A stretch of DNA of 44,792 nucleotides, taken from NCBI GenBank assembly GCA_944324045.1, contig CALUUT010000008.1, forward strand, positions 1 to 44,792, in the 5' to 3' direction. Source of the DNA: an uncultured Desulfovibrionaceae bacterium (GTDB lineage Bacteria; Desulfobacterota; Desulfovibrionia; Desulfovibrionales; Desulfovibrionaceae). The position numbers and the translations under genes were made by a program. Under the pieces are notes generated by a model, which was not told the DNA's origin, searched no databases, and saw only the letters and a program-made list of their open reading frames with translations. The first letter of the stretch is position 1. Every line of letters starts with the position of its first letter. Positions 1-44,792 of the stretch are shown one piece after another.

Positions 1-256
1 CCAACGCATCCGCGATATACCCAAGCAGCGGAGAACGTCCCCACAAAGCCTCCGCCGCGCCGGCGACCGTCTCTTCCAGCCAGACAACGGCGCACCCTTG
101 CCCTTCGGCCTGCAAAACAAGAGCGTGAAGCCCGGCGAGCCAGTCGCGCCAGAGTTCTGCAATCCAGCCGGCAAGCTCTTCGTCAAGCTCCATATGGATA
201 TGGTCCGCGAATTTTTTCAGATCCAGCGTCGGAGTCAACGCATAACGCCGTATCAT
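1..256 (-). CDS. Hypothetical protein, N-terminal part only
   Basis: The minus strand reads open from an ATG at 256-254 to the window edge, giving 85 residues without a stop. The protein begins MIRRYALTPTLDL and is rich in Trp, Leu and acidic residues (LDEELAGWIAELWRDWLAG around residues 24-42), which suggests amphipathic helices. An AAGGAGG-type ribosome site lies about 12 bases upstream, slightly far for ideal spacing. The gene is divergent from the small gene at 379, with about 120 bases between them. I do not recognise the family and the C-terminus is outside the window, so no function is proposed. Coherent codon usage and the ribosome site support a real gene. Confidence 0.6.
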   Translation of the reverse strand, partial: MIRRYALTPTLDLKKFADHIHMELDEELAGWIAELWRDWLAGLHALVLQAEGQGCAVVWLEETVAGAAEALWGRSPLLGYIADAL

Positions 257-378
257 GAGCCGCCCCGCCTCCTTATTATATCTGCCCCGGACGCACCGCA
301 GTCGCCGCAAAAGGGCATGTTATGGGTTTACTTGAACAGATTGCTAACATATACTGAACAACGGAACAGGAGGCAGCC

Positions 379-654
379 ATGGATGTTCCGGAAAAACAAG
401 CGTATATAATGGAATTTCCGCCGTTTGACGCCTGGCGGGGCATTCCGGATGAAGTACGGCCGCCAAAAGACATTGAGGAAGCGATCAAACGCTCCATTGC
501 GGAAATAAAAGAAAAGCACCAGGCGAAACTTGTCAAGGATTCTCGTGAAATGCTCCGTCTGGGGCAGAGATTTTCCGCGCAGGAAAATATCCGGCATCAT
601 CCCATGGCAAACGTGTATGATCTGCGCGGCCGGGTGCTCATGGCGCAAACATAA
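379..654 (+). CDS. Small hypothetical protein (91 aa)
   Basis: This 91-residue protein starts at an ATG preceded by a clear AGGAGG site six bases upstream. It has no signal peptide or membrane segment. The middle (about residues 30-60, DIEEAIKRSIAEIKEKHQAK) is highly charged and likely a single long helix, flanked by an aromatic/proline N-terminus (EFPPFDAW). I do not recognise the family. It is followed 35 bases later by the gene at 690 on the same strand, so the two may be cotranscribed. The strong ribosome site supports expression; the function is unknown. Confidence 0.6.
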   Translation: MDVPEKQAYIMEFPPFDAWRGIPDEVRPPKDIEEAIKRSIAEIKEKHQAKLVKDSREMLRLGQRFSAQENIRHHPMANVYDLRGRVLMAQT

Positions 655-689
655 CAACGCGCGGTCCTGTCTTTTTTACGAGGATACCC

Positions 690-1067
690 ATGAAAAACAC
701 CCTGGACAAGGTGCAATTGCCCTTGCGCATCCGGTATAACTATGAAGAAGCCCCCAATGCGGCCCTGAATTACGCCCATGGCGTTTGGGGCGGCATCAAC
801 CAGCAAGGCGAGATAGAAATGAACTTCTATCTTGAAAGCGACACAATGCCCAAGTACTCGGAACGGCTGATCGAGCCGGATGGCTCCTATGGCCAGGAAG
901 AATGCCCGTCGGACGAATCCGTCAAAATGATAACGCGGCGCATCCACACGAGAGTTCTTTTCAACTATCACACGGCAAAGGCCATTCTTGAATGGTTGGA
1001 AGAACGCATTGAAGCGATGGAAATGGAAGGGGACATGTTCATGAACGAAAGCGGCCTTGAGCAATAG
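690..1067 (+). CDS. Hypothetical protein, resembles DUF3467
   Basis: A 125-residue soluble protein with a GAGG site just upstream of its ATG. The N-terminal half has the feel of a beta sheet (LRIRYNYEEAPN ... EIEMNFYLESD), and the C-terminal part has an Arg-rich strand followed by a helix (HTRVLFNYHTAKAILEWLEE, about residues 88-107). This strand-then-helix arrangement resembles DUF3467 proteins, which end in a similar pattern, but the match is by eye and weak. No catalytic residues are evident. It converges with murJ, and a hairpin terminator lies between them. Confidence 0.6.
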   Translation: MKNTLDKVQLPLRIRYNYEEAPNAALNYAHGVWGGINQQGEIEMNFYLESDTMPKYSERLIEPDGSYGQEECPSDESVKMITRRIHTRVLFNYHTAKAILEWLEERIEAMEMEGDMFMNESGLEQ

Positions 1068-1153
1068 CGGCATGTATGCCGCCGCAGGGCGCGCGTCTTT
1101 TTTTTACAAAACGGATGCCGCAAACGGGCGGCGCGCATCCCGCCCTGCGGCAG

Positions 1154-1177
1154 AAAAAACGGGGCGCGCCCTTTTTT
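1154..1177. terminator. Bidirectional hairpin terminator between convergent genes
   Basis: AAAAAA (1154-1159) and TTTTTT (1172-1177) flank a GC core GGG-CGCG-CCC (1162-1171), giving a stem that works on either strand. It lies just beyond the murJ stop (1182) and downstream of the gene ending at 1067. The TTTTTTCCC part can alternatively pair with GGGAAAAAA at 1185-1193, giving a competing hairpin that overlaps the murJ stop. A further 11-bp inverted repeat (1081-1091 with 1141-1151) lies just upstream. Confidence 0.7.
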
Positions 1178-1181
1178 CCCA

Positions 1182-2762
1182 TCAGGGAAAAAACCGGCGG
1201 CCAAGACGGCCGGGCACTCTCCCGGACAAGGGCGCAAGGAGCGAGGGCGCGAACTTTCCGGCTACAGGAAGATATATCAGCGCAAAAACAATTCCGCCCA
1301 CTGCCAGCGTGCAGAAACTCCCGACAAGAGGCGTCGCGTCAAGCCATTTTTCCACTCCCAGCATGACCGGCGCGCTTACGCAAAGCGCCGGCGCCGTACA
1401 GGCAAGGGCTTTGCAGAAATGCGCGCCCATGCCGGCCAACGCGCCCTGGCCATATCGCGAACGCCACCGCCAGCCAAGCAAAAACGCATAGGCCGCCACG
1501 CCGGCCGCTCCCGTCATGGCCACGCCGGCCGCTCCGTATTTTCGGGAAAGCAGCCAGTAAAGCGGAAGCATGAAAAGAGTCGCCACGGTTCCAACGAGCG
1601 CGGGCGTCAGCGTATTCTGCCGCGCGTAAAAAGCGCGGCCAAGCATCTGCTGAATGCCCCAGAAGGCCACGCTAAGCAGCATAAGCTGTAAAAGCGCGCC
1701 GGTTTCCAGAGCATTGGACACAGAAAAATCGCCCTGCTGATAAATGAGTCTGACCAGGGGCGCGGCCCCCAGAATCATCCACGCCGACAGGGGAATGAGC
1801 ACGGAAAGCACGTTGCGCAGCGCGTTTTGCAATGTCTCGTCAAAGCGAATGTAGTCCTTACGGGCCATAAGTTCGGCTAAAAACGGAAAACTGGCCACGC
1901 CTGCGGCCTGCGCCACAACGCCCACCGGGACAAGCATCAGCCGGCGCGCGTAGTTCAGCATGCTTACGGCGCCGGCGCCGACCATGCTTCCAAAAACGCG
2001 ATTGAACTGCTCGTCAAGGGCCACAAGAGACTGGCCCAGGGCAAGCGGCAAAGCAAGCCACAACAGTTTTTTAAGCAGGGGATGGTATAGCGTAAAACGT
2101 AAATGCAGCCCGCCTTCACAAACGGCGCAAAGAGGAAGGACGAAACTTCCCAAAAAGGCCCCTATCAGCACGCCCCAGCAAAACCCTTCCATCCCCGGAC
2201 GTTCAAAAAAACGGGCGAACGCAAGCCCTGCGAGAATAATGCAACCGTTATAAATAAGCGGCGTCAGGGCGGGCACGGTGAACTGTTTGCGCAGATACAG
2301 CATTGCCGTCAGACAGGCGCCCGGCAAAAAACAAACCTGGGCCGGCAGGATAATCCGCATGAAAAGGGCGAGCCGGGCGCTTGCATGCGCATCAAACCCA
2401 GGCGCGGCGATTCGCGCAAAAGCGGCGGCCTTGACGAAAGCGATCAGACTGACCAGGGCTATGGCGATAACGACCCACCAGAATACCGCGGAAAAAAATT
2501 TCCAGCCGTCTTCTTCGTCTTTGGCGAAACATGCGGACAGAAGGGGAATAAGCGTAACGGAGAAATAGCCGCCGGCAAGAAGATAATTAATGAAATCCGG
2601 AATGACGAACGCCGCGAAATAAATGTCGGATTCGACTGACGCGCCGTGCGTATAGGAAATGACCTTGTCGCGGAACAGGCCCATGAAGCGGGACAGAAAA
2701 ACAGAGCCGCCCATAAGCAGCGCCGCTATCCCCATGTGCTGGCGGCGGGTCAAAAAACTCAT
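1182..2762 (-). CDS. murJ: MurJ/MviN lipid II flippase
   Basis: MurJ flips the undecaprenyl-linked peptidoglycan precursor lipid II across the inner membrane. The 526-residue length and roughly 14 hydrophobic segments fit the MOP-superfamily flippases. Near the N-terminus the family signature appears as LSRFMGLFRD, with Arg25 and Arg31 matching arginines known to be essential in E. coli MurJ. The sequence GRAFYARQNTLTP in the C-terminal half is also typical. The start ATG overlaps the stop of the upstream split-barrel gene by four bases (ATGA), so translation is probably coupled. It ends at the bidirectional terminator at 1154-1177. Identification is confident from overall similarity and signature residues. 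Confidence 0.95.
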   Translation of the reverse strand: MSFLTRRQHMGIAALLMGGSVFLSRFMGLFRDKVISYTHGASVESDIYFAAFVIPDFINYLLAGGYFSVTLIPLLSACFAKDEEDGWKFFSAVFWWVVIAIALVSLIAFVKAAAFARIAAPGFDAHASARLALFMRIILPAQVCFLPGACLTAMLYLRKQFTVPALTPLIYNGCIILAGLAFARFFERPGMEGFCWGVLIGAFLGSFVLPLCAVCEGGLHLRFTLYHPLLKKLLWLALPLALGQSLVALDEQFNRVFGSMVGAGAVSMLNYARRLMLVPVGVVAQAAGVASFPFLAELMARKDYIRFDETLQNALRNVLSVLIPLSAWMILGAAPLVRLIYQQGDFSVSNALETGALLQLMLLSVAFWGIQQMLGRAFYARQNTLTPALVGTVATLFMLPLYWLLSRKYGAAGVAMTGAAGVAAYAFLLGWRWRSRYGQGALAGMGAHFCKALACTAPALCVSAPVMLGVEKWLDATPLVGSFCTLAVGGIVFALIYLPVAGKFAPSLLAPLSGRVPGRLGRRFFP

Positions 2763-3262
2763 ACGGACTCTTTTCCGGAAAAGACATCCACGCGGCTTCG
2801 CTTTATGCTTGCAGCGTGAATCCGTATGCGCAACATGACGGTTTTTTGCATGACATCGGAACTGATTTTCAGATTTTTTCCAGAGCCGCCCAGACCGTAT
2901 TGGTCAAGAAGCACATCCATCGCATGCTTGCGCAATGTCTCATCCTCAAGGATTTCCGCTGTCCCTTCCATCAAGACACTGTCAAAATCCATGGCATACC
3001 GGCAGGCGAGCGCGCCGTCGCCCTTAAAGCCAAGCCCTCTTGTCAAAACGGCGTTCAGGCAGACTTTCGGATTTTTTTTCAAAATATCGAGCTTTCGGCC
3101 TTCAGGCGCGCAATGAACATAAAGAACGCCGGGCTCATGGCCAAAATTCACAGGCACAAGATACGGGCTTCCATCCTCCCCGCACATCGCCATGCTCACA
3201 TATTCGACGCGGTCAAGGATGTCTGCCGCTTCATTCCAGTCGCAACCATGATGCGTCGCCAA
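2759..3262 (-). CDS. Pyridoxamine 5'-phosphate oxidase-family flavin-binding protein
   Basis: A 167-residue protein of the PNPOx-like split beta-barrel (FMN-binding) superfamily, closest in feel to NimA-type proteins. Typical elements are VEYVSMAMCGEDGSPYLVPVNF in the first half, then LYVHCAPEGRKLDILKKNPKV. The preferred start is TTG at 3262-3260, because GGGAGGAG sits five bases before it; a longer frame to 3331 has no comparable ribosome site. A nearby ATG is out of frame. The gene overlaps murJ by four bases and is probably cotranscribed with it. The substrate is not predictable; members range from nitroimidazole reductases to heme- or F420-binding proteins. Confidence 0.8.
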   Translation of the reverse strand: MATHHGCDWNEAADILDRVEYVSMAMCGEDGSPYLVPVNFGHEPGVLYVHCAPEGRKLDILKKNPKVCLNAVLTRGLGFKGDGALACRYAMDFDSVLMEGTAEILEDETLRKHAMDVLLDQYGLGGSGKNLKISSDVMQKTVMLRIRIHAASIKRSRVDVFSGKESV

Positions 3263-3477
3263 GCGCTCTCCTCCCGACTTGAATGCGTGCCGTACGAGCC
3301 AAAGTGAAATGAAAAAACGCCGTTTCCACAATCACGAAATGTATGGCGCACTTTTATGCAGTATACTGCCAAAAAGCGACGCAGGCAAGCGCGCAAAAAC
3401 GCATCAAATTCGCTTGAACCTCCAAAACTTTTGATTTACGGTGACGCTCTACAACAATTTCCGATCAGGAGCTTGGC

Positions 3478-4560
3478 ATGAACATACGTTATGAGTTGTT
3501 GGCCCCGGCCGACAGAAAAAAACTTCCCAATTGCGTGTCCGACATGCCTTTTGGCGCGTTGCGCACCAATCACATGTTTCTCGTGGACTACCTAGACGGA
3601 GAATGGCGCGATGCCCGCATCGTGCCCTATGGCCCCATTCCCCTGATGCCCGGCGCCGTCGCTTTGCACTACGGACAGGCCATTTTTGAAGGCGCCAAAG
3701 CATTCCGCCATCCGGACGGCGAAATTTATCTCTGGCGCTTTGAAAAAAATGCTGAGCGAATCAATCACTCCGCCAGAAACATCTGCATGGCCGAAATACC
3801 GGAAGACATGCAGCAGGAAGCCGTGGAACGGCTCATCGACGTGGAGCGCGAATGGTGCCCGGTCGAGCCGGAATCGGCCCTGTATATCCGTCCGTTCATG
3901 TTTGGAACCCAGGATATTCTCGGCGTGCGCCCCAGCGACAGCTATACCTACTGCATTATGCTTTCGCCCTGCGGTCCCTATTACAAAGGCGGATTTTCGA
4001 AAAGCCTCGAATTGCTCATTACCTGCAAATACCACAGAGCCGTATCCGGCGGAACCGGCACCTCAAAGGTCGCGGGCAACTACGCGGCCTCCCTGCTCCC
4101 CGCTGAATATGCGCACAGCCAGGGAGCGGACCAGGTCTTGTATCTTGACTGCACGAATACCTATCTGGAAGAAGTGGGCACAATGAATCATTATCATGTG
4201 CTCAAAGATGGAACCTTTATCATTCCCGAATTTTCAGACAGCATTCTCAAGTCCATCACCTCATCCACGGTTCTTGAGCTGGCCGCCGCCGGGAAAGTCA
4301 AGGCGCGGCAGGAGCATATCCGCCTTGACAGCTTCATTGAAGGCGTCAAGTCAGGCGAAATCATCGAAGCCGGCGGACTCGGCACAGCCGCCGTGGTCAG
4401 CCCGGTCGGAAAATACATTCTTGAAGACGGGACCGTCGTCACGGTCGGCGATGGAAGAGTCGGAGAGCATACGCGAAACCTCTATGAGCTGTATAACGGC
4501 ATGCAAACAGGAAAAATCCCAGCCCCGGCAGGCTGGCTGAAAAAGGTCGGCCGTTTTTAG
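3478..4560 (+). CDS. ilvE: Branched-chain amino acid aminotransferase (class IV, type II)
   Basis: This enzyme interconverts leucine, isoleucine and valine with their 2-oxo acids using pyridoxal phosphate and glutamate. The 360-residue length fits the longer type II BCATs. Characteristic segments are YGQAIFEGAKAFR (about residues 64-76), YIRPFMFG, and GGTGTSKVAGNYA with the predicted PLP lysine at about 197; near the C-terminus LEEVGTMNHYHV and GLGTAAVVSPVG are conserved. An AGGAG site precedes the ATG. The gene is divergent from the split-barrel gene, with about 215 bases of shared upstream region. It stands alone, not in an ilv operon here. Confidence 0.95.
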   Translation: MNIRYELLAPADRKKLPNCVSDMPFGALRTNHMFLVDYLDGEWRDARIVPYGPIPLMPGAVALHYGQAIFEGAKAFRHPDGEIYLWRFEKNAERINHSARNICMAEIPEDMQQEAVERLIDVEREWCPVEPESALYIRPFMFGTQDILGVRPSDSYTYCIMLSPCGPYYKGGFSKSLELLITCKYHRAVSGGTGTSKVAGNYAASLLPAEYAHSQGADQVLYLDCTNTYLEEVGTMNHYHVLKDGTFIIPEFSDSILKSITSSTVLELAAAGKVKARQEHIRLDSFIEGVKSGEIIEAGGLGTAAVVSPVGKYILEDGTVVTVGDGRVGEHTRNLYELYNGMQTGKIPAPAGWLKKVGRF

Positions 4561-4605
4561 AGATATAATGACGCCGTTTGCAGGCTTTTTTCCGTTTTTA
4601 ACCAT

Positions 4606-4675
4606 GCCCGTTTTTCGCGCCCCCTTTTTGAGCCGGAAAACCTCCGAATCTCAAAGAGATGCGCGAAAAACGGGC
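4606..4675. repeat. Perfect 15-bp inverted repeat with 40-base spacer
   Basis: GCCCGTTTTTCGCGC at 4606-4620 is exactly complementary to GCGCGAAAAACGGGC at 4661-4675. It lies in the 203-base gap between the convergent genes ilvE and purM. It could fold into a long stem that ends both transcripts, although the loop is unusually large and no U-tract follows directly. Other short A/T runs in the gap (4721-4733) may contribute to termination. Confidence 0.7.
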
Positions 4676-4763
4676 GTTACAGCAAAAATGCCCTGAAGCG
4701 CGCTTTTTACGCCTCTGCGCTCTTAAAAAAAAGACGCACAGCATTTCAAAGAAACGCCGCGTA

Positions 4764-5816
4764 TCAGGAAAACTGAACAGCCACCTGATCTTCCTTATCC
4801 TGGCGCAGTCTGATTGAGCCTATCTTCCAGGCCGGCTGAGCCATGGCGTCCAGACGGCTTAAAACGTCAGCCTCATCGTCTTTGGAAACAATTAATATAT
4901 AGCCGATGCCGCAGTTGAAAATTTCCAGCATTTCATCCCAGCCAAGCGCCCCCTGCTCCTTTATCCACTGAAAAACCGGCGGCATATCCCAGGCGCCGAA
5001 TTCAATCTGCGCGACGACGCCGGCCGGAAGCACGCGCGGAATATTATGGTAAAAACCGCCGCCGGTTATGTGCACCATCCCCTTGATGGTCAGATCGCGC
5101 ATCAGGCTTTTGACGACATCGGCATAAATGATGGTAGGCGCCATCAACACCTCGCACACGGTTTTATCCGTGCCCGGAAACGTATCGTCCCTGGAAAGCC
5201 CGCTTTGCCGCAAAAGCTTTCGGACCAAAGAATATCCGTTGGAATGAATCCCGGAAGACCCAAGGCCGATAACGACGTCGCCCACGCTGACCGACGAGCC
5301 GTCGACAATCGCATGATTGTCGACGATTCCCACGCAAAAACCGGCAAGGTCGTATTCCCCTTCAGGATACATGCTCGGCATTTCGGCTGTTTCTCCACCC
5401 AAAAGCGCGCAACCGGACCGGCGGCACCCTTCGGCGACGCCTGCGACGACTCTGGCCGCCGTTTCCACGTCAAGCTTTCCGGTCGCGAAATAATCCAGAA
5501 AAAACAATGGCCTTGCGCCCTGAACAATGATATCGTTCACGCTCATGGCCACAAGGTCGATGCCGACGGTGTCATGGCAGTCAAAGGCAAACGCAAGTTT
5601 GAGCTTGGTCCCCACTCCATCTGTGGAGGACACCAAGATCGGCTCTTTCATTCCGGACAAATCCGGCTTAAAAAGACCACCGAATCCCCCTATGTCCGAC
5701 ACGACGCCATTAATACTCGTGGACTTGACCATGGCTTTTATGCGGTCAACCAGCGCGTTGCCGGCATTGATATCTACCCCGGCTTCGGTATAAGCGCGGG
5801 AACGGTCAGAATTCAT
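4764..5816 (-). CDS. purM: Phosphoribosylformylglycinamidine cyclo-ligase (AIR synthetase)
   Basis: PurM closes the imidazole ring of AIR from FGAM using ATP, the fifth step of purine synthesis. The 350-residue length is standard. Recognisable signatures are YTEAGVDINAGNALVDRIK at the N-terminus, STDGVGTKLKLA (nucleotide-binding region, about residues 64-75), MSVNDIIVQGARPLFFLDY, GCALLGGETAEMP, and near the C-terminus EMLEIFNCGIGYILIV. AAGGAG lies a few bases before the ATG. It converges with ilvE and is divergent from the small secreted protein at 5897. No other pur genes are in the window. Confidence 0.97.
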   Translation of the reverse strand: MNSDRSRAYTEAGVDINAGNALVDRIKAMVKSTSINGVVSDIGGFGGLFKPDLSGMKEPILVSSTDGVGTKLKLAFAFDCHDTVGIDLVAMSVNDIIVQGARPLFFLDYFATGKLDVETAARVVAGVAEGCRRSGCALLGGETAEMPSMYPEGEYDLAGFCVGIVDNHAIVDGSSVSVGDVVIGLGSSGIHSNGYSLVRKLLRQSGLSRDDTFPGTDKTVCEVLMAPTIIYADVVKSLMRDLTIKGMVHITGGGFYHNIPRVLPAGVVAQIEFGAWDMPPVFQWIKEQGALGWDEMLEIFNCGIGYILIVSKDDEADVLSRLDAMAQPAWKIGSIRLRQDKEDQVAVQFS

Positions 5817-5896
5817 CCTGCACTCCTTGCTTTTGCATACGCTTTGAAAAGAGAACCATTTTAGTTCTTTGCCGGACTGAGCGCAAGAGGTGATTC

Positions 5897-6193
5897 ATGA
5901 ACAAAAAAATATTCTTCATCGCGCTTGCATGCGCAATTCAGCTTTTTTCATGCATGACATGCGCCCAAACAGCAATCGAATCAAGCGAGAACAGCGTCAG
6001 CATCCTGAAAAGCGAACCGGGAGAAGATGAAATCATGAGCGTTGAAAGCAAGAAGAATCCGGAAACCCAGGAAAACGCCCCGCCCATGGTCATCTACCCG
6101 GAAATAGCCCTGCCGTTGAACAATTACGGCCCTGGCGCTCCGCCTTACCCCTATCCGGAAGGCAAACCGCATCCTCGTCCCCAAAGGCGCTGA
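5897..6193 (+). CDS. Small secreted protein or lipoprotein with Pro-rich tail
   Basis: A 98-residue protein with a basic start (MNKKIFF), a hydrophobic stretch to about residue 18 and then LFSCMTCAQ. The LFSC could be a lipobox, though Phe at -2 is unusual; the Cys at MTC is another possibility, or ordinary signal peptidase cleavage after TCA. The mature part is acidic and then becomes Pro/Tyr-rich (GPGAPPYPYPEGKPHPRPQ), with no known domain. A GAGGTG ribosome site precedes the ATG. The stop is one base before the amrS start (TGATATG), so the two are probably translated together. Function unknown. Confidence 0.65.
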   Translation: MNKKIFFIALACAIQLFSCMTCAQTAIESSENSVSILKSEPGEDEIMSVESKKNPETQENAPPMVIYPEIALPLNNYGPGAPPYPYPEGKPHPRPQRR

Positions 6194-6194
6194 T

Positions 6195-7214
6195 ATGGCG
6201 GACTCCATCGCTCAGTTATGGGATTCAAAAGACCGCAATGCAGCGGCATGCCGCTTATGCCGGCATGCCTGCACGCTTTTGCCCGGACAATGGGGACTGT
6301 GCGGCGTACGGCATAATGTAAACGGCACGCTCTATACGACGACGGCGGACAGGGTCGCGGCAGCCAATCTTGATCCGGTTGAAAAAAAGCCTCTCTACCA
6401 CTTCCTGCCCGGAACCCGCACCTTCTCAATCGGAACGGAAGGCTGCAACTTTGCCTGCGGATTCTGCCAGAATCATGCGCTTTCGCAAACCGTCAAGACC
6501 TCGCGCAGGATGAGCGCGGGAACCGCGGTCACGCCGGAAGGCATTGTGGAAGCGGCCGGCGGCTGCGGCGCGCGCAGTCTTTCCTACACCTATTCCGAAC
6601 CGACCATTTTCTTTGAGCTCGTCAAGGGCTGCGCGGAGCAGGCTTTGCGGCGCGGATTAAAAAATATTCTGGTTTCCAATGGCTATGAGAGCAGGCCCTG
6701 TCTTGAGGCGCTTGGCCCGCTCATCCAGGCCGCGAATTTTGATTTAAAGGCCTTTTCCGATGCCTTTTATCAAAAAATCTGCAACGCCCGCCTTGCGCCG
6801 GTTCTTGATACGCTGCGCTTCGCCAAAAAACTGGGATGGTGGATTGAAATCACAACCCTGCTCATTCCCGCCGTCAATGACGCCCCAAAGGAACTTGACG
6901 GACTCTCCTCGTTTATCCGCGATGAACTTGGGGCGGATACCCCCTGGCATATTTCGCGATACAGACCGGAATATCTTTTTACTGTTCCGCCCACACAGAC
7001 GGCCCGCCTTGAACAGGCGGCGGAGATCGGCAAGAAAAACGGATTGCGTCACGTCTACATCGGCAACGTGCCTGGGCACCCGCTCAATCATACCTATTGT
7101 TCCACATGCGGCGCATTGCTGGTCAAACGCGACGGGTACCATACGACGCTTCCAAAAAGCAAAATCTGCCCTGTATGCGCAACCGCGCTTCCAGGCGTAG
7201 GATGGCCGGAATGA
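6195..7214 (+). CDS. amrS: AmmeMemoRadiSam-system radical SAM protein AmrS
   Basis: This is a radical S-adenosylmethionine enzyme of the AmrS family (339 residues). The SAM-cluster motif is CNFACGFC, with Cys84, Cys88 and Cys91, matching CX3CX2C. An N-terminal Cys cluster (CRLCRHAC ... GLCGVR, near residues 16-40) is characteristic of AmrS. The C-terminus has a second two-CXXC zinc-ribbon-like set (CSTCG ... CPVC). AmrS proteins usually occur with AMMECR1 and Memo partners; neither is visible here. The gene overlaps the adenosyltransferase at 7211 by four bases and follows the small secreted protein almost without a gap. The reaction of the family is not firmly established to my knowledge. 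Confidence 0.88.
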   Translation: MADSIAQLWDSKDRNAAACRLCRHACTLLPGQWGLCGVRHNVNGTLYTTTADRVAAANLDPVEKKPLYHFLPGTRTFSIGTEGCNFACGFCQNHALSQTVKTSRRMSAGTAVTPEGIVEAAGGCGARSLSYTYSEPTIFFELVKGCAEQALRRGLKNILVSNGYESRPCLEALGPLIQAANFDLKAFSDAFYQKICNARLAPVLDTLRFAKKLGWWIEITTLLIPAVNDAPKELDGLSSFIRDELGADTPWHISRYRPEYLFTVPPTQTARLEQAAEIGKKNGLRHVYIGNVPGHPLNHTYCSTCGALLVKRDGYHTTLPKSKICPVCATALPGVGWPE

Positions 7215-7717
7215 TCGTCATTTACACCGGAAACGGCAAAGGCAAAACATCCGCCTGCATCGGCCATGCCGTCAGGGCTGCGGGCCATGGCATTCCCGTC
7301 GCCTTTGGGCAGTTCATCAAACGATACGGCTGCGCAGGCGAACAAGCATTTCTCCATAATCTTCTCAAGACGCGATTCCATGCAAAAGGGAAAGGATTTC
7401 TTTTTAAGCGCCAAGAAGATATGGAGCAGCATCAAAAAGCCGCGCGAGAGCTTCTGGACTGGGCGTTGGACATGGTGAAGGAAGTCAAAATTCTGATTCT
7501 TGATGAAAGCCTCTACGCCCTGAACGCCGAACTTATTTCAAATGAAGACATAAAGCAGGTCATGGCGGCATGCGCTCAAAATGAAACGCATCTTGTCCTT
7601 TCCGGACGCTATGCGCCGGAATGGCTTATAGATGAAGCGGACACGGTCACGGAAATGCATCCTCTGAAACATGCCTTTTCCAAGGGCATTCCCGCCCAAA
7701 AGGGAATAGATTTCTAA
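7211..7717 (+). CDS. Cob(I)alamin adenosyltransferase, CobA/CobO/BtuR family
   Basis: A 168-residue P-loop protein that transfers the adenosyl group of ATP to reduced corrinoid, forming adenosylcobalamin precursors. The N-terminus MIVIYTGNGKGKTSA carries the family's Walker A (GNGKGKTS, residues 7-14), followed by FGQFIKRYG, ILILDESLYALN (Walker B-like) and LVLSGRYAPEWLIDEADTVTEM, all typical of CobA/BtuR. I choose the ATG at 7211 that overlaps the amrS stop (ATGA); an ATG at 7202 in the same frame is also possible. The adjacency to a radical SAM gene is suggestive but no corrinoid-dependent partner is visible here. The family is clear, the choice of symbol (cobA, cobO, btuR) less so. Confidence 0.9.
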   Translation: MIVIYTGNGKGKTSACIGHAVRAAGHGIPVAFGQFIKRYGCAGEQAFLHNLLKTRFHAKGKGFLFKRQEDMEQHQKAARELLDWALDMVKEVKILILDESLYALNAELISNEDIKQVMAACAQNETHLVLSGRYAPEWLIDEADTVTEMHPLKHAFSKGIPAQKGIDF

Positions 7718-7885
7718 CCTTCCGCCTCAGCCTGAAATCGGGATTCCGGCCGGCAGAGGCGTATGCGCCGCGCCGCAGGCGGGTTCCTGTTTCAACGCGG
7801 ATGTGCAAAAGCGCCTGTTCAGCATTCAAAAACCATGGCGGGGACAAACCACAGCCGCATCCGGAAAAAGTCCGGCGCCGCGGCC

Positions 7886-7914
7886 TTGCATATTCGCCAA
7901 CTTTAGTCTATTAC
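7886..7914 (+). promoter_or_regulatory. Possible tRNA-Pro promoter
   Basis: TTGCAT at 7886-7891 and TATTAC at 7909-7914 are separated by 17 bases and would start transcription around 7921, just before the tRNA. The -10 matches consensus at four positions and the -35 at only three. This is suggestive, not firm. Confidence 0.35.
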
Positions 7915-7929
7915 CTTGCGGATGGGCGT

Positions 7930-8006
7930 CGGAGAGTAGCGCAGCCTGGCAGCGCTCCTGCCTTGGGCGCAGGATGTCGCAGGTTCAAATCCTGTCTCTC
8001 CGACCA
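7930..8006 (+). tRNA. tRNA-Pro (anticodon UGG)
   Basis: A complete 77-base cloverleaf. The acceptor arm CGGAGAG (7930-7936) pairs with CTCTCCG (7996-8002), followed by A and an encoded CCA (8004-8006). The anticodon stem CCTGC/GCAGG encloses a seven-base loop CTTGGGC with TGG in the anticodon position, reading CCA and probably the other proline codons. The T-arm contains GGTTCAAATCC. A strong terminator follows ten bases later, so the gene is probably transcribed alone. Confidence 0.97.
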
Positions 8007-8015
8007 TTAGCCGCT

Positions 8016-8046
8016 AAAAAAGGAACCGCAGATGCGGTTCCTTTTT
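8016..8046 (+). terminator. Rho-independent terminator of tRNA-Pro
   Basis: A-rich left arm ending GGAACCGC (8022-8029), four-base loop AGAT, right arm GCGGTTCC (8034-8041) running into TTTTT. The A- and T-tracts extend the stem to 13 pairs. This is a textbook intrinsic terminator ten bases after the tRNA. Confidence 0.9.
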
Positions 8047-8196
8047 CTTTTCCCAAAAACGGCACGAAACCATCAGCCTGTTTCAGCGCGCAAGCTTCTC
8101 AGCATCGCAACCAAGTACATATTGACGGGCGCAGCGGCAAACGCCTACAGTGACCATACGCGGTTCACCGCCAACCCTAAATAAGGAGAATCATTT

Positions 8197-8307
8197 ATGC
8201 GCCTTGCCGCCATAACAATCCTTGTCTTCTGCCTTTTGACCATGCAGGCATGCGCCACAGTCAAAGCGTCCGGCACTCTGGAGCAGGGCATCGTCATTAC
8301 AGGATAA
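8197..8307 (+). CDS. Very small lipoprotein (36 aa)
   Basis: Reading from ATG at 8197 gives 36 residues: a short basic start (MRLAA), a hydrophobic stretch, then MQAC at residues 16-19 as a lipobox-like site. The predicted mature peptide is only about 18 residues (CATVKASG ... VITG). AAGGAG stands about nine bases upstream. It resembles entericidin-like mini-lipoproteins in layout only, not clearly in sequence. It is between the tRNA terminator and the convergent efflux gene. The good ribosome site and clean signal support it being real; function unknown. Confidence 0.6.
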   Translation: MRLAAITILVFCLLTMQACATVKASGTLEQGIVITG

Positions 8308-8367
8308 ATCATATGACTGCTCCATAACGCAAGAAACTCCATACTTTTTTCAACGCCCTGCGGCAAC

Positions 8368-9600
8368 CTACTTTCCGGACTCTCCAAGATGCCGGAATAT
8401 CCGGATGCGATTGAAAATCACCCAGCAAATAAGGGTCAGCACGCTCACAACCGCGGCAATGACGGCGCAACGGCTGATGAAGTCGAGCCATTGCAGCGAA
8501 CACAAAAACATGGAGAAACTGCCGAAAAGCATTGTGCTGAAAAGAATCAGCGACGATACGGTTCCATTGTCCGTGTCCTGCTGGTGCATCATGAGCACAA
8601 CCCCGAACGGCCTTAGCGAAAAACAGCAGAATGTGATGGGCGCAAACAAAAAGGCAAAGGCAAAAGGACTCATATGGCCAAAAAAGAATAAGCATATGCC
8701 GGCGCAGGCGACGATAATCGTGAATACCAGCATAAACTTGAAAGGCGGCAAATCCCGGAAAACACGCATATACAGCAATGGCGCAAGCATGCACATGAAG
8801 GCGTTGAATACGAAGAAATAGCTATATTGTTGCGCCGATAATTGGAAAAAGTCTATATAGATATAGGAAGAAGAGGCCAGAAAAGACATAAACGGCATGC
8901 TCATAAGGGAAAAAAGCAGCAAAAGAGAACGAAAACCCTTATTTTTTAAAACAACGCCGATACGTCCCCATGTTCTGAAAACAGAACCTTCATTTCTTAC
9001 TTCCAGGGACTCCCGCAAAGAGAACGAAATAATAATCGCCAAAATGCCGCCAAACGCCAAAATATAGAACAAGCCCCGCCAGGAAAGAAAACCCAGAAGA
9101 AACGCGCCCAATACAGGGGCCACCATCGGCGCTATCATGGTTATGGTCTGAAGCCATGCCAGAACAGTCCCCATAGCCCGCCCGGTAAAGGAATCTTTCA
9201 CGATAGCCATGGAAATGGAGATTGCCGCGCCCACGCCGACGGCCTGAAGCGCGCGCCCGACTATGAAAAGATAAATCGTCGGCGCCGCAATGCAAAAAAA
9301 GCTTGCGGCGCTGTAGAGTCCAAGTCCGGCCCACAAAATGGGCCTGCGGCCGAACCTGTCGCTTAACGGGCCCCATATTAATGTTGATATCCCGTAACAC
9401 AACATATATCCGCTCAACGTCAAATTGACGATTTCAACCGGAGCGTTGAATCCTTCCACTAATTGCGGAAGCGCCGGCAAATATAGATCCGTAGACATGG
9501 GACCAAAGGCATTAAGAAAGGCAAGGAAGGCTATGAGCGCCTTTTGCCCGAAAATGCAGGGGCATGGTTTTTCAGATGTAAGAGTTGTGGTGCGAGACAT
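8368..9600 (-). CDS. MFS drug efflux transporter, Bcr/CflA type
   Basis: A 410-residue major-facilitator protein with about twelve membrane segments. The N-terminal half has the Bcr/CflA-like stretch FGPMSTDLYLPALPQLVEGF, motif A as GPLSDRFGRRPIL between TM2 and TM3, and a central loop before the second bundle of six helices. Family members export bicyclomycin, chloramphenicol or similar compounds by proton antiport; the substrate here cannot be read from sequence. GGAGG precedes the ATG. A MarR regulator lies upstream on the same strand, and a promoter with an overlapping palindrome is found in the gap (9723-9763), so MarR-type control is likely. Confidence 0.9.
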   Translation of the reverse strand: MSRTTTLTSEKPCPCIFGQKALIAFLAFLNAFGPMSTDLYLPALPQLVEGFNAPVEIVNLTLSGYMLCYGISTLIWGPLSDRFGRRPILWAGLGLYSAASFFCIAAPTIYLFIVGRALQAVGVGAAISISMAIVKDSFTGRAMGTVLAWLQTITMIAPMVAPVLGAFLLGFLSWRGLFYILAFGGILAIIISFSLRESLEVRNEGSVFRTWGRIGVVLKNKGFRSLLLLFSLMSMPFMSFLASSSYIYIDFFQLSAQQYSYFFVFNAFMCMLAPLLYMRVFRDLPPFKFMLVFTIIVACAGICLFFFGHMSPFAFAFLFAPITFCCFSLRPFGVVLMMHQQDTDNGTVSSLILFSTMLFGSFSMFLCSLQWLDFISRCAVIAAVVSVLTLICWVIFNRIRIFRHLGESGK

Positions 9601-9722
9601 TGATTCCTCCGTTATACGTCTGCTTTCTAACTATCAACCAGCATACTTTCTGAAAAACTGCCTTTTCTGCCAAAATATTGCAAGAACTCAAGGCCGGCAA
9701 AAATGAGCAGAAGTTAAAAAAA

Positions 9723-9763
9723 TATAGATTATATCTATAACTACAGAAACGTGCTTTAGTCAA
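9723..9763 (-). promoter_or_regulatory. Efflux-gene promoter with MarR-type palindrome
   Basis: On the minus strand TTGACT (9763-9758) is followed after 18 bases by TATAGA (9739-9734). The -10 lies within a perfect inverted repeat TATAGAT-TAT-ATCTATA (9723-9739), a size typical of MarR-family operators. A related half (TATCTATAG) recurs near 9771-9779. The position, between marR-like gene and MFS gene, fits repression of the pump. Confidence 0.6.
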
Positions 9764-9848
9764 TAAGCCCTATCTATAGTCAGCATAAACTACTTAAATA
9801 AAATATTAAAACAGGAAGGCATGTGAAATCAGAAATAGTATATGACTG

Positions 9849-10358
9849 TTATGAGTCTTCATATTCAGTTGAAATAATCGTCCCATCAGCCGCGTAATCC
9901 TCTCCAGAACTGAAATCAGCTGTTTTCTTGAGAATATGATGCAGCATTTCACGTAACTCGGAATATTGCCGTTCATCGATATCCTGCACAAGGTAACAGT
10001 CAAAATCCCTGAGCCTGCGGCACAGCTCCGGGATAATATTCCAGGCCTTTTCCGTCAGGTTAAGCTGGTATGCCCGCGAATCGTTGGGATCCACTTTTTT
10101 ATCGACATATCCCATGGCTACCAGCTTGTTGACCGTTCGCGTCGCCATAGCCTTGGTGACCTTGATGAGCAGACTCAGTTGATACAAGTTTATATCCTTG
10201 CTTTTGGCAAGCTCCAGAATATAGGGATAGGTTGCGCTGCTTAAATCCAAATCCTGAAGGCGCAGATCTATCTGTCTTTGAATATTCCTGGAAAGATAAA
10301 AAACAAAACGCATGAGTTTCGGATGATACGGGACAATATGTTCTCTATCGGTATTCAT
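9849..10358 (-). CDS. MarR-family transcriptional regulator
   Basis: A 169-residue winged-helix regulator. The central part follows the MarR pattern: an N-terminal helix (LMRFVFYLSRNIQRQID), helices leading to the recognition region (LYQLSLLIKVTKAMATRTVNKLVAMGYV) and the wing with the conserved DPNDSRAYQLNLTEKA. The C-terminus ends in an acidic tail. I choose ATG at 10358 with GGATGG just upstream; a GTG at 10394 in frame is an alternative. The gene lies upstream of the Bcr/CflA-type pump on the same strand and divergent from the OFA carrier, so it may regulate either. The ligand is unknown. Confidence 0.85.
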   Translation of the reverse strand: MNTDREHIVPYHPKLMRFVFYLSRNIQRQIDLRLQDLDLSSATYPYILELAKSKDINLYQLSLLIKVTKAMATRTVNKLVAMGYVDKKVDPNDSRAYQLNLTEKAWNIIPELCRRLRDFDCYLVQDIDERQYSELREMLHHILKKTADFSSGEDYAADGTIISTEYEDS

Positions 10359-10722
10359 GTTCCATCCATACGACAATTGTGATATGTGCTGCACTCTTCT
10401 TCATTATCCAGTATAGCCATAATTCTGTGAAGAACAATTTTTCGCCGGAAAAAGCATACCTGCCGGATGCCGCCCAATATACGTAAACTCGCTCGCACTT
10501 GCCATATAAAAACGTCCTAATTATGTATAATAGCTCTATTTTTAATGCATCCAGCGTGTGCGGCATCTCCTTCCAGGAAAATAGTTGACAGGTAAACAAT
10601 GTTGTTGCTATACGAATTTTGCCGTTGCCATGTCAATAAAAAATCTGTGGATCCGCTCATGCACAAGGAAGGCTCGTATTCAGCAACACAGTGAATTCAC
10701 AGAAAATTCCAGGAGGTTGGAT
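10359..10722. other. Divergent intergenic region between marR-like gene and MFS carrier
   Basis: This 364-base gap holds the control regions of two divergent genes. A TATAAT at 10526-10531 on the plus strand is a possible -10 for the carrier, without a convincing -35 at 17 bases. An AGGAGG at 10711-10716 is the carrier's ribosome site. An open frame runs through part of the gap ahead of the carrier but has no initiation signals. No further gene is seen. Confidence 0.4.
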
Positions 10723-12030
10723 TTGGAAAAGCATAAAAAACGAATAGGTCGGGCTGTGGTTGTGTCTGCATGGCTGGCCCTTTTCTGCCAGTTTGGATTT
10801 CGAGCCACGTTTGCGGTTTTGAAAACTCCAATGGCCCAGGACATGGGCTGGTCGCAGGCGGAAGTGTCGCTTGGATATTCCATTATGATGATAGGCTCCG
10901 CATTTATGGCCTTTGTGTGCGGCATCATCGCCGAACGTCACGGGGCCAAGGTGACATATCTTTTTGCCGCTGTGTTCGGCGGCCTTGGTTTTTGCGCTGC
11001 AAGCCGGGTGCAAAGTCTTTGGGCCTACTATCTCATCTTCGGCGTCATCACAGGATTGGGAACCGGAACCCTGTGGGCGACCGCCAGTTTCATGCTCCGA
11101 AGCTGGTTTGTCGGCCAGAGTTATGCAAAAATGTATGGCATCGCCTTTTCCGGCGCTCCGGTCGCGCAGGTGGCGCTCACGCAATTTGTCATGTTCTGCC
11201 TGGGCGGCGGAGACCCGAGCTTATGGCGCAGCGCGGTGTTCAATCTTGGAGCTCTCATTTTCGTGCTTCTGCTTGTTGCAGCCTTTTTGGGAAAGAAAAC
11301 GCCCAAGTCTTATGACATGCAGCCCTTTGGCTCCACGGGAACGGAGCATCATCACCATGAAGCGCATGCCTGGACTCTGAAAGACGGCGCGAAGACATAC
11401 GCATTCTGGGGACTGACCCTGACCTGGATGTTCGGCATCATCGCCGAATTTACGGTATGGACGCAAATCGTCAGTTATTGGGTGTCTGAACTTGATATGG
11501 CGCCGTCAAGAGCAGCCACTCTTTATGGATTCATTGGTTTTCTCGGCATCATTTTCATGCCCCTTTTGGGCTTTCTTGGAGACAAATTTACCGCGCGCTT
11601 CGACCTTGAAGCGCACGGACGCAAACGGCTCTGCCAGGCCGGCCTCATTGCGGGCATCCTTGCCTGCATCTGCCTTCTGGGGCAACCCGCCATACCTGCA
11701 TCCTTGCGCTTCGTAGCGGGAATCTTCTCCTGCGCTCTTTTCGCCATATACTGGGGCATTTTCCCGGGCAGCGTCGTCGGCTACCTGGGCTCCGTCATCA
11801 ATGGCGGCGGACTGGGGAGAATCCTTGGCCTGTGCATGTTCATCGCCATTGGCCTTGGCCCCGCCATAGGCGCGTACATGGGCGGTCTGCTCCGGGATAT
11901 CGCCGGGAATTACACGGCAAGCATGATTTTCGCATTGGCCGCCTATGCGGTTGGCCTGATCATTGCAACCACCCTGCCTGTGGTCAATGAGCATCCGGCC
12001 TTAAAAAGGCTCCGGCCTGAATTTGAATAG
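10723..12030 (+). CDS. MFS transporter, OFA (oxalate/formate antiporter) type
   Basis: A 435-residue membrane carrier with about twelve helices. The N-terminal segment (CQFGFRATFAVLKTPMAQDMGWSQAEVSLGYSI) and the motif A-like loop GIIAERHGAK are typical of OFA-group MFS proteins, which exchange small carboxylates. A His-rich cytoplasmic loop (EHHHHEAHAW, near residues 205-215) is unusual. I choose TTG at 10723 because AGGAGG is six bases upstream; a longer open frame to 10585 has no ribosome site. A 14-bp GC hairpin follows the stop. The substrate is not predictable; carboxylate exchange is an inference from the family. Confidence 0.85.
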   Translation: MEKHKKRIGRAVVVSAWLALFCQFGFRATFAVLKTPMAQDMGWSQAEVSLGYSIMMIGSAFMAFVCGIIAERHGAKVTYLFAAVFGGLGFCAASRVQSLWAYYLIFGVITGLGTGTLWATASFMLRSWFVGQSYAKMYGIAFSGAPVAQVALTQFVMFCLGGGDPSLWRSAVFNLGALIFVLLLVAAFLGKKTPKSYDMQPFGSTGTEHHHHEAHAWTLKDGAKTYAFWGLTLTWMFGIIAEFTVWTQIVSYWVSELDMAPSRAATLYGFIGFLGIIFMPLLGFLGDKFTARFDLEAHGRKRLCQAGLIAGILACICLLGQPAIPASLRFVAGIFSCALFAIYWGIFPGSVVGYLGSVINGGGLGRILGLCMFIAIGLGPAIGAYMGGLLRDIAGNYTASMIFALAAYAVGLIIATTLPVVNEHPALKRLRPEFE

Positions 12031-12034
12031 ATTT

Positions 12035-12065
12035 CAACGCTCCCGGGGCTGCCCCGGGAGCGTTG
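12035..12065 (+). terminator. Strong hairpin after MFS carrier
   Basis: CAACGCTCCCGGGG (12035-12048) pairs perfectly with CCCCGGGAGCGTTG (12052-12065) around a three-base loop. It stands five bases after the stop codon of the carrier. No U-tract follows directly, so it may act with Rho or protect the transcript's 3' end. Confidence 0.65.
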
Positions 12066-12523
12066 CAACGTCAAATTTTCCATCATCGCATTTTCACAAA
12101 AAACCATCCGCTTCTTTCCTTCTTCTCCCCTTTGCGCACAGCATCCAATCGCGCCGCGCAAAACGCCAAAAAACGCAATCTTTTCTCTTTTATTGTTATG
12201 TTGACGCAAAGAGCCTTTCATAAACCCGCTCTCATACGGCCAAGCGTTTCTCATCTTCACTGATCCAAGTCCATTTTCTGATTTTCCCGCCTCGCGACAC
12301 TCTCTTGCGCTGCATGCCCCAATACAGTCCGCAGTAAATTCTTCACTGAAACTTCCTTTACATGTCAGAGCGATAGTAAAAAATGGACATTTTCAATTTA
12401 AATATAGTTATAAAAAATATAGTGTAAAAAATTTATTTTTACACTATAGAACATATATTCAGCATAGCGTACATTTCAATCTACAAATAGTAAATCAGAG
12501 AAATAGAGAATGGAGGCAGTTCC
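12066..12523. other. Gene-free region upstream of the SlyB-like lipoprotein gene
   Basis: The stretch has no credible gene; short open frames lack ribosome sites and are pyrimidine-rich by composition. From about 12360 it becomes very AT-rich, as expected for a promoter region, and contains the inverted repeat at 12418-12448. Confidence 0.5.
12418..12448. promoter_or_regulatory. Perfect 13-bp inverted repeat, possible operator or terminator
   Basis: TATAGTGTAAAAA (12418-12430) and TTTTTACACTATA (12436-12448) are exact complements around ATTTA. It lies about 75 bases upstream of the lipoprotein gene's start in an AT-rich region. It could be a protein-binding site or a weak AT-rich hairpin; the sequence does not match an operator I know well. 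Confidence 0.5.
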
Positions 12524-12982
12524 ATGGCCATAAAACAGTGCGTCATATTCTTGATAATCATGGCGGTTGCCTGTTCAGGCTGCGCCAACTATAGCGGAAA
12601 TACCTATTCCGGCAATGAAGCCCGCAGCGCTCAAGTGGTTAAACATGGCACAGTTGTTTCTGTAAAAGAAGTGAATATCGAAGAGTCAAGCGGCGGCATT
12701 CTCGGCGCCGCCGGCGGCGGCGTGGTCGGCGGCATACTGGGGAACATGATTGGGCACGGACGCGGAAGAACTCTGGCCACCCTTGCGGGAGCGCTTGGCG
12801 GCGTGGGGCTGGGCTATGCGGCCGGAAAAGCCGCAACAAATAAAAATGGACTGGAAATTACGGTGCGGCTTGACAACGGACAGGAAATATCAGTGGTGCA
12901 AGGCGCGGATCAGACCTTCGCCCCTGGAGAGGCTGTCCGCATCCTATACGGCGCAAACGGCGCGGCGCGCGTCACGCGTTGA
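12524..12982 (+). CDS. SlyB/Pcp-like outer-membrane lipoprotein (glycine zipper)
   Basis: A 152-residue lipoprotein. A hydrophobic signal ends in ACSGC with the probable lipidated Cys20 (Cys at -3 departs from the ideal lipobox; Cys17 is an alternative). The middle carries the glycine-zipper segment typical of the SlyB/Pcp family (GGILGAAGGGVVGGILGNMIG ... AGALGGVGLGYAAGKA, about residues 62-108), and the C-terminus a small beta domain (EITVRLDNGQEISVVQ ... FAPGEAVRILYG). TGGAGG precedes the ATG. Family members are structural envelope lipoproteins, in some bacteria induced by membrane stress. It converges with the cytochrome b561-like gene. Confidence 0.88.
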   Translation: MAIKQCVIFLIIMAVACSGCANYSGNTYSGNEARSAQVVKHGTVVSVKEVNIEESSGGILGAAGGGVVGGILGNMIGHGRGRTLATLAGALGGVGLGYAAGKAATNKNGLEITVRLDNGQEISVVQGADQTFAPGEAVRILYGANGAARVTR

Positions 12983-13046
12983 ATGCAGGCTCATGCGCTG
13001 TGTCCAGTATGTCTGGCGCCGCGCTCCATTGGCCGTTATACGCAAG

Positions 13047-13073
13047 CGCCGGAACCATACGCGGTTTCCGGCG
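13047..13073. terminator. Hairpin between convergent genes
   Basis: CGCCGGAA (13047-13054) pairs with TTCCGGCG (13066-13073). It lies in the 130-base gap between the convergent lipoprotein and cytochrome b561-like genes. There is no U-tract on either side, so termination activity is only a guess. Confidence 0.35.
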
Positions 13074-13112
13074 TTCGGCTTCAAAAACATATCCCGTTGC
13101 AAATATGCCGCC

Positions 13113-13691
13113 CTAAGCGGATTTTGCGGCTTTCTTTGCTATATTCTTTTGCCAGAGCAAAAAATGCAGAATCGCCATGGTCCCGTGCCCTATGAAATAT
13201 AGGGCAATAAGAATGACAATGGCTTTATGAAAGCTGAGAAAGCCTGAAGCGGATTGCGCCTGTAAAAAAACAGCAGCATACCATGCCGCTCCAGAGCCGG
13301 CCGCAAGAAACAACGCCCCCAATCCAAGCCCCTGCACCGCCGCCGCGAGACCGCCGGACCTTGGAGCCGCCAGCTTGAAACGCAACGTCGTTTTGACGTC
13401 TTTTTTTACTTGAGCGACGTCGCCCCACAAATAAGGAAAAAAATGTCTGGGGCCGTGTAGATTAAAACTGTATGCAATAAAAAACACACTGATAAAGAGC
13501 AGAATTATTCCCATTTCAATATGATATAGAAAAGAAAAATATGCAAAGACTCCGTCTGGAGCATTCTTTGACATGATAAAACTGCTTATAAACTGCAATA
13601 CAACAAGTATGGCTGCAAGAGCATGCAGGCTTCTAAGGAACGGCGGTTGAAAAAAACCTAAAAACCTCCAAAATGATTTTATTTTATTCAT
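13113..13691 (-). CDS. Cytochrome b561-like membrane protein
   Basis: A 192-residue protein with about four membrane helices, each with candidate heme-ligand histidines: RSLHALAAI in the first, YHIEMG in the second, SFHKAIV in the third and GHGTMAILH in the fourth. This layout fits bacterial b561/di-heme cytochrome b subunits, which shuttle electrons between quinones and periplasmic partners. I choose ATG at 13691, with GGAGGA six bases upstream; a longer frame to 13754 lacks this. No catalytic partner subunit is adjacent, so it is either a stand-alone protein or works with an enzyme encoded elsewhere. Heme binding is inferred from the family. Confidence 0.7.
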   Translation of the reverse strand: MNKIKSFWRFLGFFQPPFLRSLHALAAILVVLQFISSFIMSKNAPDGVFAYFSFLYHIEMGIILLFISVFFIAYSFNLHGPRHFFPYLWGDVAQVKKDVKTTLRFKLAAPRSGGLAAAVQGLGLGALFLAAGSGAAWYAAVFLQAQSASGFLSFHKAIVILIALYFIGHGTMAILHFLLWQKNIAKKAAKSA

Positions 13692-14037
13692 TACAACTCC
13701 TCCAATATGCTTATTAAATGCGACATAGTATATCATTACTGAATAATTTTTCAATTCTTAATTGGTTTCTATCTATTGATATAATCACTCTAATTTTCTG
13801 CATTCAATGTTATATCGTCAATTTTTCTATAACTGAATTTACAATATGGGATATGCCGCTCCTTAAGCATATCTTGCCGCATGCGCGCTTGAAAGAAGTT
13901 GCCAATCCACCTAAAATGACTTCATAATCCTTTTTGCCCGGCTGCCGTCCGGGCGCTCTGTATGTTATACTTGCAACGCTTCGCCTTTCAAAAACATACA
14001 ATACACAGAAAATACCTGCCTGAAGGAGGCATAATTC
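13692..14037. other. AT-rich divergent promoter region
   Basis: This 346-base gap separates the minus-strand cytochrome b561-like gene from the plus-strand OYE gene. It is AT-rich between about 13720 and 13860. GAAGGAGG before 14038 is the OYE gene's ribosome site. I see no gene or RNA structure I can name. Confidence 0.45.
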
Positions 14038-15135
14038 ATGAACGTTTGGAAAGAAGGTAAAATCGGCTCTCTGCAAATCGGAAACCGTTTTGTGCATACA
14101 GCGACCGGCGAAGGATTGTGTACGGAAAAAGGAGAAGCGACGCCCAGGCTTCTTGAACGATATCGCTCTCTTGGGCGCTTGGGCGCAATCGGTCTTATCA
14201 TAACCGGACATATGTATGTGGAAAAATCCGGCCGCATGCGCCCCGGCCAGACAGGAATCGATGACGACGCCCTTGTTCGGGGACTCGCGCAGGTGGTTCA
14301 GGCCGCAAAACAGGATGGCAGCAGAATTTTCGCCCAGCTTGCCCATGGCGGCATCATGACGATGCGGACCGTCACGGGAAAGGAAGCGCTGGGGCCCTCC
14401 AAAATGACCATCAACGGCTCAGACGACAATCGGGCGCTGTCTTTGCCGGAGATCCACGCTTTGATCCAAAGCTTTGCAGACGCCGCCAGAAGAGCGCGGG
14501 AGGCCGGATTTGACGGCGTGCAATTGCATGCGGCGCATGGATATGGCTTAAGTCAGTTCCTTTCGCCCTATTTCAACCGCCGCGAAGACGAATACGGCGG
14601 CCCGGTTGAAAACCGAACCCGCATCGTCACGCAGATACTGCATAAAATAAAAAGCGAAGCAGGGTGCGACTTCCCGGTCACGATAAAAATAAACAGCACG
14701 GATGCGCTTGCGGGCGGGATACGCCTGGAAGATGCGCTCCAATCCGCCAGACTGATGGAAGAAGCCGGCGCCGCGGGAATTGAGGTCAGCGGCGGATGCG
14801 CGCTGACCCAAGCGGAATCGGGACCAATGCGGCCGGTCAATCCCAAAACATTGAAAGGGGCCTGCTATTTCAGAGATGAAGCCCGTTTTTTCCAAAAACA
14901 TATGCGCATCCCCGTCACGCTCGTCGGCGGCGTCCGCACGCTGGAGCAGGCTGAGGATATTATCTCTTCTGGCGATGCGGCGTTTGTGGGCATATGCCGG
15001 CCCCTTATACGGGAACCGGATTTGCTGATCCGCTGGCGGCAACGCATTGCCTCGCAAACCACATGCATTTCCTGCAACAGATGCCTGGCCCTGAGCCGCA
15101 CTGGAACGGGCGTGTTTTGTCCGCACAAGCTTTAA
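14038..15135 (+). CDS. NADH:flavin oxidoreductase / Old Yellow Enzyme family, with Fe-S motif
   Basis: A 365-residue FMN-binding TIM barrel of the OYE family. Signatures include FAQLAHGG, the active-site stretch HAAHGYGLSQFLSP and the NRREDEYGGPVENRTRI helix, all in the middle, and VTLVGGVRTLEQAE near the C-terminus. It ends with CISCNRC and a fourth Cys eleven residues later, a CX2CX2CX11C cluster typical of the 2,4-dienoyl-CoA reductase branch that binds [4Fe-4S]. The protein ends right there, so the FAD/NADH domains of the full-length reductases are missing. GGAGG precedes the ATG. Substrate is unknown; ene reduction is the family's usual chemistry. Confidence 0.88.
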   Translation: MNVWKEGKIGSLQIGNRFVHTATGEGLCTEKGEATPRLLERYRSLGRLGAIGLIITGHMYVEKSGRMRPGQTGIDDDALVRGLAQVVQAAKQDGSRIFAQLAHGGIMTMRTVTGKEALGPSKMTINGSDDNRALSLPEIHALIQSFADAARRAREAGFDGVQLHAAHGYGLSQFLSPYFNRREDEYGGPVENRTRIVTQILHKIKSEAGCDFPVTIKINSTDALAGGIRLEDALQSARLMEEAGAAGIEVSGGCALTQAESGPMRPVNPKTLKGACYFRDEARFFQKHMRIPVTLVGGVRTLEQAEDIISSGDAAFVGICRPLIREPDLLIRWRQRIASQTTCISCNRCLALSRTGTGVFCPHKL

Positions 15136-15411
15136 GCCGCTCATTTTGAAACACCTGGCCGGAAAAGGCCGCGGCGCGCAATCCAAGCGCCGGCATGGCA
15201 ATCCGCCCGGAAAAAATCCGCCGCTGAAGCGGCAATGGGGCATACGCCGCGGAACATGCCGCGCTTTCATCCTGCAAGGAGCTCTGCGGAAAAAGCATAT
15301 GCGACGCGCCTTCTTACCGAATGACGACGCCCCAACCGTATTCTGCGCTAAAAAACACCATCCGTTCTAAGCAATGCCCCAAGCGGCCAACATTTTACAC
15401 TATGGGACGCC

Positions 15412-15936
15412 ATGAATCTCTTAAGCAACTTTCAGGAAAAAAACAGAAACTTCAATGCCCTGCTTCACAATCTGCCATTCTATTTATATATTATTAAATG
15501 CCTATTAGGCACAATCATATGTCATACTCTCTACAAACTTTTTCCCGACCACCAGTTTCAGTGGTCCATAGTTTCCGTTCTTCTTGTTCTTGCCCCTGAC
15601 CCCACAGATTCGATGAAATTGTCCTTTGCCAGAATGAAAGCCAATATAACAGGCGCAAGCATCGGCCTGGCATACTTTCTATGTCCTTTCCCGCCTCTTC
15701 TTTCATTGTGCCTCGCCGTGCTGACGACCATTCTCGTCTGCTGGTACTTTGTCCTTGGAAACGCTTCCCGTTCCGCGCTTGCGGCGCTCATTATCGTTTT
15801 TATTCAGGAAAATGAGGACGGAACCTGGTCAATCGCTCTGGAACGCATGGGAAGCGTCATCGCGGGCTGCCTGGCGGCCCTGGTTCTGACCATGGTTTTC
15901 CATTATGTCGGCAAAATGCTTGCACGCAAAAAATAG
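15412..15936 (+). CDS. FUSC/aromatic acid exporter-like small membrane protein
   Basis: A 174-residue membrane protein with about five hydrophobic segments. The part WSIVSVLLVLAPDPTDSMKLSFARMKANITGASIGL (about residues 51-86) resembles the FUSC/DUF939 (aromatic acid exporter) domain, where a short helix with Arg and Gly follows a membrane segment. It is much shorter than the full two-domain exporters, so it represents just the membrane half. The ribosome site (GGGA) is weak. It is separated by 276 bases from the OYE gene, a stretch in which I see no gene. Role in export is inferred only from the domain. Confidence 0.65.
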   Translation: MNLLSNFQEKNRNFNALLHNLPFYLYIIKCLLGTIICHTLYKLFPDHQFQWSIVSVLLVLAPDPTDSMKLSFARMKANITGASIGLAYFLCPFPPLLSLCLAVLTTILVCWYFVLGNASRSALAALIIVFIQENEDGTWSIALERMGSVIAGCLAALVLTMVFHYVGKMLARKK

Positions 15937-15984
15937 CAGCACGACCGCGCATTTTTTGCAAGAACGACAGCGCAGCGGTCATTT

Positions 15985-16200
15985 CAAGGAAGGCGCATAG
16001 ATGCCTCATATAGTATCGTAGCGGATGATTTTGCGGAGGCGAACGATGCCGGAATCCAGTTCACCCAGGCAAAAACCGGCTCCCCGCTGGTTCTCCCTGA
16101 TCCTTCGCCCATGACCATTGCAACGCACGCCACTTGCCCATTCTGGCAATGGATTCGGACATACGCAATTGCAAGGCGGAAGAAAAACGCCACTCCCTAA
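15985..16200 (+). pseudogene. Possible decayed phage-type gene
   Basis: One frame reads sensibly (IVADDFAEANDAGIQFTQAK then GSPLVLPDPSP) to a stop at 16198, and a second frame (about 16134-16300) continues with a charged, coiled-coil-like text rich in Glu, Lys and Arg. Together they look like a protein broken by a frameshift, and the first part resembles small phage tail-assembly-type proteins as I remember them. No start codon with a ribosome site is seen. This is a guess from sequence flavour, not a firm identification. Confidence 0.3.
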
Positions 16201-16318
16201 AGAAACAGGAAGAAGAACGGGAAACGTTGGAACGGCGGCGGAAAGAGCGCCGGAAGACACACTCAGTCCGTATTGCAGCGCATGGATTTTCCATACTGAG
16301 CATTATCCGGTCTTTAAA

Positions 16319-16474
16319 CAATAAGGCAGCAAAGCCCAAGAGGCGCTTTGCGTTTGGGAGGGGTGCGCATCCCCTCCCAGACGTTGCGCCCATCTGATGC
16401 CCCGCGAGAAAAGGCGCGGGGTGGGGCTATACGGCCTTTTAGCCTTCGGCCTCAAACCACAGAGGAAGATAGAT
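16319..16474 (+). repeat. Repeat element, copy A
   Basis: Starts CAATAAGGCAGCAAAGCCC and ends with CTCAAACCACAGAGGAAG ATAGATGA. It shares its ends with copy B at 21477-21570, which lies in opposite orientation. The last 52 bases differ at about five positions. Copy A carries an extra 60-odd bases in the middle, forming two hairpins (GGGAGGGG/CCCCTCCC at 16356-16378, and CCCCGCG/CGCGGGG near 16400-16421). Both copies end with a ribosome-site-like AGAGGAAG followed by ATG. The open frame GLYGL-AFGLKPQRKID is retained in both. Confidence 0.8.
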
Positions 16475-16678
16475 GACGAAACGGGAGATATCGATATTAT
16501 TACTATTCAGCTCACGCCGAAACAAATTCAGAAGTTCAACGGAGAAGCAAAAAACTTAAGCAATGGCATACGTTATCGTCCTCATCTGCGAGCAGGGTTG
16601 CGATGAAACACAAATCTTACTATCCTTTCTTGTATAAAAATTAATTATTTCAATTAGATATATAATTCAAAGCCATCG

Positions 16679-16722
16679 TTGACAGTAAAATGGAAGCAGA
16701 ATATATTCCGACCAGTCGGTAT
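16679..16722 (+). promoter_or_regulatory. Near-consensus promoter with TetR-type operator
   Basis: TTGACA (16679-16684), 17-base spacer, TATATT (16702-16707): a near-ideal sigma-70 promoter. The -10 is overlapped by the inverted repeat ATTCCGAC-CA-GTCGGTAT (16705-16722), one mismatch from perfect. GAC..GTC palindromes of this kind are common operators for TetR-family regulators. The tetR-like gene starts about 480 bases downstream, so a long leader or a lost gene is implied. Confidence 0.65.
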
Positions 16723-17071
16723 TTTAAAAAATCGCATCCCCGCAATGCTTCGCAAAAGAAGCAGAAAAAAGTGGACATAGTGCAACCACAGTTCACGCTG
16801 AGACAAAGAATAAATGGAGGTCCTGCCTGTGAATATTGCTAATCAAAGCAGAAGGGAATCTATATTCAAATGATGAAATACAGAATATATACATACTTAT
16901 ATAAGAAGTAGACATTATTGCATCTGTAAATACAATAACTGATATAAAAATAATATTCTAATTAAAAATTAGACAAGATGAATATTGAGTTATATTTGAA
17001 ACAGTACATATAACACTAAAATATCATAACATTATATCATTATCATTTATTTTTATACATATAATATGAAA

Positions 17072-17089
17072 ATTATAACATGTTATAAT
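17072..17089. promoter_or_regulatory. Perfect 18-bp palindrome upstream of tetR-like gene
   Basis: ATTATAACATGTTATAAT is a perfect palindrome, 110 bases before the tetR-like start. It contains TATAAT (17084-17089), so it could be both a -10 element and an operator for the regulator, although no -35 is found at the usual distance. Confidence 0.45.
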
Positions 17090-17199
17090 GATAACAATAA
17101 ATCTCCATATAGAACAGGAAAACATATAACGCTGGTAGGTTTCTTTAAAACTGTAACTCAAAAAATAATCAATATTACATAGTTGTTTGGGATGACGTA

Positions 17200-17790
17200 A
17201 TGGCAAAACGTGAAGATCAAAGAAAAATGACCAAGGAAAAAATTCTCCAAGCGGCAGCGGCCTGTTTTGCTGAAAAAGGCTACTCAGGCTGCTCAGTTCA
17301 GGATATTGCAGAGCGCGCCGGCCTAAGCAAAGGAGCCTTATATGGACACTTTCATAGTAAGGATGAGTTGTTTAAGGCTATGATATCAATAGAACATGGT
17401 CTTGGAGCTGAAAGAGCGAGACAGGCAGCGGAAAAACCTCCCTACTTGGATGGCATTATCTGGTTCATGACGGAATGTATCCGCAATTCTGGTTTCCCTA
17501 TGGATCACCGATTATGGGCTGAAGTTTTGGCTGTAGCTGCGCGCAACGCCGACATGAAGAATGCCTTTATAGCCAGTGAACGAGCAACCAGAAAAATTTT
17601 TATGAATCTCCTAGAGAAAGCATCCGCGGCTGGTGAAATAGATGCGACACTGGATATAAATGCAATATCCATCTGGTTGTATGCGCTTGGCGATGGTTTA
17701 ATTGCAAGAATTGCGGATGACCCGGATTTTGAATTTCAAAAACATTTTACAGTATTTGAAACATTAGTACGTAGAGCTCTGAAAGCATAA
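17200..17790 (+). CDS. TetR-family transcriptional regulator
   Basis: A 196-residue regulator. The N-terminal helix-turn-helix is typical: KEKILQAAAACFAEKGYSG, then VQDIAERAGLSKGALYGHFHSKDELF (about residues 30-58). The C-terminal ligand domain is variable, as usual. It leads a plus-strand run with the Tat-signal TIGR04076-type protein (19 bases later) and the secreted MBL-fold hydrolase, so it probably regulates this operon. The TetR-type operator at 16705-16722 is a candidate target. The operon is AT-rich compared with the surroundings, a sign of transfer. Confidence 0.92.
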   Translation: MAKREDQRKMTKEKILQAAAACFAEKGYSGCSVQDIAERAGLSKGALYGHFHSKDELFKAMISIEHGLGAERARQAAEKPPYLDGIIWFMTECIRNSGFPMDHRLWAEVLAVAARNADMKNAFIASERATRKIFMNLLEKASAAGEIDATLDINAISIWLYALGDGLIARIADDPDFEFQKHFTVFETLVRRALKA

Positions 17791-17809
17791 TCATTCTTTG
17801 GAGAGAAAT

Positions 17810-18262
17810 ATGAACAGACGAGAATTTATTAAAAACTCAGCAATAGTAGGGGCCAGTTCTGTAATTATTAATAGTGGTGCATCTCATGCAAATGATATAA
17901 CACAATCTTCACCAAACAAGGAAGAAAATATTATGACGAAAAAATACAAATGCAAAATTACTGTATTAAAGCGTGAATATAACCAAGAACTTGCTGATAA
18001 GTATCTTGCCAATCCCAAAGTTGGCCCTTGCGATCTATTCAAAGATGGCCAGGAAATTATCATAGACAGTGACGGGTTTTGGAAAATGCTTTATGGAAAC
18101 TTTTGTTCCGAAGCATGGGATTGCATCAGTAGATATGTATATGCCGCGATTCAGGGAGGCTCTATTATGCGCGACTGGACAAATGATGAAAAAATCATGA
18201 TTGCATGCTGCAATGATGGTGTTAGACCAGTCATTTTCAAGATTGAACGCATAGAAGCCTAA
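17810..18262 (+). CDS. TIGR04076-like protein with Tat-type signal
   Basis: A 150-residue protein. The start MNRREFIKNSAIVG fits a twin-arginine signal (RR-x-F-I-K), followed by a weakly hydrophobic stretch and a polar linker to about residue 45. The rest matches the TIGR04076 family as I recall it: KCKITVLKREYNQELADKYL, GPCDLFKDGQEI, FCSEAWDCISRYVYAAIQGG and MIACCNDGVRPVIFKIERI. Conserved cysteines suggest metal or redox binding, but the family has no known function. GGAGAG precedes the ATG; an upstream TTG (17798) is less likely. An internal ATG (MTKKYKC) would give a form without the signal. It is followed eight bases later by the MBL gene. Confidence 0.75.
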   Translation: MNRREFIKNSAIVGASSVIINSGASHANDITQSSPNKEENIMTKKYKCKITVLKREYNQELADKYLANPKVGPCDLFKDGQEIIIDSDGFWKMLYGNFCSEAWDCISRYVYAAIQGGSIMRDWTNDEKIMIACCNDGVRPVIFKIERIEA

Positions 18263-18270
18263 AGGAGGAT

Positions 18271-19161
18271 ATGAAAATAATAAAAATATTTTGCACAATA
18301 TTATTTATTTTATTTATAGTTTCACCCGCTTTTGCAGCGGACATATCAACATACATGGTAGGCACAATGAAAATTGTACGCATTGTGGATGGAGTAAATG
18401 GCGTACCTGTTGATTTACTTTATGATGGGAATCGTGATATTATCAATAAACTCGTCCCGAATGGCATATGCCCCAATTTGATTACTTCCTATGTACTTGA
18501 CAGCAAAGAAGGCCTAATGCTTATTGATTCAGGCTTCGGCGATATTGAGCCGGGAGTCATGTATGATAACTTCATAGCAGCGGGATACAATCCAGACAAC
18601 GTAAAAATTGTTCTTCTAACCCACCTGCATGGAGATCACATTGGAGGATTGATTAAAGGGAATCAAAAAATATTCAAAAATGCGACAATATATGTTAATG
18701 ATATTGAATTAAATTTCTGGAAAAACAGAGATAACTATCGAATAGTTCCAGAAATGATGCGTTATTGTTTTGATGCTGTTGATACTCTAATACGCATTTA
18801 TGGACCACAGATAAAAACCTTCAAGGATGGAGAGCAAGTTGTCCCCTGGCTTACCCCCATCAACGTGGCAGGCCATACCGCTGGACATACCATGTTCGAA
18901 CTTAATTATGATGGAGAAAAGCGCTTCATCTGGGGGGATATTATCCATTGTCTTGATGTTCAAGCCAAATATCCAGAAGTAACCGTAGAAGTAGATACGG
19001 ACCGCGAGCAAGCCAAGCTGTCCAGAATGAGGGCGCTAGAATTAGCGGCTGACACTGATATCCTTGTATTCGGTGAACACTTTACCAATCCCGGCGCCGG
19101 GAAATTTTATACATTGCCGGAAGGCGGTTATCGTTTTGTCCCTGTAGAGCCTGAGCAATAA
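18271..19161 (+). CDS. Secreted MBL-fold metallo-hydrolase
   Basis: A 296-residue protein with a Sec signal (MKIIKIFCTILFILF to about AFA at residue 22). The metal-binding motif is HLHGDH (His118, His120, Asp122, His123), then GHTAGH in the second half, WGDIIH supplying the bridging Asp, and GEHF near the C-terminus, completing the metallo-beta-lactamase-fold set. Proteins of this subgroup include lactonases and other periplasmic hydrolases; the substrate cannot be read from sequence. AAAGGAGG precedes the start. It is the last gene of the tetR-TIGR04076-MBL run, and a terminator with a U-tract follows (19161-19213). Confidence 0.88.
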   Translation: MKIIKIFCTILFILFIVSPAFAADISTYMVGTMKIVRIVDGVNGVPVDLLYDGNRDIINKLVPNGICPNLITSYVLDSKEGLMLIDSGFGDIEPGVMYDNFIAAGYNPDNVKIVLLTHLHGDHIGGLIKGNQKIFKNATIYVNDIELNFWKNRDNYRIVPEMMRYCFDAVDTLIRIYGPQIKTFKDGEQVVPWLTPINVAGHTAGHTMFELNYDGEKRFIWGDIIHCLDVQAKYPEVTVEVDTDREQAKLSRMRALELAADTDILVFGEHFTNPGAGKFYTLPEGGYRFVPVEPEQ

Positions 19162-19213
19162 AAAGTCGGGGGATTCCATATAAATATGAAAATAAGCGTC
19201 TCTCCCGATTTTT
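19161..19213 (+). terminator. Terminator of the tetR-TIGR04076-MBL run
   Basis: AAAAGTCGGGGGA (19161-19173) pairs with TCTCCCGATTTTT (19201-19213), using two G-U pairs, around a 27-base loop. The right arm ends in a five-base T-tract. It begins at the stop codon of the MBL gene. Confidence 0.7.
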
Positions 19214-19331
19214 GTATCAGCACATGCGCAACGGATCGGGGCAAAGAAGCATTAAAGAATATATACAGAGAAAAAAGAAAGCAGACTGTCTCTTTTCGCT
19301 TGCCAAATGAACGTTGAACATGATGTGAAAA

Positions 19332-19853
19332 TTACATCATCATTTCTTTTTCAAATACAAAATACTCATCATGAAAGGATAATCCGCTTATAGGTCTGTT
19401 CGGATCGCGATGAGCTTTATTGAAAAACTCTACAATTTTAAAACCGCATTTGTTTACATAGAAATGAATATTCCGTTTCTCAAAATAAGGCGTAATTAAG
19501 CGCCAAACTTTTGTTTGAGGATATTTCAATTCTATACTCCGCCATATTTGCCGTCCAAGCCCTTTACCATGTCTGTTCGGATATATATAAAATAAATCCA
19601 ACCAATTATAGTGAGTATCTCCATCTATTCTAAGTACGACGCCACCAACCCTTTCATCATCCGCATATATGGCATATGTCTCGCATTGCGGATTATATAA
19701 AGAAATGTCAATATCTTCATCAAGTATAATATTTCCGTCTTCTTTCGACAAACCAAACTCATTTATTACCGATATGGAAAATATATTTTTCACATCTTTG
19801 CGAAACTCGCTATACTCCCATTCTTCCAGACGTTTGAATGTAATATTTTCCAT
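19332..19853 (-). CDS. GNAT-family acetyltransferase
   Basis: A 173-residue protein of the GNAT fold, which transfers acetyl from acetyl-CoA to an amine. The CoA-binding region reads LFYIYPNRHGKGLGRQIWRSIE (about residues 98-119) with the motif RHGKGLG matching R/QxxGxG/A, preceded by the strand GGVVLRIDG and followed by VWRLITPYFEKRNIHFYVNKCGFKIVEFF, a typical GNAT C-terminus. I choose ATG at 19853 (MENITFKRL); AAAGGA lies very close to it, and a longer frame starts at a TTG at 19907. The gene is AT-rich and stands alone in the accessory segment. Substrate unknown. Confidence 0.82.
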   Translation of the reverse strand: MENITFKRLEEWEYSEFRKDVKNIFSISVINEFGLSKEDGNIILDEDIDISLYNPQCETYAIYADDERVGGVVLRIDGDTHYNWLDLFYIYPNRHGKGLGRQIWRSIELKYPQTKVWRLITPYFEKRNIHFYVNKCGFKIVEFFNKAHRDPNRPISGLSFHDEYFVFEKEMMM

Positions 19854-20158
19854 TTCCTTTACTCTATTAATATATTTGAATAGTTGTTTGCTTTGCGTAC
19901 CCCGCAAATTTCTATCCGCAAAGACATTTTTTCATGCGGTGCAAGTACCGTTGAAACCGCCAATAAGCCAACAGACCCCCTCTGGGCATCCCTGTTCACT
20001 TCGCAGAAGCGGGCAAAAACATGCTTCAGCGCCCCTGATATTTATGAGTTGCTCTCTAAAAAGAAACTGGATATTCAATGGCAGCACGTTTGTATTTCGG
20101 GCGCACCGAAACCGTTTGCTGTCTCCCGCTGGTCAAAATAGTTTATACGCCCTGCTCG
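19854..20158. other. Gap between GNAT and alpha/beta hydrolase genes
   Basis: A 305-base stretch where base composition changes from AT-rich to GC-balanced near 19920. A plus-strand frame at 19884-20141 ends plausibly (KLDIQWQHVCISGAPKPF) but has no ribosome site and no family I recognise; it may be gene debris. Nothing else is identified. Confidence 0.4.
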
Positions 20159-21181
20159 TCAATCCAACTCTTTCTCGTGCAGCCACTTCGCCAGAAGCGC
20201 TGCCACCTCCGTATTGTTCAAGTCGGACATTGGAAAGTGCGTGTTGCCATGCAGCCCCGCTTCAGGCAGATGGACGACCGCAACATCTCCGCCCAACCTG
20301 TTCAGCATTTCCGCCCAATGCCGCATCAGGCGCAAACGGCGTGTCCATTCGTAGATTTCGGGACGTTCATCCGTCTCCGGCAGGTTATCGCCATAATACA
20401 CCACTATCGGGACTTTGGTGTATTCCATAAAGGTCTCCATCGGCACTTCGACGCCTTCCGTCTTCTTGGACAGGGTCAGTATCCTGCCTTCTTCGGGCAC
20501 CTGTCCTTCGGGAAAAGGAATGCCGCCGCCCGGCTCGTATGACGCGATGCCTTTGATGTTCTTCGTCTTGAGCAAAGTCTGCCAGCCTACTGGCCCTCCC
20601 TGCGAATGGGTGACAAAAACAGCAGAACCTATTTTGTCGAACAAGGCGGCGTAGGCGTCCGAATATACGTCGAAATCCGCCGTGCCAAGCGTTGGCGTCA
20701 TCTGCCGGAAGTATTGATTCAGGGCTTCAGGAGTCCGGCTGAACTGTACATTTTCGAAATAGTCCGGCCAAATGCCCACGCGAAAACGATTGAACCACAC
20801 TTCTTCGTCGAAGGTTGGCGTTATGGTGACGATTTCCGTGCCGCGTCCCGCATTGCCGCGCCGGGGCTGGTCTACCAAGTAAACCGAAAAGCCTTTGCGT
20901 AAGAACATATTCTGGAAGCCCTCGCGTCCGTCCGGCGTCGTCTCCCATGTCTTGGAAAACTGCCCCACTCCGTGAGCGAAGACCAACGGATACTTCCGCG
21001 CATCGACAGGTTTTTGGTAAAACACGTAGGCATGGTCGTCGTGATACCTGCGCCCCAGCGAATCGGTCAGTACAGTGCCGCCCACGGCGAAACTGCCCTG
21101 TTCGGCAATCTTCAACACGTTGTCGTCCGAACACCCCATGAGCAAAACCATGCCGATTATGAATGCCGCTGTTTTTTTCAT
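20159..21181 (-). CDS. Lipoprotein alpha/beta hydrolase (esterase-like)
   Basis: A 340-residue protein with a lipoprotein signal (MKKTAAFIIGMVLLMGC, lipidated Cys17). The hydrolase core has PLVFAHGVGQFSKTWE (oxyanion region), GFSVYLVDQPRRGNAG, the nucleophile elbow THSQGGP with Ser193, and GLHGNTHFPMSDLNN near the C-terminus, which may carry the catalytic His. This is a serine hydrolase of the alpha/beta fold, presumably anchored in the envelope; the substrate is unknown. I choose ATG at 21181; the frame extends upstream to 21244 without a ribosome site. The stop of a broken upstream frame lies one base before this ATG (TAAtATG), so it was probably second in an operon. Confidence 0.82.
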   Translation of the reverse strand: MKKTAAFIIGMVLLMGCSDDNVLKIAEQGSFAVGGTVLTDSLGRRYHDDHAYVFYQKPVDARKYPLVFAHGVGQFSKTWETTPDGREGFQNMFLRKGFSVYLVDQPRRGNAGRGTEIVTITPTFDEEVWFNRFRVGIWPDYFENVQFSRTPEALNQYFRQMTPTLGTADFDVYSDAYAALFDKIGSAVFVTHSQGGPVGWQTLLKTKNIKGIASYEPGGGIPFPEGQVPEEGRILTLSKKTEGVEVPMETFMEYTKVPIVVYYGDNLPETDERPEIYEWTRRLRLMRHWAEMLNRLGGDVAVVHLPEAGLHGNTHFPMSDLNNTEVAALLAKWLHEKELD

Positions 21182-21182
21182 A

Positions 21183-21293
21183 TTATTTCCGCATCTTGAA
21201 TTCCTGCAATGCATCATGGAGGCTGCCTGGCGCTGGCATGGCAAAAACGGCGGCTTCCAGCTCCTCTATCTCGTCATTCGTAAAATTATATAA
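21183..21293 (-). pseudogene. 3' remnant of a gene upstream of the hydrolase
   Basis: The minus strand from 21293 to the TAA at 21185-21183 encodes 36 residues of convincing protein (FTNDEIEELEAAVFAMPAPG then SLHDALQEFKMRK), ending one base before the hydrolase ATG. A stop codon precedes it in frame at 21294-21296 and there is no start codon. This looks like the tail of a gene, cotranscribed with the hydrolase, whose upstream part has been lost close to repeat copy B. The family is not recognised. Confidence 0.5.
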
Positions 21294-21476
21294 TTAGTAG
21301 TCAAAAATACTCATTACGGCAACCTGAAATACGGACGCAGCATTTATATGATTGCCCACAAGGCGCGATGCTTTTTCTCGCGCCGGGACAAGGCATGAGG
21401 TCGCAAGACTGCGGCAAGCTGCATCAGTCTCAAGATTGGGCGGCGCCATTTCATCCTGAATTTTTTCGCGGCGCTT

Positions 21477-21570
21477 CATCTATCTTCCTCTGTGGTTTGA
21501 GACCGAAGGCCGGAAGGCCATATAGCCCCTCCCAAGCGCAAAGCCCTGAAGGGCTTTGCTGCCTTATTGC
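21477..21570 (-). repeat. Repeat element, copy B (inverted)
   Basis: Read on the minus strand, it begins GCAATAAGGCAGCAAAGCCC, forms a hairpin (GCAAAGCCC-TTCA-GGGCTTTGC), continues CTTGGGAGGGGCTATATGG and ends CAAACCACAGAGGAAG ATAGATGA. It shares both ends with copy A at 16319-16474 but lacks that copy's central hairpins. A small open frame begins at its terminal ATG (61 codons to 21294) but does not look like a typical protein. Confidence 0.8.
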
Positions 21571-21821
21571 TTGTCGCGCGGAATAAAAGATTATGCCTAT
21601 TTCCCGCACAACGCCAACGAAGCCCCGCATCGTTCCGCTGTAAAGCGGAAAACGATTATCGGCCGCTCCCATATGCGGCTTGCGCGCATGGCCTGCGCCG
21701 TCCCGATTTTCCCGCCATTCCTTTCGTCAATCCCTTCCATGCGCGCAATTCATTCTTGCTGTTTGGCACGACTCGCTATATCGTGCATCCCCCAACGACT
21801 AACGATAACGGAGAATGTTTC
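21571..21821. other. Intergenic region between repeat copy B and ychF
   Basis: This 251-base stretch contains the upstream region of ychF. An open frame runs through it in phase with ychF but has no ribosome site. A short inverted repeat around CGTTCCGCTGTAAAGCGGAA (21629-21650) is seen. No gene is identified. Confidence 0.4.
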
Positions 21822-22922
21822 ATGGCTTTGAGCATAGGAATCGTCGGGTTGCCCAATGTCGGCAAATCAACTCTGTTCAACGCGCTTACAAAGGCGCAGA
21901 ACGCTGAATCCGCCAACTACCCTTTTTGCACCATAGAGCCAAACAAGGCCACGGTTCCGGTTCCGGACAAACGCCTTGACGTGCTCTCCGCCATGGCGAA
22001 GCCTCAGCGCACGGTGCACGCGACAGTCGATTTTATCGATATCGCCGGGCTTGTGCGCGGAGCGAGCAAGGGCGAAGGGCTTGGCAACCAGTTTTTGGCC
22101 AATATCCGCGAATGCGCGGCTATTCTTGAAGTCGTCCGCTGCTTTGACGATGAAAACATCATTCATGTCGATGGGAAAGTCGATCCGCTCCGGGATATTG
22201 AAACCATAGAGATGGAACTGCTCCTCGCCGACATTCAAAGCGTTGAAAAACGTCTGGAGCGGCTCAAAAAAATGTCCAAAGGCAACAAGGAAATGCAGGC
22301 GCTTGTCGGAGAAGTGGAGCGCCTTCTCCAGCACCTGGATGCAGGCAATCCGGCCTCCGCCTTCAAGCCCAAAGACATTGAAGGGATATCCCAGACGTGG
22401 CGCGAACTTGGCCTGCTGACCGCAAAGCCGGTCATATATTGCGCCAACGTCGACGAATCCGGCCTTTTGGACGACAATGCCCTGATTGAGGCCGTGCGTT
22501 CCCATGCGCAAAAGCGCGGCGCGGACGTCGTCAAAATATGCGCCAAGCTTGAAGAAGAACTGCAGGGATTAAGCGAGCAGGAACAAGAAGACATGCTCGC
22601 CGGCTACGGCATTGATCAAAGCGGCCTTGTCCAGATAATCCGTACAGGATACCGCACGCTTGGGCTTGCAAGTTATTTCACCGTCGGCGACAAAGAAGTC
22701 AAAGCCTGGACCATTGTGGACGGCTGGAAGGCGCCGGCCTGCGCGGGAGTCATCCATACAGACTTTGAAAGGGGATTCATTCGCGCCGAGGTTATCGCAT
22801 ATGACGACTATGTAGCGCATGGCTCTGAAGCGGCTTGCCGCACAGCAGGTTGCCTTCGCACTGAAGGCAAGGAATATGTGATGAAGGACGGCGATATCGT
22901 GGAATTTCTTTTCAATGTATAA
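21822..22922 (+). CDS. ychF: YchF/Obg-like GTPase-family ATPase
   Basis: YchF is a translation-associated P-loop NTPase that hydrolyses ATP rather than GTP and binds ribosomes. The 366-residue length matches the family. The G1 motif is GLPNVGKST (residues 9-17), followed by [10 protein letters not shown], the G3-type [20 protein letters not shown], and the NVDE in place of NKxD that marks the change in nucleotide preference. The C-terminal TGS domain ends [31 protein letters not shown] ... [19 protein letters not shown] choose ATG at 21822 with GGAG upstream; the longer frame to 21567 is an unlikely extension. It lies upstream of the response regulator and the gcv genes. Confidence 0.97.
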
Positions 22923-22973
22923 GACCGGCTATTGCATGGAATGGAAAAAAGGCCGCGATACGGCGCATGGACG

Positions 22974-22995
22974 GCATGATATTTATATATCATGC
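22974..22995 (+). terminator. AT-rich hairpin after ychF
   Basis: GCATGATAT (22974-22982) pairs perfectly with ATATCATGC (22987-22995) around TTAT, 50 bases after the ychF stop. There is no U-tract, so it may be an RNA 3' structure or a binding site rather than an intrinsic terminator. Confidence 0.4.
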
Positions 22996-23146
22996 AAATA
23001 ACGATGACGCCGGTTTGCCGCTTGCAACGCAAAGCAAGCTGGCAATATTTCTTATCGGTATTTTATTCCTTGCCTCATATGCCTGCATTGCGTAAAGTGC
23101 CTGAAGCGTCCGCCAGACACTGTGCAAGCTCCATCCGGGAGGTTCC

Positions 23147-23560
23147 ATGAAAGCGCTTGTTATAGATGACGACTTTGACGCACGACGCCTGCTGCAAAAA
23201 ATTCTTCGCCCGTTCGGATATGTGGACGTGGCCATGGACGGCGAAGAAGGAGTGGCGGCCTTTCGAAGCGCGTTGCGCGACAATGAGCCCTATGACCTTA
23301 TCACCTTGGATCTTCTCATGCCCAATTCGGATGGCCAGCAGGCCTTGCGCGAAATCCGCGAAATAGAAAAGGAAAACAATATTTCCGGCGACAGGGCTGT
23401 AAAAGTCATCGTCGTTTCCGGCCTTGACGATTCAAAAGAACTGCACGACGCTTTTTTTATCGGCGAGGCGGCGGCCTATATAATAAAGCCCATCAGACGG
23501 CAAATTCTCCTTGACGAAATAGCCCGTCTGGGGATTTCCTTGCGGGAAGTCAAAGCATAA
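23147..23560 (+). CDS. Single-domain response regulator (CheY-like)
   Basis: A 137-residue receiver domain without an output domain. The acidic pocket is IDDDFDA (Asp7-9), the phosphoacceptor Asp55 lies in LITLDLLMP, VIVVSGLDD supplies the conserved Ser/Thr, and YIIKPIRR the conserved Lys-Pro. A stretch DGQQALREIREIEKE follows the phosphorylation site. CheY-like proteins act by protein-protein contacts; the partner kinase is not in the window. It is upstream of gcvH with 68 bases between; this neighbourhood (ychF, receiver, gcv) is known from Desulfovibrio. GGGAGG precedes the ATG. Confidence 0.93.
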   Translation: MKALVIDDDFDARRLLQKILRPFGYVDVAMDGEEGVAAFRSALRDNEPYDLITLDLLMPNSDGQQALREIREIEKENNISGDRAVKVIVVSGLDDSKELHDAFFIGEAAAYIIKPIRRQILLDEIARLGISLREVKA

Positions 23561-23628
23561 GCGGCGCCTTTCAGAAAATGCGCCGTACATGCCGTTTTTA
23601 CACCATATAACGCGATGCGAGGTTCATC

Positions 23629-24012
23629 ATGAATATTCCTGAGGACAGAAAATACACGCAATCTCATGAATGGGCGCTGTGCGCGGACGGCGAAGCGCTT
23701 GTCGGCATCACCGCTCATGCCCAGGAGCTTTTGGGAGATATCACGTTCGTCGATCTGCCTTCTGTCGGCTCAAAGGTCGCCGCGCACGCGGAAGCAGGCT
23801 CCATAGAATCCGTAAAGGCCGCCAGCGAACTGTATTCTCCTGTTTCCGGAACAGTCGTCGCCGTAAATAAGGCGTTGGAAGATTCTCCGGAAAAGGTCAA
23901 TCTTGACCCCTACGGCGAAGGATGGCTTTTTAAAGTCAAACTTGATGAAGAGCCCCAGGATTTGCTCGACGCCGCCGCCTACAGCGAACTTTGCGAAAAA
24001 GAAGACCACTAA
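23629..24012 (+). CDS. gcvH: Glycine cleavage system H protein
   Basis: GcvH carries the aminomethyl group on lipoyllysine between the P, T and L proteins. The 127-residue length is standard. SHEWAL at the start, [20 protein letters not shown], and [15 protein letters not shown] with the lipoyl-accepting Lys63 are all present, followed by [15 protein letters not shown]. It precedes gcvPA with 117 bases between. No gcvT or lpd is in the window, so the cleavage complex is only partly encoded here. No glycine riboswitch structure is visible upstream. Confidence 0.97.
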
Positions 24013-24129
24013 TCTGAACATCACGTGCCGGCCGTGGCGGTTTCAGAATTTTTTCCGGAATATAAGTCCGCGGCCATGACGGGATATTGCAATAAAACAA
24101 CCTTCCTCATTCTATAAGGGATTACCAGC

Positions 24130-25473
24130 ATGCCTTACATCCCGCATTCCCCTCAAGATCTCGCCGTCATGCTTGAAAAAGTGGGCGCGTCTTCCATTGA
24201 AGACCTGTTCGCGGATATCCCGCAGGATATGCGGCCTAAAAGCTTCGCCTTGCCGGACGGGAAAGACGAAATGTCGGTCTGCGCCCGCCTGGAAGAACTT
24301 GCAGCCAAAAACCGGACCGATATCCCCAGTTTTCTCGGCGCGGGCTTTTACGACCACTATATCCCTAAAGCCGTCGATGCCATAACAAGCCGGGGGGAAT
24401 TTTTCACAGCGTACACCCCCTACCAGGCGGAGGCGTCGCAAGGAACCTTGCAGGCCATTTTCGAATACCAAACCGCCATATGTCGCCTTTTGCAGATGGA
24501 CTGCTCCAATGCATCCGTTTACGACGGCGGCTCCGCGCTTTTTGAAGCGTTCATGATGGCCGCGCGCGCAACCGGCCGCAAGCGGTTCATTCTGGATGAA
24601 GCGCTCCATCCTCTTTGGCGCGAGATGGTGGCGACCTCGACCCGAAACCTGGACGTGACGTTTACGGTCGTTCCGCATGCACATGGGATGCCGGATATGA
24701 ATGCGCTCCATGCGGCTCTGGATGATTCCGTCGCCGCGGTTGCGGTGCAGAATCCGAATTTCTTCGGCGTGATTGCGGATTATTCCGAACTGTTCGCAGC
24801 GGCCAAAGAAAAGGGCGCGCTTGGAGTTATTTCCGTAAACCCGGTGATGCAATCGCTTTTGAAAACGCCGGGAGAAATGGGCGCGGATATCGCCATTGCC
24901 GAAGGGCAATCCCTGGGACAGCCATTAGGCTTCGGCGGACCGTATCTTGGCGTCATGGCCTGCAAAAAGGCCCTTGTCCGGCAACTGCCCGGACGCATCG
25001 CGGGACGCACGACCGACAAACAGGGACGCGAAGGGTACGTCCTTACGCTTCAGGCGCGCGAACAGCACATCCGGCGCTCCAAAGCGACGTCCAACATCTG
25101 TTCGAACCAGGCGCTTTGCGCCCTGCGCGCTCTTGTGCATGTATGCCTGCTTGGCCCGGAAGGTCTTATCCGGACGGCGGAAACCGCCATGGCCAAGGCC
25201 CGCGAAGCGGCGCAAGCCCTGCTGACTTTGCCGGGCGTATCCATGCTCAACAACGCGCCGTATGGATATGAATTCGCGCTCGTTCTTCCCATTTCAGCCG
25301 AAGAAGCCGTGCAAAAAGCGCTTAAACGCGGTTGTCTCATCGGATATCCGGCGGGCAGAGCGTATCCCGGCATGGAAAACACCCTGCTTGTAGCCTGCAC
25401 TGAAAAGACCACAGCGGAACAAATACAGACTCTATCCGGCGTTCTTGCCGGCGTTTTGGGAGGCCAGCAATGA
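24130..25473 (+). CDS. gcvPA: Glycine dehydrogenase (decarboxylating) subunit 1
   Basis: The N-terminal half of glycine decarboxylase (P protein), which in the two-subunit form pairs with GcvPB to decarboxylate glycine with PLP and pass the aminomethyl group to GcvH. The 447-residue length fits. Signatures: YIPHSPQDLAVMLEKVG at the N-terminus, FLGAGFYDHYIPKAVD, FFTAYTPYQAEASQGTLQAIFEYQ, YDGGSALFEA, and LGFGGPYLGVMA; the stretch GRTTDKQGREGYVLTLQAREQHIRR is typical. It overlaps gcvPB by four bases (ATGA), consistent with coupled translation in equal amounts. Confidence 0.97.
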   Translation: MPYIPHSPQDLAVMLEKVGASSIEDLFADIPQDMRPKSFALPDGKDEMSVCARLEELAAKNRTDIPSFLGAGFYDHYIPKAVDAITSRGEFFTAYTPYQAEASQGTLQAIFEYQTAICRLLQMDCSNASVYDGGSALFEAFMMAARATGRKRFILDEALHPLWREMVATSTRNLDVTFTVVPHAHGMPDMNALHAALDDSVAAVAVQNPNFFGVIADYSELFAAAKEKGALGVISVNPVMQSLLKTPGEMGADIAIAEGQSLGQPLGFGGPYLGVMACKKALVRQLPGRIAGRTTDKQGREGYVLTLQAREQHIRRSKATSNICSNQALCALRALVHVCLLGPEGLIRTAETAMAKAREAAQALLTLPGVSMLNNAPYGYEFALVLPISAEEAVQKALKRGCLIGYPAGRAYPGMENTLLVACTEKTTAEQIQTLSGVLAGVLGGQQ

Positions 25474-26909
25474 GCACCGCATTTAAAAAGTCCGTTCCAG
25501 GACGTGAAGCCTGCATGCCGGGCGTTCCCAAACGCCGTGCGGCGGACATGCTGCCCGCGGCGCTTTTGCGACAAAAACGGGCGGAGCTTCCGGAAATGAG
25601 CGAACTGGACGTTATCCGGCATTTCACGAATCTAAGCCGCAAAAATTACAGCGTCGACTCCAATTTCTATCCCCTCGGCTCATGCACCATGAAGTATAAT
25701 CCGCGCTTCATGGAATATGCGGCCACACTCTCCGGCTTTAGCAAACCGCACCCCATGCTGCCGCAGATTGATCCAATGTTGGCGCAGGGCGCGCTTGAGG
25801 TTTTGTGGGACACGGAACGGCTGTTGTGCGAAATCACAGGCATGCGGGCGTTCACCCTGCAGCCCATGGCCGGCGCGCACGGCGAATTCACGGGCGTATC
25901 CCTTATCGCGGCCTACCACCGCGACAGGGGAAACAAAAAGACGAAAATCATCTGTCCGGATTCCGCTCATGGAACGAACCCGGCGTCGGCGGCCCTGGCC
26001 GGATACGACGTGATCAATATCGAATCCCGCGACGGCATTGTCGATCCAGAGGCGCTGGCCGCGGTTTTGGATGACGGCGTGGCCGGACTTATGATGACAT
26101 GTCCAAACACATTGGGACTTTTTGAAAAAAATCTGCCGCAGATCGTGGAACTTCTGCGTTCGGTCGATGCGCTCCTTTATTATGACGGGGCGAACATGAA
26201 CGCGATTATGGGAAAAATGCGCATGGGCGACGTAGGATTCGACGTTGTGCATCTTAATCTGCATAAAACCTTCGGCACGCCCCACGGCGGCGGCGGACCA
26301 GGCTCAGGTCCGGTCGGGGTATCGGAGCGTCTTGTTCCGTTTTTACCTGCGCCGCGCGTTGAAAAATGCGAAGACGGCGTCTTTGTTCTGAAAACGGACT
26401 ATCCGAAATCCATCGGACGGCTTACGCCGTTTTATGGAAACTACGGCGTCGTGCTTAAGGCATATGCATATATACTGCGCCTTGGCGCGAACGGGCTTAA
26501 GCGCGCATCGGAATACGCCGTCCTCAACGCAAATTATATGCGTAAACTTTTGGAAGATGTTCTTGAGATCCCGTACAACCGGACATGCATGCATGAATTC
26601 GTCGCTTCCGCGCACAAACAGGCGGAACAGGGCGTAAAGGCTCTTGATATTGCAAAAGCCCTGCTGGATAAGGGCTATCACGCCCCAACCATTTACTTCC
26701 CCCTTATTGTTCGGGAATGCCTCATGTTTGAACCAACGGAAACGGAAAGCAAAGAACTGCTTGACGCTTTCATTTCAGATTTGAAAAATATTCTTGAAAC
26801 AGCAGAACATTCTCCTGATGCTATTCAAAATGCCCCGGTTACGCTTCCGGTATCGCGACTTGATGAAACAAAAGCGGCGCGAAATATGGAACTGAAAGAA
26901 AAGGAATAA
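25470..26909 (+). CDS. gcvPB: Glycine dehydrogenase (decarboxylating) subunit 2
   Basis: The PLP-bearing half of the two-subunit glycine decarboxylase. The 479-residue protein has NYSVDSNFYPLGSCTMKYNP (about residues 55-74), MRAFTLQPMAGAHGEFTG, DSAHGTNPASAALAGYD, MMTCPNTLGLFE, and HLNLHKTFGTPHGGGGPG with the predicted PLP Lys at 266. The C-terminus continues well conserved to the HAPTIYFPLIVRECLMFEPTETES stretch, then a variable tail. It is the last of the gcv genes here and is followed by about 170 bases before the VWA-OmpA gene. Confidence 0.97.
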   Translation: MSTAFKKSVPGREACMPGVPKRRAADMLPAALLRQKRAELPEMSELDVIRHFTNLSRKNYSVDSNFYPLGSCTMKYNPRFMEYAATLSGFSKPHPMLPQIDPMLAQGALEVLWDTERLLCEITGMRAFTLQPMAGAHGEFTGVSLIAAYHRDRGNKKTKIICPDSAHGTNPASAALAGYDVINIESRDGIVDPEALAAVLDDGVAGLMMTCPNTLGLFEKNLPQIVELLRSVDALLYYDGANMNAIMGKMRMGDVGFDVVHLNLHKTFGTPHGGGGPGSGPVGVSERLVPFLPAPRVEKCEDGVFVLKTDYPKSIGRLTPFYGNYGVVLKAYAYILRLGANGLKRASEYAVLNANYMRKLLEDVLEIPYNRTCMHEFVASAHKQAEQGVKALDIAKALLDKGYHAPTIYFPLIVRECLMFEPTETESKELLDAFISDLKNILETAEHSPDAIQNAPVTLPVSRLDETKAARNMELKEKE

Positions 26910-27002
26910 TAAATTGTTATGAATATGGGATAAACTGTTTTGCAACTGCGCAAGCAACAAAGCGCCAAAAAGCCTTTTTCAGCGTCATAAAAAGGCAGGG
27001 AC

Positions 27003-27031
27003 TTGACTAAATCAGGAATACTGCCTTAAAT
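27003..27031 (+). promoter_or_regulatory. Promoter of the VWA-OmpA gene
   Basis: TTGACT (27003-27008), 17-base spacer, TTAAAT (27026-27031), placing the start of transcription near 27038, about 45 bases before the ATG at 27084. A GGAGG site follows at a good distance from the ATG. Confidence 0.6.
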
Positions 27032-27083
27032 GAAGTAAGTTCAATAAAAATCAACCATGCCTTAGGCCAACTTGGAGGTTTCC

Positions 27084-28100
27084 ATGAAACTAGCTAAACA
27101 TTTGCTTATTGTATCCGCCCTGGTGCTCGGTCTTGCGACCAGCGCCTTTGCAGTGGACTGCCCGTCCCCCATCGCCCGGATCGGGAGCTTCGATTTTCTG
27201 GTAGACTATTCCGGCTCCATGATGATGCGTCCCGGCATCGGCAAAACACCCAAAATGGAAGTGGCCAAAAAGGTGCTGAGCCGGATCAATCAGCAGATTC
27301 CCGCGCTTTCCTACAGCGGCGCCATGCATACCTTTGCGCCTTTCGGCGAAGTGGTCGCTCCTGGAACCTATGACCGCAACGCGATTCAGCAGGGCATCGA
27401 CTCTCTTTCCAGCGAAGAAGACATTTACGACCGCCTGACCCCCATGGGCGAAGGTCTCTATGATATTGCCCCGATTCTCAACAGCATGCCCGAAACTCAG
27501 GCTCTTATCCTTGTTTCTGACGGCGCCCAGAACCAGGGGGTTGATCCTATTGAAGAAATGACCAAGCTTTATACCGCCAACCCAGACCTGGTCGTCCATA
27601 TCATTTCCCTTGCCGATACGGCTGACGGAAAAGCCACTCTGGATGCGATTCACGCGCTTAAAGGCAACGGCGTTTATGTGGATGTGAAAGACCTGCTCAC
27701 TGATGACGCCGCCGTCGATCAGTTTGTGCGCGACGTCTTCTATACCTGTCCCGTTGCGGCGACCGACGAAGTGCTCGTTCTCCAAAGCGTTCAGTTCGCG
27801 CTCGATTCCGCGGTTCTGACCCCCGCTTCCAAATCCATTCTTGATGAAGTGGCGGACATTATCAATGAACGTTCCGGTCAGGTTGAAGTGGCCGGCTACA
27901 CCTGCTCCCTTGGTTCCGACTCGTACAACATGGCGCTGTCCATCCGTCGCGCCGATGCGGTCAAAGATTACCTTGTAAGCCGCGGCGTTGATCCTGACCG
28001 TCTTATCGTCAAAGGCTTCGGCAAGACGCATCCCAAGTATGACAACCAGAACCCCAAAACTCGTCCGCTTAACCGCCGCGTCGAGCTTTCTTTCCTGTAG
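27084..28100 (+). CDS. Secreted VWA-domain / OmpA-domain envelope protein
   Basis: A 338-residue protein with a Sec signal (MKLAKHLLIV to AFA at residue 23). The first part is a von Willebrand A domain: a MIDAS motif DYSGS (Asp41, Ser43, Ser45), ALILVSDGAQNQ and LVVHIISLADT. The C-terminal part (about 225-338) is an OmpA-like peptidoglycan-binding domain: QSVQFALDSAVLTPASKSILDEVA, VEVAGYTCSLGSDSYNMALSIRRADAVKDYLVSRGVD and NRRVEL at the end. It therefore sits in the periplasm bound to the cell wall. I start at ATG 27084 with GGAGG upstream; an upstream TTG (27072) is unlikely. A strong terminator follows. The role is unknown; a ligand-binding or adhesion role is inference. Confidence 0.9.
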   Translation: MKLAKHLLIVSALVLGLATSAFAVDCPSPIARIGSFDFLVDYSGSMMMRPGIGKTPKMEVAKKVLSRINQQIPALSYSGAMHTFAPFGEVVAPGTYDRNAIQQGIDSLSSEEDIYDRLTPMGEGLYDIAPILNSMPETQALILVSDGAQNQGVDPIEEMTKLYTANPDLVVHIISLADTADGKATLDAIHALKGNGVYVDVKDLLTDDAAVDQFVRDVFYTCPVAATDEVLVLQSVQFALDSAVLTPASKSILDEVADIINERSGQVEVAGYTCSLGSDSYNMALSIRRADAVKDYLVSRGVDPDRLIVKGFGKTHPKYDNQNPKTRPLNRRVELSFL

Positions 28101-28108
28101 TCTTTGAA

Positions 28109-28137
28109 AAGGAAGGCCCGTTTAACGGGCCTTCCTT
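28109..28137 (+). terminator. Hairpin terminator after VWA-OmpA gene
   Basis: AAGGAAGGCCCGTT (28109-28122) pairs with AACGGGCCTTCCTT (28124-28137), a very stable stem whose tip is TTTAA or less. It starts nine bases after the stop codon. The tail is CCTTAT rather than a long T-run. The next gene's ribosome site begins within ten bases of its end. Confidence 0.75.
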
Positions 28138-28152
28138 ATATGGAGCTTGAGC

Positions 28153-28794
28153 ATGTTTTTCGGGTTAAAAAAAACACATTCCGTCATCATCGCATCGTTC
28201 GCCGTATATGCTTGCATATTCGGCGCGCACTTCCCGGCCCTGGCGGGCGAGCCTCAAACGGCTTCGCCTGCGACGTCCGCGGACGCTTCCAGACGCATGC
28301 TTGCAGCGACGGCGGCTTCCGCCGCCGGCATCCCGCTGACGCAGGAAAAAACACGAAATACGAGTTCTGTGCTTACAACGCCAAAGCAGCGGCTTGATAC
28401 AGGGAACAAAAAAAACCAGTCCTTAGCCTCAGCGCCGCACAGCTCCTCCGAAACCGCGCGCATTCAAAAACAACTTGACTCTTTTGCAAAACGTAAACTG
28501 GCGCTTATCAACCAGGGATTGCGCCCCGGAAAAAACTGCAAGGAAGTGACAAAGCAAAACGGGGTCTTTGTCGCCAGATATATCCATGTTCATCCTGAAA
28601 CGCTGAAGACCAGATTTCGCAGTAACACCTCCAACCCCCCTGTTCGCTATGTAGGTTTTTTGCAGTACCAGGAAATGCATTATGAATGCCAAGCGGAAAC
28701 CAGGGAAAAAGCTCTGGAAGGACCTTTTTCCGTGGTCAGGTTGCGCAACATGACTGAGATCATTACCTATGACCACCGGGGATGGCACGACTGA
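28153..28794 (+). CDS. Secreted hypothetical protein
   Basis: A 213-residue protein with a signal peptide (hydrophobic to about residue 30, ALAG cleavage site). A Ser/Thr/Ala-rich linker to about residue 100 is followed by a compact C-terminal part (IQKQLDSFAKRKLALINQGLRPGKNCKEVTKQNGVFVARYIHVHPETLKTRFR ...). Two cysteines (KNCKEV, YECQAE) could form a disulfide. I start at ATG 28153 with TGGAG seven bases upstream; an earlier TTG at 28147 is less likely. I do not recognise the family. It follows the VWA-OmpA terminator closely and precedes leuS. Confidence 0.7.
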   Translation: MFFGLKKTHSVIIASFAVYACIFGAHFPALAGEPQTASPATSADASRRMLAATAASAAGIPLTQEKTRNTSSVLTTPKQRLDTGNKKNQSLASAPHSSSETARIQKQLDSFAKRKLALINQGLRPGKNCKEVTKQNGVFVARYIHVHPETLKTRFRSNTSNPPVRYVGFLQYQEMHYECQAETREKALEGPFSVVRLRNMTEIITYDHRGWHD

Positions 28795-28895
28795 TTCCAT
28801 GTTCGCCTATCCCTGACGACAGTCTCCATGCCGCGCCGCTCCCAGCCGTCAAACAAAAACAAGCCCCAGCCGCACTAGGAACAAACGCGACGCTT

Positions 28896-28971
28896 TTTGC
28901 CGGATGAGCCCTCCCAGCCCCTTGCTGTTCCAGCAAGGACAAGGTATAGCTCTTCCGGCAAATGCTTTTTT
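28896..28971 (+). terminator. Structured leader/terminator upstream of leuS
   Basis: TTTGCCGGA (28896-28904) pairs with TCCGGCAAA (28954-28962) and a further GC/GC pair extends it inward. Inside lies a second hairpin CCTTGCTG-TTC-CAGCAAGG (28920-28938). The outer stem is followed by TGC and TTTTTT (28966-28971), as in an intrinsic terminator. It stands about 100 bases after the upstream gene and 50 before the leuS start, so it may end the upstream transcript or act as an attenuator for leuS. No T-box motif is seen. Confidence 0.6.
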
Positions 28972-29023
28972 AACGATCTTTTGCACGACCCCCAATAACA
29001 ACAAGTCACAAGCGTTACCCACT

Positions 29024-31522
29024 ATGAAGTACGATCCGCAGCACATCGAGACCAAATGGCAGGAAATTTGGGAAAAAGGCAATCATTTTCACTGTGAAGC
29101 CGATGCCGCCAAGCCCAAATATTATTGTCTTGAGATGTTTCCCTACCCTTCGGGCAATATTCACATGGGACATGTCCGAAATTATTCCATTGGGGACGTC
29201 ATCGCCCGCTTCAAGCGCATGCAGGGATTCAACGTCCTGCACCCCATGGGCTGGGATGCGTTCGGGCTGCCCGCGGAAAACGCCGCGATCAAGCATAATG
29301 TGCACCCCGCCAAGTGGACTCACGCCAACATCGACAACATGAGGCTCCAACTCAAACGTCTTGGATATTCCTATGACTGGCGCCGGGAAGTTGCGACATG
29401 CATTCCTGAATATTACCGCTGGGAACAGCTCTTTTTCATTAAATTTATGGAAAAGGGTCTGATCTATCGTAAAAAAGCGCCGCAGAACTGGTGTCCGTCC
29501 TGTCACACCGTTTTGGCCAATGAACAGGTTGTCGACGGTTTATGCTGGCGTTGCGACTCAGTCGTCGAACAAAAAGACCTGACGCAGTGGTTCGTACGCA
29601 TCACCAATTATGCGGAAGAACTGCTTGCCGACCTGAGCATGCTCGAAAAGGGTTGGCCTGAGCGCGTGCTTTCCATGCAAAAAAACTGGATTGGAAAATC
29701 CATCGGCGCGGAAATCGTCTTCCCTCTTGAAGACGGCGCAGACGCAATCACTGTTTTTACGACTCGTCAGGATACGGTTTTCGGCGCAATGTTCATGAGT
29801 TTGGCGCCGGAGCATCCTCTGGTGGAAAAACTGATCGACGGCAAGCCCCAGGCAGAAGACGTCCGGCAATTCGTGCATCGCATCCGGAATATGGACAGGA
29901 TAGCGCGGACTTCGGACACGCTTGAAAAGGAAGGCATTTTTACCGGCGCATATTGCGTCAATCCCTTTACGGGGGTGAAAATGCCGATATGGGTCGCTAA
30001 CTTCGTCCTTGCCGAATACGGAACGGGCGCGGTCATGGCCGTGCCCGCGCATGACCAGCGCGATTTCGAATTTGCCGCCAAGTATCGCCTTCCGGTCAAA
30101 GTCGTCATTCAACCGGAAAATGAAACGCTTCAGCCTGAAACCATGGTCCAGGCATATGATGGCCCCGGAACGCTCGTGGATTCCGGAGAATTTTCGGGAC
30201 TTTCCAATGAAGAAGCCAAGCGGCGGATAGCCGACTGGCTTGAAAGGAACCATAAGGGGCGGCGTACCGTAAACTGGCGTTTGCGCGACTGGAATATCTC
30301 CCGGCAACGGTACTGGGGAGCGCCCATCCCGGTTGTATATTGCGATGAATGCGGCGTTGTTCCTGAAAAACCTGAAAATCTTCCCATCATTCTTCCGCTT
30401 GACGTAAAGACCCATCCGGACGGACGCTCTCCTCTTCCGGATACGCCGGCCTTTTACGAATGCCGCTGCCCCAAATGCGGCAAAAAGGCCCGCAGAGAAA
30501 CCGACACCATGGATACCTTTGTGGAGTCCTCATGGTATTTCATGCGATATACGGACGCCGGCATCGATACGGCGCCCTTCAATGAAAAAGCCCTGAAATA
30601 CTGGATGCCGGTGGATCAATATATCGGGGGCGTCGAGCATGCCATTTTGCACCTTCTGTACTCCCGATTTTTTGTAAAAGCCCTGCGGGATATAGGCTAT
30701 GCCGACCTTGCCGAACCTTTCTCCAATCTGCTCACACAGGGCATGGTGCTGAAAGACGGCGCCAAGATGTCCAAGTCAAAAGGCAACACTGTTGAGCCCT
30801 CTGAAATGATAAGCAAGTATGGCGCGGACACCGTAAGACTCTTCTGTCTTTTCGCCGCGCCGCCGGAACGGGATTTTGACTGGACCGAAAGCGGCATTGA
30901 AGGCGCGTTTCGGTTTGTAAGCCGCGTATGGCGACTTGTGACCGAACTTCAGCCCGGCATCAGGGCTATGGAGCCCTGTTCGGCCTCTGCGGACACAGCC
31001 GACGCACTGGGGCCCAAAGGAAAAGAACTCCGCCTTAAGGAGCACGCGACCGTAAAAAAAGCTACGGACGACATTACGTCCCGCTTCCAGTTCAATACTG
31101 CCATTGCCGCCGTCATGGAACTTGTCAACGCGCTTTATCTGGTCAAGGATGAATTCCAAAAAAGCGCCGCAGGCCGCGAGCTTCTTTCTTCGGCCGTTTC
31201 CACGACGCTGACGGTTCTCTCGCCGTTCACCCCGCATTTATGCGAAGAACTGTGGCAGTCCATCGGCGGCGGCGCGATGCTTTTAAACGCCTCCTGGCCC
31301 ACATTTGATGAAAAAGCGCTGGTCAGGGACGAGGTGGAAATCGTGTTGCAGGTCAACGGAAAAGTGCGGGGAAAACTTCTTGTGCCCGCGGGCGAAACCG
31401 ACAAAAAAAATCTGGAAGCTTTGGCGCTTGCCGATGCCAATGTAGGCAGGCACACCGTGGGATTGACTGTGCGCAAGGTCATCGCCATTCCCGGAAAGCT
31501 GGTCAATGTGGTTGCAAATTAA
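29024..31522 (+). CDS. leuS: Leucyl-tRNA synthetase
   Basis: LeuRS joins leucine to tRNA-Leu using ATP. The 832-residue length is normal. The class I signature is [14 protein letters not shown] (HMGH at residues 47-50) and the second, KMSKS, at 581-585. The editing (CP1) domain, WKT-like segments and the C-terminal anticodon-binding domain ([20 protein letters not shown]) are present. The frame remains open upstream to 28904, but ATG 29024 ([13 protein letters not shown]) is the homologous start. The 5' region contains a strong two-part RNA hairpin that may attenuate transcription. leuS precedes lptE, holA and the radC genes, as in Desulfovibrio. Confidence 0.97.
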
Positions 31523-31570
31523 TTTGCTTCGCCTGAGGGAAGCTCACTGTAAACAAAAAGGTATCCGCGC

Positions 31571-32098
31571 ATGGAAAAGCAGAAAATGAGCCTGTCCCGC
31601 GCCTTTTTCCGGCCGGCGCTTTTTATATGTCTCATGGTTGCGAGCATACTGTCCGGGTGCGGGTATTCCCTGAGCGGCCTGCAGCCAAGCATCCTTGGCA
31701 ATGGCGATAAAACCATCAAGTTCAAAGGGGTGGACAACCCGACCCTGTATTTATGGCTCCCTTCCGATATCCGCAGCATGGTTCGGGACGAAATAGGCTC
31801 CAGATGCATGGCGCGCTGGGTGGATACCGGCGATGCGGACTGGGAAATAAAAGTCATCGTGCACCGCTTTGAATTAAGCGGCCATGGCTATTCCCGTTCA
31901 GGCGCATCTTTGCTGTATGAAGGCACTATGATCATGTCCGCTGAAGTCTATAACGGCAAAAGCAACACTGTGGTCTGGTCTTCAGGACCGATTGCGAAAA
32001 CTCAGGTCTATGAAGTGGCCGATGAACAGTCCGCGGTCCGCGAGCTGAGCAAAGACCTTGTCTATCAGCTTGTCGACCGGATGCGCATTGAATTTTAA
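31571..32098 (+). CDS. lptE: LPS-assembly lipoprotein LptE
   Basis: LptE is the outer-membrane lipoprotein that plugs LptD and helps insert lipopolysaccharide. The 175-residue protein has a lipoprotein signal with the lipobox ILSGC (Cys30) immediately followed by GYSLSG, the hallmark of LptE. The C-terminal part fits its alpha/beta fold (ADWEIKVIVHRFELSGHGYS, then ALLEQ-like helix ELSKDLVYQLVDRMRIEF). An alternative ATG at 31586 is possible. It lies between leuS and holA as in Desulfovibrio and in E. coli, supporting the call. Confidence 0.85.
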   Translation: MEKQKMSLSRAFFRPALFICLMVASILSGCGYSLSGLQPSILGNGDKTIKFKGVDNPTLYLWLPSDIRSMVRDEIGSRCMARWVDTGDADWEIKVIVHRFELSGHGYSRSGASLLYEGTMIMSAEVYNGKSNTVVWSSGPIAKTQVYEVADEQSAVRELSKDLVYQLVDRMRIEF

Positions 32099-32159
32099 AA
32101 TGACGCCCCTGTACTTTGAAGCAACTTCAAAAACCGTCATGACAAGGCATGCTCTTCAC

Positions 32160-32179
32160 GCCGGGGGAAATCCCCCGGC
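32160..32179 (+). terminator. GC hairpin after lptE
   Basis: GCCGGGGG (32160-32167) pairs with CCCCCGGC (32172-32179) around AAAT, 60 bases after the lptE stop and 45 before holA. No U-tract follows, so it may be a pausing or Rho-linked site within the leuS-lptE-holA run rather than a full terminator. Confidence 0.5.
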
Positions 32180-32224
32180 TCTCTTCACCGTTAAATATCG
32201 CTATCGGAAATTCGCGCAATCGCC

Positions 32225-33199
32225 ATGACTACACATCCGGGCTTTACGTTCTGCGTCTGCCCTGATGCGATCCTTTCGCACAGGCATGTTGCACGTCTGA
32301 AGGAAACGCATTCTTCCGGGGCGGAATCCTCCTCATGGGAGGTCCATACATTCTGGGGAGATGAGCCGCTTCCGCCCGGTTTCTGGGAGAGTATGGAAAT
32401 CAATGGGCTTTTCAGCCGCCCACGGCAAATTATCCTGCGAAACGCTCAGGCACTGCAAGTCGATATTTGGAAAAAAGTATCGTCGCTGCTCGCCCGCGTC
32501 GCATCGGATATCTGGCCGTTTCTATTTTTAGAAGTCCCTTTTGAAAAAGGGCAGGCGAAAATCCCGGCGCACATCCGGAAATTAAAATGCTGGGAATTCG
32601 CTTTGCGCAATGACTGGGTATGGCAATCTCCGGGGATAGAACCCGGCTCCATCAAAAAATATGTATGCCAAAGGGCCGCAAATCTGAATCTGACATTCGA
32701 ACCTTGCGCCCTGGACCTACTCTGCTCCAAATTGCCCGCAAACGCCGCCGCAATTGACAATGAGCTGCAAAAGCTGTCATTGGCCGCTGCGGACCGGCGC
32801 GTGACGGCGCATCTGGCGCAATGGGCCGGACAGGAAAGCCAGCTGGACATTTTTGCCCTTATCCGTTCAGTCCAGGAAAACAGAAATCAACACAAAATCT
32901 GGAGCACGGTTTTGGCTGACCAGTTAAGCGGAGAAAGCTCCTTTTTCAATTTTTTGGCCCTGCTGCTTCGGGAAGCGCGCATATTATGGCAACTTCTTCA
33001 TGGCGAACCCGTGCAGCTTCCACCGTCAATACTGACCTCAAAAGAAAAGCTTGCCAAAAAACTGGGGACGACGCGCATCGCCGCCCTGTGGGAAACGGCA
33101 TATCGTGCGGAACGGGGAGTCAAAACCGGCGAACATTCGCCGCAACAAGCCATGGAATTTCTGACAGCCGAACTATCCTTTCTCTTTTCCTTTCAATAA
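32225..33199 (+). CDS. holA: DNA polymerase III delta subunit
   Basis: HolA is the wrench subunit of the clamp loader that opens the beta sliding clamp. The 324-residue length and position after lptE match. The protein shows the three-domain layout: an N-terminal AAA-like part with an acidic/aromatic stretch (WGDEPLPPGFWESMEINGLFSRPRQIILRNAQ), a middle helical part (KLPANAAAIDNELQKLSLAA) and a C-terminal collar domain (FFNFLALLLREARILWQLLHG ... AMEFLTAELSFLF). Sequence conservation in this family is low, so confidence rests on context as much as on motif. Confidence 0.82.
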   Translation: MTTHPGFTFCVCPDAILSHRHVARLKETHSSGAESSSWEVHTFWGDEPLPPGFWESMEINGLFSRPRQIILRNAQALQVDIWKKVSSLLARVASDIWPFLFLEVPFEKGQAKIPAHIRKLKCWEFALRNDWVWQSPGIEPGSIKKYVCQRAANLNLTFEPCALDLLCSKLPANAAAIDNELQKLSLAAADRRVTAHLAQWAGQESQLDIFALIRSVQENRNQHKIWSTVLADQLSGESSFFNFLALLLREARILWQLLHGEPVQLPPSILTSKEKLAKKLGTTRIAALWETAYRAERGVKTGEHSPQQAMEFLTAELSFLFSFQ

Positions 33200-33420
33200 C
33201 GCCTTTTCATCTTCTTATGTATAAAAGGCATGTTCCTCGGAGCATACGGCTTTTCCGCCTCATCGAACCGGCATGCCGACGGCATGTTTCCGGCCTGATG
33301 AAAAAACAGTTTTCTATTGAAATAATTTCAGTAACAGATCATATTCATATAGCGCATAAAAGCGATATAAGAAAAAGAGAACCGTATTGACCTCAACTTG
33401 CCGCAGCATTGCATTGCAAC

Positions 33421-34110
33421 ATGACGACGACACCGAAACCGCACTACTATGGACACCGAAAACGATTGCGGGAAAAACTTGCCGCAGATTCAAGCATCCT
33501 GGCCGATTATGAAATCCTTGAGCTTCTTTTGGGTCTGGTTTTGACGCGAGCCGATACGAAGCCTCTGGCAAAGGAACTTCTAAAACGCTTCGACACCTTT
33601 CGCGGCGTTCTGGATGCCCCTCACGCTGAACTGCTCCAGGTGCCCGGCTTTGGCGAAGCATTGAAAACGTTTTGGATTCTCATCCATGAATGCAAGGCCA
33701 GATACGTCGAATCCCCCATGCGCCGCCGTTTTATCATGACCTCGCCGGAACTGGTGGCGACAATGGCCCAGCAACGCCTGGCCGGCCTTGCGCATGAAGA
33801 ATTATGGGCCGCTTTGGTGGATTCCCAGAACCGGCTTATCGCATGGACGCGCATACTGAAAGGAAGCCTGGACAGCATTTCCATCACGCCTCGTTCCGTG
33901 CTTGCGCCGGCATATGAATACAAAGCAAGCGGGATATTTCTTGCCCATAATCATCCGGGCGGCTCGCTTTCCCCGTCGAAATCCGATATCGAAATGACCG
34001 CGCAGCTTCACTCGGCGGCATCTCTTATGGAAATTCGCTTCGTGGATCATTTCATCATTGCGGACGGCAAATGGCTAAGTATGAGAGAACAGGGCCTGTT
34101 TCCCGTTTAA
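33421..34110 (+). CDS. radC: RadC/JAB1-domain protein, copy 1
   Basis: A 229-residue RadC-family protein. The N-terminal HhH-like part reads GHRKRLREKLAAD ... LADYEILELLLG ... [13 protein letters not shown]. The JAB/MPN domain holds the metal motif HNHPGGSLSPSKSD (His-x-His plus Asp), with a preceding [16 protein letters not shown] strand. RadC is a conserved family whose early link to DNA repair is now doubted; it is linked to mobile DNA and replication-fork events. An upstream TTG start (33409) is possible but without a ribosome site. It is followed 77 bases later by a second copy. Confidence 0.88.
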   Translation: MTTTPKPHYYGHRKRLREKLAADSSILADYEILELLLGLVLTRADTKPLAKELLKRFDTFRGVLDAPHAELLQVPGFGEALKTFWILIHECKARYVESPMRRRFIMTSPELVATMAQQRLAGLAHEELWAALVDSQNRLIAWTRILKGSLDSISITPRSVLAPAYEYKASGIFLAHNHPGGSLSPSKSDIEMTAQLHSAASLMEIRFVDHFIIADGKWLSMREQGLFPV

Positions 34111-34187
34111 CGCCTATCCGGAAAATATTTATTCAGGAAAGATTCCTGAAGGGTTGCCGTTTCATACAAAGTGATTATGTATAACCA

Positions 34188-34970
34188 ATGACAAGCGCTC
34201 CTGAAAAACCGCATTACCTGGGTCACAGAAAAAGACTCAAGAAAAAATTTGCAGAGAATCCCCAATCTCTTGCGGATTACGAGATATTTGAAATTTTGTT
34301 GGGCTACCCGCTGCCGCGCATTGACACCAAGCCGCTGGCCAAAGAACTCATAAACCGGTTTGAATCATTTAACGGCGCAATCGACGCTTCTTTGTCGGAG
34401 CTTAGGCTCATCCGCGGAGTGGGCGAGGCGACGGAATTTTTCTGGATGCTGCTGCATGAAATAAAAGCGCGATATTTCGAGTCGCCCGTGCGTCGCCGGC
34501 AAATTCTCGCAACCCCGGAAATGGTCGCCCTCATGGCGAGCCATAGGCTTGCCGGATTGGTTCATGAAGAATTATGGTGCGCGCTGGTGGATTCGCAAAA
34601 TCGCCTGATTGAATGGCTTTGCATCGCAAAAGGCGGTCTGGACCACATTGAAGGGATGCAGCCTCGAGATATTCTGGCTCCAGCCCTGAAATACAATGCA
34701 AGCGGCATCATTCTGGCGCACAATCATCCAGGCGGCAGTCCGGAAGCGTCCAACCAGGACAAGGCGTTTACCCAACGCATCATAGCCGCCGCGCAGTTAT
34801 TGGGAGTTCGCTTTATTGATCATCTTATTATTGCAGAAACAAAATTTACAAGCATGGCCCGGAATGCGACGCTTGTCACGCCTTCCAGGGCATGCCCACG
34901 CAAGAACTCCGCACTGACGGAACGCCCGGCGTTCCCCTCAGATAGCTGGTCCGAGGAGACAAATATATGA
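34188..34970 (+). CDS. radC: RadC/JAB1-domain protein, copy 2
   Basis: A second 260-residue RadC-family protein, clearly paralogous to the first: in the first 60 aligned residues (from KPHY) about 38 are identical. The JAB motif is [14 protein letters not shown], so the metal ligands are kept. It has an extra C-terminal tail ([21 protein letters not shown] ...) not found in copy 1. It overlaps the lon start by four bases (ATGA), so translation is coupled. The divergence of the two copies shows that duplication is old and both are under selection. No clear ribosome site is seen before its ATG. Confidence 0.87.
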
Positions 34971-37393
34971 GCATAAACAATCCTGCCGATCCTACAAAAG
35001 CGATTTTCTTTCTTCCCCCGGAAGGAGCGTCGCAGAACGGAGAAAACGCCTCCTCCAACGTTCCTCAACCCTTGAATGAATCGGCCATACCGCCTGTCAT
35101 GCCTGTTTTGCCGGTTCGGGATGTGGTTGTCTTCAACTATATGATACTGCCTTTACAGGTCGGGCGTGAAAAATCCATGGCCGCTGTCGAGGCGGCTTTG
35201 GCCGGCAACCGTTTCCTCTTTGTCGTGGCCCAGAAAAATGAACAGGATGAAAATCCGGATCAGGATGGGCTCTATCAGGTGGGAACGGTTACCCTGATCA
35301 TGCGGACTTTAAAAATGCCGGATGGACGTTTGAAGGTTCTTGTCCAGGGCGTCGGACGCGGAAAAATAAAAAGCATGGACACGTCCGGTCCGTTTTATCT
35401 GGCTGAAATCGAGCATATGGTCGAAACCGAATCCGGTCCGGTTTCAACCGAACAGGAAGCCATGCTCCGCACGGCGCGCGAACAAAGCGAACGCATCCTT
35501 TCCCTGCGCGGCTTCACGGCTTCCGACGTCATTCAGGTGCTCAACAGCATCAATGATCCGGGCCGTATGGCGGACCTTGTAGCCGCGAATCTGCGCATGA
35601 AAGTCGCGGATGCGCAGGCCATTCTTGAATGCCGCGACCCTGTGGAACGCCTGCAGCTTGTGAACGCGCAGCTCGCCAAGGAAGCGGAAGTGGCCACCAT
35701 TCAGGCCAAAATTCAAAACATGGCCCGGGAAGGCATGGAAAAATCCCATAAGGATTATTTCCTGCGCGAGCAGATGAAGGCTATCCGGCATGAACTTGGG
35801 GAAGATGAAAAAGAAGAGGAAGAAAATGAACGCATCATGAAGGCGCTGAAAAAAGCCCGCCTTCCCAAGGATGTGCAAAAAGAAGCGGACCGCCAGTTAA
35901 AACGCCTTTCCGCGATGCATCAGGATTCCGCGGAAGCGAACGTGGTGCGCACCTACCTTGAGTGGCTCGCGGAACTGCCCTGGCGCAAGTCGTCCAAGGA
36001 TCAGCTTGATATCGCCAAGGCGAATGAAATTCTTCAGGAAGATCATTACGGCCTTGACAAGGTCAAAGAGCGCATCTTGGAATTTCTTTCGGTGCGCAAG
36101 CTGAATCCTGACTCAAAAGGACCGATTCTCTGCCTGGTCGGTCCGCCGGGCGTGGGAAAAACCTCGCTGGGACGCTCCATAGCGCGCGCGATGGGCCGTC
36201 GTTTTCAGCGCATGTCGCTTGGCGGCATGCGCGATGAAGCTGAAATTCGCGGGCACAGACGCACCTATGTCGGCGCCATGCCTGGCAGGCTGATTCATCT
36301 TTTGCGGCAGGCCGGAACCAGAAATCCGGTCATCATGCTTGATGAAATCGACAAAATCGGGGCGGACTTCCGGGGCGACCCATCATCGGCTCTTCTTGAA
36401 GTGCTGGATCCTGAACAGAATAATAATTTCCAGGATCACTATCTTGGCGTGCCCTTTGATCTGTCCAAGGTGATGTTCATCTGCACTGCGAACCAGATGG
36501 ACACCATTCCCGCGCCGTTGCGGGATCGCATGGAAATCATCCGCATTCCGGGATATACGATGCAGGAAAAAGTCAACATCGCCAAGCGGTACCTTGTTCC
36601 GCGTCAGAGCAAGGAAAACGGCTTGAGTGAAAAGGACGTGTCCCTGTCGGCTCAGGTTTTGAGCAAGATCATTCAGGAATATACCCGCGAAGCCGGTCTT
36701 CGCAATCTTGAACGTGAAATCGGCGCATTGTGCCGCAAAATCGCGCGTAAAAAGGCCGAAGGCGCTACTGGTCCCTTTAAAGTGACGCCGGCCCTGGTCG
36801 AATCCCTGTTGGGCGTTCCGCGCTACACGGAAGAAGAAAAGGAAAAGCGGCGCATTCCCGGATTGGCTCTGGGACTGGCATGGACGCCTTTCGGCGGCGA
36901 AGTGCTGCATATTGAAGCCACGACCATGAAAGGAAACGGCGCCTTCACGCTCACCGGGCAACTGGGGGACGTCATGAAGGAAAGCGCGCAAGCCGCAAAA
37001 AGCTATGCCCGCAGCCGGGCCGACCAATTGGGCATTGACCAGGATTTCAGCTCCAAGCAGGATATCCATATCCATGTGCCGGCCGGCGCCACGCCCAAAG
37101 ACGGTCCCAGCGCCGGGATAACCATAGCGACGGCCCTGATATCGGCCTTAACCGGCAAGCCCATTGTTCCGGACCTGTGCATGACCGGTGAAATAACCTT
37201 ACGAGGAAGAGTGCTGCCGGTAGGCGGCATCAAGGAAAAAATTCTTGCGGCCGTCGCCCGCAAGTTGAAGCATGTCATCATTCCCAAGCAGAATGTGAAA
37301 GACCTGGAAGATATTCCGGCGGAACTTCTGGAAAAGATCACCGTGCATCCGGTAAGCCACATGGACGAGGTGCTTCCGCTGGCGTTTAAATAA
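34967..37393 (+). CDS. lon: ATP-dependent Lon protease
   Basis: Lon degrades damaged and regulatory proteins. The 808-residue protein has the N-terminal substrate domain (about 40-240), an AAA+ module with Walker [14 protein letters not shown] and Walker B-like [10 protein letters not shown], and the C-terminal Ser-Lys protease domain: KDGPSAG (about Ser715) and [10 protein letters not shown] (about Lys756). A 40-residue N-terminal lead ([20 protein letters not shown] ...) precedes the usual start of the domain. It overlaps radC copy 2 by four bases and is followed by a strong terminator. Regulation is probably partly by coupling to the upstream genes; no heat-shock promoter is evident at the start. 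Confidence 0.97.
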
Positions 37394-37463
37394 ACGCCCA
37401 TATCTGAAAAAACGAATGACCGCTCTTTTTCCGGGAACGTCAAATATGCTCTTTCCATTCCTC

Positions 37464-37499
37464 AATCTGCCGGGCGTAGTTGCCCGGCAGATTTTTTTT
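37464..37499 (+). terminator. Rho-independent terminator after lon
   Basis: AATCTGCCGGGC (37464-37475) pairs with GCCCGGCAGATT (37482-37493) around a six-base loop and continues into TTTTTTTT. A textbook intrinsic terminator 70 bases after the lon stop. Confidence 0.92.
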
Positions 37500-37715
37500 G
37501 CAAAAGCGCTTCGTAAAGGCAAAAGCGCATATCAATCCTTCAATCCGCGTCCGTTCCCATTAGGCGATGAATGCTTCCAGCCGACGGTCAGGGCCGCACG
37601 GATTGCCCGCCCTGGCGGAAAAAAGGCTTCGGAAAAGATTTGCCGCGCCGGTTTATCAACGAATTTTTCCCCTTAAAGAAAACCCCAGACCGCCTGGAAA
37701 TTTCGCTGGCAAAAA
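37500..37715. other. Gap between lon terminator and sdaA
   Basis: A 216-base stretch between the convergent lon and sdaA genes, beyond the lon terminator. Short open frames here have no ribosome sites. I see no gene, RNA or strong hairpin. Confidence 0.4.
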
Positions 37716-39134
37716 TCAGCATTGCGGAACGCTTAAAGCCAGACCGCCCAACGCCGTTTCCTTGTATTTCGCGTTCATGTCCCGCCCTGTTTCAGCCATG
37801 GCCGTAATCGCTTCGTCAAGGCTCACCCGATGCATTCCGGGCGGAAGCGACGAAGCAATCAAATACGCCGTATAGGCTTTGACCGCGCTCATGGCGTTGC
37901 GCTCAATGCAGGGAATCTGAACGTAGCCTCCGACCGGGTCGCACGTCATGCCCAAATGATGTTCAAGGGCTATTTCCGCGGCATTCTGGATGGTTTCCAG
38001 AGGATAACGCATGATCTGCGCCAAAAAGGCCGCGCCCATGGCTGAGGCCACCCCGATTTCTCCCTGGCAGCCCACTTCCGCGCCCGCGATGCTCGCGTTA
38101 TGCCGCACCAGATAGCCGATGCTTGCGGCGGCCATCAGGGCATTGCGAAGATTCGGCATGGACTGCCGCTCCTGACGCAAATAGTAGACCAGAGCCGGAA
38201 GCACTCCGGACGCGCCGGCTGTGGGCGCTGTGACAATGCGATGACCGGCGGCGTTCTCTTCCGCCGCGGCAAAGGCATAGGCGGCAAGCTTTCCAATAAA
38301 CCGGTTCGGCCCATCCGGCAGATTAAGCGCCTGCTGCAGCACGCTGGACGCCTTGCGCGGCAGCTTCAGGTCTCCCGGCAGCAAGCCGTCGGTTTTTAAT
38401 CCGGCTGTGACCGCGGAACACATCGTTTCAATAACGGCATCCAGATGCTCATTAATCCGGGAAACCGGCAAACCTGTGAGCGCCTGCTCATTTTCAAGTA
38501 TAACCTGCTGTAACGTCAGCCCTTTTGTTTCAATAACCGTTGCCAGTTCCTGCATCGTGGAGTACAGATGCACAGGGGCGCCGCGCTTTGTTTTGGGCTC
38601 GCCTTTCCAGTGCAGAAAACCGCCTCCCACGGAATAATATTCGCGCTCAAGCGCAATGCGCTCCCCGGCAAACAAGGTGATAATCAACGTGTTGGAGCAT
38701 GGATATTCATGCAGGACGGCATCTTCCACAACGCTGTCCTCGCTCAGCGCAACCGGAAAGCCGGGAATGGGGTATGCCTCGCCGGGAACGGCGAACAGGG
38801 AATCAAGGATATCCGACGGACATGTTTCCGGCTTGTATCCCAAAAGCCCGGCCACAACCGCGCGATGCGTGCCGTGCCCTTTGCCGGTCGCGCTCAGACT
38901 GCCGAAAAGACGAACTTGTACAGATGTGGCCTGACGTTTGCTCTCTTCAGGCAGCTCCTGCATGAGGCGCAAGAAATTCCATCCGGCGGCCATGGGGGCC
39001 ATAGTGTGCGAGCTGGAAGGACCGGGGCCTATCTTGAACAACTCGGACAGCGTTGTAAAAACAGGGCGCGCTATGCAGGATTCTCCATGGGCATAGCATC
39101 CATCATCACATATGCATCCGCGGTCTTTCGTCAT
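37716..39134 (-). CDS. sdaA: L-serine dehydratase (Fe-S dependent)
   Basis: SdaA deaminates L-serine to pyruvate and ammonia with a labile [4Fe-4S] cluster. The 472-residue single-chain form contains both the beta part (TLSELFKIGPGPSSSHTMAPM, then GSLSATGKGHGTHRAVVAGLLG) and the alpha part (TAPTAGASGVLPALVYYLRQ, AEVGCQGEIGVASAMGAAFL, GMTCDPVGGYVQIPCIERNAM), with the three conserved Cys of the cluster. The N-terminus has four Cys in the first 20 residues (GCICDDGCYAHGESC), unusual for the family; the ATG at 39134 has GGAG upstream, so this lead seems real. With gcv genes nearby it suggests active serine/glycine use. Divergent neighbours are separated by 280 bases from carbonic anhydrase. Confidence 0.95.
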   Translation of the reverse strand: MTKDRGCICDDGCYAHGESCIARPVFTTLSELFKIGPGPSSSHTMAPMAAGWNFLRLMQELPEESKRQATSVQVRLFGSLSATGKGHGTHRAVVAGLLGYKPETCPSDILDSLFAVPGEAYPIPGFPVALSEDSVVEDAVLHEYPCSNTLIITLFAGERIALEREYYSVGGGFLHWKGEPKTKRGAPVHLYSTMQELATVIETKGLTLQQVILENEQALTGLPVSRINEHLDAVIETMCSAVTAGLKTDGLLPGDLKLPRKASSVLQQALNLPDGPNRFIGKLAAYAFAAAEENAAGHRIVTAPTAGASGVLPALVYYLRQERQSMPNLRNALMAAASIGYLVRHNASIAGAEVGCQGEIGVASAMGAAFLAQIMRYPLETIQNAAEIALEHHLGMTCDPVGGYVQIPCIERNAMSAVKAYTAYLIASSLPPGMHRVSLDEAITAMAETGRDMNAKYKETALGGLALSVPQC

Positions 39135-39382
39135 ATATCATTCTCCATTTCGCTAAGGCCTGCAAACCGCCTATGGAAACGCTATATTGGCAAAAAGTTC
39201 GATTAGACAAGTATTATACATTGCCTTGCTAAACGCAAGAACCAAACTCTTTGTGAAAAATGCCCCACGAAATATGGCTGCTTCGGTTATGAGGCGTTCC
39301 GCAGCATGCATTTTTCGGAATATATAAAGGATATCAGATGCAATGATATGTTTTTACGCCGGCATGCTGAAAAATCCAGACC

Positions 39383-39401
39383 AGCGCCGGAAATGGGCGC
39401 T
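39383..39401 (-). terminator. Weak hairpin after carbonic anhydrase gene
   Basis: On the minus strand AGCGCC pairs with GGCGCT around CATTTCC, 14 bases after the stop codon of the carbonic anhydrase gene, and a T-run follows eight bases later. Weak but well placed; the stretch 39135-39382 otherwise holds no visible gene. Confidence 0.45.
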
Positions 39402-39414
39402 TTGGCAAACAGGG

Positions 39415-40047
39415 CTAGGATTCCAGAAATGTGACTTTGCCGTCGCGGAAAGTATACAATGCGCCCACAACCCGCACCTTGTCTTCCGCAACCATTGACG
39501 CCAAATAGGGATCGGTCTTTTTTATCTGTTCAACCACATAGTTGATATTCGCCCGAACAGCCGCCGGCAAATCGTTTCCCGAAGACGCTCTGACTTCTTC
39601 GACAGCGGGTTTGATCGCGTCGACCACAAATTTCATGTATCCGGCATGTTCCTTGCCCGATATCGCCGCGCATACCGCCCCGCAATCCTCGTGCCCCAGA
39701 ACCACGACCAAACTCGCGCCAAGAAAAGCCACCGCATATTCTATGCTGCCCATGGCCGACTCATCAACCACATGCCCCGCCGTCCGCACGACAAACAACT
39801 CGCCAAGCCCCTGGTCAAAAACCTCTTCCGGCGGGACGCGCGAATCGGAGCAGCACACGATGACGGCAAAAGGCGACTGTCCTTCCAGCAGCGTCAATCT
39901 GCGGGCCGCGCTGAAGCGGGCATTGCGCAGGGCTTCCGTCATGAAACGTTCATTCCCCTCCTTTAAGCGGGCAATCCCTTCTTCCGGCGAAAGTCCTTCA
40001 GGAGCATACTCATACGCAGGCATATTGTACGAAAAATAATACGGCAT
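39415..40047 (-). CDS. Beta-class carbonic anhydrase
   Basis: The enzyme interconverts CO2 and bicarbonate at a zinc centre. The 210-residue protein has the beta-class ligands: CSDSRV (Cys66, Asp68, Arg70 dyad) and GHEDCG (His119, Cys122), with FVVRTAGHV between. The start MPYYFSYN has no signal peptide, so it is cytoplasmic. AGGTGG lies upstream of the ATG. It lies 73 bases downstream of pyrR on the same strand. Bicarbonate is a substrate for carbamoyl phosphate in pyrimidine synthesis, so the pairing with pyrR may be meaningful, or simply a shared transcript. Confidence 0.95.
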   Translation of the reverse strand: MPYYFSYNMPAYEYAPEGLSPEEGIARLKEGNERFMTEALRNARFSAARRLTLLEGQSPFAVIVCCSDSRVPPEEVFDQGLGELFVVRTAGHVVDESAMGSIEYAVAFLGASLVVVLGHEDCGAVCAAISGKEHAGYMKFVVDAIKPAVEEVRASSGNDLPAAVRANINYVVEQIKKTDPYLASMVAEDKVRVVGALYTFRDGKVTFLES

Positions 40048-40086
40048 TTCTTTCCACCTATTTTATGGGCATATCAATCACTCGCA

Positions 40087-40114
40087 CGGCGCTTTCCAGA
40101 GCCCGGAAGCGCCG
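40087..40114 (-). terminator. Hairpin between pyrR and carbonic anhydrase genes
   Basis: CGGCGCTTTCC (40087-40097) pairs with GGAAGCGCCG (40105-40114), allowing one bulged base. It starts seven bases beyond the pyrR stop on the minus strand. It has no U-tract, so it may only attenuate read-through to the carbonic anhydrase gene. Confidence 0.4.
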
Positions 40115-40120
40115 TCTCTT

Positions 40121-40651
40121 CTAGCTGGACAAAACCACCTCATCTTTTCCATCCCATTCGGTCAGGAGCACGTCGACATGTTCCTCGCGTCGAGTGGCGG
40201 CATGTTTGCCCACATAATCAGCCTGAATGGGAAGTTCGCGATGGCCGCGCTCAATGAGCACAAGAAGCTCGACCCTGCTGGGCCGTCCATGATCAATAAT
40301 GGCCTCAAGCGCGGCGCGAATGGTTCTGCCCGTAAAAAGAACGTCGTCAACCAGGAGCACCTGACACCCTTCAAGGGAAAACGGTATGGACGTCCGGCCG
40401 ATGACCGGCGTCGATTGCAGGTTTGTCCAGTCGTCGCGATAAAAATTTATATCAAGCTCGCCAAAAGGCAGCGGCCGGCCAAGCCGGGCCTCCAGCAGCG
40501 CGCACAACCGCCTTGCTATGCCCACTCCCCGCCTTTGTATTCCCAAGACCACAAACCGGGCGCACTCTCCATGCCGCTCCAGCAGTTCAAGAGCCAGCCG
40601 TTCCAGGGTGCGTTTCATTTCCTCAGATGTCGCAATAACTGTTCTGGACAT
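40121..40651 (-). CDS. pyrR: PyrR bifunctional regulator / uracil phosphoribosyltransferase
   Basis: PyrR both regulates pyrimidine genes by binding mRNA and can salvage uracil with PRPP. The 176-residue length is normal. The phosphoribosyl pyrophosphate loop is VDDVLFTGRT (residues 101-110), and other family segments are LGIQRRGVGIARRL, LDINFYRDDW and VELLVLIERGHRELPIQADYVGK at the C-terminus. No pyr biosynthesis genes are in the window. It is the first gene of a minus-strand pair with carbonic anhydrase. Confidence 0.95.
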   Translation of the reverse strand: MSRTVIATSEEMKRTLERLALELLERHGECARFVVLGIQRRGVGIARRLCALLEARLGRPLPFGELDINFYRDDWTNLQSTPVIGRTSIPFSLEGCQVLLVDDVLFTGRTIRAALEAIIDHGRPSRVELLVLIERGHRELPIQADYVGKHAATRREEHVDVLLTEWDGKDEVVLSS

Positions 40652-40909
40652 AGCGCCTCCGATAGGGTGCTAAAAAAGAAAACGAATCCGGATGCAGGAA
40701 ACGCGCAAAACGCCGGCGGCCTGGATGACCGACCAGGCATTTTGAGCAAAGCCCAAGCCGGACGTGCGCAAAAGAATTGAACGGAAAGATTGATGATACC
40801 GGCTTTTGCTCCAAAAGAAAATCATGAAATTGCGGACATTCGCCGGTCGCTGTTCCCATATCTCCCGACGCGCCTGCGAAAATCCGTTTCGACACTGAGG
40901 CGGCGCCCC
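40652..40909. other. Gap between pyrR and the metal ATPase terminator
   Basis: About 260 bases upstream of pyrR on the minus strand. No gene is convincing: the long open frames here have no ribosome sites. It should hold the pyrR promoter, but I see no clear one and no PyrR-binding stem-loop. Confidence 0.4.
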
Positions 40910-40935
40910 AAAAAAAGGCGGCATGCGCCGCCTTT
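40910..40935 (-). terminator. Terminator after metal ATPase gene
   Basis: On the minus strand AAAGGCGGC (40935-40927) pairs with GCCGCCTTT (40922-40914) around GCAT, and the right arm runs into a T-tract (40916-40910). It lies about 40 bases after the stop of the metal ATPase and fits an intrinsic terminator for that strand. Confidence 0.8.
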
Positions 40936-40976
40936 CTCCGCACTGGTCCGACACCCTCTTTTCCCCTGAAGTATGA

Positions 40977-42851
40977 TCATGGCCCGCTTTTGCGCCATTG
41001 CAGCAAAAATGCGGAATTGATGATGACGAGAATGGAGCCGGCATTATGCACAAGCGCCCCCATAACCGGATTCAAGACGCCCGAAATCGCCAGAATTATA
41101 GCCGCAAAGTTCAACGCCATGGAAAAGACGAGATTGCATTGAATCGTCGTCATCATACGCTTTGCCAGACGCAGCAGGTGCGGAAGCTCTCTGATATCGT
41201 CGTTGACCAAAACTATGTCGGCGGCGTCCACCGCGATATCGCTGCCCACGCCTCCCATTGCAATGCCCACAAACGATTTCTTCAAAGCGGGAGCATCATT
41301 GATTCCATCGCCAATCATGCAAATTTGTTTATTATTTTTCTGCTTGGCGTCAATCACGGCAAGTTTGTCTTCCGGCAGACAGTTGCAATGCGCTTCATCG
41401 ATATGAAGCTCTTTTGCAATATGGCGCGCGGCGTTTTCATGATCTCCAGTCAGAAGGATGGGCGCAACCCCGGTTTTTTTCACCTCTGCGACTGTTTTGG
41501 CGGCATCGCGCCGCACGGCGTCGGACAGCGCGATAAACCCAACGGCTTCCCGGTCAAAGGCAACCATAACGACCGTGCAGCCTGTATCGCGATATGTTTC
41601 AGCCTTAGCAGCAATATTCTGCGGAATGCCTATATGCCGTTCAGAGAATAATTCCGCGTTTCCGGCAATAACCTCCCTGCCCCGCACTTCGGCCTGCACG
41701 CCCCGCCCAGGCAGAGCCTGAAAACGCTCGACCGGAAGGATATCGTTTCGCGCCATGCCGCGATGCCATTGCGCGACAGCCTTGCCTAAAGGATGTTCAG
41801 AGCATTGCTCGACGCTCGCAACACAGGCGCAAAAATCCTCTTCCGAAAGCCCTTTCCGGAAACAATGCGCGGCCACGACCTGCGGCGTTCCATATGTAAG
41901 CGTTCCGGTTTTATCAAAAGCGATATGCGATACAGACGCCAAACGTTCCAGGGCATCCCCTTCCCGAACAAGAAAACCATGGCGCGTGGCGTTTCCTATG
42001 GCGGCCATAATGGCCGTCGGCGTCGCCAGAACAAGAGCGCACGGACAAAAGACAACCAAAATTGTAACCGCTCGAATGATCTGGCCGCTTATCAGCCATG
42101 TTAATCCGGCGGAACTTAACGCTATGACGACAATCCATGTCGCCCAACGGTCCGCAAGGCCGACGATTCTGGCTTTTCCGGCATCGGCGGATTGAACAAG
42201 CCGGATCATACGCTGGATGGCGCTGTCTTCCCCCACCTTTACGGCTTCCATGTCAAAGGCGCCAAACTGATTGACCGTGCCGCTTAGCACCTCATCGCCA
42301 ACGCCCTTGTCAACCGGAAGGGATTCCCCTGTCATCACCGCCTGATTGATTGCCGTCTGTCCGGACACAATGCGGCCGTCAACCGGAATCGTTTCGCCCG
42401 GAAGCACGCGCAGCACGTCGCCGACCCGCACCTCTTCCGCCGGAATAACCCGTTCACTCAAACCTTCAATCTTTCGCGCGGTTCGCGGCGTCAAACGCAC
42501 CAGTTTTTCAATGCCCGCGCGCGCTTTGGCCACAGTCGCATCTTCAAGCAGCGCGCCAAGCTGCATGATGAACGCCACTTCTCCAGCAGCAAATTCCTCT
42601 CCAATGATGACGGATGCCGTCAGCGCAATGGAGACCAGAACATCAGCCTTGATGTCAAAACTTGTCGCCAAACCGACAACGGCTCCCAGAATAATCGGAA
42701 TCCCGCATAAAATGATTGCGACCCATGCAAGATCAAAGGGCGCCGGCGCAAATTCAAAAAGGCTTGCCAGCAGCGCAAGCCCGGAAACCGCCAAAAAGGC
42801 AATGTCCCTTTTTATCCCTCCCCACTCCAGAATTTTCTCTATGGCGTGCAT
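40977..42851 (-). CDS. P1B-type heavy-metal-translocating ATPase
   Basis: A 624-residue metal pump that uses ATP to export metal ions across the inner membrane. The intramembrane metal site is CPC (269-271), the phosphorylation motif DKTGTLT (Asp313), the HP motif EQCSEHPLG, and GDGINDAPAL the hinge. There is no N-terminal metal-binding domain; the protein starts a few residues before the first helices. The C-terminal helix has NAGSILVIINS, where P1B groups differ, and I cannot decide Cu, Zn/Cd or another metal. GGGAGG precedes ATG 42851; a longer frame exists to 42956. The adjacent CsoR-type repressor and an operator at 42868-42883 suggest copper-type regulation. Confidence 0.93.
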   Translation of the reverse strand: MHAIEKILEWGGIKRDIAFLAVSGLALLASLFEFAPAPFDLAWVAIILCGIPIILGAVVGLATSFDIKADVLVSIALTASVIIGEEFAAGEVAFIMQLGALLEDATVAKARAGIEKLVRLTPRTARKIEGLSERVIPAEEVRVGDVLRVLPGETIPVDGRIVSGQTAINQAVMTGESLPVDKGVGDEVLSGTVNQFGAFDMEAVKVGEDSAIQRMIRLVQSADAGKARIVGLADRWATWIVVIALSSAGLTWLISGQIIRAVTILVVFCPCALVLATPTAIMAAIGNATRHGFLVREGDALERLASVSHIAFDKTGTLTYGTPQVVAAHCFRKGLSEEDFCACVASVEQCSEHPLGKAVAQWHRGMARNDILPVERFQALPGRGVQAEVRGREVIAGNAELFSERHIGIPQNIAAKAETYRDTGCTVVMVAFDREAVGFIALSDAVRRDAAKTVAEVKKTGVAPILLTGDHENAARHIAKELHIDEAHCNCLPEDKLAVIDAKQKNNKQICMIGDGINDAPALKKSFVGIAMGGVGSDIAVDAADIVLVNDDIRELPHLLRLAKRMMTTIQCNLVFSMALNFAAIILAISGVLNPVMGALVHNAGSILVIINSAFLLQWRKSGP

Positions 42852-42867
42852 GATTTTCCTCCCTTTT

Positions 42868-42917
42868 ATACCTATACGGGTATATGTATATAACCCCGTA
42901 AAGGGAGACGCTGTCAA
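42868..42917 (-). promoter_or_regulatory. Promoter and CsoR-type operator of the metal ATPase
   Basis: On the minus strand TTGACA (42917-42912) is followed, 19 bases later, by TATATA (42892-42887). Around the expected start lies ATACC-TATAC-GGGTAT (42868-42883), an inverted repeat of the G/C-tract-in-A/T type bound by CsoR-family repressors. It ends 17 bases before the ATPase ATG. The wide spacer also resembles MerR-type promoters, but no MerR gene is present. Confidence 0.65.
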
Positions 42918-43068
42918 GCAATAAAACCATGCCGGCTTCACGCACACGCCAAGCACACCCGAAAAAAACGCTGAACTCGCTTACTTTATTTGAAGAATAG
43001 AAATCAAACAGTTTACCGCGCAAAAAAACGCGCCCGAAAGGGCGCGACCCGCACGGCAGGGATTCCGC

Positions 43069-43344
43069 CTAAATCATGTTGGCAAACCGTTCGACCGCTT
43101 TTGTAAAGCTGGCGATGGTCTGCTCGGCATCGCCATGCTCAAGACCATCTCTGACGCAATGATTGATATGGCCTTCCAGCACGACCTGTCCCACTTTATG
43201 AAGAGCTGATTTAGCCGCATTAATTTGCATGAGGATATCTTCACAGGGAATATCTTCATCTATCATCCGATCAATCGCCTGAACCTGACCAATAATTTTT
43301 TTCAGGCGGCGGTGCAGGTTATCCGAATCCATGCATTGGCGCAT
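43069..43344 (-). CDS. csoR: CsoR/RcnR-family metal-sensing repressor
   Basis: A 91-residue all-helical DNA-binding repressor (DUF156). It has the family sequence LHRRLKKIIGQVQAIDRMI at the start and CEDILMQINAAKSALHKVGQVV. The ligand pattern is Cys34, His59 and Cys63, the C-H-C set of Cu(I)-sensing CsoR, as opposed to the His-rich RcnR or His/Cys FrmR set. It is upstream of the P1B ATPase on the same strand, with its own ribosome site (GAGAGGG). It presumably represses the ATPase and releases DNA on metal binding. The metal is inferred from the residue pattern, not shown. Confidence 0.88.
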   Translation of the reverse strand: MRQCMDSDNLHRRLKKIIGQVQAIDRMIDEDIPCEDILMQINAAKSALHKVGQVVLEGHINHCVRDGLEHGDAEQTIASFTKAVERFANMI

Positions 43345-43561
43345 ATCAGCCCTCTCTTATGCTTTAAAAAGACAATATTTTGTCTTCTTGAGATAAATAT
43401 ACCCTATTGTCAATACACTCAATAAAAAGCATGCTGATTGAAAATATATCATAAGCAACCCAATATAATTACGCTACTGCAAAAATTTTTTACCGCCGGC
43501 GCATTCCCGCTCCATGCCGGCGGCCGCGCGTATAAAGCGTCAGGATAGTCAGGAAAAAAAT

Positions 43562-43590
43562 TTGACAAATTTTGTTATGGGCCGTAGCCT
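43562..43590 (+). promoter_or_regulatory. Promoter of the IscA-like gene
   Basis: TTGACA (43562-43567), 17-base spacer, TAGCCT (43585-43590). The -35 is perfect and the -10 weak; a start near 43597 fits the ATG at 43625 and its GGAGG. The stretch 43345-43561 is AT-rich and otherwise holds only the csoR upstream region. Confidence 0.55.
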
Positions 43591-43624
43591 GTCCCCACAA
43601 CTTAACAGGTGGAGGAACCATCCC

Positions 43625-43942
43625 ATGCTTACATTAAACGACAGCGCCCGCGAAGAATTGGAAGAATACTTCGCGGATAAAGACGCAACTCCTATTCGTA
43701 TTTTCCTTGCCGGCGGCTGCGGCGGCCCCAGACTGGCCATGGCCCTGGATGAGCCTACGGAGACGGACGCCGTTTTCACGGAAGGCAAATTCACATTCAT
43801 TGTGGACAAAGAACTTTTGGAAACAACCGGCGATTTGACTATTGACGCCAACGCCAGAGGCTTTACCGTACTTTCTGAAAAGCCCATCGCTTCCGCTGGC
43901 GGCGGGTGCGGCGGGTGCAGCGGCTGCGGCGGCGGCAAATAA
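43625..43942 (+). CDS. IscA/HesB-like protein with Gly/Cys C-terminal tail
   Basis: A 105-residue protein of the A-type Fe-S family form found in Desulfovibrio. It starts MLTLNDSAREELEEYF, then IRIFLAGGCGGPRLAMALDEP, where the Cys lies at the position of the first A-type ligand. In place of the CxC of canonical IscA, the C-terminus is GGGCGGCSGCGGGK, with three Cys in a flexible Gly tail. The fold probably binds or hands over an Fe-S cluster or iron. A promoter and GGAGG precede it, and a terminator follows, so it is transcribed alone. The role is inferred from family resemblance. Confidence 0.82.
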   Translation: MLTLNDSAREELEEYFADKDATPIRIFLAGGCGGPRLAMALDEPTETDAVFTEGKFTFIVDKELLETTGDLTIDANARGFTVLSEKPIASAGGGCGGCSGCGGGK

Positions 43943-43954
43943 CGATGATCCCAT

Positions 43955-43981
43955 GAAAGGCGGCCGGAAAGCCGCCTTTTT
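43955..43981 (+). terminator. Terminator after the IscA-like gene
   Basis: GAAAGGCGGC (43955-43964) pairs with GCCGCCTTT around CGGAAA, followed by a five-base T-run (43977-43981). A standard intrinsic terminator 12 bases after the stop. Confidence 0.85.
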
Positions 43982-44062
43982 CATGCCGTCCTGCAAAAAC
44001 GGCGGATAGCGCGGCGGGCAATGCGATTGCGGCAACGGACAACAATTGATGCGAAAACAGCC

Positions 44063-44278
44063 ATGAATCTCAAAGACTCAGTAATCCTCGCCCTGCGTCA
44101 GGCAAGGCGGGACGGACGTGAACGCGTGGTCGGCAAGGAACACGGGCGCTGGCTCATCCGGCTTATGGACGACCGCGCCTCTGATTGCCTTGAGGACGGC
44201 ATCATCATAACAGCACAAGGGTTCAAATATCCGGATGACGAAACGCGGTTCTACACGCTCAAATCAGAAGGCGAATAG
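44063..44278 (+). CDS. Small hypothetical protein (71 aa)
   Basis: A 71-residue basic/acidic soluble protein (NLKDSVILALRQARRDGRER ... GRWLIRLMDDRASD). A frame from 44021 is longer, but ATG 44063 is the better start by codon flavour; no strong ribosome site precedes either. No membrane segment or known motif is seen. It is followed by the stop of a minus-strand frame at 44323, so the two are convergent. Function unknown. Confidence 0.5.
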   Translation: MNLKDSVILALRQARRDGRERVVGKEHGRWLIRLMDDRASDCLEDGIIITAQGFKYPDDETRFYTLKSEGE

Positions 44279-44322
44279 GCTCGCAGGATATAACGCGGGG
44301 GTCGTGCATCCCAGAAAAGCCG

Positions 44323-44694
44323 TCAGCCAATCGCCCGCAACGCCTGTACGACCTCCTCTTTAAGTCTAAGATGGCATTCGCCTTCCTGCAAAAAGGCGTG
44401 CATGAGGAAACAAAGCCAGTCAAAACCGCGTTGAGGAACATCCTAAAAACCGTATTCCAGGGCCAGCGACTTGGCAAACAGTCCATATTGCAGGTTGACG
44501 GCATTATGATTTTTGTACCCCATGCTTTTTGCCAGCCGGCGTGCTGTCGTCGTATAGTGTTCACACGCGGCATGCGCCTTTAAAATACGGACACGGCTGC
44601 TTTGCATGGCCTTCGCCATGCGAAAAAGTTCAACAAATTCCTCTTTTGATATGCTATAATACCCTATATGCCGGTCGCAAATTCTTTTTTCCAT
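44323..44694 (-). pseudogene. Restriction-type N-domain-like gene with in-frame amber stop
   Basis: From ATG 44694 (AAGGAG about nine bases upstream) 83 residues are read, then TAG at 44445-44443, and the same frame continues another 39 residues to TGA at 44325-44323. The first part ends ARRLAKSMGYKNHNAVNLQYG, resembling the domain placed before HNH nucleases (THTARQLAEALGYK-type). The second part is clearly protein-like (DVPQRGFDWLCFLMHAFLQE ... EVVQALRAIG). So one gene of about 123 residues seems to be broken by an amber mutation, or the TAG is read through. TAG is used freely as a stop elsewhere in the window, which favours a mutation. Function unknown. Confidence 0.55.
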
Positions 44695-44792
44695 TCCCTC
44701 ATTCTCCTTGCCGGAAGGGATGCTCATCACGGCTCGCACGCTCTTTCCTGAACGAATCCGCAACAGGGCGAAAGCGCCCGGCATGCCTGAAC

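Follow-up and report, generated by a model that had tools for sequence, protein, structure and literature searches.

A dispersed Desulfovibrionaceae repeat that adjoins ATGA and ends in a Shine-Dalgarno-like sequence is probably a short non-autonomous mobile element

In this study, we asked what the hairpin-rich repeat is that occurs twice, in opposite orientations, in a 44,792-nt stretch of DNA from an uncultured Desulfovibrionaceae bacterium (the window), and whether the two copies delimit a 5-kb accessory segment as a unit. The inverted pair described in the initial annotation is present: 58 nt at 16419–16476 and 21476–21533 are complementary at 90%, and exact 24-mer and 18-mer ends are common to both copies (chance expectation 0.00 and 0.06, respectively). 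Family alignment refined the limits of the copies, each of which is directly followed by ATGA. Copy 1 is a full-length, 156-nt type I element (16317–16472, plus strand; covariance-model match of 176.9 bits) whose right end bears the Shine-Dalgarno-like sequence AGAGGAAG (16461–16468, plus strand), conserved in the family. It adjoins an ATGA (16473–16476, plus strand), the role of which as a target is taken from empty sites in relatives, and since this ATGA opens a frame of only 28 codons, copy 1 is regarded as intergenic. Copy 2, also of type I, is 92 nt long (21480–21571, minus strand; 97.4 bits with the covariance model), ~63 internal nucleotides comprising hairpins 2 and 3 being deleted between short GGGNGGGGC matches in the family alignment, and its ATGA target (21476–21479, minus strand; TCAT on the plus strand) opens a putative 61-codon frame. 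The element folds more strongly than shuffled sequences, both as RNA (z = -4.9) and as DNA (z = -3.5). The reading we favor, at a probability of roughly 0.78, takes the repeat for a small, non-autonomous mobile element found in Desulfovibrionaceae that has ATGA as its target, is tolerated at start codons through its own Shine-Dalgarno sequence and may move by a single-strand-type mechanism.

A search of the genome of origin and its relatives, which had been proposed as the check on the pair, identified a dispersed repeat with relatives in one bacterial family. The window's own genome (2.55 Mb in 117 contigs) has 40 full or partial copies by nucleotide search, 56 matches to a 22-base right-end pattern (reversed control, 0) and ~88 copies by covariance model at E<1e-3. 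Its well-matched copies have 75–92% identity to the query and are best conserved over the outermost 20 bases at the left end and 25 at the right end. Among 348 genomes of the order, matches were found in the window's own family only (36 genomes in 10 genera), with strong type I matches in ~13 genomes of 7 genera. A GTDB scan with the common right-end pattern matched Candidatus Mailhella excrementigallinarum, a rabbit Mailhella sp., Desulfovibrio piger PG-251-APC-1 and rumen or gut MAGs of Desulfovibrio and Desulfovibrionaceae, whereas the exact 22-mer of the own genome had 0 matches in other GTDB genomes because every lineage has its own variant. In the genomes G118, G122 and G181 the copies are nearly identical within each genome and their flanks are unrelated, which is the pattern of recent amplification rather than of vertical inheritance of loci; comparison of the lineages showed that amplification occurred separately in several genera. 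The phage records and viral contigs searched yielded no match to the element, Rfam gave nothing credible at gathering or permissive thresholds, and the literature searched, which left many subscription papers beyond its reach, yielded no earlier account of the element.

The genes between the copies are mostly as initially annotated: TetR (17200–17790), TIGR04076 (17810–18262) and metallo-beta-lactamase-fold (18271–19161) genes on the plus strand, and GNAT (19332–19853) and alpha/beta hydrolase (20159–21181) genes on the minus strand. The three genes at 17200–19161 are AT-rich, the metallo-beta-lactamase being lactonase-like (NF047979 match below its cut-off), and resemble a short operon gained by horizontal transfer. 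That the inverted copies move or invert this segment as a composite unit is suggested by their 5-kb spacing and the accessory genes they enclose, but the placement of copies across the genome speaks against it. The own genome has 19 pairs of neighboring elements ≤5.3 kb apart, compared with 12.8 at random placement, and seven inverted pairs within that distance, compared with 6.4 ± 2.3 at random. As this inverted-pair count matches random expectation at such a copy density, the segment is not a special unit, and since bracketing is at chance level we judged the genes at 17200–21181 to lie outside the element. In addition, copy 2 has an internal deletion and the two copies have diverged, leaving the composite unit with hardly any probability. 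The claim of a bracketed unit was thus not upheld; what had been named as its contrary, an ordinary dispersed repeat unrelated to variable segments, largely describes the ~88 dispersed copies and their chance-level pairing.

Aligning 31 copies from nine genomes revealed four hairpins, in which 15 of 33 base pairs are changed on both sides. Covariation between lineages amounts to 68 double-change cells versus 26 in shuffles, and pairing within the stems reaches 93.9% versus 33–56% when the partners are slid. In the stems of the old copies in the own genome, G-T and A-C cells are equally frequent (83 versus 82, counted with the kinship of copies ignored), as decay after insertion would produce, so single copies are apparently not kept folded for the host. 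This suggests that the stem structure may serve movement in active lineages and not host regulation.

Evidence on the site of insertion came from Mailhella, the genus of G118 and a relative of the window's species, in which we joined the two flanks of each of 13 G118 copies and looked for them in 19 genomes of the genus. Three G118 sites have empty counterparts. Those of L093 are a paralogue within G118 itself and a sequence in a congener; the other two sites are L102, which lies upstream of rsmD, and L103, at the gene after a response regulator. The empty sequence of L093 reads through ...GGGGCTTGGTG directly into ATGAACATAC (GGTG followed by ATGAAC), with nothing duplicated and nothing lost. 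These comparisons demonstrate insertion in Mailhella exactly 5′ of ATGA without target duplication or deletion, the cut point being certain to plus or minus one base since nearly all left ends start with A. It follows from the same comparison that the final ATG(A) is target and not element. ATGA stands to the right of 14/14 G118 copies and of 109 of 149 copies over five genomes, many of the other 40 being degraded, and the left flanks have no consensus. At L094 in G118 and L197 in the own genome, the ATGA that an element adjoins is that of another element. One G118 element (L092, contig C40) lies inside an IS200 tnpA fragment, where it adjoins an ATGA; this fragment has an intact relative on G118 contig C13. 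The two ends of the element, AGCAATAAGG and CTATCTTCCT, do not match as terminal inverted repeats; with unmatched ends and no target duplication at empty sites, a MITE of the terminal-inverted-repeat type was ruled out.

In about a quarter of the 149 copies, the right end falls at the start of a coding sequence (gltX, bioD, rsmD, tpiA, aroQ, rnhA, fabZ). The junction ATG opens a reading frame of at least 100 codons in 40 of 149 copies, whereas the two other frames give 5 and 17; such a frame is opened by 13/27 copies in G122 and 13/35 in G104. Because Pfam domains begin at residues 1–4 of these products (GltX, a PglD-like transferase, BioD, RsmD, an epimerase, triosephosphate isomerase and RNase H), the junction ATG is very likely the true start of these genes. 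Immediately left of the junction, 16 of 32 genic copies have a native Shine-Dalgarno sequence, versus 16 of 97 others (p = 3e-4). The right end keeps AAGGA or GAGGA 6–7 nt before the ATG, with intervening letters that vary by family (AGATAG, AGTAAG, AGCTCAG, AGTTCTG or ATTTTTG), and the position and conservation of this Shine-Dalgarno sequence point to a ribosome-binding role. Insertion at a start codon would displace the native ribosome-binding site and strand the native Shine-Dalgarno sequence upstream, where that of the element, 6–7 nt from the junction, would replace it. Relative to a crude count of ATGA in the window (14 at starts, 101 intergenic and 392 intragenic), insertions at start sites are at least as common as at intergenic ATGA and intragenic ones are rare, as would be expected if start-site insertions are tolerated. 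We consider it likely that insertion at starts, even those of gltX and tpiA, is tolerated because the element supplies a Shine-Dalgarno sequence. The suggestion in the initial annotation of a mobile or duplicated gene leader was therefore near the truth, in that the repeat has been mobile in relatives and has a Shine-Dalgarno sequence at its end; it erred in including the ATG, which comes from the target.

A second type of element, type II, is ~205 nt long, with the left end ATGTTTCAATCCACA and the same right-end module as type I (GGTYTCAAACCAYAAAGGAA-N6/7-ATGA; reversed-pattern controls, 0), and also occurs in the own genome (L248 and L276). Three type II copies with ACGA at the right still carry ATG at the left, so the left ATG would belong to the element itself, which suggests that it is not a target duplication. 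When a type II element is at a gene start, the native Shine-Dalgarno sequence would stand at normal spacing before this left ATG, making a short leader peptide possible. Further types at L238, L272, L273 and L345 (in G104 and G118) combine the common right-end module with different left halves, so types I and II may not be the whole of the element family. On contig C45 of G000 (L135:1886-2021), two inverted left ends are fused into a long palindrome (AATGAGGCAGCAAAGCCC...GGGCTTTGCTGCCTCATT) near a broken IS200 tnpA, apparently by deletion between inverted copies.

How the element moves may be considered from the opposite strand, where a single strand with subterminal hairpins would insert 3′ of TCAT and an IS200/IS605- or REP-like (HUH) mechanism would be driven in trans. 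We put forward single-strand HUH-type insertion 3′ of TCAT by an enzyme in trans only tentatively, at slightly below an even chance. The element resembles non-autonomous derivatives of IS200/IS605 (IS608, PMC5934647) in having a fixed tetranucleotide at one end only and no duplication, hairpins near both ends without terminal inverted repeats, and, on the left, guide-like letters 5′ of a hairpin that fit the target. IS608 follows TTAC, and its pairing rule predicts the guide GANA for a TCAT target (PMC5934647). GAGA or GAAA, looked for once the target was seen, is at the predicted left-hand guide place in every family, which supports an IS608-type reading but is not proof of it; the right-hand guide expected by the same rule fits G118 and G122 with wobble, but not G181 or type II. 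Unlike IS200/IS605 elements, the repeat has an ATGA/TCAT target, a Shine-Dalgarno sequence at its end, four or more hairpins along its full length and no transposase copy found with its ends. No Y1 transposase gene with the element's ends or adjoining an element was found in the draft carrier genomes, and PF01797 had no match in the drafts G122, G202, G050, G138 and G079, yet G122 (92% complete) and G202 (65% complete) look recently active. The abundant IS200 copies of G311 were rejected as a source because they have other ends and other targets. This IS200-like element (L381-L393 and L396) is ~0.7 kb long, encodes a 157-aa TnpA, starts TTATGGGCTTTAGCC and, in nearly every copy examined, lies in the T-tract of intrinsic-terminator-like hairpins. 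In G122 and G202, contigs that end ~127 nt into an element suggested a longer autonomous copy; this was also rejected, as assembly breaks at identical ~160-nt copies fit these ends.

A RAYT (TnpA-REP) transposase would be the mover if the repeat were REP/BIME-like. High copy number, lack of coding capacity and single-strand hairpins are features of REP/REPIN-RAYT systems (PMC3733652, PMC8266576), several families have GTAG before hairpin 1 at the left end, a RAYT-like gene is present in G181, and the guide logic of REPs resembles that of IS608 (PMC8266576). However, a unit of ~160–205 nt with four hairpins is much longer than a 20–40-bp palindrome, the ATGA target is precise, no element adjoins the RAYT gene and PF01797 has no match in G122, G050, G138 and G079, which make this reading unlikely. 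A further reading makes the repeat a standalone HEARO/IscB (OMEGA) guide-RNA element whose target-adjacent motif would be ATGA. HEARO elements, as reportedly described by Weinberg in 2009, insert 5′ of ATGA or GTGA, and they are similar to the repeat in size, heavy structure and mobility. Against this, the element has no match to Rfam RF02033 even at E<=10, and the IscB domain RRXRR (PF14239) had no match in 13 carrier or related genomes, a search in which the control genomes were equally silent; we regard a HEARO/IscB origin as improbable.

The repeat could also be a regulatory leader RNA of the host, similar to a riboswitch or attenuator, that was duplicated to many genes and kept for regulation. 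Such a leader would account for a structured and covarying element often found directly upstream of genes, in sense orientation and with a Shine-Dalgarno sequence. It would not account for most copies lying away from gene starts, the symmetric decay of stems in old copies, precise insertions between congeners, the copy inside a transposase gene or target genes with no common pathway, and we consider it highly improbable. BOX, RUP and similar small interspersed repeats are short, dispersed, non-coding, structured and probably moved in trans. The Desulfovibrionaceae element inserts at start codons and brings a ribosome-binding site of its own, features that these repeats are not known to have.

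Mobile elements that land at a start codon normally silence the gene. If our reading is correct, an element that brings its own ribosome-binding site to the start codon would show how some 100 copies can be maintained in a compact genome, and such an element would naturally give rise to new 5′ leaders and changed rates of translation. It is about as likely as not that these repeats represent an undescribed class of start-codon-compatible non-autonomous single-strand transposons, which would recognize ATGA and bring with them a mobile ribosome-binding site, and whose type II members would, through their left ATG, let the stranded native Shine-Dalgarno sequence read a leader peptide. Such elements may be rewiring how translation of housekeeping genes starts throughout this bacterial family.
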